Source: an uncultured Phycisphaerales bacterium
GTDB taxonomy: Bacteria > Planctomycetota > Phycisphaerae > Sedimentisphaerales > Anaerobacaceae
Length of the DNA stretch: 45,218 nucleotides
Assembly (NCBI GenBank): GCA_937927975.1
Contig: CALEZT010000017.1
Span: 1-45,218, forward strand
Reading direction: 5' to 3'
The notes below the pieces were generated by a model. That model made no database searches and was not told where the DNA came from. It saw nothing but the letters and a program-made list of their open reading frames with translations. The stretch's first letter is position 1. Each line of letters opens with the position of its first letter. The translations under genes and the position numbers were made by a program. Shown piece by piece: positions 1-45,218 of the stretch.

Positions 1-812
1 CGCTCGATGGCCCCTTCGTACTTGAGCAATCGGTCGAGGTCGTACCCCTCGGGAATGCAGCCGATCTCCTTCTCGATCTGCAGGGCGACATCATTCTCCT
101 GCTTCCATTTCTGCTTCTGCTTCTGGAACTCCTCGATTCTTCGGGCGTACACTTCCATCTGTTCCGTGCAGAGATCAATGTGGGCCTGCCAGATCGCGTC
201 GTCGGTCCAGCCGGTCTCGCGGGCCGCCTGGCGGATACCCGCCGGAGACCCATCCTGAAGGTCCTCAATGTCTTGGAGCCGGTCCTCGTAAAACGCATTC
301 CAGCTATCCTCCCGATCGTAGATCTCCTCGAGGTCCTTGCCGGCCTTGTGCATCTTTGTGAATCGGCTCTTGTCATCTTGCCAGGCCCTGTGCAACTCCT
401 GGGCCGTGCTCACCTTGATGTCGATTTCGTCGTCTCGGCTCTTTGTCTCGTCCGGCTTGAACGGGTCGCGTTCATAGTACCTGTCGAAGGTTGTGCTGAG
501 GTTCCTCTTGATGACACCGGCCTCATATCGGTAGACCCGCCGGAGGCGCCAGTAGGCGACGGCGATCTTCTCGACCAGCATCTCCTCCAGAGGGCCCTGC
601 GGATTGAACTGGTTTCTCAGATCCAGTACAAGGGCGTTGAACTCCTCTTGGCTTTCGGCGCCTTCACCGGCGTCGATGACGATCTCTTTGGCCAGAAGGC
701 CGTGCTTGAGGGCGTTGCGCGATGCGATGGCCTTGCCAGCCGGCGTTGCCGGCCCGGTGGAGCGCGTGGCGTTCCTGCGATTGGCGGCGGCCTGTTTGTC
801 TGTGGTCTTCAA
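1..812 (-). CDS. ANRRNA/NALKHGL-type hypothetical protein, C-terminus beyond window
   Basis: The minus strand is open for 270 codons from a TTG at 812 to the window edge, so the C-terminus is missing. The N-terminus reads KTTDKQAAANRRNATRSTG, followed by GKAIASRNALKHGLLAKE. This is the hallmark opening of a widespread bacterial family of unknown function that is often multicopy in planctomycete genomes. The remainder is highly charged and helical, with a likely coiled coil near the end (RRIEEFQKQKQKWKQE). TTG is chosen because relatives begin with M/L-KTT and no ATG lies upstream in frame. The first 105 bp of the gene recur as part of the repeat that punctuates the toxin-antitoxin array. I do not recognise a function; a DNA-binding or mobile-element-associated role would be a guess. 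Confidence 0.7.
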   Translation of the reverse strand, partial: MKTTDKQAAANRRNATRSTGPATPAGKAIASRNALKHGLLAKEIVIDAGEGAESQEEFNALVLDLRNQFNPQGPLEEMLVEKIAVAYWRLRRVYRYEAGVIKRNLSTTFDRYYERDPFKPDETKSRDDEIDIKVSTAQELHRAWQDDKSRFTKMHKAGKDLEEIYDREDSWNAFYEDRLQDIEDLQDGSPAGIRQAARETGWTDDAIWQAHIDLCTEQMEVYARRIEEFQKQKQKWKQENDVALQIEKEIGCIPEGYDLDRLLKYEGAIE

Positions 813-849
813 TCCTTGCCTATCTTCACAAATGGGTTCGTTTGGGAAA
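745..849 (-). repeat. Partial copy (R0) of the array repeat, at the 5' end of the ANRRNA gene
   Basis: About 105 bp that match the copies at 1795-2068, 2879-3122 and 6165-6470 with a few substitutions. It covers the start codon region and first ~22 codons of the ANRRNA gene plus ~37 bp upstream. Here the reading frame continues into a long protein, so this copy looks closest to the parent gene from which the repeat was cut. Confidence 0.75.
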
Positions 850-1000
850 GTTCCGGTTCTCGATGCCACAGAGCGACGGGACGCCGCGTAGAAGCGTGAA
901 AGCGTATAAGCGTTGAAGCGTTTGGGGGAAGCCGCATTCCTTCTGTCCTTCTACCCTTCCTACCTTCTATCATTCCTCCGTGGTCTCGGTGGCCTCCCTG

Positions 1001-1041
1001 GTGACAGACAGTTGTCTGACGGTAGCGGCGAAGCCGCGTTA
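1001..1041. repeat. Palindromic element at the 3' end of HEPN gene A
   Basis: Contains two small palindromes, CAGACAGTTGTCTG and a GCGGC-TTC-GCCGC hairpin (read on the minus strand), ending in the HEPN stop codon. An almost identical 41 bp element lies at 4866-4906 next to the HEPN fragment, and its hairpin half recurs at 2104-2128, 14 bp past HEPN gene B. It could act as a terminator-like or boundary element of the modules. Confidence 0.7.
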
Positions 1042-1434
1042 CTGCTTTGCTATGTACTGGCCGATCCCCTGGACGAGGACCTGAACATCCGTGAACAGTT
1101 GCCCGATTTCGTCCGCATCCAGTTCGACAAAGGGCAAGTAATCGTCCTGCTGCCTTTCATTGAACGCTCGATGGAGCGTCTTGGAATATTCCTTCGGCAG
1201 GCGGCCGGAACCGATGAACTCCTTATCGAAGAATGCGATCACCGCCGAATGCTTGGAGTACTGAAGCCGCTTGGTCAACAGCGCAGCCACGGCGGCATAG
1301 AAACATGCGTAGTACAACCGGTTGGCGGTCGCTCGATACCGGCCGGCGTTCAGCAGAAGGTCCGCATCCTGCAGGGCTTCTCTGGCTTGCTCCATGCGGT
1401 AGTCGAGCAGTGATCCAAAGTCCTTGTCTCTCAT
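1039..1434 (-). CDS. HEPN domain toxin (module A)
   Basis: 131 aa all-helical HEPN protein (PF05168 type), the presumed RNase/toxin half of a MNT-HEPN pair. The diagnostic helix is NRLYYACFYAAVAALLT, followed by KHS and, near residues 92-100, RQQDDY, which takes the place of the catalytic R...H/DY region in this subfamily. The ATG overlaps the stop of the upstream MNT gene by 4 bp (ATGA), indicating translational coupling, the normal arrangement for these toxin-antitoxin operons. A second, truncated copy of its last ~55 codons lies at 4904-5071 with only a few substitutions. Full length for the family. Toxic activity is inferred from the family, not shown. Confidence 0.85.
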   Translation of the reverse strand: MRDKDFGSLLDYRMEQAREALQDADLLLNAGRYRATANRLYYACFYAAVAALLTKRLQYSKHSAVIAFFDKEFIGSGRLPKEYSKTLHRAFNERQQDDYLPFVELDADEIGQLFTDVQVLVQGIGQYIAKQ

Positions 1435-1766
1435 GCAGTGATTTCAACGCCCTCTTCGCGGACGTTCCGGGCATATTCGGAGACAGAGAGCGGACCACTC
1501 TCCAGTGCGTCCTGACTGACGACGGCCACGGAAATGACGTAGCCTTCCTCCAGACTCAACTCCCAGGCCCGATCCAGGATTCGCCTTCTGACCGCAGGGG
1601 TGACCTCCCGCACTTCCACCAGGAGATCGAGGTCCGATCCCGGATCTTGGTCGCCTCGGACCCGCGACCCGTAGGCATAGACCCGCACGACGCCGGTATC
1701 CGGGTCGAGGCCGCCGATGAGCCTCCTGACGACTTCACTGATGTGTGTCTCGCCCTCTGCCTTCAT
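1431..1766 (-). CDS. MNT-type nucleotidyltransferase antitoxin (module A)
   Basis: 111 aa minimal nucleotidyltransferase. The catalytic motif GSRVRGDQDPGSDLD (GS at 33-34, DxD at 45-47) fits the GS-x10-DxD signature of the pol-beta fold. Proteins of this group neutralise partner HEPN toxins, in characterised cases by adding AMP to the toxin. It is followed by a HEPN gene with a 4 bp overlap and is itself preceded, again with an ATGA overlap, by a MNT stub encoded by repeat R1, so a single transcript with chained translation is likely. All catalytic residues are present. Confidence 0.85.
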   Translation of the reverse strand: MKAEGETHISEVVRRLIGGLDPDTGVVRVYAYGSRVRGDQDPGSDLDLLVEVREVTPAVRRRILDRAWELSLEEGYVISVAVVSQDALESGPLSVSEYARNVREEGVEITA

Positions 1767-1903
1767 AGAGCGTCCTGCCCTCGCGTAAGATGGTGGTCCG
1801 TGGCCTCGCCCCGAGCGTAGGAACCGAAGAGGATGACCTGCGACGCGTTCGCCGCCTCACCCAACTGGACCGCAACGTGTTGTATCCGGCTCTCAGGAAT
1901 CAT
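1763..1903 (-). pseudogene. Internally deleted MNT stub carried by repeat R1
   Basis: A 46-codon ORF starting MIPESRIQHVAVQLGE and keeping the GSYARG half of the MNT motif. It jumps after ...GEATD to HHLTRGQDAL-stop, which looks like the normal C-terminal end of such proteins, so the catalytic DxD and most of the fold are deleted. Its stop overlaps the start of the intact MNT gene A (ATGA). The same N-terminus is found in the stubs at 6091-6273 and 2863-2925. Confidence 0.6.
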
Positions 1904-2068
1904 ACAGAACAGGATACCGTGCGAGAGCATCCGTGTGAACCAGGAACTGACTGAAGGACTTGGTTGCCGGCCCGGTGGAGCGGGCGGCGTTCCTGCGATT
2001 GGCGGCGATCTGTTTGTCTGTGGTCTTCAATCCTTGCCTATCTTCACAAATGGGTTCGTTTGGGAAAA
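1795..2068 (-). repeat. Array repeat copy R1
   Basis: About 274 bp nearly identical to R3 (6165-6470) and, over its central ~190 bp, to R2 (2879-3122). Read on the minus strand it carries the 5' end of an ANRRNA gene and then the 5' end of a MNT gene. It lies immediately upstream of MNT-HEPN module A. Confidence 0.9.
1893..2030 (-). CDS. 45-aa ORF of repeat R1 (truncated ANRRNA N-terminus)
   Basis: Starts with TTG and encodes KTTDKQIAANRRNAARSTG, then a different 22-residue tail ending ARYPVLYDS. Its TGA lies inside the first codons of the MNT stub (11 bp overlap). Identical ORFs exist at 2915-3052 and 6263-6400. It is either a relic of an ANRRNA gene or a leader peptide that feeds ribosomes into the stub and then into the MNT-HEPN genes. 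Expression is not shown by the sequence. Confidence 0.35.
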   Translation of the reverse strand: MKTTDKQIAANRRNAARSTGPATKSFSQFLVHTDALARYPVLYDS

Positions 2069-2141
2069 TGATGGGTCGGCGTTCCTCTGCGGAGGCATCG
2101 GTCCGACGGTAGCGACGGAGCCGCGTTACTATCCGCTGCTC

Positions 2142-2552
2142 TTACACCTTGCCGAGAGCCACCAGGTGCGAGTTCACTGCATCGACAAATCGCTCCGCCT
2201 GGCTGACGACCTGTTTTGCCTCATCATCCTGTAGCTTGACCTGCTCGCGGTAATCCACACGCTGTCGCAGCTCGAATCCCTTGGCCAGGGAAAACCCGAG
2301 GGATTTGTCGAAGATGCCACCCTTGATGAAGTGCTGATTGAAGTAGCTCAGGACGCCGCTGTGTTTCGACGACGAGAATGCTTCATAGACCAGCAATGCC
2401 AACACCGCGTAGAACATGGCATAGTAGGCTCGATTGATGATGGAACGGGCACTCTTTCCGCCGGCCAGGAGGAAACGGGCTTCGTCCAGGCTTTCCTCGG
2501 CCTGCTGTACGCGGTACCGCGCAAGCTCCCTCTGCTTCTCGCTAGCCGTCAC
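2142..2552 (-). CDS. HEPN domain toxin (module B)
   Basis: 136 aa helical protein with the HEPN signature INRAYYAMFYAVLALL and KHSGVLSYF, then ELRQRVDYRE corresponding to the RxxxDY active-site region of the family. Full length. The ATG overlaps the stop of MNT gene B by 4 bp. Sequence similarity to HEPN A is only at family level, so modules A and B are not recent duplicates of each other even though the repeats beside them are nearly identical. Presumed RNase toxin held in check by the upstream MNT. Confidence 0.85.
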   Translation of the reverse strand: MTASEKQRELARYRVQQAEESLDEARFLLAGGKSARSIINRAYYAMFYAVLALLVYEAFSSSKHSGVLSYFNQHFIKGGIFDKSLGFSLAKGFELRQRVDYREQVKLQDDEAKQVVSQAERFVDAVNSHLVALGKV

Positions 2553-2866
2553 ACCGAAATCCCTTCCGCCAAGACCCTCTTATATAGGGGCGATTCGCCG
2601 AGCGGACCTTCCTCCAACTCCTGCCTGCCGAAGATCACCACCGAGATCAGACAATCGTGGGCCAGGTTGATGTCGTAGACCAATTCGTCGATGGCTGTTT
2701 CGCTCTCGGGCGTGTAGTCGTCCACGACGATCATGACGTCGATATCCGAGTCGGGCGAATCGTCGCCCCGGGCCTTGGAGCCGTAGACCATCATGCAACG
2801 GACGCCGTAGCGATCCCGTAAGGCTCGTTTCAGCTCCTCCAAGGCTGTCTTCTCTTCACGCGTCAT
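2549..2866 (-). CDS. MNT-type nucleotidyltransferase antitoxin (module B)
   Basis: 105 aa with motif GSKARGDDSPDSDID (GS at 29-30, DxD at 41-43), i.e. an intact minimal nucleotidyltransferase. The C-terminal part (ISVVIFGRQELEEGPLGESPLYKRVLAEGISV) resembles MNT A (SVAVVSQDALESGPLS...NVREEGVEI), so the MNTs of A and B belong to one subfamily. The start overlaps the stop of the 20-codon stub from repeat R2 (ATGA), and the stop overlaps the HEPN start. Confidence 0.85.
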   Translation of the reverse strand: MTREEKTALEELKRALRDRYGVRCMMVYGSKARGDDSPDSDIDVMIVVDDYTPESETAIDELVYDINLAHDCLISVVIFGRQELEEGPLGESPLYKRVLAEGISV

Positions 2867-2925
2867 GATCGATCCTTCTCACCCAACTGGACCGCAACAT
2901 GTTGTATCCGGCTCTCAGGAATCAT
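2863..2925 (-). pseudogene. 20-codon MNT stub carried by repeat R2
   Basis: Reads MIPESRIQHVAVQLGE-KDRS-stop: the same N-terminus as the stubs of R1 and R3, cut before the catalytic GS motif. The stop codon shares ATGA with the start of MNT gene B. The 45-aa ORF upstream overlaps its start, giving a chain of four overlapping ORFs. Confidence 0.5.
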
Positions 2926-3122
2926 ACAGAACAGGATACCGTGCGAGAGCATCCGTGTGAACCAGGAACTGACTGAAGGACTTGGTTGCCGGCCCGGTGG
3001 AGCGGGCGGCGTTCCTGCGATTGGCGGCGATCTGTTTGTCTGTGGTCTTCAATCCTTGCCTATCTTCACAAATGGGTTCGTTTGGGAAAACGGAGGGTCA
3101 TTCCTTGGCTCGTGAAGCGTCC
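2879..3122 (-). repeat. Array repeat copy R2
   Basis: About 244 bp. It matches R1 over ~190 bp with a single base difference noticed (A for G at 2899), and matches R3 for a further ~32 bp that ends in DASRAKE codons. Contains the 45-aa ORF (2915-3052) and the MNT stub. Lies between the truncated HEPN C and module B. Confidence 0.9.
2915..3052 (-). CDS. 45-aa ORF of repeat R2
   Basis: Same 45 codons as the ORFs at 1893-2030 and 6263-6400 (ANRRNA-like N-terminus plus a tail ending LARYPVLYDS), TTG start, stop overlapping the MNT stub start by 11 bp. Perfect conservation across three copies may simply reflect recent duplication of the repeat. Confidence 0.3.
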   Translation of the reverse strand: MKTTDKQIAANRRNAARSTGPATKSFSQFLVHTDALARYPVLYDS

Positions 3123-3228
3123 TGCGCGACGGGCCAAGCGTCAGAATCTATGTCTTTCTCTCGCCTATCACTTTCCGTTTCGCGGATCACGCTTGACGCT
3201 CGCCGCGTTGCGTCCTTCGCTCCGTGAG

Positions 3229-3459
3229 TTACGCCTGCTGCTTCGCGTCTTTTCGACTGCTGAGAACGGAATGCCGGGCGAACTGCTTGCCCGACGTCAG
3301 CAGCAGCGCGGTGACCGCATAGAAACAAGCGTAGTACAACCGGTTCACGGCGAAGCCAGGGTGTCCCTCGGCCAATTCCAGCCGGGCCGAGGCGAGAGCT
3401 TCCGCGGCCTTTTGCAGCCAGAGTCTGATAAGGATTCGATCGGCCTGTTCCTTGTTCAT
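3229..3459 (-). pseudogene. Truncated HEPN gene (module C)
   Basis: 76 codons. The first ~63 are a normal HEPN start (AVNRLYYACFYAVTALLLTSG, FARHSV), after which the frame runs into unrelated residues LSSRKDAKQQA and a stop. About half the domain, including the RxxxDY region, is missing, so it should not be an active RNase. The start still overlaps the stop of MNT C by 4 bp. The sequence just downstream (3122-3240) looks like dispersed non-coding DNA and then repeat R2, so the truncation probably came from a recombination with repeat DNA. Confidence 0.7.
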
Positions 3460-3800
3460 ACGGTACAGCCGTCCCTCTGGACTTCCGCATAGAGGGGCAG
3501 GTAGTGCAGCAGACCGTCTGCCCAGTCCTTCTCGAAGACGACCACGGAACTGAGCACCACGTCATTCTGCAGATTGATGTCCGCCAGTTTTTCCGAGACC
3601 GCCGCACGCAGGTGGGCCGTTACCGGACAGGACGAAATCACCAGGAGATCCAGGTCCGAGTGCACGTCGGCCTGCCCGCGGGCCTTCGAGCCGAAGAGAA
3701 TGACTTGGGATATGGGCAATTCCGATTTCAGGGAACGGGCCGCCTCCAAAATGGAGTTGCGGTCCTTGTCCGCCAGATGGATACTGTCCAGTGTCTTCAT
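3456..3800 (-). CDS. MNT-type nucleotidyltransferase (module C)
   Basis: 114 aa from the ATG at 3800, chosen because conserved sequence starts there; the frame is open up to 3950 but that part does not look coding. Motif GSKARGQADVHSDLD (GS at 37-38, DxD at 49-51) is intact. Its coupled HEPN partner is truncated, so this antitoxin is now an orphan. The C-terminus (HYLPLYAEVQRDGCTV) resembles MNT A and B. Confidence 0.8.
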   Translation of the reverse strand: MKTLDSIHLADKDRNSILEAARSLKSELPISQVILFGSKARGQADVHSDLDLLVISSCPVTAHLRAAVSEKLADINLQNDVVLSSVVVFEKDWADGLLHYLPLYAEVQRDGCTV

Positions 3801-3913
3801 AGCTCTCTCGATCTCGATTCTACCCGGCCACGATCCCTTGGGATACGGCGGATCCGAACAGGGCACGCCGACTGAACCACGCTGATTGCAGGAAGGAAAG
3901 TGACCTACGGTCC

Positions 3914-4393
3914 TTACAGTCCGCGGTCTACTTGCCCGGTTGATGGGCATCCATACCCCCGGTAGGCGAGCTGGCGGGTCCGCCAGGCCATGAGGTCCTC
4001 GTATTCGGCGCAGGTCCGGGCGTAGAAGTCGGAGAAATCCTGCTCGCGGCCGGGCCGAACGAACAGGACCCGACCCTTCAACGCCTCGTGGCGCAGCACG
4101 ATTCCCGCCGTGTTGAGCACCGTCAGATCGCAGGAGACGAAAAAGGCATCCTCGATCCTGCCGACGATATCCACCAGGAGATCAATACTGGCGGCATTGC
4201 CGTCAGCCAACCAGACGGCCACGTCCAGATCGGAGTGCGCCCGCACGACCCCATCGGCGGCCGAACCGAAGACCAGCGCAAAATCAATGGAGGCAATCCC
4301 TCTCAGGACAGCCGCCAGTTGCTCCGGATCGACCTTCTTGCTGCCTGGCAGCCCAGGGGCGGCGATCAGCCAGTGTTCAGCGACCTCTTTCAT
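3914..4393 (-). CDS. MntA-like nucleotidyltransferase antitoxin
   Basis: 159 aa. Motif GSAADGVVRAHSDLD (GS at 43-44, DxD at 55-57), then a longer C-terminal half with LRHEALKGRVLFVRPGREQDFSDF and a Y-E-D-L-...-R-T-R-Q-L tail. This architecture is that of MntA antitoxins, which normally pair with HepT (DUF86) toxins. No HepT follows: the next gene is another MNT (module C). The start overlaps the end of the MNT at 4377-4736 by 17 bp, so the two are co-translated. Confidence 0.75.
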   Translation of the reverse strand: MKEVAEHWLIAAPGLPGSKKVDPEQLAAVLRGIASIDFALVFGSAADGVVRAHSDLDVAVWLADGNAASIDLLVDIVGRIEDAFFVSCDLTVLNTAGIVLRHEALKGRVLFVRPGREQDFSDFYARTCAEYEDLMAWRTRQLAYRGYGCPSTGQVDRGL

Positions 4394-4736
4394 ACAGGAC
4401 CTGGCCTCGGTTCATGATCTCCCTGGCGAAAAGGCTATCCAGCCGGAGGAAGGCTTCGTGCATCGGCTTCGTATGGACGATCAGGTCGATGGCCACCTCC
4501 CGATTGATCGGCCGCAGCAGGGAAGAGACTTTCAGGTGATTCCGCATGCGTTCCCCGTAGCTGGCAGGCATGGAATCGTCCTGCGTCACGACGTAGAGAT
4601 CGATATCACTGTCCTCCGTCGGCCGGCCCCAGGCGTAGGAACCGAAGAGGATCACCTTCTCCGGATGCAGCGGCCTGAGCGCCTCGCTGATCCGATCTCT
4701 CAATTCGTCCGAAAGCCCGGTCGTGTCTGTTGCCAT
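4377..4736 (-). CDS. MNT-type nucleotidyltransferase without adjacent HEPN
   Basis: 119 aa. Motif GSYAWGRPTEDSDIDLYVV (GS at 32-33, DxD at 44-46) intact; C-terminus MHEAFLRLDSLFAREIMNRGQVLYERGR is typical of nucleotidyltransferase-domain proteins. It overlaps the MntA-like gene downstream by 17 bp. Family members usually pair with HEPN proteins, but none is adjacent here, so the partner may have been lost or be encoded elsewhere. Confidence 0.8.
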   Translation of the reverse strand: MATDTTGLSDELRDRISEALRPLHPEKVILFGSYAWGRPTEDSDIDLYVVTQDDSMPASYGERMRNHLKVSSLLRPINREVAIDLIVHTKPMHEAFLRLDSLFAREIMNRGQVLYERGR

Positions 4737-4865
4737 ACGTTTGTTCTACCGGCGTCCGGACCCTCGCGCCAAGCAGGTACTTCCTGCAGGCACCACGGAG
4801 GACACGGAGAAGAGAGGAGCATATCTTCTTTCAATTCCTGCTCTGTGCTCTCTGTGCCCTCCGTG

Positions 4866-4906
4866 GTGACAGACAGTTGTCTGACGGTAGCGGCGAAGCC
4901 GCGTTA
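4866..4906. repeat. Palindromic element at the 3' end of the HEPN fragment
   Basis: Second copy of the 41 bp element at 1001-1041, essentially identical, with the hairpins CAGACA/TGTCTG and GCGGC/GCCGC. It is followed on the plus-strand left side (4790-4865) by imperfect CCACGGAGG...CCTCCGTGG inverted sequence, another dispersed element of such genomes. Confidence 0.65.
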
Positions 4907-5071
4907 CTGCCCTGCTATGTACTGGCCGATCCCCTGGACGAGGACCTGAACATTCGTGAACAGTTGCCTGATTTCGTCCGCATCCAGTTCGACAAAGGGC
5001 AAGTAATCGTCCTGCTGGCTTTCGTTGAAGGCTCGATGGAGCGTCCTGCAATACTCCTTCGGCAACCGGCC
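4904..5071 (-). pseudogene. 3' fragment of a HEPN gene, duplicate of module A
   Basis: Encodes GRLPKEYCRTLHRAFNESQQ and onward to VQGIGQYIAGQ-stop, matching the last ~55 codons of HEPN A (1039-1434) with a handful of changes. The 5' part is replaced by the region downstream of the HepT gene. It has no start of its own. It shows that module A, or a close relative, was once present in a second position here. Confidence 0.75.
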
Positions 5072-5141
5072 AGTCGGAGACGGCCGTACCGTAGGTCGGG
5101 CCCTGTCGATGCGGTTGTGGTACGCGGTCCGCCGCGACCCA

Positions 5142-5627
5142 TCATCCTGCCTGGCCCAGTTCCTCCAGGAAGTCCGCAAAGGCCAACAACTCGCATCGCA
5201 GCTTGGTCCAGAGCGGCGGCAGCTTCCCCATCAAAGCGGCCACCCTGTCGGGCGTCAGGTTCATCGTATAGACGTTGCGCACTAGATGTCTGAACCGCCG
5301 GAACTCATCGAGCGCCGCCGCGTTGTCTGGAGCGACCAAAGCGGGCCGTATCCGCGGCAGGTCTTGCGCCATTCGTTGCAGTAAGTCGCGATGCCAGGCC
5401 TCGCCGGCGAGGGCCACGCCATCCACGTGTCTGGCGATCTGTTCGAAAAGACGCTCCAAGCCCGAATAGAGACTGTGGAGATTCAGCGCCACGGCATCCA
5501 GGTAGGCATCCTCTTGGGGCATCCTTTCCACGTGCATCCAAGCCGCCATCGCCCGCCCGGCGACACGTTCCAACTCGGGCACCTCCCCTCGAATCCGCTC
5601 CGCCAGTTCCAGATAGCGGCCAATCAC
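5142..5627 (-). CDS. HepT-like toxin (module E)
   Basis: 161 aa from the GTG at 5627, which overlaps the MNT stop by 4 bp (GTGA); the upstream extension of this frame is not used because it overlaps the MNT gene. Helical protein with YLELAERIRGE, LHSLYSGLERLFEQIARHVDG and, around residues 115-130, RRFRHLVRNVY, the R-x-H-containing active-site region of HepT-like RNases. Its partner is the upstream MNT. Full length and apparently intact. Confidence 0.75.
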   Translation of the reverse strand: MIGRYLELAERIRGEVPELERVAGRAMAAWMHVERMPQEDAYLDAVALNLHSLYSGLERLFEQIARHVDGVALAGEAWHRDLLQRMAQDLPRIRPALVAPDNAAALDEFRRFRHLVRNVYTMNLTPDRVAALMGKLPPLWTKLRCELLAFADFLEELGQAG

Positions 5628-6007
5628 AGGTCCACCCCGTGGCGTGCAATCGCCCGACGCAGGGCCGGCCCGGCCCTCTCCAGTTCGATCAAGTCCACCG
5701 TCCTGTCGCCGATGATCTCCTCGGCTAGGCCCCAAGCCCCCCAGTAATCGTCGGCCGCCAACCCTTCCACCGCCAAGTCCACGTCGGAATCGGGCACGAA
5801 CCAGCAAGCATGGGCCAGCGATCCGAACAGGACCACGCGCCGGACGCCGAATCGGCTCTTGAGCGCAGCGGCCGCCTCACGAACACGGCTCAACAACCGC
5901 TCCCTCGCCTCGGCTTGGGCGGGAGTCAACTCGGATGTCGGCTGCGGTCTCGCCCCTGCGACGTAACTCTTCCATTTCGCACGAGTCAGCTCCAGTGCTG
6001 TCGGCAT
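5624..6007 (-). CDS. MNT-type nucleotidyltransferase antitoxin (module E)
   Basis: 127 aa from the internal ATG near 6007. The frame is open from a TTG at 6094 that overlaps the stop of the R3 stub (TTGA), but the extra residues do not look coding. Motif GSLAHACWFVPDSDVD (GS at 62-63, DxD at 75-77) is intact. The ~55-residue N-terminal helical extension (TRAKWKSYVAGARPQP...EARERLLSRVREAAAALK) is typical of nucleotidyltransferases paired with this HepT-like type. The 4 bp overlap with HepT shows coupling. Confidence 0.75.
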   Translation of the reverse strand: MPTALELTRAKWKSYVAGARPQPTSELTPAQAEARERLLSRVREAAAALKSRFGVRRVVLFGSLAHACWFVPDSDVDLAVEGLAADDYWGAWGLAEEIIGDRTVDLIELERAGPALRRAIARHGVDL

Positions 6008-6090
6008 AACGACCTCTCTTCTTGCCACGTCTGCTGTCGGTCGCATCATGTCTTTCGCCCCGGTCGATTGTACCCGGCGAGCCGAACGTG

Positions 6091-6273
6091 TCAAGCGTCA
6101 TTGCAGGCCACGGACAGCGGCGACAATCGAACCCTGTGGCTCGTGACCCGTGGCCCGTAGCGGCGGTCCGTGGCCTCGCCCCGGGCGTAGGAACCGAAGA
6201 GGATGACCTGCGACGCGTTCGCCGCCTCACCCAACTGGACCGCAACGTGTTGTATCCGGCTCTCAGGAATCAT
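6091..6273 (-). pseudogene. Truncated MNT stub carried by repeat R3
   Basis: Reads MIPESRIQHVAVQLGEAANA, then QVILFGSYARGEATD, after which homology stops and the frame ends 24 residues later. Only the GS half of the catalytic motif remains. It is the longest of the three stubs on the N-terminal side and shows that the repeat contains the true 5' end of a MNT gene. Confidence 0.6.
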
Positions 6274-6470
6274 ACAGAACAGGATACCGTGCGAGAGCAT
6301 CCGTGTGAACCAGGAACTGACTGAAGGACTTGGTTGCCGGCCCGGTGGAGCGGGCGGCGTTCCTGCGATTGGCGGCGATCTGTTTGTCTGTGGTCTTCAA
6401 TCCTTGCCTATCTTCACAAATGGGTTCGTTTGGGAAAACGGAGGGTCATTCCTTGGCTCGTGAAGCGTCC
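6165..6470 (-). repeat. Array repeat copy R3
   Basis: About 306 bp, the longest copy. It shares 6165-6438 with R1 and 6230-6470 with R2. Its right end lies inside the 3' end of the glycosyltransferase gene and supplies that protein's last residues (DASRAKE). It carries the 45-aa ORF and the MNT stub, and precedes module E. Confidence 0.9.
6263..6400 (-). CDS. 45-aa ORF of repeat R3
   Basis: Third identical copy of the TTG-started ORF with an ANRRNA-type N-terminus. It overlaps the MNT stub start by 11 bp. See the copies at 1893-2030 and 2915-3052. Confidence 0.3.
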   Translation of the reverse strand: MKTTDKQIAANRRNAARSTGPATKSFSQFLVHTDALARYPVLYDS

Positions 6471-7960
6471 AGCGATGACCGCTGTGTCCCCTCCTGAAGC
6501 CCGTTCTCATCCAGCAATCGGCCGAAGAGCGTGGCTCGGCGGCCGATGGCTTCCAGGGAGCCGTTGACGGAGATGGCTACTTCCAGATGATGAGAGACCC
6601 CCGGCGTGTGGCCGTTCTTCAGGGGGATCGCCATGGTTACGATCCGCGAGAGGTCGGGTTTGCCGGTTGGCGGACGCCAGATCTCGTCTTCGATGCGACC
6701 ATCTTCGTGGGTCGTCTTGAGGGCGATCCAGGCGAAGTCCATCTTTTGGGCGGCATCGCAGACCGCGGTTCGCCACTGGTCGGGACTGCGGACCTGGCGG
6801 AACTGCAGTTGGAGGTTCTCGAAGACCTTTCTTTCGTTGCGCTGCTGGTGGGCGAAGCTGTACTTGTCCTTCAGACGGGTGACCGTCTCGTGCAGCCGGA
6901 CCGCTCCCACGAAGCGGAACAGGTAGATCAGCATGACCAGCGCCGCGGCGAAGATCGCCAGGGACAGCCAGTCGTCGCTGACCAGCATCATCAGGCCAAG
7001 ACCCGTGACCAGCAGGGTCGCGGCGTAGATCGCATATACCGCGTGGCGATGGGTCAGGCCCATGGCGACCAGCCGATGGTGGAAATGGCTGCGGTCGGGG
7101 GCGAAGATCGAACGACGCTCCAGGAACCGCCGGAGCATGCAAAAGAGCGTATCGAAGATCGGGACGCCCAAGGCCAGGGCCGGCAACGCCAGGCCGACCA
7201 GGGCGGTCGACTTCGAGACGCACATCACGCTGGCCGATGCGATGGTGAAGCCGACGAAGAGGCTCCCACAGTCGCCCATGAAAACCTTGGCGGGGTTGAA
7301 GTTAAAGAACAGGAATCCCACCAGGCCCCCCAGCAGCGCCAGGGCGAACAGCGCCATGATCACGTCGTTGTCCTGAGCGAGACCGGTGTGGATCGTGCTG
7401 CCGTAGATCGAGAAGACCGCGATGACGGCGCACGCGATGGCCGAGACGCCGCCGGCCAGGCCGTCCAGGCCGTCGCTCATATTGACCGCGTTGGTCACTC
7501 CCACGATCCACAGCAGCGTGACAGGGCAGCCCAGCCAGCCCAGGTCGATCGCGTGGCCCCCGCCCAGGTCGATGACGCCGATCTTCACGCCGACCAGGCA
7601 CAAAGCCACCGCGCCGCACAACTCGACCGCGAACTTGAATCGGGCGGGCAGGCCGCGGAGGTCGTCGATCAGGCCGACGATGAAGATGGCGGTCGCAGCG
7701 ACCAGCAGCGTCGCCACCTGGGGCCAGATCTCACGGAATCGCTCGCCGATCCGGTTGTTCAGGAACAGCAGCGAGACGATCAGGCACATCGACGAGACGT
7801 AGATCGCCACCCCGCCGATCCGCGGGATCGGCAGGGTGTGGACGCTGCGGATGCCGGGGAAGTCCACCGCGCCGATCCGCCTGGCGAGCCGGATCACCAG
7901 CGGCGTAATGAACACCGCCAGATACGACGCACCGAAGAATACGCAGATATATGTCAGCAT
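6446..7960 (-). CDS. WecA/MraY-type undecaprenyl-phosphate sugar-1-phosphate transferase
   Basis: 504 aa polytopic membrane enzyme that loads a HexNAc-1-phosphate onto undecaprenyl phosphate, the first step of a surface polysaccharide. Family motifs in order: DD at 99-100 (LIDDLRG), NAVNMSDGLDGLAGG at 157-170, VFMGDCGSLFVGF near 230, and APDRSHFHHR near 290 (HxHH-type UDP-sugar loop). About eleven hydrophobic segments end near residue 355, followed by a ~145-residue soluble C-terminal extension not found in the core family. RBS GGGAGGGGAG lies just before the ATG. The gene follows the BY-kinase gene on the same strand, giving an exopolysaccharide initiation/length-control pair. The last seven codons lie inside repeat R3, so the native C-terminus was probably replaced. 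Confidence 0.88.
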   Translation of the reverse strand: MLTYICVFFGASYLAVFITPLVIRLARRIGAVDFPGIRSVHTLPIPRIGGVAIYVSSMCLIVSLLFLNNRIGERFREIWPQVATLLVAATAIFIVGLIDDLRGLPARFKFAVELCGAVALCLVGVKIGVIDLGGGHAIDLGWLGCPVTLLWIVGVTNAVNMSDGLDGLAGGVSAIACAVIAVFSIYGSTIHTGLAQDNDVIMALFALALLGGLVGFLFFNFNPAKVFMGDCGSLFVGFTIASASVMCVSKSTALVGLALPALALGVPIFDTLFCMLRRFLERRSIFAPDRSHFHHRLVAMGLTHRHAVYAIYAATLLVTGLGLMMLVSDDWLSLAIFAAALVMLIYLFRFVGAVRLHETVTRLKDKYSFAHQQRNERKVFENLQLQFRQVRSPDQWRTAVCDAAQKMDFAWIALKTTHEDGRIEDEIWRPPTGKPDLSRIVTMAIPLKNGHTPGVSHHLEVAISVNGSLEAIGRRATLFGRLLDENGLQEGTQRSSLDASRAKE

Positions 7961-8124
7961 TTACTCCCCTCCCTATCCGTCCCCGGCTCTTGTGCAGGGG
8001 ACGGTGTTCCGACGTCGTGCAGCGGTCCTGGCCGCCCTTGGTCGAATTCCGTTTCCGCCGGCGGTCGCCGACGGGTCTCTCGCGGAGGGATACAAACCTC
8101 CGCGGGGCCTGCCTCCCAAGCCCT

Positions 8125-10347
8125 CTATTTCTTTTCAGGAGCCGCGGAATCCCCTTGCGGCTTCTGATCATCGACGCCCGCGGGCAATTCCTTGCGGACG
8201 CCCGGCTCGCCCTTGGCGGCGTGAGCGCTGTGATAGTAGCTGTATGCGCCGTAGCCGTGGTGGCTGTAGCGGGTGTCTCGCTTGTGGACGTCGTTCACGA
8301 CCGCCCCCACCACCTTGGCGCTGACGGTGGACAGGGCGTCGCGGGCCCGCTGCGTAGTGACCCGAGAGGACCTCTGGGCCCTGAGGACCAGGAGGGTCAG
8401 GCCGCACCGGGCCGCCAGGATCTGGGCGTCGGCAACGACCCCCACCGGCGGCGAATCGACCAGAATGCGGTCGTACAGGCCTTTGACCTGCTCGATCAAC
8501 GCGGCGAACGCGTCGCTGCTGAGCAGTTCCGAAGGATTGGGGACCGGCTGGCCGCTCTCGAGCACGTCCAATCCTTCGATCTCCGTGTGTCGAATGGCCT
8601 CATCGAGAGTCATCGCGCCGCTCAAGACGTCGATGACCCCTTTGCCCCGGCCGCCTCGGGCGAAGACCCGGTGCTGCATGGGCTTTCGCAGGTCGGCGTC
8701 GATGATCAGGGTCCGCTGTCCGGCGTGCGCCATGGCGACGCCCAGGTTGCTCACCAGGGTCGTCTTGCCTTCCAGGGCGCCGGGCGAGGTGACCAGGATG
8801 GTCTTGCCCTCCTCGTGTGAGGACCCGAAGAACAGGGCGGTTCGGATCGAGCGGTAGGCCTCCGATTCGCGAGAATTGAGCGAAAGCCGGGTCCTCGGAC
8901 CTCGGCGGAGGATTCCGCGACGAGGGATCTTCGGGACCGCGCCGAGGATGGGGACGCCCAGAATCGCGGTGATCTCGTCGGCCGAACGCACGCGAAGGTC
9001 CTTCATATCGCGAAGGAAGGCCAGGCCGCCGCCAGCCATCAAGCCCAGGATCAGGCCGATGCCCATGGTCTTGGCTGTCTGTGAAGGAGGCGCTTCTCCC
9101 CTCTGGGCTTCCTCCAAGACATGAATACTCAATCCCTGCAATGGGGCATTCAAATCCAAGTCATTGATCTTCTTCAGTATCGTAGTGTAGGTGAGGCGAA
9201 GCATATCGCATTCGTCTTTCAGCGCCTCGTATTGCGACCTTGCCACGGCGGAGCTGCGGAGCTTGCCGATCTCCTCGTTGTACCGAGTTTGGTAGTGGGT
9301 CTCACGTGCTTTCGCATCTGCCAGCACCGCTTCGGCTTCTTCAATCTGCTCGCGCACGAATGTCTCATCGAGTTTGGCGATCTTCGCAACCAGCTCCTTC
9401 TTCCTATTCTCCAGGAGGGTGATCTGGGACTTCTGCACAGTTCCCCCAGCCGATACCTGCTCAAGCTTCAACTGCGTCTCATACAGATCTTCTGTCGCGC
9501 GAGTCCGCTCGGCATCATCCCGGGCTCTTCCCTGAACCAGCACGTATTGACGAAACCTGTTGGGATCGGATTGGAGTTTGTTGAGCCGGTCGCAAACAGA
9601 CTGCTGCTCGATAACATAAACTTTCGCAGTGGCCAGGTCACGGCGAAGAAGATCCAATGAATTAGCGACGGTACTATTCTCTGTGGTCTCCCAGATGTCT
9701 TCTCGGTCCGCATGCTGGGTGAGCTGTCGGCGCTTTTCCGTCAAATCCTTCAAGGTCTTCTCTGCCTGCAGGTTGAGACTCTCGAGCAGATCGGCCACCG
9801 TGTCTTTCTTATTCTCGCTGTGCCATCCTATGTACTTACGCACAATGGTGTTGATGACTACCGGAAGTACATCCGGATCCTCGGATGACGCCGTCAGATT
9901 GATGATGTCATCCTTGCCGACCTTGGCCGAGAGCGAGCGTCTCAGCGCCGCGCGACGGCCTTCAACGCTCAAAGAAGCCACAGACACGACATTCGCGTCC
10001 GCGAAGGCCGCGCTGATGACTTGCGAGCTCAGGAGGATACCTATCTGCTGCGGGAGGAAGTTGGGCGCTGAGGTGCCGGGCTGCGTGATGTCAATCTGTC
10101 CGGTTGGGGCGCGGGGTTTGTCGACAAGTATCCGGGAGATGCTGGTGTACGCCTTGGGCATGAGGAACCGGTAGTACCCATACCCGCCGCCCAGGCCCAG
10201 GAGGGCGCAGAGCAGGATCAGCCATTTGCCCTTCCAGGCGATCTGGAAGAGGCTGTCCCCGCCTCCCATGCCGGGCATGGGGGCGCCATAGGGCATCATC
10301 CCGACGTTCATCATCGGATTGTTGGTCTGTCCATAAAGACTATTCAT
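8125..10347 (-). CDS. Exopolysaccharide tyrosine autokinase (Wzz + BY-kinase)
   Basis: 740 aa from the ATG at 10347, which has GGGGGAG five bases upstream; an in-frame ATG at 10377 is possible. Order: Met/Gly/Pro-rich N-terminus, TM near 50-70, Wzz chain-length domain with long coiled coils (200-390), second TM near 440 (GIGLILGLMAGGGLAFLRD), then the cytoplasmic kinase domain. Kinase motifs: Walker A SPGALEGKTTL, Walker A' LIIDADLRKP, and Walker B ILVDSPP. The C-terminus has a tyrosine cluster (YSHHGYGAYSYYHS), the expected autophosphorylation site. It controls polymer length and export with the neighbouring WecA-type transferase. Confidence 0.9.
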   Translation of the reverse strand: MNSLYGQTNNPMMNVGMMPYGAPMPGMGGGDSLFQIAWKGKWLILLCALLGLGGGYGYYRFLMPKAYTSISRILVDKPRAPTGQIDITQPGTSAPNFLPQQIGILLSSQVISAAFADANVVSVASLSVEGRRAALRRSLSAKVGKDDIINLTASSEDPDVLPVVINTIVRKYIGWHSENKKDTVADLLESLNLQAEKTLKDLTEKRRQLTQHADREDIWETTENSTVANSLDLLRRDLATAKVYVIEQQSVCDRLNKLQSDPNRFRQYVLVQGRARDDAERTRATEDLYETQLKLEQVSAGGTVQKSQITLLENRKKELVAKIAKLDETFVREQIEEAEAVLADAKARETHYQTRYNEEIGKLRSSAVARSQYEALKDECDMLRLTYTTILKKINDLDLNAPLQGLSIHVLEEAQRGEAPPSQTAKTMGIGLILGLMAGGGLAFLRDMKDLRVRSADEITAILGVPILGAVPKIPRRGILRRGPRTRLSLNSRESEAYRSIRTALFFGSSHEEGKTILVTSPGALEGKTTLVSNLGVAMAHAGQRTLIIDADLRKPMQHRVFARGGRGKGVIDVLSGAMTLDEAIRHTEIEGLDVLESGQPVPNPSELLSSDAFAALIEQVKGLYDRILVDSPPVGVVADAQILAARCGLTLLVLRAQRSSRVTTQRARDALSTVSAKVVGAVVNDVHKRDTRYSHHGYGAYSYYHSAHAAKGEPGVRKELPAGVDDQKPQGDSAAPEKK

Positions 10348-11538
10348 CGGCACTCCCCCGTTGTCGAACCCATTCACCGCCCCGACCGGCCTTGGAATCC
10401 GATATTCCCTGAGAACAGCCGAAGGCAGCTTCGATGGTAAATCCAGTGGGTAGGAACATCAAGAAAAAGGTCTTCGCAGGATCGTTCGCAGCAGCCTGAC
10501 CTCGGCCGTGCTCGTCCCGGCAAGAGATGTGATGGTTGGGGTCTGACAGGCAGACTCCGTCCCCGTCGGTTGCGCCCGTGGATTCACTTCCCTTCGGGCA
10601 ACAGCCTTCCCTTACAAGCTGCGTCCGTGCATCCAAACGTCTCAAATCGACCGATCCGACAGCCGTCCTCTACGCGTCTGCGACGAGTCACGGCGTGTCG
10701 CCGGCCCTGTCCGGCACATTATCCGGAACCCACGTCAGGCGAGGCAAGTCCGCAGGCCACAGAAGAATCGCACCTGCGGCGTACACGCATAGCAGGAAAA
10801 CTCAGCATCCCCACTGTACGAAGTTCGTCAGGCATCTGCCTCTACTCACCTGCCACACCAGGCAGCCTCGGACGTCCCAGAGCCCGAGCCGCCTGCAATA
10901 ACCCGGAAAACAGTCAGTCTCTTCGCGAAGGAAACGCGCGGGCAACTCACGAATGCACACGCACCTACTGCCCTCCTGGGTTTTCTCGATTCCTCCTTCT
11001 ACTATGGCAACCTTCCCCGGGTGCCAGAATCCGGGGATCCGGTCTCTCAAACGTGACGGACTGGCCGCAAAACCGTGTCACGGCATGCCCGTTACGCGTC
11101 ATTTTCGACAAAGGTTCGTCTCTAAACCCGCAGCCTCAATTCGTTCACCCCAATCGCGTATCCGATTCCCGTGGCCGGCAAAGCCTCGACACCGGCCACG
11201 ACACTATTCGTACGATTTTAGAGTATTCGCACTAGAAACACAATACGTAGAAATACGTATTTTCTCCCCAAGGATCTCGATCCCCTCGCAGGATCGCAAA
11301 CCCGTGCTTTTACCGGTACTTAGCAGAAAAAATGGCAGAAATTGTGCGTCCTGCTCGACCAGAAGAACCGCCAGCCTATACCTAAAGGGGTAGACACCTG
11401 CTGTTTTCGCTGATTGGCCTGCCTCTGGGCTCACGTCACAACGGTTTTGCGACGATGTACTTCAAGTGCCATCGATGAGACGCCCAGCACGAGACGAACG
11501 TCCCGGTCGATGGAGAATAAAGCGAATGGGAGAGCCAT
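10348..11538. other. Long region without a convincing gene
   Basis: About 1.2 kb between the divergently oriented kinase gene and the CBS gene. The ORFs here lack codon structure, conserved motifs and ribosome sites. It becomes AT-richer after ~11190 and contains a perfect hairpin at 11242-11261. It could hold long leaders or regulatory sites for the exopolysaccharide genes, or a non-coding RNA. I could not identify any of these. Confidence 0.5.
11242..11261. promoter_or_regulatory. Perfect 8 bp inverted repeat with GAAA loop
   Basis: AATACGTA and TACGTATT separated by GAAA. It stands out in an otherwise GC-rich region, 278 bp upstream of the CBS-protein gene. It may be an operator or an RNA hairpin with a GNRA loop. 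Function unknown. Confidence 0.4.
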
Positions 11539-12420
11539 ATGAGACGTGCAACGTGCACAACGCAGGGGACCCTCGTTGGGCCTTCCGGCGGGACGGGCCT
11601 CGAGACGCTGCAGACTCGCGACGTCATGCAGTGCGGCGTCTGGGGCATCGAAAAAAATGAACCTGTCCACAAGGCCATCCAGCTTCTGCTGGAAAAACAC
11701 GTCAGCGGACTGCCGGTGACGGAGCAGGGCCGCTTGGTGGGCGTCCTTTCCGAGAAGGACGTGCTCCGGCTCCTGTCCGAGCAGGAATACCTGCCTGGCG
11801 TGGTGAGCGACTACATGAATGAGACAGTCGTCACTTTCGACATCGACGACCCCTTCTCGGACATCTACCAATGCCTGGTGAACAGCGCTTACCGGCGAGT
11901 GCCGATTCTCCACCAAGGGAGGCTGGCGGGTATGATCACGCGAGCCGACCTGATCCGCGTGTACCGCCAGCGGTACTGCACCGCGACGTCACGCCCTGCG
12001 ACAGCGCGTTCACGAGAGAACCTTCTGGCCCGCGACGCCATGACGCACGGCCTCTTGACCGTCCGAAAGGAGACTTCTCTGGGCGAAGTGATGGACATCC
12101 TCGCGACGCAACATGTTACCGGACTACCCGTCGTCGATGACGGAATGCGTCTGGAGGGAATGATCACCGAAAAGGACGTTATCCGCTGCATCGGCGATCC
12201 CGAGAGCCCCCGATCGACGGTCCAAAGCCACATGACGACGGACCTGGTGACCTTCGAGCCGACCGCCCGCCTGGCGGACGTGTGCGAGTGTCTGATCGGG
12301 CAGAACTTCCGACGGGTGCCGATCGTCAGCGACGGCAGACTCGTGGGGATCGTGGCCCGCGCCGACATCATCCGAGCCATGTCCGCCGTGTACAAGCTTT
12401 CCGGGACGAAATTGAACTAG
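11539..12420 (+). CDS. Four-CBS-domain protein
   Basis: 293 aa made almost entirely of four CBS motifs forming two Bateman modules: residues ~30-85 (MQCGVWGIEKNEPVHKAI; HVSGLPVTEQGRLVGVLSEK), ~92-150 (YRRVPILHQGRLAGMITRAD), ~167-225 (ATQHVTGLPVVDDGMRLEGM) and ~232-290 (FRRVPIVSDGRLVGIVARAD). Such modules bind adenine nucleotides and act as energy sensors. There is no attached enzyme or channel domain, so the partner is unknown. GGGAG precedes the ATG. Positions 1-25 are Thr/Gly-rich without clear function. The neighbouring genes give no hint of the target. Confidence 0.88.
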   Translation: MRRATCTTQGTLVGPSGGTGLETLQTRDVMQCGVWGIEKNEPVHKAIQLLLEKHVSGLPVTEQGRLVGVLSEKDVLRLLSEQEYLPGVVSDYMNETVVTFDIDDPFSDIYQCLVNSAYRRVPILHQGRLAGMITRADLIRVYRQRYCTATSRPATARSRENLLARDAMTHGLLTVRKETSLGEVMDILATQHVTGLPVVDDGMRLEGMITEKDVIRCIGDPESPRSTVQSHMTTDLVTFEPTARLADVCECLIGQNFRRVPIVSDGRLVGIVARADIIRAMSAVYKLSGTKLN

Positions 12421-12458
12421 CGAAAACCGTGCCCGGCGCTCTCGGGAGGAACGCCCGC

Positions 12459-12938
12459 CTACGCCGCCGCGGTCGATTCATCGTCCTCGTCCTGGCCCGA
12501 TGTGAAACAGACCATGGCGATCAGGACGAGACTGGCCCCGGAGATGAACAGGATGATCCGCTTGGCCGGATCGCTGCACCGCTGGAGCCACCTGGGGATC
12601 GTCGCCTCCGTCGGCTCTTCATTGGCGGCCGTCAGCGCCTTGCGGGCGATGGCCAGTTCCTGGGCCCGCGCCTTGGGATAGACCGTGTTCGGATCTTCGA
12701 TTCGAGTCCCCAGCGTGACCGGGGCGATCCGCTTGATCAGGTTGGGATCGTTCTCCAATTGCGACAGGAGCACGTCGTATTGTTCGTTGAGGGATCGGAG
12801 CTTCTGGATCGACTGCTCCGCCTGGGCGACAAGGTGCTGGTTGCGGCAATGCTTGATGAAATCGTCGCACAGGACCGCCCCGCCGAGCGATGCGGCGCCG
12901 GTGCTGAAGAAGATCACGAAGATCAGGAAGCGAAGCAT
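12459..12938 (-). CDS. Small membrane protein with coiled coil, function unknown
   Basis: 159 aa from the ATG at 12938; the frame extends upstream to 13049 but residues there are Arg/Pro-rich and not coding-like. A hydrophobic N-terminus (MLRFLIFVIFFSTGAASLGG) acts as signal anchor. A ~45-residue coiled coil follows (LVAQAEQSIQKLRSLNEQYD and onward), then a second TM near 130-148 (IILFISGASLVLIAMVCF) and an acidic tail (GQDEDDES). The topology suggests a periplasmic loop with both ends near the membrane. No family recognised. It lies 250 bp downstream of the M50-enolase gene on the same strand. Confidence 0.6.
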   Translation of the reverse strand: MLRFLIFVIFFSTGAASLGGAVLCDDFIKHCRNQHLVAQAEQSIQKLRSLNEQYDVLLSQLENDPNLIKRIAPVTLGTRIEDPNTVYPKARAQELAIARKALTAANEEPTEATIPRWLQRCSDPAKRIILFISGASLVLIAMVCFTSGQDEDDESTAAA

Positions 12939-13164
12939 ATGCGCCTTTGCACGATCCGCAGACGGGTCCCGACGCGGGGGCCGCGTCCGGTCCCCTGCCC
13001 CAAAAACTGCGGCAGGCATGGCCCGTCTCCATCGACTGGAGAGGGCCACACCTGCCGTTTTGCATCCACATCCAACCGTTCAGCCAAGGGCCCCCAACCG
13101 AAGGGCCTCCAACCTACTGGGTTTATCGGTCGTTACTGGGCGTTTTCTGAAGCGATTCTCTCAG

Positions 13165-13182
13165 AAAAACCGAGCTTCGGTC
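13165..13182 (-). terminator. Short hairpin plus T-run after the M50-enolase gene
   Basis: Read on the minus strand: ACCGA-AGC-TCGGT followed by TTTT, 8 bp past the stop codon. The stem is only 5 bp, so it would be a weak intrinsic terminator. Confidence 0.45.
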
Positions 13183-13189
13183 ACATTTC

Positions 13190-15883
13190 TCAGACCGGGT
13201 AGACCGGCAACTGAGCCCGCAGGAGCTCGTACAGGGTCTTGCCTTCCTTGATCGCCTCGGCCGCGGTCTTCTGGAACAGGGCCTGGAGCTGATCGTAGTC
13301 CATCTTCTTGAGGTCCGCGGCGGATCTCTTCTCGCCCTTGGCGTTGGCGGCGACGAACTTGGACATCGTGTCGGCCGACATTTCGCGAATGAGCTGCCAG
13401 AGTTCCTTGCCCTGACCGGCGGCCACCGCCCGGCCCAGCGCCAGCGACATCGACAGGATGGCGTTCATACCGAGCACGCTCTTACGCTGCATGGCGTGAA
13501 TCTTCTTGTCCTTCGGAGCGTCCTGCGGAATCCGGCCCATGCGAATCGCTTCGCCCAGTTCCAGACCCAGCAGTTCCTTGTCGGCGTCGAGCAGGGTGCC
13601 CAGCTTGCCGACCTTGCGGCCGACGAACGCCTTGGCGAGCACGCCCTCGATATGGCTGACGGCGTCCATGCAACCCTTGCCTTCGTACCGTCGGGACTTC
13701 TTCCAGAGGGCCGCCAGCTTGTCGTCGTTCTTGGCCTTGACGTCGGTGACCTTGACTTCCTTCTTGAAGCGGAAGGTGCCGTCGCCGGCGTTCTTGAACA
13801 TGTCGGGGTACTTCTTCGTGGTCTCGGAGGCCTCGATGATGCTGTCCACGTAGTGAATGGCCTCGTCCTCGCCGGCGCTGGTGCCCAGCGGGGTCGAGCC
13901 CTTGAAGCGGATGATGCCGCTCTTGCCGAGGAAGAGCGAGGCAGCTGCCGACGGGATACCCGCGTTGGTCGCCTCTTCGGTGCCGCTGACGGCCTCGATG
14001 GCCAGCATCTTGATGAACAGGCCCGTGATATCCACGTCGCCGGCGTCGGCCTTGAGGGTGACGTCCTGGCCGGTCAGCGTCTTGACCAGTTCCTTGATGG
14101 TTTCCTGGGTCTCTTTGCGCTCCTTCTCGGTCAGCTCGCGCTGCGAGGAACGGGCCAGGGCCAGAATCTCCATGACGCGGCCGTACTTCTGCAGACGCTC
14201 GGTGTTGGCGCCGCCGCCGCACTTCAAGCCGACGGCGTTCATCGCGGTGGCGATTTCCGCCTCGAACGGGTCGTTCGGGCTCTTGGACCGGTGGGAAACG
14301 ATCAGCTCGGCGCCGTAGCCCAGAGAGGTCAGCATGGCCAGCACGGTCTCGGTGACGGTGCCGATCTGGTTGGCCTTGATGAGGGAGGCGTTGATTTCGC
14401 CGTTCTTGGCGCACTTCTCGATATTCGAGTCCTTCGTGGTGACCAGGTCGTCGCCGACGATGAAGATCTTGTCGCCAAGCTCTTTCATCATGTTCTGCCA
14501 GCCCTGGTGGTCGCGTTCGCCGAAGCCGTCCTCGATGGAGAGAATCGGGATGCCGTCTTCCATGGATTTCTTGAAGAGGCCGAGGATCTGGTCGCGGCTC
14601 ATCTCGACCTTGTCCTTGTCGCGCCAGAAGCGGTACATGCCGACGGAATCCGGCTCGCCGCGTTCCTCGCGATAGGCGTTCTCGAGTTCGGAGCAGGCGG
14701 GGTCGAGCGCGATCGCGACGTCCACGCCGGGCACCAGTTCGCAGTCCAGAATGGCCTGCTTCATGAAGCGCCACATCCGCTGCTCGGGCACCTGGTCGGT
14801 GGGCTCTTTGTCGATGTAGGGGGCGATGCCGCCTTCGAGACCGACGCCCATGACCTTGGCGCCGGGGGCGGACTCGATGATTTCCTTCAGACGGGTCTGG
14901 AGCTTGACCGTCATTTCCTGCGAGTCTTCATAGGTTTTCGGCGACAGCGGCATGAACATGCTTTCCTGCATGCTGATGTTGCTCTCGGGATACTCTTTCT
15001 CAGTGTGCCGACCGCCCATGGCGCAGTTACGGTACTGCCAGGGGGCGGTGACGCGGCTGCCGTCCTTGAGGGTGACGTGCTGCATACGGCTGGTGAGCAT
15101 GGTCTTCTTGACCTGCGCCACGCGGGCCGGCCAGGCCTCGCCGGAGGCGGCGATCGCGGCGGCGCGGGCGGCGGCCTCCGCAGCGGCCTTCTCGCGGTTG
15201 CGGAATTCCTTCAGCTTGCCCGGGTCGGCCAGGAGTCTGTCGAGCAGGCCCACGATGCCGGGGGCGAGGAAGAACCGGCCGATGTAGATCATCCAGTCCT
15301 GACCTGCCGCCAGGCCCACGATGATGAAGAACGCGGCGATCGGCAGGCAGATCGTGGCCAGCCACTGGCTCCAGATCGGAGCGGCGGCCGACACCGCCAG
15401 GTTGTACGGCGCGTCGGGGGCGAAGTTGCCGTTCTCCTTGCGGACGCCGTAGAACTTGCCCCACGGGATCAGGGCAAACATCTGGGCGTAGTAGCCGAAC
15501 TTGTTGCCGCTCTTGAGGGCGGCGTCGGCCTTCTCCTGGGAGTCCTTGTTCAGAGCCGTCAGCTTGGCGGCCGTCAGGAAGTGGCCCATCTCATGGACCG
15601 CGATGGCGATGTGCCAGGACAGGTACAGAACGATCAGGGAAATCCACAACTCCGGGTGCGCCGGCGAGAACATGAAGTTCAGCACCGCATACTTGATGTT
15701 CGTGCCTGCTGCGACCTGCTCGGCCAAGTCTTTGGCCGGAAGGCTCAGGACCGATGAAATGAAGGCGGCATGGAACGAGACGAGCTTGTGGTTCGCGATG
15801 ACCCAGCCGCGCTCCAGGTACCCTGCGGGACCTTCCACAAGGTCGTGCATGCTTCTGTTCTTCTCCACCGCTGACTTGTTCAT
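13190..15883 (-). CDS. M50-like membrane domain fused to a circularly permuted enolase
   Basis: 897 aa in one uninterrupted frame, with AAGGAG 10 bases before the ATG and a good promoter at 15959-15987. Residues 1-225: membrane domain with four to five hydrophobic segments and HEMGH at 97-101, the zinc site of M50 (site-2) proteases; the usual second motif NxxPxxxLDG is not clear (LLDRLLADPGK at 213-223 is the nearest). 225-255: Ala-rich linker. 265-580: enolase barrel (normally the C-terminal domain). 620-835: enolase N-terminal domain (PLGTSAGEDEA loop; LGMNAILSMSLALGRA), normally found first. 836-897: helical tail ending TLYELLRAQLPVYPV, which resembles the native inter-domain segment. Yeast enolase residues map to S669 (S39), H293 (H159), E307 (E168), E350 (E211), D394 (D246), E451 (E295), D478 (D320), K503 (K345), H531-R532-S533 (373-375) and K554 (K396). 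Expected activity: 2-phosphoglycerate to phosphoenolpyruvate, anchored at the membrane. Confidence 0.85.
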   Translation of the reverse strand: MNKSAVEKNRSMHDLVEGPAGYLERGWVIANHKLVSFHAAFISSVLSLPAKDLAEQVAAGTNIKYAVLNFMFSPAHPELWISLIVLYLSWHIAIAVHEMGHFLTAAKLTALNKDSQEKADAALKSGNKFGYYAQMFALIPWGKFYGVRKENGNFAPDAPYNLAVSAAAPIWSQWLATICLPIAAFFIIVGLAAGQDWMIYIGRFFLAPGIVGLLDRLLADPGKLKEFRNREKAAAEAAARAAAIAASGEAWPARVAQVKKTMLTSRMQHVTLKDGSRVTAPWQYRNCAMGGRHTEKEYPESNISMQESMFMPLSPKTYEDSQEMTVKLQTRLKEIIESAPGAKVMGVGLEGGIAPYIDKEPTDQVPEQRMWRFMKQAILDCELVPGVDVAIALDPACSELENAYREERGEPDSVGMYRFWRDKDKVEMSRDQILGLFKKSMEDGIPILSIEDGFGERDHQGWQNMMKELGDKIFIVGDDLVTTKDSNIEKCAKNGEINASLIKANQIGTVTETVLAMLTSLGYGAELIVSHRSKSPNDPFEAEIATAMNAVGLKCGGGANTERLQKYGRVMEILALARSSQRELTEKERKETQETIKELVKTLTGQDVTLKADAGDVDITGLFIKMLAIEAVSGTEEATNAGIPSAAASLFLGKSGIIRFKGSTPLGTSAGEDEAIHYVDSIIEASETTKKYPDMFKNAGDGTFRFKKEVKVTDVKAKNDDKLAALWKKSRRYEGKGCMDAVSHIEGVLAKAFVGRKVGKLGTLLDADKELLGLELGEAIRMGRIPQDAPKDKKIHAMQRKSVLGMNAILSMSLALGRAVAAGQGKELWQLIREMSADTMSKFVAANAKGEKRSAADLKKMDYDQLQALFQKTAAEAIKEGKTLYELLRAQLPVYPV

Positions 15884-15958
15884 TCTGAACTTCTCCTTTT
15901 ACGTTATTCTCAACTGTCGAGGCAGGGTCGTACCTTCCCCGCGTTCGGGAAACGCAAG

Positions 15959-15987
15959 AACATACCGCCTTTGGAAAATCAAGTCAA
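15959..15987 (-). promoter_or_regulatory. Sigma-70-type promoter of the M50-enolase gene
   Basis: On the minus strand, TTGACT (15987-15982), 17 bp spacer, TATGTT (15964-15959). The predicted start near 15952 gives a ~70 nt leader ending in the AAGGAG ribosome site. Confidence 0.55.
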
Positions 15988-16269
15988 GGGAGATTCCGTC
16001 GAGAAACCCGATAGTTCTGTCAATTGCCGGCGGCGTTCCTACGCCTTCCGTCGGGAAACGGCCCTTCCCAAACAGAGAGGCTTCCGCGATCCTGCCCAGT
16101 CGTTTTTTTTTTCGAAAACCCGCAGAAACTCTGTAACACTCGCCCGTCGTCGGCGTCCATAGTGGTGAAGACGTCGAGGAATCAGGCCCTTGGGAGACTG
16201 CACGAGTGCAGATCGCCCATCTCCTCGCTGTTTTTGCCTTCTTGCGATACGGATCACTTTCTTTCGGAT

Positions 16270-16300
16270 GGCCGACTGGCGGAGGTCGGCCTTTCTTCTT
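16270..16300 (+). terminator. Intrinsic terminator-like hairpin upstream of psd
   Basis: Stem GGCCGAC / GTCGGCC with an 8 nt loop, followed by CTTTCTTCTT. No plus-strand gene ends just before it, so it may end a short untranslated transcript or attenuate psd. Confidence 0.45.
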
Positions 16301-16370
16301 GCGCCTGGGCGGGTCCACCGGTTGTTTTTGGTTGATTTGCAGACCTCGAACACATAGGATGACTCCACAT

Positions 16371-17102
16371 ATGCGAATTCCATTGACCAAGTACGGATTG
16401 CCGGAGGTGGTCGTCTATCCGGCGGCCGTCCTGGCGCTGATGGTCGCGGTCGGACTGTTTGGCCCCGCGTGGCTGCCGCTATGGGGAGTCGTGGCAGTTG
16501 AAGCGGCGTTGACGCTGGTTCTGGGGTGGGCCCTGATGTTCTTCCGGGACCCGCACCGGGCGCCGCCTCGGGACGAAAGCCTGCTCCTGGCACCGGCCGA
16601 CGGCACGATCACGGATGTGGGCATGGTCGAAGACGCCGAGTTCATCGGGGGGCCGGCGCTGCGCGTGGGGATCTTCCTGAGCATCTTCAACACGCACATC
16701 AACCGAGCCCCGTGCGGCGCGACGATCGAGAAGATCACCCACCGCCCAGGCAAATACCTCAACGCGATGAATAGCCGGGCCGGCCAGGTCAACGAATCGA
16801 ACAACATCGAGATGGTGCGGACAAGCCATCCAAAGGATCGCCTGCTCGTCCGCCAGATCAGCGGCGCCATCGCCCGTCGGATCGTTTGCGCCGCCAGAGA
16901 AGGCCAGCAGCTCACCGGCGGCGAGCCCTTCGGCATGATCAAGTTCGGATCTCGAACCGAGCTGTATCTGTCCGCCAGCGAGAACGTCGTGTGCATGGTC
17001 CGCATCGGGGACAAGGTCAAGGCGGGCGTCACCCCGCTGGTGAAGTACGGCCCTGCGTCGCTCCAGCAACCCTCCGTCTCTTCGACAGGCACAGGGTCAT
17101 GA
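16371..17102 (+). CDS. psd: Phosphatidylserine decarboxylase (short type)
   Basis: 243 aa from the ATG at 16371; an in-frame ATG at 16359 is also possible, and the longer frame to 16206 is rejected as non-coding. It decarboxylates phosphatidylserine to phosphatidylethanolamine. Two N-terminal hydrophobic segments (VVVYPAAVLALMVAVGLFG; WGVVAVEAALTLVLGWALMF), then FRDPHR, LAPADGTITDV, IFLSIFNTHINRAP with the catalytic His, and near the end MIKFGSRTELYL. Self-cleavage at the G-S bond of FGSR creates the pyruvoyl group in this class. pssA starts 4 bp after the stop, so the two steps of PE synthesis form one operon. Confidence 0.9.
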   Translation: MRIPLTKYGLPEVVVYPAAVLALMVAVGLFGPAWLPLWGVVAVEAALTLVLGWALMFFRDPHRAPPRDESLLLAPADGTITDVGMVEDAEFIGGPALRVGIFLSIFNTHINRAPCGATIEKITHRPGKYLNAMNSRAGQVNESNNIEMVRTSHPKDRLLVRQISGAIARRIVCAAREGQQLTGGEPFGMIKFGSRTELYLSASENVVCMVRIGDKVKAGVTPLVKYGPASLQQPSVSSTGTGS

Positions 17103-17105
17103 GAA

Positions 17106-18014
17106 ATGAATGGTAAACGCCAACAGATGATGACTCACAAACCGAGACGGCCTTTGTTCCGTCGGGTGCGAAGGCACCGCGTCAAGTACATCACCCTGCT
17201 GCCCTCGCTGGTGACGATCCTCAACGGCGTCTTCGGGTTCACCGCCATCGTCCTGGCCAGCAAAGCCAATCAGCCGGGAGCCGACAAGATGTCCGTCTAC
17301 GCGGTCGGAGGGTACATGGTCCTGCTGGCCATGGTCGCGGACATGCTCGACGGGCGCCTGGCGCGGATGAGCCAGAGCACCTCCAGTTTCGGAGGCCAGC
17401 TCGACAGTCTGTGCGATCTGATCAGCTTCGGCGTCGCTCCCGCCTTCCTCATGCTGCGGCTCGTGGAGAGCGAGCTGGAGCTTTCGGAGATCTTCTGCGG
17501 CAACCTGCTGCACCGGTTCATCTGGCTGGCGGCCCTGGTGTATCTCAGTTGCGCCGCGATCCGTCTGGCCCGGTTCAATGTGGAGAACGACGAGAACGAA
17601 ATGGCTCACATGAGCTTCGCGGGCCTGCCCAGTCCCGCCGCGGCCGGAACGGTCGTCAGCCTGGTCATCTTCCACCAGGAGCAGTATCCGGACCTGGATC
17701 TGATCGTGTATGGGCTGCCCCTGGTGGCCCTGGGCGTGGGAATCCTGATGGTCAGCCGGGTGCCTTACCCGCACATCGTCAACGTCTATCTTCGGGGCAA
17801 GAAGCCATTCGGCTATCTGATCCGCGTGCTGCTGTTCCTCGGGCTGGTCCTGTGGAAAATCCAGATCGCGATGGTGCTGATCTTCGGATACTTCGCGATG
17901 GGCAGTCTCGCCAAGTGGTTTTACGGCAAGCTGTTCCGCAAATCGGGTCCGCTCCTGGCCTCCGGCCAAACCCCGGCGGCCAACGTCCCGCACAACAACG
18001 ACCCGAACGTCTGA
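17106..18014 (+). CDS. pssA: CDP-diacylglycerol-serine O-phosphatidyltransferase
   Basis: 302 aa membrane enzyme that joins serine to CDP-diacylglycerol, making the phosphatidylserine used by the psd product encoded just upstream. The CDP-alcohol phosphatidyltransferase motif D-x2-DG-x2-AR-x8-G-x3-D-x3-D is complete: DMLDGRLARM followed by GGQLDSLCD (residues ~80-105). Six or more hydrophobic helices follow (e.g. IWLAALVYLSCAAIRLARF, GYLIRVLLFLGLVLWKIQIA). The Arg-rich N-terminus is typical of the Bacillus-type enzyme. The gene ends 4 bp from the stop of the convergent PilZ gene. Confidence 0.92.
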   Translation: MNGKRQQMMTHKPRRPLFRRVRRHRVKYITLLPSLVTILNGVFGFTAIVLASKANQPGADKMSVYAVGGYMVLLAMVADMLDGRLARMSQSTSSFGGQLDSLCDLISFGVAPAFLMLRLVESELELSEIFCGNLLHRFIWLAALVYLSCAAIRLARFNVENDENEMAHMSFAGLPSPAAAGTVVSLVIFHQEQYPDLDLIVYGLPLVALGVGILMVSRVPYPHIVNVYLRGKKPFGYLIRVLLFLGLVLWKIQIAMVLIFGYFAMGSLAKWFYGKLFRKSGPLLASGQTPAANVPHNNDPNV

Positions 18015-18018
18015 TCCG

Positions 18019-18879
18019 TCAATCCACCTGGAGTTCCGCGGGCGGCTGGGACGCGCCCGTCGTCGCCGGCTCGCTCACCGATCCGCCCATCTGGTTGACC
18101 TTGTGGTAGTGTTCGACCACCTTGGCCAGACGACTGAGGACCTCGCGTCCCTCCTCGCTGGCCTCCAGACCGACGATCTGCAGCCCGACGCACAGACCCT
18201 CTCGGTCGGCTGTGGGCAGGACGTTGCGGATCTGGGCGTTGAACATCAACGGGGTCTCGTAGGGCATGGGCGTGAACCGAACGCCCATGAACTGCCCCTT
18301 GTGGAAGTCCGTTTCGCCCGCGGCGCCGGCCTGCGAGTCCGGACCTCGCTTGAGCGGAACGATGATCTGGGCGCCGCCCGCGGAGATGTCCACGAGCCGG
18401 CCCTCGAAGTAGGCGTGCGTCTTCTCGGTGGGCGTGCGTTTGCCCGTTCGGTGCCAGAGCACGACGTTGACCTTCAGCGCCGGCGGCACGTTCACGCGGA
18501 AGTAGCTGCGGCGCTGGATCACGCCGATCCGCTCGGGAACCGCCAGAACGATCGTCCCGCCCGACAGCGGATCGGAGGAGGGCTCCAGGTCCACCACGAC
18601 GGTGTCGAAGACGAACTTGCCGTAGGCGTGCTTGAAGTTCATTCCGACCGGTTGTTCGATTCGGATGTTGATCGGGTGAGGTTTGCCGTCGGCGTGGAAC
18701 CCCTCGACGTAGAGCCTGCCGCCGCGGGCCGGATCGGACGAGAGCCGCTTCATCGCAACCTTGGCCACGTGCCATTTGTCCTTGGACAGGTACGACATGA
18801 TCGCGGCCGACTGGCTCTGCACGACAGCCTGGAGCACGGTCTGGGAATCCGCCCCCTGGAGCATCACGATGTCACTCAT
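18019..18879 (-). CDS. YcgR-like PilZ domain protein
   Basis: 286 aa. The N-terminal half (~20-145) is a beta-rich YcgR-like domain. The PilZ domain starts at IQRRSYFRVNVPP (~155-167), whose RRxxxR motif binds cyclic di-GMP, and continues with GRLVDISAGGAQI, the D-x-S-x2-G motif. A C-terminal tail rich in Ser/Pro follows. It is predicted to be a cytoplasmic c-di-GMP effector acting on motility, surface attachment or exopolysaccharide; which one cannot be told from its neighbours. GGGAGG precedes the ATG. Convergent with pssA. Confidence 0.85.
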   Translation of the reverse strand: MSDIVMLQGADSQTVLQAVVQSQSAAIMSYLSKDKWHVAKVAMKRLSSDPARGGRLYVEGFHADGKPHPINIRIEQPVGMNFKHAYGKFVFDTVVVDLEPSSDPLSGGTIVLAVPERIGVIQRRSYFRVNVPPALKVNVVLWHRTGKRTPTEKTHAYFEGRLVDISAGGAQIIVPLKRGPDSQAGAAGETDFHKGQFMGVRFTPMPYETPLMFNAQIRNVLPTADREGLCVGLQIVGLEASEEGREVLSRLAKVVEHYHKVNQMGGSVSEPATTGASQPPAELQVD

Positions 18880-19348
18880 ACAAACCTCCCATGCCTACGT
18901 CTAGGATAGCCCGCACGCGGTCTTGGCGTTCGGGGACTCCTGGCCCCCCACAGGGCACAATGAGCCTGTGGATCGAGGCTCGTCTAAACCATACGAAATG
19001 ATTCGGCCGGGGCCAAAGACCACATCAGCGTTTTATCCCGTTGTCGCGATCGATCTGCCTGCGCCCGCCCGCGACGCAGGCAAGGTCCTCGAATCACGCG
19101 TGTGGAAGCCCTGATCCCATCCCGCGCGCCAGGCCGATGAAGGCGTTCGCCACGATCTCCCTGGGTTTTTGCGAGGAGGGCATTTGTCCGTTTATAGGAC
19201 GTTCCTCTGGCTTCATTCAGCCCGTTCCAAAATCGCTTGATTGCACGAACGGTGGGCATGGGGTATGGTGTCTGGACTGTCCAGGGGCTCATCCGTCCCC
19301 TCTCTCGGAGCATGGTCGCAGTGAATGCCTGCGCATAGGAGATACAAC
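18880..19348. other. Divergent intergenic region
   Basis: About 470 bp between the PilZ gene and the fucosidase gene. Apart from the predicted promoter at 19241-19269 I see no gene, RNA structure or repeat. Confidence 0.5.
19241..19269 (+). promoter_or_regulatory. Possible sigma-70-type promoter for the GH95 gene
   Basis: TTGCAC (19241-19246), 17 bp spacer, TATGGT (19264-19269), about 80 bp upstream of the start codon at 19349. Confidence 0.4.
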
Positions 19349-21742
19349 ATGAGGATGCAATTCGTCGGTGTCGTCGCGATCGTTGTCCTGGGCTCTTTCG
19401 TCGGGTCCGCGGACGGGGGGACAAATGCTGGCCAGCGGGATCTGACGCTCTGGTACGCGCAGCCCGCCAAAGAATGGACTGAAGCCCTGCCCATCGGCAA
19501 CGGCCGGCTCGGTGCCATGGTCTTTGGAAGAACCTCCGACGAGCAGCTCCAGCTCAACGAGGACACCCTCTGGGACGGCCACCCTCGCGACACGACCAAT
19601 CCGCAGGCGCTGGAGGCGCTGCCGGAGGTCCGCCGGCTGCTGTTCGAGGGCAAGAACGCCGAAGCGACGAAACTGGCCGGCCAGAAGATGATGGGCCGTC
19701 CGATGGGCGTCGAGTCCTATCAGTCGCTGGGCGACCTGCACATCAGTTCCCCCGCCACCGGCACAATCGACGACTATCGACGAAGCCTCGACCTCGACAC
19801 AGGGATCGCTGCAACGACCTGGACCACCGACGGCGTCCGGTTCACCCGCGAGGTCTTCGCGTCGGCTCCCGACAACGTGGTCGCGATCCGAATCTCGGCC
19901 GACAAACCGGGGTCCATCACCTGCACCGCGACGCTCACCCGTCAGCAGGACGCCAATTGCGTCAGCGAAGGCGACAACGGAATCGCCCTTCGAGGCCAGA
20001 TCAAACGCCTGGATCGCAGCGGCAAGAACGTCGGGATGAAGTTCGAGGCCCGCGTCGTGGCCCGAGCCCAGGGCGGATCGGTCGCCAGCCGGGAGGGCAA
20101 ACTCCTCGTGGAAAAGGCCGACGAACTGCTTCTGCTGATTGCCGGCGCGACGAGCTATCGCGGCGGCGAGCCCGCGGACCTGTGCAAGGCCCATCTGCAC
20201 GCGGCCCGTGGTTCTTACGAGCAGCTCCGCGACCGACACGTGGCCGATCACCAGAGGCTCTTCCGTCGGGTCTCGCTGGATTTGGGACGCACCGAAGTCG
20301 CCGACAAGCCCACCGACCAGCGACTCGCTGCGATCGCCAAAGGCCAGGCCGACCCTGGACTTGCGGCCCTGTATTTCCAGTTCGGGCGTTATCTGCTGAT
20401 CGCCTGTTCCCGGCCGGGCGACCTGCCCGCCAACCTCCAGGGCCTCTGGAACGAGCACATGAAGGCCCCCTGGAACGCCGACTACCACACGAACATCAAC
20501 CTGCAGATGAACTACTGGCCTGCGGAAGTCGCCAACCTGGGCGAGTGCCACCTGCCCCTGTTCGACTACATGAAGGATTGCCTCGTGGAGTCGGGCAACC
20601 GAACCGCGAAGATTCACTATGGCTGCGACGGATGGGTCGTCCACCATCTCTCCGACATCTGGGGCTTCACCACGCCCGCCGACGGCGTCTGGGGCGTCTG
20701 GCTCATGGGCGGAGCCTGGCTGGCTCAGCATCCGTACGAGCACTACCTCTTCACGCGGGACGAGACTTTCCTCCGCGAGAGCGGCTATCCGCTGATGAAA
20801 GGAGCCGCCGAGTTCATGCTCGATTTCCTCGTCGAAGCCCCGGCGGGCACGCCCGTCGCAGGCAGACTCGTAACGAATCCATCGCATTCGCCGGAGAATC
20901 AGTTCCGCAAGCCCGACGGCTCGACCTCCATGTTCACCTACGGCGCCACGATGGACCTGCAAATCCTTCACGACCTGTTCACCAACTGCATCGAGGCCGC
21001 GACGATCCTGGATGTGGACATCGAGTTCCGCAAGCGACTTTCGGCAGCCCTGGAGAAGCTGGCCCCGCTGCAAATCAGCCCCAAGACCGGCCGGCTCCAG
21101 GAGTGGATCGAGGACTACGACGAGCCCGAGCCTGGCCATCGCCACGTGTCGCACCTGTATGGGCTCCACCCGGGCCGCCAGATCAGCCTGGCCCGGACGC
21201 CCGATCTGGCTCAGGCCGCCCGAAAGTCGCTCGAATACCGCCTCTCCCACGGCGGCGGCCACACCGGCTGGAGCCGCGCCTGGATCATCAATTTCTGGGC
21301 CCGCCTCCAGGAGGCCGAGAAGGCTCATGAGAACGTGGTCAAGCTCCTGGAGAAATCGACCCTGCCCAATCTGTTCGACAACCATCCGCCCTTCCAGATC
21401 GACGGCAACTTCGGCGGCGCCGCCGGCATCGCGGAGATGCTCGTGCAAAGCCACGCGAACGAGATCCACCTGCTGCCCGCCCTGCCGAAGGCCTGGCCGC
21501 AAGGCTCCGTCACCGGTCTGTGCGCCCGTGGCGGATTCGAAGTGGACCTCTACTGGAAAGACGGCAAGCTGGACAAAGGCATCCTCCGCTCCAAGGCCGG
21601 CGGCGTCTGCCGCCTCCGAAGCGCGACGCCTGTTCGCGTAAGCCTGGCCGGAACGCCGGTCACGACAAGCGGCTCGCCCAACGAGGTCGTATTCGCGACC
21701 CAGCCAGGCCGAAGCTATACGCTCGAAACACAGATTCGTTGA
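19349..21742 (+). CDS. GH95 family alpha-L-fucosidase/galactosidase, exported
   Basis: 797 aa from the ATG at 19349 (AGGAGA eight bases upstream). The signal peptide [20 protein letters not shown] ends near residue 22. The N-terminal beta domain opens [20 protein letters not shown]. An (alpha/alpha)6 barrel follows with family motifs [10 protein letters not shown] (catalytic-site Asn), [11 protein letters not shown] (general acid Glu), GHTGWSRAW and FQIDGNFGG (Asp activating water). A C-terminal beta domain ends the protein. It removes fucose (or related L-galactose) from glycans by an inverting mechanism, in the periplasm or outside. It stands alone, without a SusCD pair or other glycosidases nearby, so the natural polymer cannot be guessed. 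Confidence 0.92.
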
Positions 21743-21793
21743 ACCGACGCGATCCCCAGCCATAGATCTAAAACACAGTGAAGGACGGATGAA

Positions 21794-22516
21794 ATGCCTG
21801 TAGAGCTGGGTCTCGGATTGGTTTGGTATGCGGTGTTCGTGATCTCGACGACGTTTCACGAGGCCGCCCATGGCCTGGCCGCGTGGAAGCTGGGCGATCC
21901 CACGGCCCGCGAAGCCGGACTGGTCACGCTCGATCCGGTCCCGCACCTGCACAGATCGCCCATCGGCATGATCGTCGTTCCGATCGTCGCCTTCCTCACA
22001 TCGGTAACCACAGGCGGCGGATGGATGATCGGCTGGGCCAGCACTCCCTACGATCCCTATTGGGCCCAAGCCCATCGCAAGAAGGCGGCCTGGATGGCCT
22101 TGTCGGGACCGGCCGCCAACCTGGTGCTGATCCTTCTGGCTGCCGCGATCATTCGCATCGGCATGTCTGTGGGCCTGTTCGCGGCCCCGCTGGAATCGAC
22201 GTGGACGCAGATCACCGTTGCCCGCTCGCCGGGCCTGATCAGCAGCGTGGCGATCGTGGTCAGCGTCCTGTTCTCTTTGAACCTGATCCTGCTGGTCTTC
22301 AACCTGTTGCCCCTGCCCCCGCTCGACGGCAGCGAGATCGTCATGCTGTTCCTGGACGACCGCACGGCGGACCGCTACCGGGAATTCATGGCCCAGCCGG
22401 CGGCCGGCCTCATCGGTCTGGTCGTCGCCTGGAACCTCATCGCCGTTCTCCTGGGCCCGGCCCAGACCCTGGCTTTGAACCTCCTCTACCCCGGCGCCGG
22501 ATACGGGCATCAGTAA
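21794..22516 (+). CDS. Site-2 protease family (M50) membrane protein
   Basis: 240 aa with about six hydrophobic segments. HEAAH near residues 24-28 supplies two zinc ligands and the catalytic Glu; NLLPLPPLDGSEI near 170 supplies the third ligand (LDG). This is the small rhomboid-independent M50B type without a PDZ domain, similar to FwdE/SpoIVFB-like proteins. Its substrate is unknown. It starts 51 bp after the fucosidase and may share its transcript. Contrast the M50-like domain fused to enolase at 13190-15883, where the second motif is not clear. Confidence 0.85.
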   Translation: MPVELGLGLVWYAVFVISTTFHEAAHGLAAWKLGDPTAREAGLVTLDPVPHLHRSPIGMIVVPIVAFLTSVTTGGGWMIGWASTPYDPYWAQAHRKKAAWMALSGPAANLVLILLAAAIIRIGMSVGLFAAPLESTWTQITVARSPGLISSVAIVVSVLFSLNLILLVFNLLPLPPLDGSEIVMLFLDDRTADRYREFMAQPAAGLIGLVVAWNLIAVLLGPAQTLALNLLYPGAGYGHQ

Positions 22517-22557
22517 TCTCGTATTGCCCACTGCAGGTGCCTTGCGGTCGGACGGCT

Positions 22558-22582
22558 TGCCGCATATTCGCAGTATGCGGCA
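22558..22582. terminator. Perfect 9 bp hairpin downstream of the M50 gene
   Basis: TGCCGCATA and TATGCGGCA separated by 7 nt, 42 bp after the stop codon. No T-run follows, so it may be a transcript-end stabiliser or a dispersed palindrome rather than a true intrinsic terminator. Confidence 0.4.
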
Positions 22583-22783
22583 GTCAGAAATGCGGACTTG
22601 ACAGATCCTGCAATCTGTGCTCTCCTGACTCCCCAGGGATGGGGCATCCAGCCGCGTGAGCATGTTTCTGCTGTGACAAATCGTTCGCAGAAGATCGTTT
22701 CCGAACCTCCGAAGAGGTGTCCTCGTGTCCGCCGTGCGGCGGCCGAGTTGAGTTCATTCCTTTGGAACTGAAGGAGATGCATC

Positions 22784-23368
22784 ATGAACGAACAGACGAT
22801 CGTTGCCAGAACCAGTCGAAGGGAGATGTTGAAACGATCCGGGATGGGCGTGGTCGCCGGCGCAGCGGTGGGCGCTCTGGCCGCCCCGAGCGCCCGAGCG
22901 GCCGCTGAGGCGGACTTCAACATCTCGTACGCCTCGTGGATTCACGGCCACAGCATGCAGATCGAGTATCCGGACCGGATCGCCTCCCAGTGGCGAGCCG
23001 GATTCGGCATCACCGTCGAGGGCAAACCGGGCACCACCAACTGGTTCCATTTCGCGATCCCGACCCCGGTGATCATCGACGACGTGCGCCTGCGGGCCGA
23101 CAAGGTCCTGCTCCGCTTCAAAACCGGCTCGGTCGACGCCTTCGTCAGGGACGTGCACGTCTACGACGGCGAAAGACTGATCGCGGCGCATGACAACGTC
23201 CACCTGTCGAAGGAGAATCCCGTGGCCGGATTCATCGTGCCGGATCGCCCGCTGATCCTTTGGGGTCTGGGCATCTCCATCGGCGTCGGTTTCGGCGTGG
23301 AAATGATGGACCACCACATGGACTTCATCGCCGCAGGATGCGATTTCACGCTCCGACTCCCTCTGTGA
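22784..23368 (+). CDS. TAT-exported DUF6623-like protein
   Basis: 194 aa. The twin-arginine signal TSRREMLKRSG is followed by a hydrophobic stretch and APSARAAAEA, cleaved near residue 40. The mature part opens with YASWIHGHSMQIEYPD and contains GTTNWFHFAIPTPVIID, a pattern I associate with DUF6623, a single beta-sandwich domain of unknown function. The end (GISIGVGFGVEMMDHHMDFIAAGCDFTL) is compatible with a small exported beta protein. AAGGAG precedes the ATG. Nothing nearby suggests a role. Confidence 0.7.
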   Translation: MNEQTIVARTSRREMLKRSGMGVVAGAAVGALAAPSARAAAEADFNISYASWIHGHSMQIEYPDRIASQWRAGFGITVEGKPGTTNWFHFAIPTPVIIDDVRLRADKVLLRFKTGSVDAFVRDVHVYDGERLIAAHDNVHLSKENPVAGFIVPDRPLILWGLGISIGVGFGVEMMDHHMDFIAAGCDFTLRLPL

Positions 23369-23504
23369 AAAGCGTTCTCTCGTGGGACCAGACTCGATTC
23401 CCGCTTCGCCTGGACGGAAGCCTTCGGACACGGGGGACGCGTCTGAACCGCAACAAGACGCGCGTATCCGAGGACTACAGCTCCCCTGTTGCGCCATATC
23501 CCTA

Positions 23505-23533
23505 TTGATAAACCCTCCGCGCGCCACTATTCT
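23505..23533 (+). promoter_or_regulatory. Sigma-70-type promoter of the aldo/keto reductase gene
   Basis: TTGATA (23505-23510), 17 bp spacer, TATTCT (23528-23533), 50 bp before the ATG at 23583. Confidence 0.55.
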
Positions 23534-23582
23534 ACAAAGGCCAAAGGGGATCCAATCGTTTCGCCCTTTCGGAGGATGAGCA

Positions 23583-24560
23583 ATGCAGACGCGACAACTG
23601 GGCACAACCGACATGCGGCTGACCACGGTGGGTCTGGGCACCTGGGCCTTGGGCGGACCGTGGGAGTACGGCTGGGGTCCGCAGGACGACGAAGAGGCGC
23701 TCGGAGCGATCCTGGAGGCGCTGGATCTGGGCATCAACTGGATCGACACCGCCCCCGCTTACGGACTGGGCCATTCCGAGGAACTGGTGGGCCGGGCCCT
23801 GCGCCAGACGACGCACAAACCCTACATCGCGACCAAGTGCGGAATCCTCTGGAACGAGAAGAAAGAGAAGGTCGTGCACCTCAAACGCGACAGCATCCGG
23901 CGGGAGTGCCACGACAGCCTCCGGCGTCTGGGCGTCGAGCGGATCGACCTCTACCAAATGCACTGGCCGGACCCCGACCCGGACATTGAGGAGGCCTGGG
24001 AAGAGATGGCACGCCTCGTCGAAGAGGGCAAGGTCCGCTACATCGGCGTCTCGAACTACAGCGTGGCGCAGATGGAACGGGTCGCGAGAATCCACCCGAT
24101 CGCGTCGCTCCAGCCGCCGTACAGCATGCTGCGTCGCGATGCCGAGAGAGAGCTCCTCGGCTACTGCGCCAGGCATGGGATCGGCGTGGTCGTCTACAGC
24201 CCCATGCAAAGAGGCCTGCTGACGGGCAAGTTCAACGCCGAACGGCTGGCGGCCCTGGCCCCGGACGACCATCGCCGGAGGGCCCCTGAATTCCAGGAAC
24301 CCCAGTTCTCCGCGACGATGGAGTTGGTCGACGGGCTCAAGAGAATCGCGGATCGCAACGGCCGAACCGTGGCGCAACTGGCCGTCAGTTGGGTCCTGCG
24401 AAAACTCGAGGTGACCGCTGCGATCGTCGGCGCGCGTCGGCCCGGCCAGATCGTCGAAACCGCCCCGGCCTCCGGCTGGAACCTGGGGAAAGAAGACATC
24501 GCAGAAATCGAAAAGCTGCTGACTCGTCGAGACAAGAGGCTCGCGGGAAACGCAGCGTAA
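23583..24560 (+). CDS. Aldo/keto reductase
   Basis: 325 aa, full-length NADPH-dependent (beta/alpha)8 oxidoreductase. Catalytic tetrad: Asp and Tyr in WIDTAPAYGLGHSE, Lys in IATKCG, His in YQMHWPDPD. IGVSNYS and the C-terminal cofactor loop (AAIVGARRPGQIVETAPA) are typical of the AKR11/13-like group. GGAGG sits ten bases before the start. The substrate cannot be predicted; relatives act on sugars or small aldehydes. A mirrored repeat follows directly after the stop codon and separates it from purB. Confidence 0.9.
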   Translation: MQTRQLGTTDMRLTTVGLGTWALGGPWEYGWGPQDDEEALGAILEALDLGINWIDTAPAYGLGHSEELVGRALRQTTHKPYIATKCGILWNEKKEKVVHLKRDSIRRECHDSLRRLGVERIDLYQMHWPDPDPDIEEAWEEMARLVEEGKVRYIGVSNYSVAQMERVARIHPIASLQPPYSMLRRDAERELLGYCARHGIGVVVYSPMQRGLLTGKFNAERLAALAPDDHRRRAPEFQEPQFSATMELVDGLKRIADRNGRTVAQLAVSWVLRKLEVTAAIVGARRPGQIVETAPASGWNLGKEDIAEIEKLLTRRDKRLAGNAA

Positions 24561-24626
24561 GTCCTATTTGTCCTATGGGTCCTATTCGTCCTATAGGACG
24601 CATGGGACAAATGGGACCTATAGGAC
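24561..24626. repeat. Mirrored 9 bp repeat (GTCCTATnn) forming a large hairpin
   Basis: Three head-to-tail units GTCCTATTT, GTCCTATGG, GTCCTATTC run to a central palindrome GTCCTATAGGAC, then three units run on the opposite strand (reverse complements GTCCCATGC, GTCCCATTT, GTCCTATAG). It begins on the base after the reductase stop codon. It may serve as a bidirectional transcript end. Confidence 0.85.
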
Positions 24627-24668
24627 AACCCTCGCACAGCGCGAGATTCACGACAAAAAGGAATTCGA

Positions 24669-26099
24669 ATGCCGCAACAAAGCGTCTACACCAGTCCTCT
24701 CGTGGAGCGAAACGCCTCCCGCGAGATGGCGGAGCTCTTCGGAGCGCAGAAGAAGTTCAGTACATGGCGAAAGCTCTGGCTGGAGCTGGCCAAGGCCCAG
24801 AAGAATCTGGGCTTGGAGATCACGCAAAAGCAGATCGACGAGATGGCCGCCCACCTCGACGACATCGACTTCGACAAGGCCGCGGCCTATGAGAGGCAGT
24901 TCCGCCACGATGTGATGGCCCACGTCTATACGTTCGCAGAGGTCGCGCCCAAAGCCGCGCCGATCATCCACCTCGGCGCGACGAGCTGCTACGTCGGCGA
25001 CAACGCGGACCTGATCATCATGCGGGACGCGCTGCGCCTGCTCGCGGGCAAGCTGGCCGCCGTGATCGATCTGCTGGCGAAATTCGCCCAGCAGTATCGC
25101 GACCTGCCCACGCTGGGCTTCACGCACTACCAGCCGGCCCAGCTCGTCACCGTGGGCAAACGCGCGACGCTCTGGTGCCAGGAGTTTGCAATGGACCTCG
25201 ACGAGGTCGAGCACCGCATCGAGACGATGCCCTTTCGCGGGGTCAAGGGCACGACCGGCACGCAGGCCTCGTTCATGGAGCTCTTCGAGGGCAGGCACGC
25301 CAAGATCAAGCAGCTCGACAAGGACGTCGCGGCGGCCTTCGGCTTCAAGAAGCTCTGCGCGGTCACCGGCCAGACCTATTCTCGCAAGGTCGACACGATG
25401 ATCGTCAACGCGCTGGCCCTGATCGCCCAGTCGGCGCACAAGACCTGCAACGACCTTCGCCTGCTGGCCAACCTCAAGGAGATGGAAGAACCGTTCGAGA
25501 AGTCGCAGATCGGATCGTCGGCAATGGCCTACAAGCGAAATCCGATGCGATGCGAGAGGGTGACGGCGCTGAGCCGGATCGTTCTGAGCCTGGCGACCAG
25601 CCCCGCGATGACCGCCTCCGAGCAGTGGTTCGAGCGGACGCTCGACGACTCGGCCAACAAGCGCGTGGTCATTCCTGAGGCGTTCCTGGCGGTCGACGGC
25701 ATCCTGCAGATCCTGCTGAACGTCTTCGACGGCCTGGTCGTCTACCCCAAGGTGATCGAGGCGCACGTGATGGCCGAGTTGCCGTTCATGGCGACGGAGA
25801 ACATCCTGATGGCCGCGGTCAAGGCCGGCGGCAACCGCCAGGACCTGCACGAGAAGATCCGACAGCATTCGCAGGCCGCCGCGAGCGAAGTGAAACGCCT
25901 GGGCAAGCCCAACGACCTGATCGCCCGCCTCCAGGCGGACGGGGCCTTCGCGAAACTCAACTTCGAGAAGGTGCTGGACCCCACGGCCTACGTGGGCCGG
26001 GCCCCCGAGCAGGTGGACGAATTCATCCGGGCGGTCGTGGCTCCGATCCGCAAGAGATACGAGAAGCAACTGGGACAGAAAGTCGAATTGAAAGTGTGA
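24669..26099 (+). CDS. purB: Adenylosuccinate lyase
   Basis: 476 aa. It splits SAICAR and adenylosuccinate, two fumarate-releasing steps of purine synthesis. Superfamily signature at [14 protein letters not shown] (catalytic Ser loop), with THYQPAQ (His region) and [17 protein letters not shown]. Long stretches match the animal/human type rather than short bacterial PurB (e.g. [54 protein letters not shown]), and the length also fits that type. pyrE follows ~180 bp later, so purine and pyrimidine genes are neighbours. Confidence 0.95.
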
Positions 26100-26106
26100 A
26101 GATCAC

Positions 26107-26264
26107 CAAATTCGAAATCCGAAGCACGAAATCCGAAACAAATTCAAAGGACCGAAATCCAAATGATCGAAACGCTGACGCCAGCCTCGACTCTCGTTTC
26201 GAATTTTGAGTTTTGGTCATTCGTGCTTGTTTCGGATTTCGATATTCGAATTTCGGATTTCTGG
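26107..26264. repeat. Imperfect inverted repeat rich in CGAAATCCGAA
   Basis: Left arm (26107-26160) and right arm (26214-26264) are approximate reverse complements, both built of AATCCGAA/TTCGAATT words (shared core CGAAATCCGAAACAA). AT-rich against its surroundings. A dispersed non-coding repeat that folds the purB-pyrE spacer into a hairpin and ends just before the pyrE ribosome site. Confidence 0.75.
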
Positions 26265-26278
26265 AAAGGACAACCGAT

Positions 26279-26803
26279 ATGACAAGGCAGGAACTCGTCA
26301 AACGCATCAAAGAGACCGCGTACCTCGAAGGCGACTTCGTCCTTCGCAGCGGCAAGCGGAGCAAGTACTACATGGACAAGTACCTCTTCGAGACCAAACC
26401 CGACATCCTCAAGGCGCTCGGCAAGGAGTTCGCCAAGCACATGACCGAGGACGTGACGCTGATCGCAGGGGCGGAACTGGGAGGCGTCGCGCTGGCCGCG
26501 GCGACCGCCATGGAGACCGGCAAGAACTGGATCATCGTTCGCAACAGCAAGAAGGACTACGGCACCAGCAAGCTCGTCGAGGGCGTGCTCCAGCCGGGCG
26601 ACGTGGTCCTGCTCGTCGAGGACATCGCCACCACCGGCGGCCAGGTCCTCGAAGCCGCCAAGGTCATCACCGACGCCGGCGCGAAGGTCAAGAAGATCGT
26701 CGCGGTCATCGACCGCAAGCAGGGCGCCCGCGAGAACATCACCGGCGCAGGTTACGTGTTCGAATCCATCATCACGAAGGACGACCTGGGGATCGCTGAT
26801 TGA
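26279..26803 (+). CDS. pyrE: Orotate phosphoribosyltransferase
   Basis: 174 aa from the ATG at 26279 (GGAAAGGA upstream; the frame open to 26213 runs through the repeat and is not used). It converts orotate and PRPP to OMP. FVLRSGKRSKYYMDKY is the substrate loop, NSKKDYGTSKLVEG the flexible catalytic loop, and VVLLVEDIATTGGQVLEA the PRPP-binding motif. Somewhat short but complete for the family. Confidence 0.93.
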   Translation: MTRQELVKRIKETAYLEGDFVLRSGKRSKYYMDKYLFETKPDILKALGKEFAKHMTEDVTLIAGAELGGVALAAATAMETGKNWIIVRNSKKDYGTSKLVEGVLQPGDVVLLVEDIATTGGQVLEAAKVITDAGAKVKKIVAVIDRKQGARENITGAGYVFESIITKDDLGIAD

Positions 26804-26905
26804 TTGTTGATTTGTGATGGTTGATCGTCGATTTCCGATAGGCGTCGCCGCGCGGCGTAGATCGACTATCCCCCCTCCAGCTTGAGGCAGCTCTGCTCCG
26901 CCGGC

Positions 26906-27529
26906 TCACTCCGCGACGGTCGCGATCAGAGACAGAATCCTTCTGGCGACCCGCGTCTTGTCGCTTCGCGCCATCTCCACCCAGTCTTCGCCTCGGACCT
27001 TGATATGGACCGTGGATCGCTCGGCCCCGATCGCATCCGGCGCGTTGGCGACGATCATGTCGAGGTTCTTCTCGCGGAGCTTTCGTTCGGCGTTGGCACG
27101 CAGATCCCGGTCCTCCAGAGCGAAGCCGACGAGGATCTGTGAATCAGCCTTGTGCCGGCCCGCCCACTTGAGGATGTCCTGGGTGGGTTTGAGTTCGAGC
27201 GTGAGCTTCGTGGCCTGCTTCTTGAGCTTGGTCTTGGAGGGTCTGGCGGGCGTATAATCGGAAACCGCGGCGGCCATGATGAGGCACTCGCACCGGGAGA
27301 ACTCCGCTTTCACCGCTTCGAACATCTCCGCGGCGCTCTCGACGCGGATGACGTCGGCGTCCGTCGGAGGCGTCAGAGCCGTTGGAGCCGTGATCAGGAT
27401 GACTTCGTGGCCGGCTTTCAATGCCGCACGGGCCAGGGCATGACCCATCCTCCCGCTGCTGGCGTTGGAGATGAACCGCACCGGGTCAATGTACTCGCGG
27501 GTGCCTCCCGCCGTGATCAAGATCCGCAT
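26906..27529 (-). CDS. coaB: Phosphopantothenate-cysteine ligase (stand-alone CoaB)
   Basis: 207 aa. ITAGGTREYIDPVRFISNAS and SGRMGHALA are the nucleotide-binding start of CoaB; MAAAVSDYTPA and LKPTQDIL follow, and FALED near 150. It joins cysteine to 4'-phosphopantothenate in coenzyme A synthesis. In most bacteria CoaB is the C-terminal half of a CoaBC fusion; here it is separate from coaC (28315-28875), with one gene between them. The gene ends the minus-strand cluster. Confidence 0.9.
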   Translation of the reverse strand: MRILITAGGTREYIDPVRFISNASSGRMGHALARAALKAGHEVILITAPTALTPPTDADVIRVESAAEMFEAVKAEFSRCECLIMAAAVSDYTPARPSKTKLKKQATKLTLELKPTQDILKWAGRHKADSQILVGFALEDRDLRANAERKLREKNLDMIVANAPDAIGAERSTVHIKVRGEDWVEMARSDKTRVARRILSLIATVAE

Positions 27530-27731
27530 GGCCTGCCTCCTGGAACAGGACTTCCGTCGCCCGAACGCGCCGGGCCTGACGGACGCGTCGCAGGCGGGGC
27601 CGACTCCCCCGCGCGGTTCGGCGCCGCCGATTCAGGAAGTCTACCGGCCGGAAGGAAATCCGGCAAGCCGTCGGGCAAAGAGCCAAGAATCGAAGCCCCC
27701 AAGAAGCTCTCGCGGGTTGCAGGCCGTCCAG

Positions 27732-28157
27732 CTACGAGAACTCGGCCAATCGCACAGTTGCACCGTCGATTCCCGCGTGTTTCGGCCAGTTGTGGATGAG
27801 ATGGACGATCTCCCGCAGGAAGGCGCACCGGCATTGAGCCGGACAGGGGCGCAGCTCCTCCACATGGAGACAGTAACCAGGGCAGCTCGCGCCGCCGGTC
27901 TGAGGCACAGTGAAGATGGGCCCGTCGTAAAGGTCGGCGAACTCGCCGGCGTGGATCGTCACCAGCCCGTTGCAGCGATGCTCGAACAGGAGCACGCCTG
28001 CCGGCAGGTCCGAAAACATGGCTTTGTACCCGACCAGCCGGACATCGGGGTCCGCGAGGAACCCCGCCCGAGTGGGCCACAGGGCCTTGCATGAAGGGCA
28101 CCGCTGAAACAGCATCGGATTGTCGGGTCGGCCGGTAGAGATCATCATTCTCTTCAT
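27732..28157 (-). CDS. Conserved Cys-rich hypothetical protein between coaC and coaB
   Basis: About 141 aa from the ATG at 28157; the start is uncertain (ATGs at 28148 and 28115 also possible, no clear ribosome site). Features: CPSCKALWPTRAGFLADPDV at the start of the conserved part, FEHRCNGLVTIHAGEFADLY, then CPGYC, CPAQCRC and ...EIVHLIHNWPKHAG. Eight or so Cys/His residues suggest one or two metal sites. The pattern matches a conserved uncharacterised family I have seen in anaerobes, with no known role. On the same strand as, and between, the two split CoA genes. Confidence 0.65.
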   Translation of the reverse strand: MKRMMISTGRPDNPMLFQRCPSCKALWPTRAGFLADPDVRLVGYKAMFSDLPAGVLLFEHRCNGLVTIHAGEFADLYDGPIFTVPQTGGASCPGYCLHVEELRPCPAQCRCAFLREIVHLIHNWPKHAGIDGATVRLAEFS

Positions 28158-28314
28158 CGGCCAGCGACGGAGGGGAATCCAGACAGACGACGATTTTCCG
28201 CCCCATTTCAGGACGGCAATCGCCTCAGGCGAGTAAGACAAAAGCGTATAGGAGAGAGCCCCCTGCCCGGCCAGGACAAGGAATCCCTCAAGCCGGCAGG
28301 CATGGCCCTCGCGT

Positions 28315-28875
28315 TCACGTCTGGCGGTTTGACGCAGCCAGTTCCTCGATGGCCGCGATGATCTCCTGCGGCTCGGCCATTCGACCGACGCCCTCCGTGC
28401 CGCAGGCCAGACGTCCCGCGACGGGCCCCACGATGCGGACGCCCTGTCCGCGCAAAGTCTGGATGTTCCGCTGAACCGCGGGGTTTTCCCACATGCGAGT
28501 GTTCATCGCCGGGGCTATCAGCGTGGGAGTCGCCCAGCAGACGCACAGGGTCGTGCTGAGCAGATCGTCGCAGATGCCGTTGGCGGTTTTGCCCAGGATG
28601 TCGGCGCTGGCCGGGGCCACGACCACGACCTTCGCCCAGTCGGCCAGGGAGATGTGGCTGCTGCTGTGCCCCTCGGGGTCGCTCCAGAGGCTCGTGTAGA
28701 CCGGCGCCGCGGTAACCGCCTCAAAGCTCTTGGGCATGACAAGCTGGCAGGCGCTTTCCGTCATGACGGTTCGCACCTTCGCCCCGGCGGCTGTCAGCTT
28801 GCTGGCCAGATCCACCGCCTTGTACGCAGCGATTCCCCCGGTGACTCCCAACAGGATGTGCAGGTCTTTGAGCAT
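28315..28875 (-). CDS. coaC: Phosphopantothenoylcysteine decarboxylase (stand-alone CoaC)
   Basis: 186 aa flavoprotein of the HFCD family. GVTGGIAAYKAVDLASKL is the FMN-binding start, SHISLADWA holds the catalytic His, PAMNTRMWENPAVQ is the substrate-binding clamp motif and RLACGTEGVGRMAEP contains the essential Cys. It decarboxylates the product of CoaB. Complete, but not fused to CoaB as is usual. It lies 42 bp after rpoZ. Confidence 0.92.
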   Translation of the reverse strand: MLKDLHILLGVTGGIAAYKAVDLASKLTAAGAKVRTVMTESACQLVMPKSFEAVTAAPVYTSLWSDPEGHSSSHISLADWAKVVVVAPASADILGKTANGICDDLLSTTLCVCWATPTLIAPAMNTRMWENPAVQRNIQTLRGQGVRIVGPVAGRLACGTEGVGRMAEPQEIIAAIEELAASNRQT

Positions 28876-28917
28876 CGATGGACGTCGGCTGTCCCGAAAT
28901 TGCGGGCGAGCCGCGAA

Positions 28918-29199
28918 CTACAGAATCCGTTTCTCGAAGAGGCGGTCCATGTCGTCGGTGGAGCGGGTGTCCACGACCTCGGCCCTGGGCTTGCGCTCGT
29001 ACGGCGTCTCATCGACCGCGATCTTGTCCTGGAGGATCTCCTGGACGACGATTTCCATCATGGTCCGACCCTCGGGATGTTCGATCAGGGGCCGCGAGCC
29101 CTGCATCAGTTCAAGCATCCGTTTCTGGATCAGCGCAGCCAGCTTGAACCGTCCGCCTACCTTCTTGACAATTGCGTCGCTCTTGAGTTCTTCCAGCAT
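28918..29199 (-). CDS. rpoZ: RNA polymerase omega subunit
   Basis: 93 aa from the ATG at 29199, 19 bp after gmk. [21 protein letters not shown] is the omega signature (ivG.RyeLv.ia.kRa..L). It is a small helical subunit that helps assemble the beta' subunit. The C-terminal extension ([19 protein letters not shown]) is moderately longer than usual. The order yicC-gmk-rpoZ-coaC is common in many bacterial phyla. Confidence 0.88.
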
Positions 29200-29218
29200 A
29201 GGGTTCTCCAAATCCCGA

Positions 29219-29818
29219 TCAATCCGGACGGTCCGCCACCGGGGCCTTCCGGACGATCTGAACGATCTCTTCGATCGCCTGTTCGAGGTCATCGTTGACG
29301 ACCATGTTATCGTAATACTGCCTGGCGGCAGCGATCTCGCTGGCGGCGCGGTCGAGCCGCCTGGCGATGATCTCGCTGCTCTCACGCTTTCTTCCGCTGA
29401 TGCGGTCCGACAGCGTCTTGTCGCTCGGCGGCAGGATGAACACCATCACCGCCTGCGGGTAGAGGGCCTTGACCTGCCTGCCGCCCTGGATGTCGATCTC
29501 CAGGATCACGGTCCTTCCGGCGTCCAGGGCCTCTTCGATCCTGTCCCGCGGCGTCCCATAGAGATTGCCGAACACCTCGGCGTATTCCAGGAACGCGCCG
29601 TCTGCAATCCGGTTGCGAAACTCATCCGGGGAGACGAAGTAGTACTCCCTGCCGTCCAGCTCCCCCGGCCCCGGCTGGCGGGTCGTCATGGAGACGCTCA
29701 GATGCGCGTCCGTCCGAGCCACGAGCTGCTTGCAGATCGTGCTCTTGCCGACGCCCGAGGGTCCGCTGATGATGATCAGCTTGCCGCGAGTGGTGTTCTG
29801 GTCGCCTGCCTGGGCCAT
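29219..29818 (-). CDS. gmk: Guanylate kinase
   Basis: 199 aa. P-loop [12 protein letters not shown] at 16-27, GMP-binding [18 protein letters not shown], lid region [19 protein letters not shown]. Phosphorylates GMP/dGMP. Complete length; ATG preceded by a purine-rich site. Between yicC (90 bp) and rpoZ (19 bp), the usual order. Confidence 0.95.
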
Positions 29819-29908
29819 TCTGTCTCAAACCAAAGAGTCAGTCAATCCGTCGCCGATTGGCGACTGTACACAACAGCCGAGGGCCTGTTCCCAGGCCGCC
29901 CGGTTCGA

Positions 29909-30799
29909 TCATTCGATGTTCTGGATCTGCTCCTTGAGCCGCTCGATCCAGCACTTGATGTCCACCACGGACCGCGCGATGTCCGCGTCCGCGGCCTTGC
30001 TGCCGATCGTGTTCACCTCGCGGAGCATCTCCTGGCTGAGGAAATCCAGCCGCCTCCCGGCCTGCCCGTCCGTCTGGCAGAACTGGCGGAACTGCTGCAG
30101 GTGCGCGTCCAGACGGGCGATCTCCTCGGAGATGTCCGACCGGTCGGCCAGGATCGCCACCTCGCGGGCGAGAGTCTGCTCGTCGAGCTTGAGCTTGGCC
30201 TCCGCCAACAGTTCCTCCACGCGACGCCGGAGCCGCCTGGCGTATTCCAGGACCACCGAACCGCTTCGCTGGCGGATGATCTCCAGTTCCGCCAGCATGG
30301 CGTCGCAATGCTTCTTGAGGTCGGCTTCGAGGAACCGGCCCTCGGACTCGCGCATCTGCTGGAGCTTGTCGAGGGCCTTCCCTGTCAGCCCAAGCACGAA
30401 CTGCTTGATCCTGGCGCTTTGCTCCTCATCCGGCTGAACCGGCTGGACGATTCCCGGCAACTCCAGCAAGCCCGCCAGATCGATTGCCCCGGTCACGCCG
30501 ACCGAGGAGCTGACCTGGTTCAACTGCGACACGATGGACCGCAGCGCCGCTTCGTCGATCTGGAACAGGGAACTGGCGGTGGCGCCTTTGAGCCGCAGGA
30601 CGCAGTTCACCGTTCCGCGGGAGAGCCGCTTTCGCAGCTCTTTGTCGATCTCCTCCTCCAGGAACGTGACGCCTTCCGGCAGCTTGATGATGGTCTTGAG
30701 ATATCGGTTGTTGACGGCCTTGATCTCGACGGCATAGCAGACGCCCTCAAGTTCCTCGGTCGCCTCGCCATATCCGGTCATGCTGTTCAGCATCGTCAT
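29909..30799 (-). CDS. yicC: YicC/YloC family endoribonuclease
   Basis: 296 aa. Opens MTMLNSMTGYGEA, the fixed start of the family, followed by EIKAVNNRYLKTIIKLPEG (basic RNA-binding region), and ends with the DUF1732 domain: RLDFLSQEMLREVNTIGSKA. Helical middle region. Members cleave RNA and have been linked to decay of a regulatory RNA in E. coli. Head of the yicC-gmk-rpoZ cluster. Confidence 0.93.
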   Translation of the reverse strand: MTMLNSMTGYGEATEELEGVCYAVEIKAVNNRYLKTIIKLPEGVTFLEEEIDKELRKRLSRGTVNCVLRLKGATASSLFQIDEAALRSIVSQLNQVSSSVGVTGAIDLAGLLELPGIVQPVQPDEEQSARIKQFVLGLTGKALDKLQQMRESEGRFLEADLKKHCDAMLAELEIIRQRSGSVVLEYARRLRRRVEELLAEAKLKLDEQTLAREVAILADRSDISEEIARLDAHLQQFRQFCQTDGQAGRRLDFLSQEMLREVNTIGSKAADADIARSVVDIKCWIERLKEQIQNIE

Positions 30800-30968
30800 T
30801 CACTCTCAAAGAGGACCTTCGTCCGAGGCATCCACGAATCCCCGGTTCGAACGTCGCCTCACTCCATGTCGAGGTCGCGATCACGCCGGCTCTCGGGACC
30901 CTACGAACCTCCCCGTCCGACCCTGCCCCCATCCAAGGCCACGCGGAAGTCCGCCCATCGGTCGAGAC

Positions 30969-31424
30969 TTACTGCCCGTCGGCAGGAGCGTCCTGTGCAG
31001 GGGTCTGAGCTGCAGGCGCTTCGCTCGTCGGAGCCGGCTCCGGGCTCGCCGCAGGGGCCGCAGGCGTCGTCTGCTCGGCCGATGCCGGAGCGGGCGTCGG
31101 CTCGGCGGTCGTGGGGGCCGCCTGGGTCGTCGGAGCCGGGACCGAATCGCCGTACGTGCCGACGCTCGGCCGGAAGTACCGGGCCATCAGGACCGCAAGA
31201 CCCAGGAAGACGACGAACAGACCGATGGTGACCCATGTGAGGAAATCGCCGGTCTTGGAGCCCAGCAGACCGCCGGCCATGCCGCCGCCGAACGCGCCGC
31301 TCAGTCCGCCGCCGCGGCCCTTCTGGACCAGGACCGCCAGAACCAGGACGACGCAGACGAACACGAACAGGATGGCCACCAACGTCATCAGAACGCCAAC
31401 TGCCAACAGAGGTAACGAAATCAT
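30969..31424 (-). CDS. secG: Preprotein translocase subunit SecG
   Basis: 151 aa. Two TMs (LVAILFVFVCVVLVLAVLVQ; LTWVTIGLFVVFLGLAVLMA) flank the conserved QKGRGGGLSGAFGGG loop. Normal SecG ends soon after the second TM; here ~70 residues of Ala/Pro/Thr/Glu-rich low-complexity sequence follow (e.g. TQAAPTTAEPTPAPASAEQT). Placed 119 bp after tpiA, a frequent tpiA-secG arrangement. Confidence 0.9.
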   Translation of the reverse strand: MISLPLLAVGVLMTLVAILFVFVCVVLVLAVLVQKGRGGGLSGAFGGGMAGGLLGSKTGDFLTWVTIGLFVVFLGLAVLMARYFRPSVGTYGDSVPAPTTQAAPTTAEPTPAPASAEQTTPAAPAASPEPAPTSEAPAAQTPAQDAPADGQ

Positions 31425-31543
31425 ACAAACGCCTCAAAAACGTTTCATTCAGTCAGGCTCGCCCGAACAGGCGGCCCTGTCGATTATACCCGATCCAGAC
31501 GGCCCGGCCCCCGCAAAGGGCAGATCCGAACGTCCGGACGTCG

Positions 31544-32305
31544 TCACGCCGCGGCCTGGATGATCTTCACAAAGTCCTCGACCTTCAGGCTGGCGCCGCC
31601 AACCAGGAGACCGTCCACATCCTTCTGACCCATCAGTTCCTTGGCGTTGGCGGCATTGGCCGAACCGCCATAGAGGATGCGGGTCTCCTCGGCCAGCTTC
31701 GCACTGTACATCTGAGCCAGCAGGCCGCGGATGAACACATGCACATCCTGCGCCTGCTGCGGGGTGGCGGTCCGGCCGGTGCCGATCGCCCAAACCGGCT
31801 CGTATGCGATCGTCACGGCCGCCATCTTGTCGGTGCCCAGGCCCGCCAGGCCGGCCTTGAGGTTCCGCGCGACCACCGCTTCCGTCTGGCCGGCGTCGCG
31901 TTCCGCGAGCAATTCGCCCACGCAGAGGATGGGCAGCAGTCCGGCGCTGATCGCAGCGGTCACCTTCTTGCCCACGAACTCGTCGGATTCGCCCAAGACG
32001 TGGCGACGCTCAGAGTGCCCGCACAGGACGTAGGTGCAGCCGACGTCCTTGAGCATCGCCGGGCTGATCTCGCCGGTGAAGGCGCCCTTGGCCTCGACGT
32101 ACAGGTCCTGAGCTCCGACCGCGACGCCGCTGGAGCTTACCGCCTTGACGACCGACGGCAAATACACGAACGGCGGAATCACGGCCACATCGACCTTCTC
32201 GCCGGCCAGGCCCGAAGCGCCTTTGGCGACTCCCTGAGCCAATTCCACGCTGGAGCGGCTGTCCGTGTTCATCTTCCAGTTGCCGGCTACGAACGGTTTT
32301 CTCAT
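31544..32305 (-). CDS. tpiA: Triosephosphate isomerase
   Basis: 253 aa (beta/alpha)8 enzyme. FVAGNWKMN (catalytic Lys), CGHSERRHVLGE (His), IAYEPVWAIGTG (Glu and the flexible loop), ILYGGSANAAN and VDGLLVGGASL (phosphate site). Interconverts dihydroxyacetone phosphate and glyceraldehyde 3-phosphate. The only conventional glycolytic enzyme in the window besides the permuted enolase. Confidence 0.96.
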   Translation of the reverse strand: MRKPFVAGNWKMNTDSRSSVELAQGVAKGASGLAGEKVDVAVIPPFVYLPSVVKAVSSSGVAVGAQDLYVEAKGAFTGEISPAMLKDVGCTYVLCGHSERRHVLGESDEFVGKKVTAAISAGLLPILCVGELLAERDAGQTEAVVARNLKAGLAGLGTDKMAAVTIAYEPVWAIGTGRTATPQQAQDVHVFIRGLLAQMYSAKLAEETRILYGGSANAANAKELMGQKDVDGLLVGGASLKVEDFVKIIQAAA

Positions 32306-32339
32306 TGTCTTCTCCTATGTCCTTCTAAAGTCGCCAAGA

Positions 32340-32424
32340 TCCCAAAGTGTGAAGTTTGAAGTGTCAGGTTTGAAGAAGGCCCCGTCGCTCCGACTCCAAA
32401 CTTCGCACTTCACACTTCCAACTC
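32340..32424. repeat. Inverted AAGTGTGAAGTTTGAAG repeat between pheA and tpiA
   Basis: Left arm near 32346-32375 and right arm near 32396-32424 are imperfect reverse complements made of GAAGTTTGAAG / CTTCACACTTC words. A second member of the family follows tRNA-Ser at 39536-39632. Non-coding. Confidence 0.75.
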
Positions 32425-33495
32425 CTACAGCACTTCCTTGGCCCGAGGGAAGCTGCCGAGCACCGAAAGCTGGAGGCAGTGCTGCTTGGCCTCTTCCAGG
32501 CCGACCTGCACCCGCTCTTCCGTTCGGTGGCCGAGGAAGTCCACGAGGAAATGATATTCCCACTCCCGTTTTTTGCTCGGCCGGGATTCGATGTTGGTCA
32601 GATTGATATTGTGCCTCTTGAACGTTTCCAGCACGTCGGCCAGGGCGCCCGCCTTGTGCGCGGTGCTGAACACGATCGACGTCTTGTCTTCGCCGGTCGG
32701 CCGGGCGTCCTCGCGACTGACCACCAGGAACCGCGTCACGTTGTTGGCGATGTCCTCGATGTTCTCGCAGACGACGTTGAGCCCGTACAGTTCCGCAGCC
32801 ACCCGCGAGCCGATGGCGGCCGAATAGGACTCTTCCGCAGCCATCTGCGCCGCCTTGGCCGACGACGCCACCGCGATGGTGTTGGTCTCCTTGAACGTCG
32901 ACGACAGCCAGTTGCGGCACTGAGAGAACACCTCGGGCTTCGAGTAGATCTTCTCGATCTCCTCCAGCGTGCAGTTGGCCAGCAGATTGTGGTGGATCGT
33001 CATCACGACCTCGGCGCAGACCTTCACGTCCGTGTCGATCAGGGCATCCAGAGTCTCGATGACGCCGCCGCCGGTGGAGTTCTCGACCGGCACGATGCCC
33101 AGGTCGCAGTGGTTCTTGCTGATCTCGTCGAAGATGCTGCGGATGTCCGCCAGGGGCTCGTACTCGACGCTCCGTCCGAACTTCAGCAAAGCCGCAGTGT
33201 GACTGAAGCTGCCGCCGGGACCCAGGTACGCGATCCGCGGCCTCTTCTCCAGCACGAAAGACCCGCTCATCATCTCCCGCCAGATCGCCACCAGCGTCCG
33301 GTCGGGCAACGGCCCCTGGTTGGCTTTCACGATCTTGTCGAGCACCTGCTTTTCGCGGTCCGGCGCATAGATCGGCCGATCACTCTGCGCTTTGAGCTTG
33401 CCGATCTCCACGACCACGCGGGCCCGCTCATTGAGCAGGCTCACCAGCTCGATGTCGATTTCGTCGATGCGTTTTCTCAGTTCATCCAGCGACAT
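32425..33495 (-). CDS. pheA: Chorismate mutase/prephenate dehydratase (P-protein)
   Basis: 356 aa from the ATG at 33495; the longer frame to 33600 is basic and not conserved. Three domains: AroQ chorismate mutase (1-90: LRKRIDEIDIELVSLLNERA), prephenate dehydratase (92-270: IAYLGPGGSFSHTAALLKFG, VPVENSTGGGVIETLD, with TRFLVV near its end) and a C-terminal ACT domain (275-350: TSIVFSTAHKAGALADVLE, LTNIESRPSKKREWEYHFLVD) that senses phenylalanine. It makes phenylpyruvate for phenylalanine synthesis. Probably feedback-controlled through the ACT ESRP motif. Confidence 0.95.
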   Translation of the reverse strand: MSLDELRKRIDEIDIELVSLLNERARVVVEIGKLKAQSDRPIYAPDREKQVLDKIVKANQGPLPDRTLVAIWREMMSGSFVLEKRPRIAYLGPGGSFSHTAALLKFGRSVEYEPLADIRSIFDEISKNHCDLGIVPVENSTGGGVIETLDALIDTDVKVCAEVVMTIHHNLLANCTLEEIEKIYSKPEVFSQCRNWLSSTFKETNTIAVASSAKAAQMAAEESYSAAIGSRVAAELYGLNVVCENIEDIANNVTRFLVVSREDARPTGEDKTSIVFSTAHKAGALADVLETFKRHNINLTNIESRPSKKREWEYHFLVDFLGHRTEERVQVGLEEAKQHCLQLSVLGSFPRAKEVL

Positions 33496-33666
33496 AACAC
33501 CAACCAAACACCGCCGCCACGGTCCGGCGGCAGCCTTTCTGCGCGTTCCCAAAGCCCTGGCGTCCCGGCCCGCCTTCGTAAAAACTCTCTTTCTTAGCAC
33601 AATCAGCAGGCCTCGTCAACGAATTTCGCCTTCCGTCGCAAGATTGTGTTTGTCGGGCGAAAACGG

Positions 33667-33696
33667 TTGACCGGACGGGCCCCACGCTGATATCTT
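33667..33696 (+). promoter_or_regulatory. Sigma-70-type promoter of ogt
   Basis: TTGACC (33667-33672), 18 bp spacer, TATCTT (33691-33696), 29 bp before the ATG. Confidence 0.5.
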
Positions 33697-33725
33697 GCGA
33701 CGAACCGAGAAATGGGAGGCCATGA

Positions 33726-34286
33726 ATGTTGTACTACACGGTTTTTCGGACGCAGTGGGGCTATTTCGCCTTTGCCGGCGCGGACGACGCCGTCAGCCGG
33801 ACGTTCCTGCCTGTGGCGGACCGCCAAGCGGCCGAACGCGGTCTGCTCTGGGGCCTCGGTCCGGCCGCCCACGACGTTCGATTCAGCCAGGGGTACCTTG
33901 CGGACCTCCAGGAGCAGATCGTCGCCTACTTCGAAGGACAGACCGTCGATTTCAGCATCGATCCGCCGGTCGACCTGGACCACGCCAGCCCGTTCGGTCA
34001 GAAGGTCCTGGCGGCCTGTCGAACCATACCTCTTGGCTGCAAAATGACTTACAGCGATCTGGCCAGACAGGTGGGCTGCCCCGCGGCCGCCCGCGCCGTC
34101 GGCGGCGTCATGGCGGCCAACCCGATCCCGCTGATCGTCCCCTGCCACCGGGTCCTCCGCACCGACGGCGGCCTGGGCGGTTTCTCCGCCCCCGGCGGAA
34201 CCGCCATCAAACAGCGTCTGCTCGAACACGAGCAAGCGATTCGTCCACGACATCCCGAGGGCCGGCTCGCCCGTCCTCTCTCATGA
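33726..34286 (+). CDS. ogt: Methylated-DNA-protein-cysteine methyltransferase
   Basis: 186 aa suicidal DNA-repair protein removing alkyl groups from O6-guanine. Active site IPLIVPCHRVLRTDGGLGGF; the helix-turn-helix region TYSDLARQVGCPAAARAVGG holds the arginine finger; FGQKVLAACRTIPLG precedes it. The N-terminal half is the usual divergent domain. It is followed 36 bp later by the MFS gene, probably co-transcribed. Confidence 0.93.
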   Translation: MLYYTVFRTQWGYFAFAGADDAVSRTFLPVADRQAAERGLLWGLGPAAHDVRFSQGYLADLQEQIVAYFEGQTVDFSIDPPVDLDHASPFGQKVLAACRTIPLGCKMTYSDLARQVGCPAAARAVGGVMAANPIPLIVPCHRVLRTDGGLGGFSAPGGTAIKQRLLEHEQAIRPRHPEGRLARPLS

Positions 34287-34322
34287 ACTGATTCCCCCCC
34301 GCGCATCCTGGAGACCGACCGC

Positions 34323-35615
34323 ATGGAAAAACGAACCCCCTTCCCCCCAGTGTTCTGGGTTGCCAACACCGTGGAAGTCCTGGAGCGATTCGCCTACTAC
34401 GGGATCTACATGGGCTTCGCCATCTACATGAGCGAGCACCTGGGTTTCAGCATGAGCCAGCTCGGGGTCACGCGGACCATATTCCTTCTGTTCTCCTACC
34501 TCATCCCGGTCGTCTCCGGCACGTTCGCCGACCGGTTCGGCTTCAAGAAGGTGCTCATCGTCTCCTACCTGGCCTATCTTCCTTCGATCCTCCTGCTGCT
34601 CCTGACCAAGTCCTATTCCGGGATCGTCCTGACCATGCTGAGCATCGGCCTGGCCGCGGGGATCTTCAAGCCTCTGATCTCCGGCACGGTCCGCGCCGTG
34701 ACCGACGGTACGAACAAAACCCTGGGGTTTGCGATCTTCTACGCCATGGTCAACGTGGGCGCCTCGTTCGGCCCGATCGTCGCAGGAAGGCTGCGGGTCA
34801 TCTCCTGGAACTACGCCTTTGGCGTCGCGGCGCTGGCCATCGGACTGATGCTCGTCATCACGATCCTGTTCTACAAGGAGCCACCCCGACAGACGGAAGG
34901 AGCCACCCTGGGACGCAAACTCAAGGAGATCGGCACCACCCTGGCGGACGTGCGGTTCTCGACGTTCCTCGTCCTGCTGGGCGTTTTCTTCTGGCTGCCC
35001 TTCTGGGCGTTCTTCAACCTATGCGCCCTGTATGTTGAGAAAGCCACCGACACCGCTCTGTTGTACCGGAGCATCCAGAGCGTGTTCGGAACGACCTTCG
35101 CCAACCTCTTTTCCGCGGAGGGCACTGACGGCATCCGGCGCGTCCTGGGCGAGACCATCTCCCACACCGGCTACATCATCATGATCTTCCAGCTCCCGGT
35201 CTCGCGGATCGTGGAGAAAACCCGCGCCATTCCCGCTTTCCTCTGGGGCCTGGTCATCGCGGCCGGCGGCTTCGTGGTCCTGGGTCTTGCCGCCGTGTCC
35301 TCCTCGTCGCTGGTATTCCTGGGCATCGCCTTGTTCGCCGTCGGGGAGATGATCTCCTCGCCGCGAATCCAGGAGTACATCACCTGGATCGCGCCCAAGG
35401 AAAAGGCTGGCTTATACATGGGGTCGAACTTCCTGGCCACCGCCATCGGCGGCCTGCTCAGCGGCATCACCTACGACCCGCTCTACGGCTACTTCCAAAG
35501 CCAAGGCCACCCCGAGTACATCTGGTACGCCCTGACCGCGAACGTGCTCCTGGGCATCGCAGCGATCTACCTGTTCACCAGGATCGCAGGCGAATTCCAC
35601 GAGCAAAAGGAATAG
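34323..35615 (+). CDS. POT-like MFS transporter
   Basis: 430 aa, about 12 TMs. The N-terminus EVLERFAYYGIYMGFAIYMS matches the ExxERFxYYG motif of proton-coupled oligopeptide transporters, and GTFADRFGFKKVL is the MFS loop 2-3 motif. Loops between helices 6 and 7 are longer than usual (TLGRKLKEIGTTLADVRFST). Substrate uncertain: peptides are the family guess, but the sequence is shorter than typical PTR2 members. Confidence 0.82.
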   Translation: MEKRTPFPPVFWVANTVEVLERFAYYGIYMGFAIYMSEHLGFSMSQLGVTRTIFLLFSYLIPVVSGTFADRFGFKKVLIVSYLAYLPSILLLLLTKSYSGIVLTMLSIGLAAGIFKPLISGTVRAVTDGTNKTLGFAIFYAMVNVGASFGPIVAGRLRVISWNYAFGVAALAIGLMLVITILFYKEPPRQTEGATLGRKLKEIGTTLADVRFSTFLVLLGVFFWLPFWAFFNLCALYVEKATDTALLYRSIQSVFGTTFANLFSAEGTDGIRRVLGETISHTGYIIMIFQLPVSRIVEKTRAIPAFLWGLVIAAGGFVVLGLAAVSSSSLVFLGIALFAVGEMISSPRIQEYITWIAPKEKAGLYMGSNFLATAIGGLLSGITYDPLYGYFQSQGHPEYIWYALTANVLLGIAAIYLFTRIAGEFHEQKE

Positions 35616-36284
35616 GCTTTCGACGAGTATCGAAAGCGGAATGGAACGGAGTTCCGGCGCTTCGCGACGCGCGTCTATCGCTTTGGGCCTCCAGCATGGT
35701 GTGGGAGTGAAACACTTCTCCCGAGGGCGTGCGCAGCACCCCTTTCGCTGGTGGCCTGAAAGCGACAAACTCCCCGAGCAGGGGTGCATGACCGTTCCTG
35801 CGAAGGGGCCCGGCCGGATGGAACTACGAAATGGAGGAAGGGACGGACAGATCCGGAGTCCGGCGGCCCGCCGCCTCGCGACGGGCCGTCGGGCATTTTG
35901 CGCTTTTCGCCAATGGCATGATTTGGGAAGAGAACAGCCGACCCTTGCCCGCTCAAGGGCGATGCGCAGCATCGTTCTCGTGCTGCTGGCCCAAAGCGCA
36001 AGATGCCGGGGTGTCAGGGGCGGAGCCCCTGGGAGTCTTCGTATGCCTTCCCTGTAGACCTCGCGAGTATCCCCCCTCGAACGCGACCCGCTCACGATGT
36101 TCGCGCAACTACGGTCATGCCCCCCCCCCGAGCAGGTCCGCTTCGGACCTGCATTGCATTTGCGCCGCTCGCGGAATACAATGGGAGAAGGCGTTGAGGG
36201 CCGAAGGACAAATCAGACTCCCGCGTTCGGGCGTCACGTTCTCCGGCTTTCCCACGAGACTGATTTGTTGCGGAGTGGAGACAA
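35616..36284. other. Repeat-rich intergenic region
   Basis: About 670 bp without a credible gene. It contains a CAGGGGC-GGA-GCCCCTG hairpin (36015-36031) preceded by GGCCCAAAGCGCAAGATGCC, the mirror version of the element at 38658-38703, and a run of nine C at 36121. The reading frames here encode low-complexity Arg/Ser/Pro strings. Confidence 0.6.
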
Positions 36285-37121
36285 ATGAAGCTCACCCACG
36301 ATTCGAACGGCAGGCGATTCGTCCCTCGGATCACGATCCTCCTTCTCTCATGCGTCTTTGCCCGCGGCGGGGTCTGCGACGTTCCAAGCCCGCCGCCGCT
36401 TATCATCGTATACGGCGACGAAAATCCTCCTGTCAATTACGTCACCGTAGTCGTCACCAATCCTCGAAGAGACGTGGCCATGCAAATAACCTCCCTGGAA
36501 TTCGAGGGGCAGTTGCCCGAACAGCGGTACTTCCTCCATGGCGTGTATGGACGTATTTGGAGAGAAGGCGCCAACTACGAGCATTCCGAATGGTCTCAAG
36601 AGCTTTCTCGGCCGGTAAGCACTTGTTTTCTGTTGCCCGGGCAATCTGCGAGTTGGAAGCGTCCCATGAATGTCCGGAAGACCGGCTATCAAGCCAAGAC
36701 TCAGTGGTGGGAGGTTCGAACGGAGGACCTGAGTCGGTCCGTCTGGTTCGAATCACACCGGAAGGAGAGGACGTTGAACACCGTGTACGTGCCGCTCTCC
36801 CAAGATCAGGAAGGTCGATACAGCAACATCACGGCGGGAAAAGGCGTCACCCCCAAGGTCATCCTGGAAGGACAATTCGCACGCCGTGACGCCGACGTGA
36901 ACGTGCCGCACGCGCTCACGAATCCGGGGAGATTCGCTTGGCCCGCCGACGTCCCGGAGGAAAGCCTGCGCCTGCATATCGAGCCAATTTCAGATGCAGT
37001 TCTCGTGACTCAAGACAGAGCAGTTCTACAGAAATTCAACAGGCCATTGAAGCAATATGAAGATATCGCAAGCCCGGATATGTCCGCAAATGCAGGGGCC
37101 GGGACCGGATCGATCTGGACC
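36285..37121 (+). pseudogene. Exported hypothetical protein without its own stop codon
   Basis: Starts with ATG after GGAGTGGAGA and a signal peptide (ITILLLSCVFARGGVC). About 250 plausible residues follow (VTVVVTNPRRDVAMQITSLE, SWKRPMNVRKTGYQ, VTPKVILEGQFARRD), possibly a beta-rich secreted domain. No stop appears before the frame enters the antisense of the convergent deacetylase gene; it stays open to 38210. The natural 3' end therefore seems lost, perhaps through a deletion that brought in the deacetylase gene. If translated it would give a 641-residue protein with a nonsense C-terminal half. I recognise no family. Confidence 0.45.
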
Positions 37122-38093
37122 CTAGCGTCTTGCGGCATCGCGACGCTGTTTCAGTTCTCGCCAGGTGGTCAGGACGATTCCCTGGTCCTTGATGAAGGAT
37201 CGGATGTCGGGATCGAGCATCAGGTTCAGCTCCGCCTGGCGGGCGGGGCCGGAGCCGGAGATGTGCTGGAAGACCTCCGTCGTGGCCGTGCAGTGGACGA
37301 TGATCTGCGTCACGCCGGGCTTCATCGTGCCGAGCAATTCCATCAACTCGCGTTTGCGGCCCTCGTAATCGCTCGCTCTCGTAGGCGAGGTCACGAGGTC
37401 GTCGAGCACCGGAAGGCCCGCGTTCCAGACGCCCTGGGCCAGGACCATGAGCATCGGTCGAAACGCCCCGACCTCTCCGCCCACGTGCTGGAGGTGGCCG
37501 CCGAAGATCATGACCGGGATCTTCTTCTCGATCCCCAGTTTCACGTACCGCTCGATGAACGGCAGTTGGAAGCACGTGCCCATGTGGCTGTCGAGGTGGG
37601 TCGGCTGGATGCCCATGGCCAGGGCCTTGTCGAGCTGGGCCCGGATCTCGGTCTCGAACTCGTCGGGCGAGCCGTTGGAAACCGCCTGCTCGACGCCCCG
37701 CCAGAGGTAGCCCTGTGGATCGACCAGGCCCGGGACGACCGAGCGGCCCGCGACCGGACCCCAGCGGTAGTTCTTCCATTCGGCCGTGAGCGTCAGGTGG
37801 ACGCCGACGTCGATCTGCGGATGCTCCTGCACATACGCCGCGAACTGCGGAACCCAAGGGCACGGCATCATGACGCTCGCCGAGGTCGCGAAGCCCTGTT
37901 CGAGGGCCCGGATGGTCCCCATATTGGAGTCGTACGACATCCCGGCGTCATCGACGTGGAAGATGACCACCCGGGTCCCGCGGGGCCAGCCGAGCCGCTC
38001 GGCGTAGGTGACTTGCTCCGAACCCGCGACGGCATGCCCCGCCGAAACCGCACAGACCACCAGAACTCCGAAGACCAAGTGACTCGCCGGCAT
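37122..38093 (-). CDS. ChbG/YdjC-like carbohydrate deacetylase, exported
   Basis: 323 aa from the ATG at 38093, which has AAGGAG eight bases upstream; a GTG/ATG six codons further up is less likely. Signal peptide LVFGVLVVCAVSAGHAVAG. Family motifs: VVIFHVDDAGMSYDSN (metal-binding Asp), IDVGVHLTLTAEW (HxT), PTHLDSHMGT (His-Asp-Ser-His metal site) and MKPGVTQIIVHC. The family removes acetyl groups from chitooligosaccharides or similar sugars. The signal peptide points to periplasmic action, consistent with polysaccharide use. Confidence 0.87.
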   Translation of the reverse strand: MPASHLVFGVLVVCAVSAGHAVAGSEQVTYAERLGWPRGTRVVIFHVDDAGMSYDSNMGTIRALEQGFATSASVMMPCPWVPQFAAYVQEHPQIDVGVHLTLTAEWKNYRWGPVAGRSVVPGLVDPQGYLWRGVEQAVSNGSPDEFETEIRAQLDKALAMGIQPTHLDSHMGTCFQLPFIERYVKLGIEKKIPVMIFGGHLQHVGGEVGAFRPMLMVLAQGVWNAGLPVLDDLVTSPTRASDYEGRKRELMELLGTMKPGVTQIIVHCTATTEVFQHISGSGPARQAELNLMLDPDIRSFIKDQGIVLTTWRELKQRRDAARR

Positions 38094-38230
38094 TTGATTC
38101 TCCTTTCGCACGTTTGCAGCCGGAGGGAAACGGTGCGTGGTACGCGCCCTACGGATGCGGCCGTGTCTCTTGTAGGGTGCGTATCACGCACCATTCAACC
38201 GTGGGACTGACACACGACCGCCCTCCGGCC

Positions 38231-38614
38231 TCACTGATCCTTATGAGAACCTCCGGCGGCCTGTTTGTCCAGCGATTTCGCCAGCTCGGCCAGGCGGATC
38301 TCCAGCCGCTTGATCTCGCGTTTGATGCTGTTTCTGGCAATCATTTGCCAGGCGAAGACCTTCATCAGACCGACGAACTGGACGAGACAGATGAAGACCG
38401 CCGCGTACAGGATCTGGCTCTTGACTTCCTCGGCGTCGAAGAACCGCACGGCGCTGTAGATCGCCCCGACCATGAAGATCGCACCCCAGATCCAGATGAA
38501 GACCGCGGTGGAGAGCATCCTGCGACTGTAGAAATCGCCGATCATCGCGCGGATCGAGTCCTCGCGGGATGCATCGTACTGATCGTCGAGAATGTTGCGG
38601 ATATCGTTTCTCAT
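38231..38614 (-). CDS. DUF6768-like membrane protein, partner of ECF sigma
   Basis: 127 aa. N-terminal cytosolic part (ILDDQYDASREDSIRAMIGD), two TMs (STAVFIWIWGAIFMVGAIYS; ILYAAVFICLVQFVGLMKVF), then WQMIARNSIKREIKRLEIRL, a conserved basic coiled-coil end. This pattern matches DUF6768 proteins, which are commonly encoded directly after ECF sigma genes in planctomycetes. It may act as a regulator of that sigma factor; this is inferred from position only (96 bp downstream). Confidence 0.75.
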   Translation of the reverse strand: MRNDIRNILDDQYDASREDSIRAMIGDFYSRRMLSTAVFIWIWGAIFMVGAIYSAVRFFDAEEVKSQILYAAVFICLVQFVGLMKVFAWQMIARNSIKREIKRLEIRLAELAKSLDKQAAGGSHKDQ

Positions 38615-38657
38615 TGCATTGTCTCCTTTTCTTCGTTTTCAGCACGCGATCGTCGAT

Positions 38658-38703
38658 CCCAGGGGCTCTGCCCCTGAACCGCTGAGATTTCCCGCTTTGG
38701 GCC
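38658..38703. repeat. CAGGGGC/GCCCCTG hairpin plus TTTCCCGCTTTGGGCC element
   Basis: Hairpin at 38660-38676 followed by TTTCCCGCTTTGGGCC. Close relatives lie at 44958-45005 (same strand) and 35989-36031 (opposite strand). It sits just past the 3' end of the sigma gene. Confidence 0.65.
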
Positions 38704-38710
38704 GGCAGCT

Positions 38711-39259
38711 TCACACGTTCTTGGGTTCTTCCAGCCATAGAGTTCTCAGTTCATTCCGTGCCGCGTGCAGGCGCGACTTGACGGTGCCCTGCGGCACATG
38801 CAGGATTCCCGCGATATCGGCCAGCCCGAACCCCTCCAGGTAGTGGAGCGTCAGGACCGTCCGACTGGAATCCGAGAGCCGGGGCAGGACGCTCTGGAGA
38901 TCCGCCGCCTCGATCGCCGCCTGCTCGTCGGAGCGCCCGTCCTCCGGATCAAGGTCCGGCGGCAATCGCCTGGCCCTGGCGTTTCGCCCGATCCAGTCAT
39001 TGGCTTTGTTTGTCACGATTTGGTACGCCCAGGATGCGAAGCGGGCCGGATCGTGCAGTCGCGAAATGCCTCGAACGATGGCCAGCCAGCTCTCCTGCGT
39101 CACATCCCAGGCGGCCTCCCGGTCGCCCGTCAGCCGCAGGGCGTAGCGCCACAGGCATTTCTGCCACCGAGAGACCAGCTTCTCCATGGCTGCCCGACTA
39201 CCGTCCTGGCAATCCATCACCAGCAGTTCATCAACGAGTTGTTCGCGAGAATCGTTCAT
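38711..39259 (-). CDS. ECF-type RNA polymerase sigma factor
   Basis: 182 aa. Region 2: WRYALRLTGDREAAWDVTQESW, with RFASWAYQIVTNKANDWIG; region 4: LPRLSDSSRTVLTLHYLEGF and ADIAGILHVPQGTVKSRLHAA (helix-turn-helix for the -35 element). No extra domains. A DUF6768-like membrane protein gene follows and probably belongs to the same operon. Classical anti-sigma proteins with a zinc-binding motif are absent nearby. Confidence 0.92.
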   Translation of the reverse strand: MNDSREQLVDELLVMDCQDGSRAAMEKLVSRWQKCLWRYALRLTGDREAAWDVTQESWLAIVRGISRLHDPARFASWAYQIVTNKANDWIGRNARARRLPPDLDPEDGRSDEQAAIEAADLQSVLPRLSDSSRTVLTLHYLEGFGLADIAGILHVPQGTVKSRLHAARNELRTLWLEEPKNV

Positions 39260-39387
39260 CTCTGTCTATCCATTGAGTCTCTCTTACCACCCGCTTGGTT
39301 CACCACCACACAGAAAAACCGCCTTCTTGACACGGATTCGCCACCGAATACCGGCGGCGCCCTCGGCAACGATTTTGCCATTTGGGC

Positions 39388-39416
39388 TTGTCCTTTCCCC
39401 TCTCATGTCGTAGAAT
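39388..39416 (+). promoter_or_regulatory. Promoter of tRNA-Ser
   Basis: TTGTCC (39388-39393), 17 bp spacer, TAGAAT (39411-39416), 30 bp before the tRNA. Confidence 0.6.
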
Positions 39417-39446
39417 CGGGCTTCCAAACGGTTTTGGTTCGCCGTT

Positions 39447-39534
39447 GGAGAGGTGTCCGAGTGGCCTAAGGAGCGGTCTTGGAAAGGCCGTGTAGGGTTT
39501 ATCTCTACCGCGGGTTCGAATCCCGCCCTCTCCG
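39447..39534 (+). tRNA. tRNA-Ser (anticodon GGA)
   Basis: 88 nt class II tRNA. Acceptor GGAGAGG pairs with CCTCTCC; anticodon stem CGGTC/GGCCG with loop TTGGAAA (anticodon GGA, reads UCC/UCU); a long variable arm GTGTAGGGTTTATCTCTACC forms a stem; T arm GCGGG-TTCGAAT-CCCGC. CCA is not encoded. A GAAGTTTGAAG-type repeat follows immediately. Confidence 0.96.
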
Positions 39535-39535
39535 T

Positions 39536-39632
39536 TGGAGAAGTGTGGAGTTTGAAGTGCGAAGTTTGAAGCCAGAAGGTCCGACGTCCATCTCTTCACT
39601 TGAAACTTGACACTCCAGACTTGAGACTTCCT
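39536..39632. repeat. Inverted GAAGTGTGGAGTTTGAAG repeat after tRNA-Ser
   Basis: Second member of the repeat family at 32340-32424: left arm GAAGTGTGGAGTTTGAAGTG, right arm CACTTGAAACTTGACACTCC. It fills the space between the tRNA and the next start codon, so it may end the tRNA transcript or be a landing site for repeat spread. Confidence 0.7.
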
Positions 39633-41567
39633 ATGATCAATTTCCAGGCAGAGCGGCTCAGACGCCTTCCTCCCAAACCTGGGGAGATCTGGCAAGGCGG
39701 AATCACAAGACTGCCCCTCTGGGTCCGAGCGGATGAGGACGGACTCCCTGATCCCGTTCGTTCCTGGGCGGCCGGCTGGATCAGTCTACAGACGCGAGCG
39801 GTCTTTCTCTCCGAGGGATACACCGAGACCACAGGCCAGGCCGAGGCCCTGCTCGACGCCTTGGTCGATCTGGCCTACGACAAGAAAAAGGCGGGCTACC
39901 GGCCGGGGAAGGTCCAGGTCTGCGAACCCCTGCTGGCTGAGTTTCTCCGCAGCCAGCTCGAAGGCTCCGACATCACGGTCGAGCTGATCGCCAGGTCGTT
40001 CATCCTCGAACGCAGTCTGACCGACGCCGCAGAGGCGAGCCGGCCCTACTACCCGATGCCTTGCGGCCCGATGGACGCCGAGGGCGTCACGCCCGAGATG
40101 ATGCGGGCCTACGCCGCGGCGGCCGCCGAGCTCTATCGGGCCCGACCCTGGGAACTGCTCGACAACGACGACCTGATCGTGCTCGAATCGCCCGTCCCCG
40201 ACCCCGTGCTCAAGAACATCTGCGTGCTGGGCGCGCGGGGCGAATTCACCGGCCTGTGCTTCCACGAGTCGCCCGAGACCGTCCAGCGGTGCGCCTGCAA
40301 CCAGGACTCCCAATGGATGATGCCCGGCCGGCACTGGCACTTTCGGTTCGACCCGATCGACGGCATCTCCCTGGGCGACGTGGACCTCTGGGAGCGGTAC
40401 GACCTGCCGGTGGCCGGCCCGAACGCCTACCCCTTCGCGGTCTGCTACGAGACGAAGGGCCCCTACCGCCGGCCCGGACCGATGGAGCTGGCCTTCTTCG
40501 AGGGCTTCATGCGGGCCCTGGCCCAGTCCACCGAGCAGGAGTTCGACTCCGGCCGCTGGACCAAGCGCGTGGACACGTTCGACGAACCGATGGAGTTCGC
40601 TTTCACCCTGCCCGACGTGCTGGCCCCCGAGAAACCGCGGGACCCGAGCCTGCCTCTGGCCAGCCCGCTGGTGATGGATCGGGTCTCGGCCCACATCGAC
40701 CGAATGCTGGCGAGCCAGGATTTCAAGACGCAGGAGGAGTACGAGGCCTTCATGCAGGCCAATGTCCTGGGCAAGAAGATTGAGGACTTCGTGCCCGAGA
40801 CTTCGCTGGAGAAGGCCCAGGACATCGTGTTCCGCGCCTACAGTGTCAAGGGCCGCAGGCAGATCCACATGGCCCGCCAGGCGCTGGCGGTCGATCCCAA
40901 CTGCGCCGACGCCTACATCATGCTGGCCGAACGGACGCCCCTGCAAGATAAGCAAATCGAGTACCTCATCCAGGCCCTCCAAGCGGCCGAGCGGACGCTG
41001 GCCCCCGAGATCTTCGAGAAGCACGCCGGGAAGTTCTGGCAGGTGGTCGAGACCCGTCCCTACGTGCGGGCCAAGTTCCGCCTGGCCGAGTGCCTCATCA
41101 AGATGTCCCGCCTCCAGGAGGCCGCGGAGCACCTCCGCGAGCTGCTCCGCCTGAATCCCGAGGACGAGATGTGGGCCCGATTCTGGTTCTGGCCCTGCCT
41201 GCTCCGGCTCGGCAAGGACGACGAGGTCGAGAGACTCCTCAAGCAGAACAAGGCCGACAAGGGAAGCTGCCCCTGGGATTACATCCGCGCCCTGCTCACG
41301 TTCCGGCAGAAAGGCGACAATCCGCTGGCCAAGCGGCACTTGAACCAGGCGATCAAGAACAATCCGATGTGCGCGAAGTATGTAATGAACGGCAAGGCGT
41401 TTCCGACGCCCACGCCGGACGGCCGCTCGCTGTTCTACGATCAAGAGGCCGCCTACGCGGTCGAGGTGCTGGCCAAGGCCTGGCACGAAACCGCCGGCGC
41501 GGCCGAGTGGCTGGACGAACGGATCGGCTGGTCCGCCGAGCCGGAAGAAGAGGAACTGGAGCAGTAG
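39633..41567 (+). CDS. Large TPR-containing hypothetical protein (ST7-like C-terminal half)
   Basis: 644 aa from the ATG at 39633. The N-terminal half (IWQGGITRLPLWVRADEDGL; LAYDKKKAGYRPGKVQV) looks like the DUF6930-type domain of uncharacterised bacterial proteins. The middle contains CFHESPETVQRCACN and RHWHFRFDPIDGIS. From ~410 on it has tetratricopeptide-like helices: ARQALAVDPNCADAYIMLAE, FWQVVETRPYVRAKFRLAEC, EAAEHLRELLRLNPEDE and so on, a pattern shared with ST7-like proteins. It ends in an acidic tail (PEEEELEQ). No signal peptide: a cytoplasmic scaffold or adaptor is likely. Domain names are from memory and unsure. Confidence 0.7.
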   Translation: MINFQAERLRRLPPKPGEIWQGGITRLPLWVRADEDGLPDPVRSWAAGWISLQTRAVFLSEGYTETTGQAEALLDALVDLAYDKKKAGYRPGKVQVCEPLLAEFLRSQLEGSDITVELIARSFILERSLTDAAEASRPYYPMPCGPMDAEGVTPEMMRAYAAAAAELYRARPWELLDNDDLIVLESPVPDPVLKNICVLGARGEFTGLCFHESPETVQRCACNQDSQWMMPGRHWHFRFDPIDGISLGDVDLWERYDLPVAGPNAYPFAVCYETKGPYRRPGPMELAFFEGFMRALAQSTEQEFDSGRWTKRVDTFDEPMEFAFTLPDVLAPEKPRDPSLPLASPLVMDRVSAHIDRMLASQDFKTQEEYEAFMQANVLGKKIEDFVPETSLEKAQDIVFRAYSVKGRRQIHMARQALAVDPNCADAYIMLAERTPLQDKQIEYLIQALQAAERTLAPEIFEKHAGKFWQVVETRPYVRAKFRLAECLIKMSRLQEAAEHLRELLRLNPEDEMWARFWFWPCLLRLGKDDEVERLLKQNKADKGSCPWDYIRALLTFRQKGDNPLAKRHLNQAIKNNPMCAKYVMNGKAFPTPTPDGRSLFYDQEAAYAVEVLAKAWHETAGAAEWLDERIGWSAEPEEEELEQ

Positions 41568-41622
41568 GACGTTCCCCGAACGGGGGTCATGGACATTCTC
41601 TTGCTGACTACGGAGAGCCACA

Positions 41623-43377
<1,755 letters not shown>

Positions 43378-43386
43378 GGTGACTGC

Positions 43387-43992
43387 ATGAGACGATTCGG
43401 ATTCGTGTCGAGGGCGTCCCGCCCTCGAATCGCGGGCAAGATGCCCGCGACACAGCTCGGGTTCCTACTGGTGACCATCGGCTTCCTGGGCGGGGCCCTG
43501 GCCTCGGTCCTGAACGAGGACACCGTGCGATGGGACTGGTTCACGGCCGCCGCGATCGTAGGCTTTGCCGGCGTGATTCTCGTGCGAATCAGCCGGCGGC
43601 TCGAAACGCGGGACGTCAGTCGCCTGAGCTCCAACATGCAGGCCATCGAAGAGAGCCTCCGCCGGATCGCGGAGAACGCCACTCGCCTGAACGCTGATAA
43701 GCACGCCCTCGACCCTTACGACGTGCGGCACCGGATCGACGACCTGTTCACGGACGACCTGAACACCTTCATCGAGGCCCGCGAGAGCATCGCGCACTCC
43801 CATGGCCTGGCGGCCTACGCCGAGGTGATGAACTGCTTCGCCGCCGGAGAGCGATACCTCAACCGCGTCTGGTCGGCCTCCGCCGACGGGTACGTCGATG
43901 AAATCAATGACTACCTGGACCGGGCCCGGGAGCAATTCGCCGCCGGCCTGGACAGGGTCCTGAGCCTCCGTGCCAAACCCGGTCTGGCATGA
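43387..43992 (+). CDS. Small membrane protein, function unknown
   Basis: 201 aa (183 aa if translation starts at the ATG at 43441). Two TMs (LGFLLVTIGFLGGALASVLN; WFTAAAIVGFAGVILVRISR) then a cytosolic helical part (LSSNMQAIEESLRRIAENAT, FIEARESIAHSHGLAAYAEV, YLNRVWSASADGYVDEINDY). Codons 8-21 are a double-hairpin repeat (43409-43449) read as SRASRPRIAGKMPA, which is unlikely to be native protein. It starts 9 bp after the OPT gene, so it may belong to the transporter's operon. Not recognised as a known family. Confidence 0.65.
   Translation: MRRFGFVSRASRPRIAGKMPATQLGFLLVTIGFLGGALASVLNEDTVRWDWFTAAAIVGFAGVILVRISRRLETRDVSRLSSNMQAIEESLRRIAENATRLNADKHALDPYDVRHRIDDLFTDDLNTFIEARESIAHSHGLAAYAEVMNCFAAGERYLNRVWSASADGYVDEINDYLDRAREQFAAGLDRVLSLRAKPGLA
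43409..43449. repeat. Double-hairpin element inside coding region
   Basis: CGAGGGC-GTCCC-GCCCTCG followed by CGCGGGCA-AGA-TGCCCGCG, both perfect. This REP-like pair is a common dispersed element in bacterial genomes (its translation yields RASRPRIAGKMPA). It preserves the reading frame of the surrounding gene. Confidence 0.8.
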
Positions 43993-44056
43993 CGTCAGCA
44001 CATAGGGCCCGCTCACATCGGTTCAACAAGAATAGTCGGGTTCTTGCCGACCCCAA

Positions 44057-44488
44057 TCACTCGCTCGTTTTTGTGTCTTCCGGGAACAAAAATGACGGTA
44101 TCCGGCGGATAGCGCCGTCGGCCTTCACGCAGGCCAGGACGCTGGAGCCTTCGGCCAGGAGCAGGCCGGTGGTTTTGCGGGTGAGCCTGTACATGTGTTC
44201 AACTTTGCCGGCCGTAACGTTCGAGCAGGTGGTCTCCAGGAGCAACTCCTCGTCGTAGAAGGCGGGCCGACGGTACTTGATCCGCAGCTCTGCGACGACA
44301 AAGAAGACCCCCTCGGTCTCTAAGTCCTTGTAGGCAACGCCGTTAGTGCGAAGCAGCTCGGTTCGGCCCATCTCGAACCAGACCGGGTAGACGCTGTGGT
44401 GGATCACGCCGCCTTTGTCCGTCTCGACGTACCGCGGGACGATCGGGATGGTGTGACTTTGAATCGTCGTTCTTTCGGGAAAACTCAT
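44057..44488 (-). CDS. YbgC-like acyl-CoA thioesterase (hotdog fold)
   Basis: 143 aa from the ATG at 44488. VPRYVETDKGGVIHHSVYPVWFEMGRTELLR corresponds to the 4HBT motif (Y-x-E-T-D-x2-G-x-V-x-H), with the catalytic Asp and the usual H-x3-Y/W-x4-E spacing. Hydrolyses short-chain or aromatic acyl-CoA. The C-terminus AEGSSVLACVKADGAIRRIP is standard. No tol-pal genes are close by, unlike classical ybgC. Confidence 0.87.
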   Translation of the reverse strand: MSFPERTTIQSHTIPIVPRYVETDKGGVIHHSVYPVWFEMGRTELLRTNGVAYKDLETEGVFFVVAELRIKYRRPAFYDEELLLETTCSNVTAGKVEHMYRLTRKTTGLLLAEGSSVLACVKADGAIRRIPSFLFPEDTKTSE

Positions 44489-44691
44489 AGCGCCAGCGAG
44501 CATACCAGATCCGCAGTCAATCGCAAGAGATTGTCCAGGCGTGACTTGCGACAAGGCCCTCTCCTGTCGAACCGCTTCCCTACGGCACGGTTCTCATCCA
44601 AACCGATAAAAGACGTATCGATTGACCGGTTTAGGAGCGTCGTCCGAGGCTAAAATCTTCACGATTTGTTCCAAAAAATGTAGCAAATTCT

Positions 44692-44805
44692 CTTTACCTG
44701 TTGATACAGGGCCTGTATAGTAAGAATGCAGGTTTGAGCCCTCAAGCCCCTGCGTGTTATCTCGCTTTTCCTCTCCCTCCGCCGCGCAGGGGCTTCTTTT
44801 CTTCT
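44692..44805 (+). ncRNA. Candidate small RNA with promoter and terminator
   Basis: TTTACC (44692-44697), 17 bp spacer, TATAGT (near 44715-44721) could drive a ~80 nt transcript that ends in an 11 bp perfect stem AAGCCCCTGCG (44744-44754) / CGCAGGGGCTT (44785-44795), followed by CTTTTCTTCTT. A small palindrome ATACAG-GGC-CTGTAT overlaps the -10 region and could be an operator. No start codon with ribosome site. Hypothetical. Confidence 0.35.
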
Positions 44806-45132
44806 TGCTTGTGGTATTGCTACGCGGCGAGTGGGATGTGTGATTTCTGATTGTTGATTCAACATGGACGTTTCTGCGCCCTCTTCAAATCAACAATCGA
44901 CCCTCGAAAATCAGACTCATCCGGCTTTTGCGTACTTGGAGATAGGGCAACGACCGGCCGCTGGGGACGCTGTCCCCGGACCCCTGGGATTTCCCGCTTT
45001 GGGCCAGAAACATGAGGAGCAGAGCCGATCCGTGTTCCAGGAAAACCGACGCCACTTGCCTTCTGTCCTCCCACCTGGCGTCTGCTGTGCCGCGTCTCTT
45101 GCCGTGGGCCGCGGCGGAGGATAGGTCGGGAC

Positions 45133-45158
45133 CCCAAACGCGATTCATCGCGTTTGGG
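45133..45158. repeat. 12 bp perfect palindrome with 2 nt spacer
   Basis: CCCAAACGCGAT and ATCGCGTTTGGG separated by TC. It may be a dispersed palindrome or a strong bidirectional hairpin. Only one copy is seen in this window. Confidence 0.6.
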
Positions 45159-45218
45159 AACCCGCTCTGCTGGGAAGCAACCCGAGCGCCGCCACGGTCC
45201 AGGGACATGGGCGACGTT

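What the first reader, a model, noticed from the sequence alone, without database searches (positions are those of the whole stretch)
13190..15091. Enolase with its two domains in swapped order (circular permutation) and all active-site residues kept
Seen: residues 265-580 carry the enolase barrel motifs in normal order (GGRH, QES, LEGG, LDPAC, SIEDGF, VGDDL, LIKANQIGT, VSHRS, LKCGG), and only then, at 620-835, comes the enolase N-terminal domain (PLGTSAGEDEA mobile loop, LGMNAILSMSLALGRA). In every enolase I know the N-terminal domain is first. Yeast residues S39, H159, E168, E211, D246, E295, D320, K345, H373, R374 and K396 all have counterparts (S669, H293, E307, E350, D394, E451, D478, K503, H531, R532, K554). 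The new termini fall at the native domain junction and a ~40-residue linker joins the old ends, as expected of a functional permutation. Inference: an active enolase, possibly the only one in this genome.
Basis: partly seen in the sequence, partly recalled or inferred. Interest (0 to 1): 0.92.

Follow-up and report, generated by a model that had tools for sequence, protein, structure and literature searches.

The report
Back-to-front enolase fused to membrane domain
This gene encodes one protein in which the two halves of the glycolytic enzyme enolase stand in reversed order behind a predicted membrane, protease-like domain; relatives in many uncultured bacteria keep the enolase active-site residues, so it likely works as a membrane-bound enolase, and in two single-contig bacterial chromosomes it is the only enolase gene found.

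Summary
The ORF (13190-15883, minus strand, 897 aa) carries the enolase barrel at about 265-580 and, after it, the enolase N-terminal domain at about 622-836. Profile searches, profile-profile comparison and a confident model of residues 262-897 (pLDDT 93, pTM 0.92) agree. The twelve active-site positions checked are kept in 173 homologues examined (one gap).

It stands before the permuted enolase from Planctomycetota to Margulisbacteria, so the unit is a membrane module fused to a permuted enolase.

'Possibly the only enolase' is partly true. Of 38 genomes holding the gene, 18 also have a full ordinary eno, 2 a fragment, 18 none; two of these are single-contig chromosomes. In one family the ordinary gene is missing in 13 of 21 carriers but 8 of 59 non-carriers. 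Best reading: a likely active, membrane-tethered enolase that can replace the soluble one. Deep divergence and changed second-shell residues leave a different substrate or a sensing role open. Seven literature searches found no paper describing it.

The parts
13190..15883 (-). whole gene, 897 aa: membrane module + permuted enolase
15101..15883 (-). residues 1-261: predicted membrane module, M50-like
   Evidence: hydropathy peaks 28-46, 79-97, 175-193, 196-214; weak Pfam M50 matches
15581..15595 (-). HEMGH, residues 97-101 (HExxH, putative zinc site)
   Evidence: H97, E98, H101 in 169 of 173 rows, 4 gapped
15239..15241 (-). D215, putative third metal ligand
   Evidence: 173 of 173 rows
14144..15091 (-). 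residues 265-580: enolase barrel (Enolase_C)
14021..14143 (-). residues 581-621: linker joining the old C- and N-termini
   Evidence: helical in the model; length between flanking motifs varies 29-68 residues among 171 homologues
13376..14020 (-). residues 622-836: enolase N-terminal domain, with inserts
13859..13891 (-). PLGTSAGEDEA, residues 665-675: mobile loop with S669 (yeast S39)
   Evidence: S669 in 173 of 173 rows
13193..13375 (-). residues 837-897: helical tail, absent or different in distant members
   Evidence: model; P0172/P0174 end early

Best explanation
The gene encodes a circularly permuted enolase, barrel first and N-terminal domain second, fused behind a predicted membrane module with a conserved HExxH motif, and it likely converts 2-phosphoglycerate to phosphoenolpyruvate at the inner face of the membrane. 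Shown: domain order, fusion, conservation of the active-site residues, confident predicted model of the enolase part. Inferred: the old C- and N-termini are joined by a linker, so the N-terminal domain docks on the barrel as usual and its mobile loop (S669) closes over the active site; Lys503 would be the base, Glu350 the acid, and Asp394, Glu451 and Asp478 would hold magnesium, as in ordinary enolase. The membrane module anchors the enzyme and, since HExxH and D215 are as invariant as the enolase residues, may also be a zinc protease. Where the ordinary eno is missing, this protein would carry lower glycolysis.
Against: 18 of 38 carrier genomes also have a full ordinary eno and 2 a fragment; all 6 carriers of the WOR-1 class sample have both. 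Very long branch to ordinary enolases; TIGR01060 score 195 against a cut-off of 300. Uniform second-shell changes: Asp before E211 becomes Leu/Ser/Thr, GETE loop becomes KSPN, dimer-contact positions lost. Pyruvate kinase found in only 8 of 11 carriers without a full ordinary eno that were searched. Kinship between carriers is not corrected for in the Fisher test. N-domain docking was not superposed on a solved enolase.
Confidence: 0.68

Rival explanations
1. The fold, metal ligands and catalytic pair are those of enolase, but the protein acts on a different, related phospho- or phosphono-acid, and the ordinary enolase does glycolysis where present.
For: Deep branch; uniform second-shell and loop changes; co-occurrence with full ordinary eno in 18 of 38 genomes.
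Against: All twelve first-shell positions are kept; ordinary eno is missing in 18 of 38 carriers, two of them single-contig chromosomes with PGM-type and pyruvate kinase genes.
Confidence: 0.17
2. The enolase part is a ligand-binding sensor that tells a membrane zinc protease about 2-phosphoglycerate or PEP levels; catalysis is secondary.
For: HExxH and D215 are as invariant as the enolase residues; the membrane module precedes the enolase in the full-length homologues examined; many carriers have another enolase.
Against: Sensors often lose catalytic residues, none lost here; membership of the module in M50 is weak; ordinary eno is missing in half of the carriers.
Confidence: 0.12
3. The reversed order is an assembly or gene-calling artefact.
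For: Many sources are metagenome contigs; one long homologue, P0175, lacks the N-domain and looks chimeric or broken.
Against: Same layout in many independent assemblies and several phyla, including single-contig chromosomes; both halves conserved.
Confidence: 0.01

Closest known systems
Enolase (phosphopyruvate hydratase; PF03952 + PF00113; TIGR01060)
   Same: Both domains, the active-site residues checked, barrel fold.
   Different: Domain order reversed, fused behind a membrane module, 5-residue-longer H159 loop and inserts in the N-domain, changed second shell and dimer contacts, TIGR01060 below cut-off.
Enolase superfamily (mandelate racemase / muconate lactonizing type)
   Same: Capping domain plus barrel; weak MR_MLE_C match in P0172, 15.5 bits.
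   Different: Here the capping domain follows the barrel; known members have it first (recalled).
Site-2 / M50 intramembrane zinc proteases
   Same: HExxH in a hydrophobic segment, distal conserved Asp, topology with both near the cytosolic face (inference).
   Different: Best Pfam score 26.7 against 27.2; no solved relative up to E 10; no NPDG/LDG motif in its usual form (recalled motif); fused to enolase.

Membership tests
Enolase | C-terminal barrel domain (PF00113) | tested here: met
Enolase | N-terminal domain (PF03952) | tested here: met
   33.7 against 35 in the window's protein; above cut-off in P0172, P0174, P0171, P0122, P0123, below in P0160; hhalign 98.1%
Enolase | N-terminal domain before the barrel | tested here: not met
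   Barrel first; by strict motifs 163 of 175 homologues barrel first, 12 undetermined, none the usual way
Enolase | Catalytic, magnesium and phosphate residues (12 positions, yeast numbering recalled) | tested here: met
   173 rows, one gap
Enolase | NCBI equivalog TIGR01060 cut-off | tested here: not met
   195.4 bits against 300; a permuted protein cannot align whole to the model
Enolase | Dimer-contact residues E20 and R414 (recalled) | tested here: not met
   Mostly Ala and Glu
Enolase | 2-phosphoglycerate dehydratase activity | not testable with these tools
   Needs an assay
M50 / site-2 protease | HExxH in a membrane segment | tested here: met
   169 of 173 rows, 4 gapped; hydropathy peak 79-97
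M50 / site-2 protease | Pfam PF02163 above its cut-off | tested here: not met
   17.5, best 26.7 in P0172, cut-off 27.2; 12 of 20 module sequences match at E 0.1
M50 / site-2 protease | Third metal ligand Asp in a later membrane segment | tested here: inconclusive
   D215 and D220 invariant; role not shown
M50 / site-2 protease | Proteolysis | not testable with these tools
   Needs an assay

The most novel reading that the evidence does not exclude
A bifunctional membrane enzyme, intramembrane zinc protease plus circularly permuted enolase, has displaced the soluble enolase in part of the Planctomycetota, so that the step from 2-phosphoglycerate to PEP runs at the membrane and is coupled to regulated proteolysis. 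It would be the first natural circular permutation of enolase.
Probability: 0.3. Interest if true: 0.9.

Novelty: new variant of a known kind. Interest (0 to 1): 0.8.

Why it matters
Enolase is near-universal and, as far as I recall, has one domain order. A natural, old and widely kept permutation with an intact active site makes it testable whether a two-domain active site works when rebuilt in reverse order, and what fusion to a membrane metalloprotease-like module adds. If it is the sole enolase of some bacteria, the glycolysis of those genomes is easily misjudged: sources name the protein 'hypothetical protein' or 'enolase', and it fails the enolase equivalog cut-off.

Tried and rejected
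Full-length structure model with 21 close homologues: pLDDT 49.3, unusable; replaced by residues 262-897 with 72 diverse rows. Alignments A3 and A4 were discarded because ordinary-enolase N-pieces (A3) or barrel ends (A4) were misplaced; barrel pieces were trimmed and A5 used. Foldseek and VIA-align follow sequence order and tested only the barrel (model residues 12-319); docking of the N-domain was not superposed. Close relatives in viral contigs: none. Solved-structure match for the membrane module: none up to E 10. Neighbours: the commonest is a small unannotated membrane protein, 14 of 40 loci counting the window (no Pfam match); others (psd, 9 loci; CDP-alcohol transferase, 8) occur in subsets only, and many loci are short, so no functional neighbour was found. 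Assembly artefact: rejected.

Rows dropped: P0153 and P0175 from the 173-row count, P0153 from the tree; P0153 is in A5 and keeps all twelve residues. One locus with a run of N was not interpreted. G350 was first counted as a non-carrier (13 of 20 against 8 of 60, p 2.1e-5); its copy is cut by a contig edge (L039), so the count is now 13 of 21 against 8 of 59. Other cut copies may be missed in the same way; G005, with a fragment of ordinary eno, is counted as having it.

Literature: searches returned no paper; some searches returned listings only, none on a permuted or protease-fused enolase by title or abstract start; of PMC10945688 I saw passages ('enolase' not in its main text). Subscription papers and preprints are not covered.

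Full report
What is there. The finding lies in an uninterrupted ORF of 897 codons, 13190-15883 on the minus strand, with strong coding composition (GC3 0.90). In order the protein has a predicted membrane module (about 1-261), the enolase barrel (265-580), a linker, the enolase N-terminal domain (622-836) and a helical tail.

Reversed order. Pfam finds Enolase_C at 284-573 with 159 bits; Enolase_N in this sequence scores 33.7 against a cut-off of 35, best stretch 798-832. Distant homologues settle it: in P0172 and P0174 Enolase_N scores 52.4 and 53.1 bits and lies after Enolase_C. Eight of nine N-terminal pieces of ordinary enolases land within 623-840 when aligned without guidance, and hhalign of the two N-domain profiles gives 98.1% over 135 columns. 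A profile of the permuted N-domain finds PDB enolases, best E 3.5e-12. A strict motif test put the barrel first in 163 of 175 homologues, 12 undetermined, none the usual way; of 120 ordinary enolases 115 were N-first and 5 undetermined.

Active site. The positions of yeast S39, H159, E168, E211, D246, E295, D320, K345, H373, R374, S375 and K396 are kept in 173 homologues (one gap, at D246; P0153 and P0175 left out). Differences are uniform too: the Asp before E211, present in 120 of 120 ordinary enolases, is Leu in 156, Ser in 11 and Thr in 6; the loop after SHRS, GETE in 117 of 120 and GDTE in 3, is KSPN in most; the dimer-contact positions E20 and R414 are Ala in 166 and Glu in 167 of 173. 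So the first shell is that of enolase, the second shell is not, and the usual dimer contacts are lost.

The missed half. Residues 1-261 hold four hydrophobic peaks, HEMGH at 97-101 (169 of 173, four gapped) and D215 (173 of 173). K+R outnumber D+E in the loop after HEMGH (7.9 against 5.2) and after the last peak (9.7 against 5.9), which places HExxH, D215 and the enolase on the cytosolic side (inference). M50 is the one Pfam family that module sequences match (12 of 20 at E 0.1), at best 26.7 bits against 27.2 (P0172). No solved structure matches, and the ordinary M50 protease of the same window aligns only around HExxH, at 1% probability. I therefore call it M50-like, not an M50 member. In 149 genomes of the phylum the module was found in G017 and as a 43-position fragment in G047.

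Distribution. A protein search gave 978 hits at E 0.001; the 120 listed are at least 74% identical. A genome scan gave 39 loci, mostly labelled Phycisphaerae, Sedimentisphaerales or Planctomycetota, with single loci labelled Fermentibacteria, WOR-1, Margulisiibacteriota, Saganbacteria and Verrucomicrobiota; a second protein search gave 54 hits including more distant members. In even samples the gene is rare: 1 of 199 genomes of the phylum by full match, 2 of 59 of the order, 21 of 80 of the family, 6 of 31 of a WOR-1 class. The 28 permuted barrels form one clade, 100/100, far from 56 ordinary ones: one old origin is the simplest reading.

Is it the only enolase? Not testable for the window. 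Of the 38 genomes behind L001-L039, 18 have a full ordinary eno, 2 a fragment (G005, G013), 18 none. Two of the 18, G017 and G023, are single-contig chromosomes and keep pyruvate kinase and a PF01676 match of PGM size (PF01676 also covers other enzymes, so 'PGM' rests on score and size). A third chromosome, G026, has both. Of 11 carriers without a full ordinary eno that were searched, 8 have pyruvate kinase. In the family sample ordinary eno is missing in 13 of 21 carriers and 8 of 59 non-carriers, p 4.9e-5; kinship is not corrected for, and many genomes are drafts. All 6 WOR-1 class carriers have both. Among the nearest relatives of the window G361, G001 and G351 show only this gene, G002 and G003 both.

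Mechanism. Most likely a membrane-tethered working enolase, able to stand in for the soluble one. Activity, membrane location and proteolysis are inferred. A different substrate or a sensor role remains open because of the long branch, the second-shell changes and the co-occurrence with ordinary eno.

Novelty. Seven literature searches found no permuted or protease-fused enolase. Databases already hold the proteins as 'hypothetical protein' or 'enolase'; what seems new is the recognised order, the fusion and the replacement pattern.

Noticed in passing
12459-13049 (-): Small predicted membrane protein just downstream of the fusion gene, without Pfam match, present beside it in 14 of 40 loci counting the window.
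   Followed up: partly
1039-4736 (-): Two HEPN/nucleotidyltransferase pairs (1039-1766, 2142-2866) and two further nucleotidyltransferase genes (3914-4393, 4377-4736) close together, toxin-antitoxin-like.
   Followed up: no
21794-22516 (+): Ordinary stand-alone M50 protease, 53.6 bits, in the same window; its HExxH region is the only part that aligns with the fusion's module.
   Followed up: partly
L027, L028, L035, 3' part of the fusion gene: WOR-1/Margulisbacteria members carry about 200 extra C-terminal residues; similar sequence turns up in other large ORFs of G286 and G299.
   Followed up: no
L044-L052 (ordinary eno of carriers): Ordinary enolases of Planctomycetota carriers score lower on PF00113 (about 357-392 bits) than most non-carriers of the family (about 409-454 bits, with lower ones too); relaxed or changed role not tested.
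   Followed up: no
P0175 (2099 aa): Very long homologue in which the membrane module and barrel follow more than 1,200 residues of other sequence and no N-domain is found; chimeric, broken or a longer fusion.
   Followed up: no
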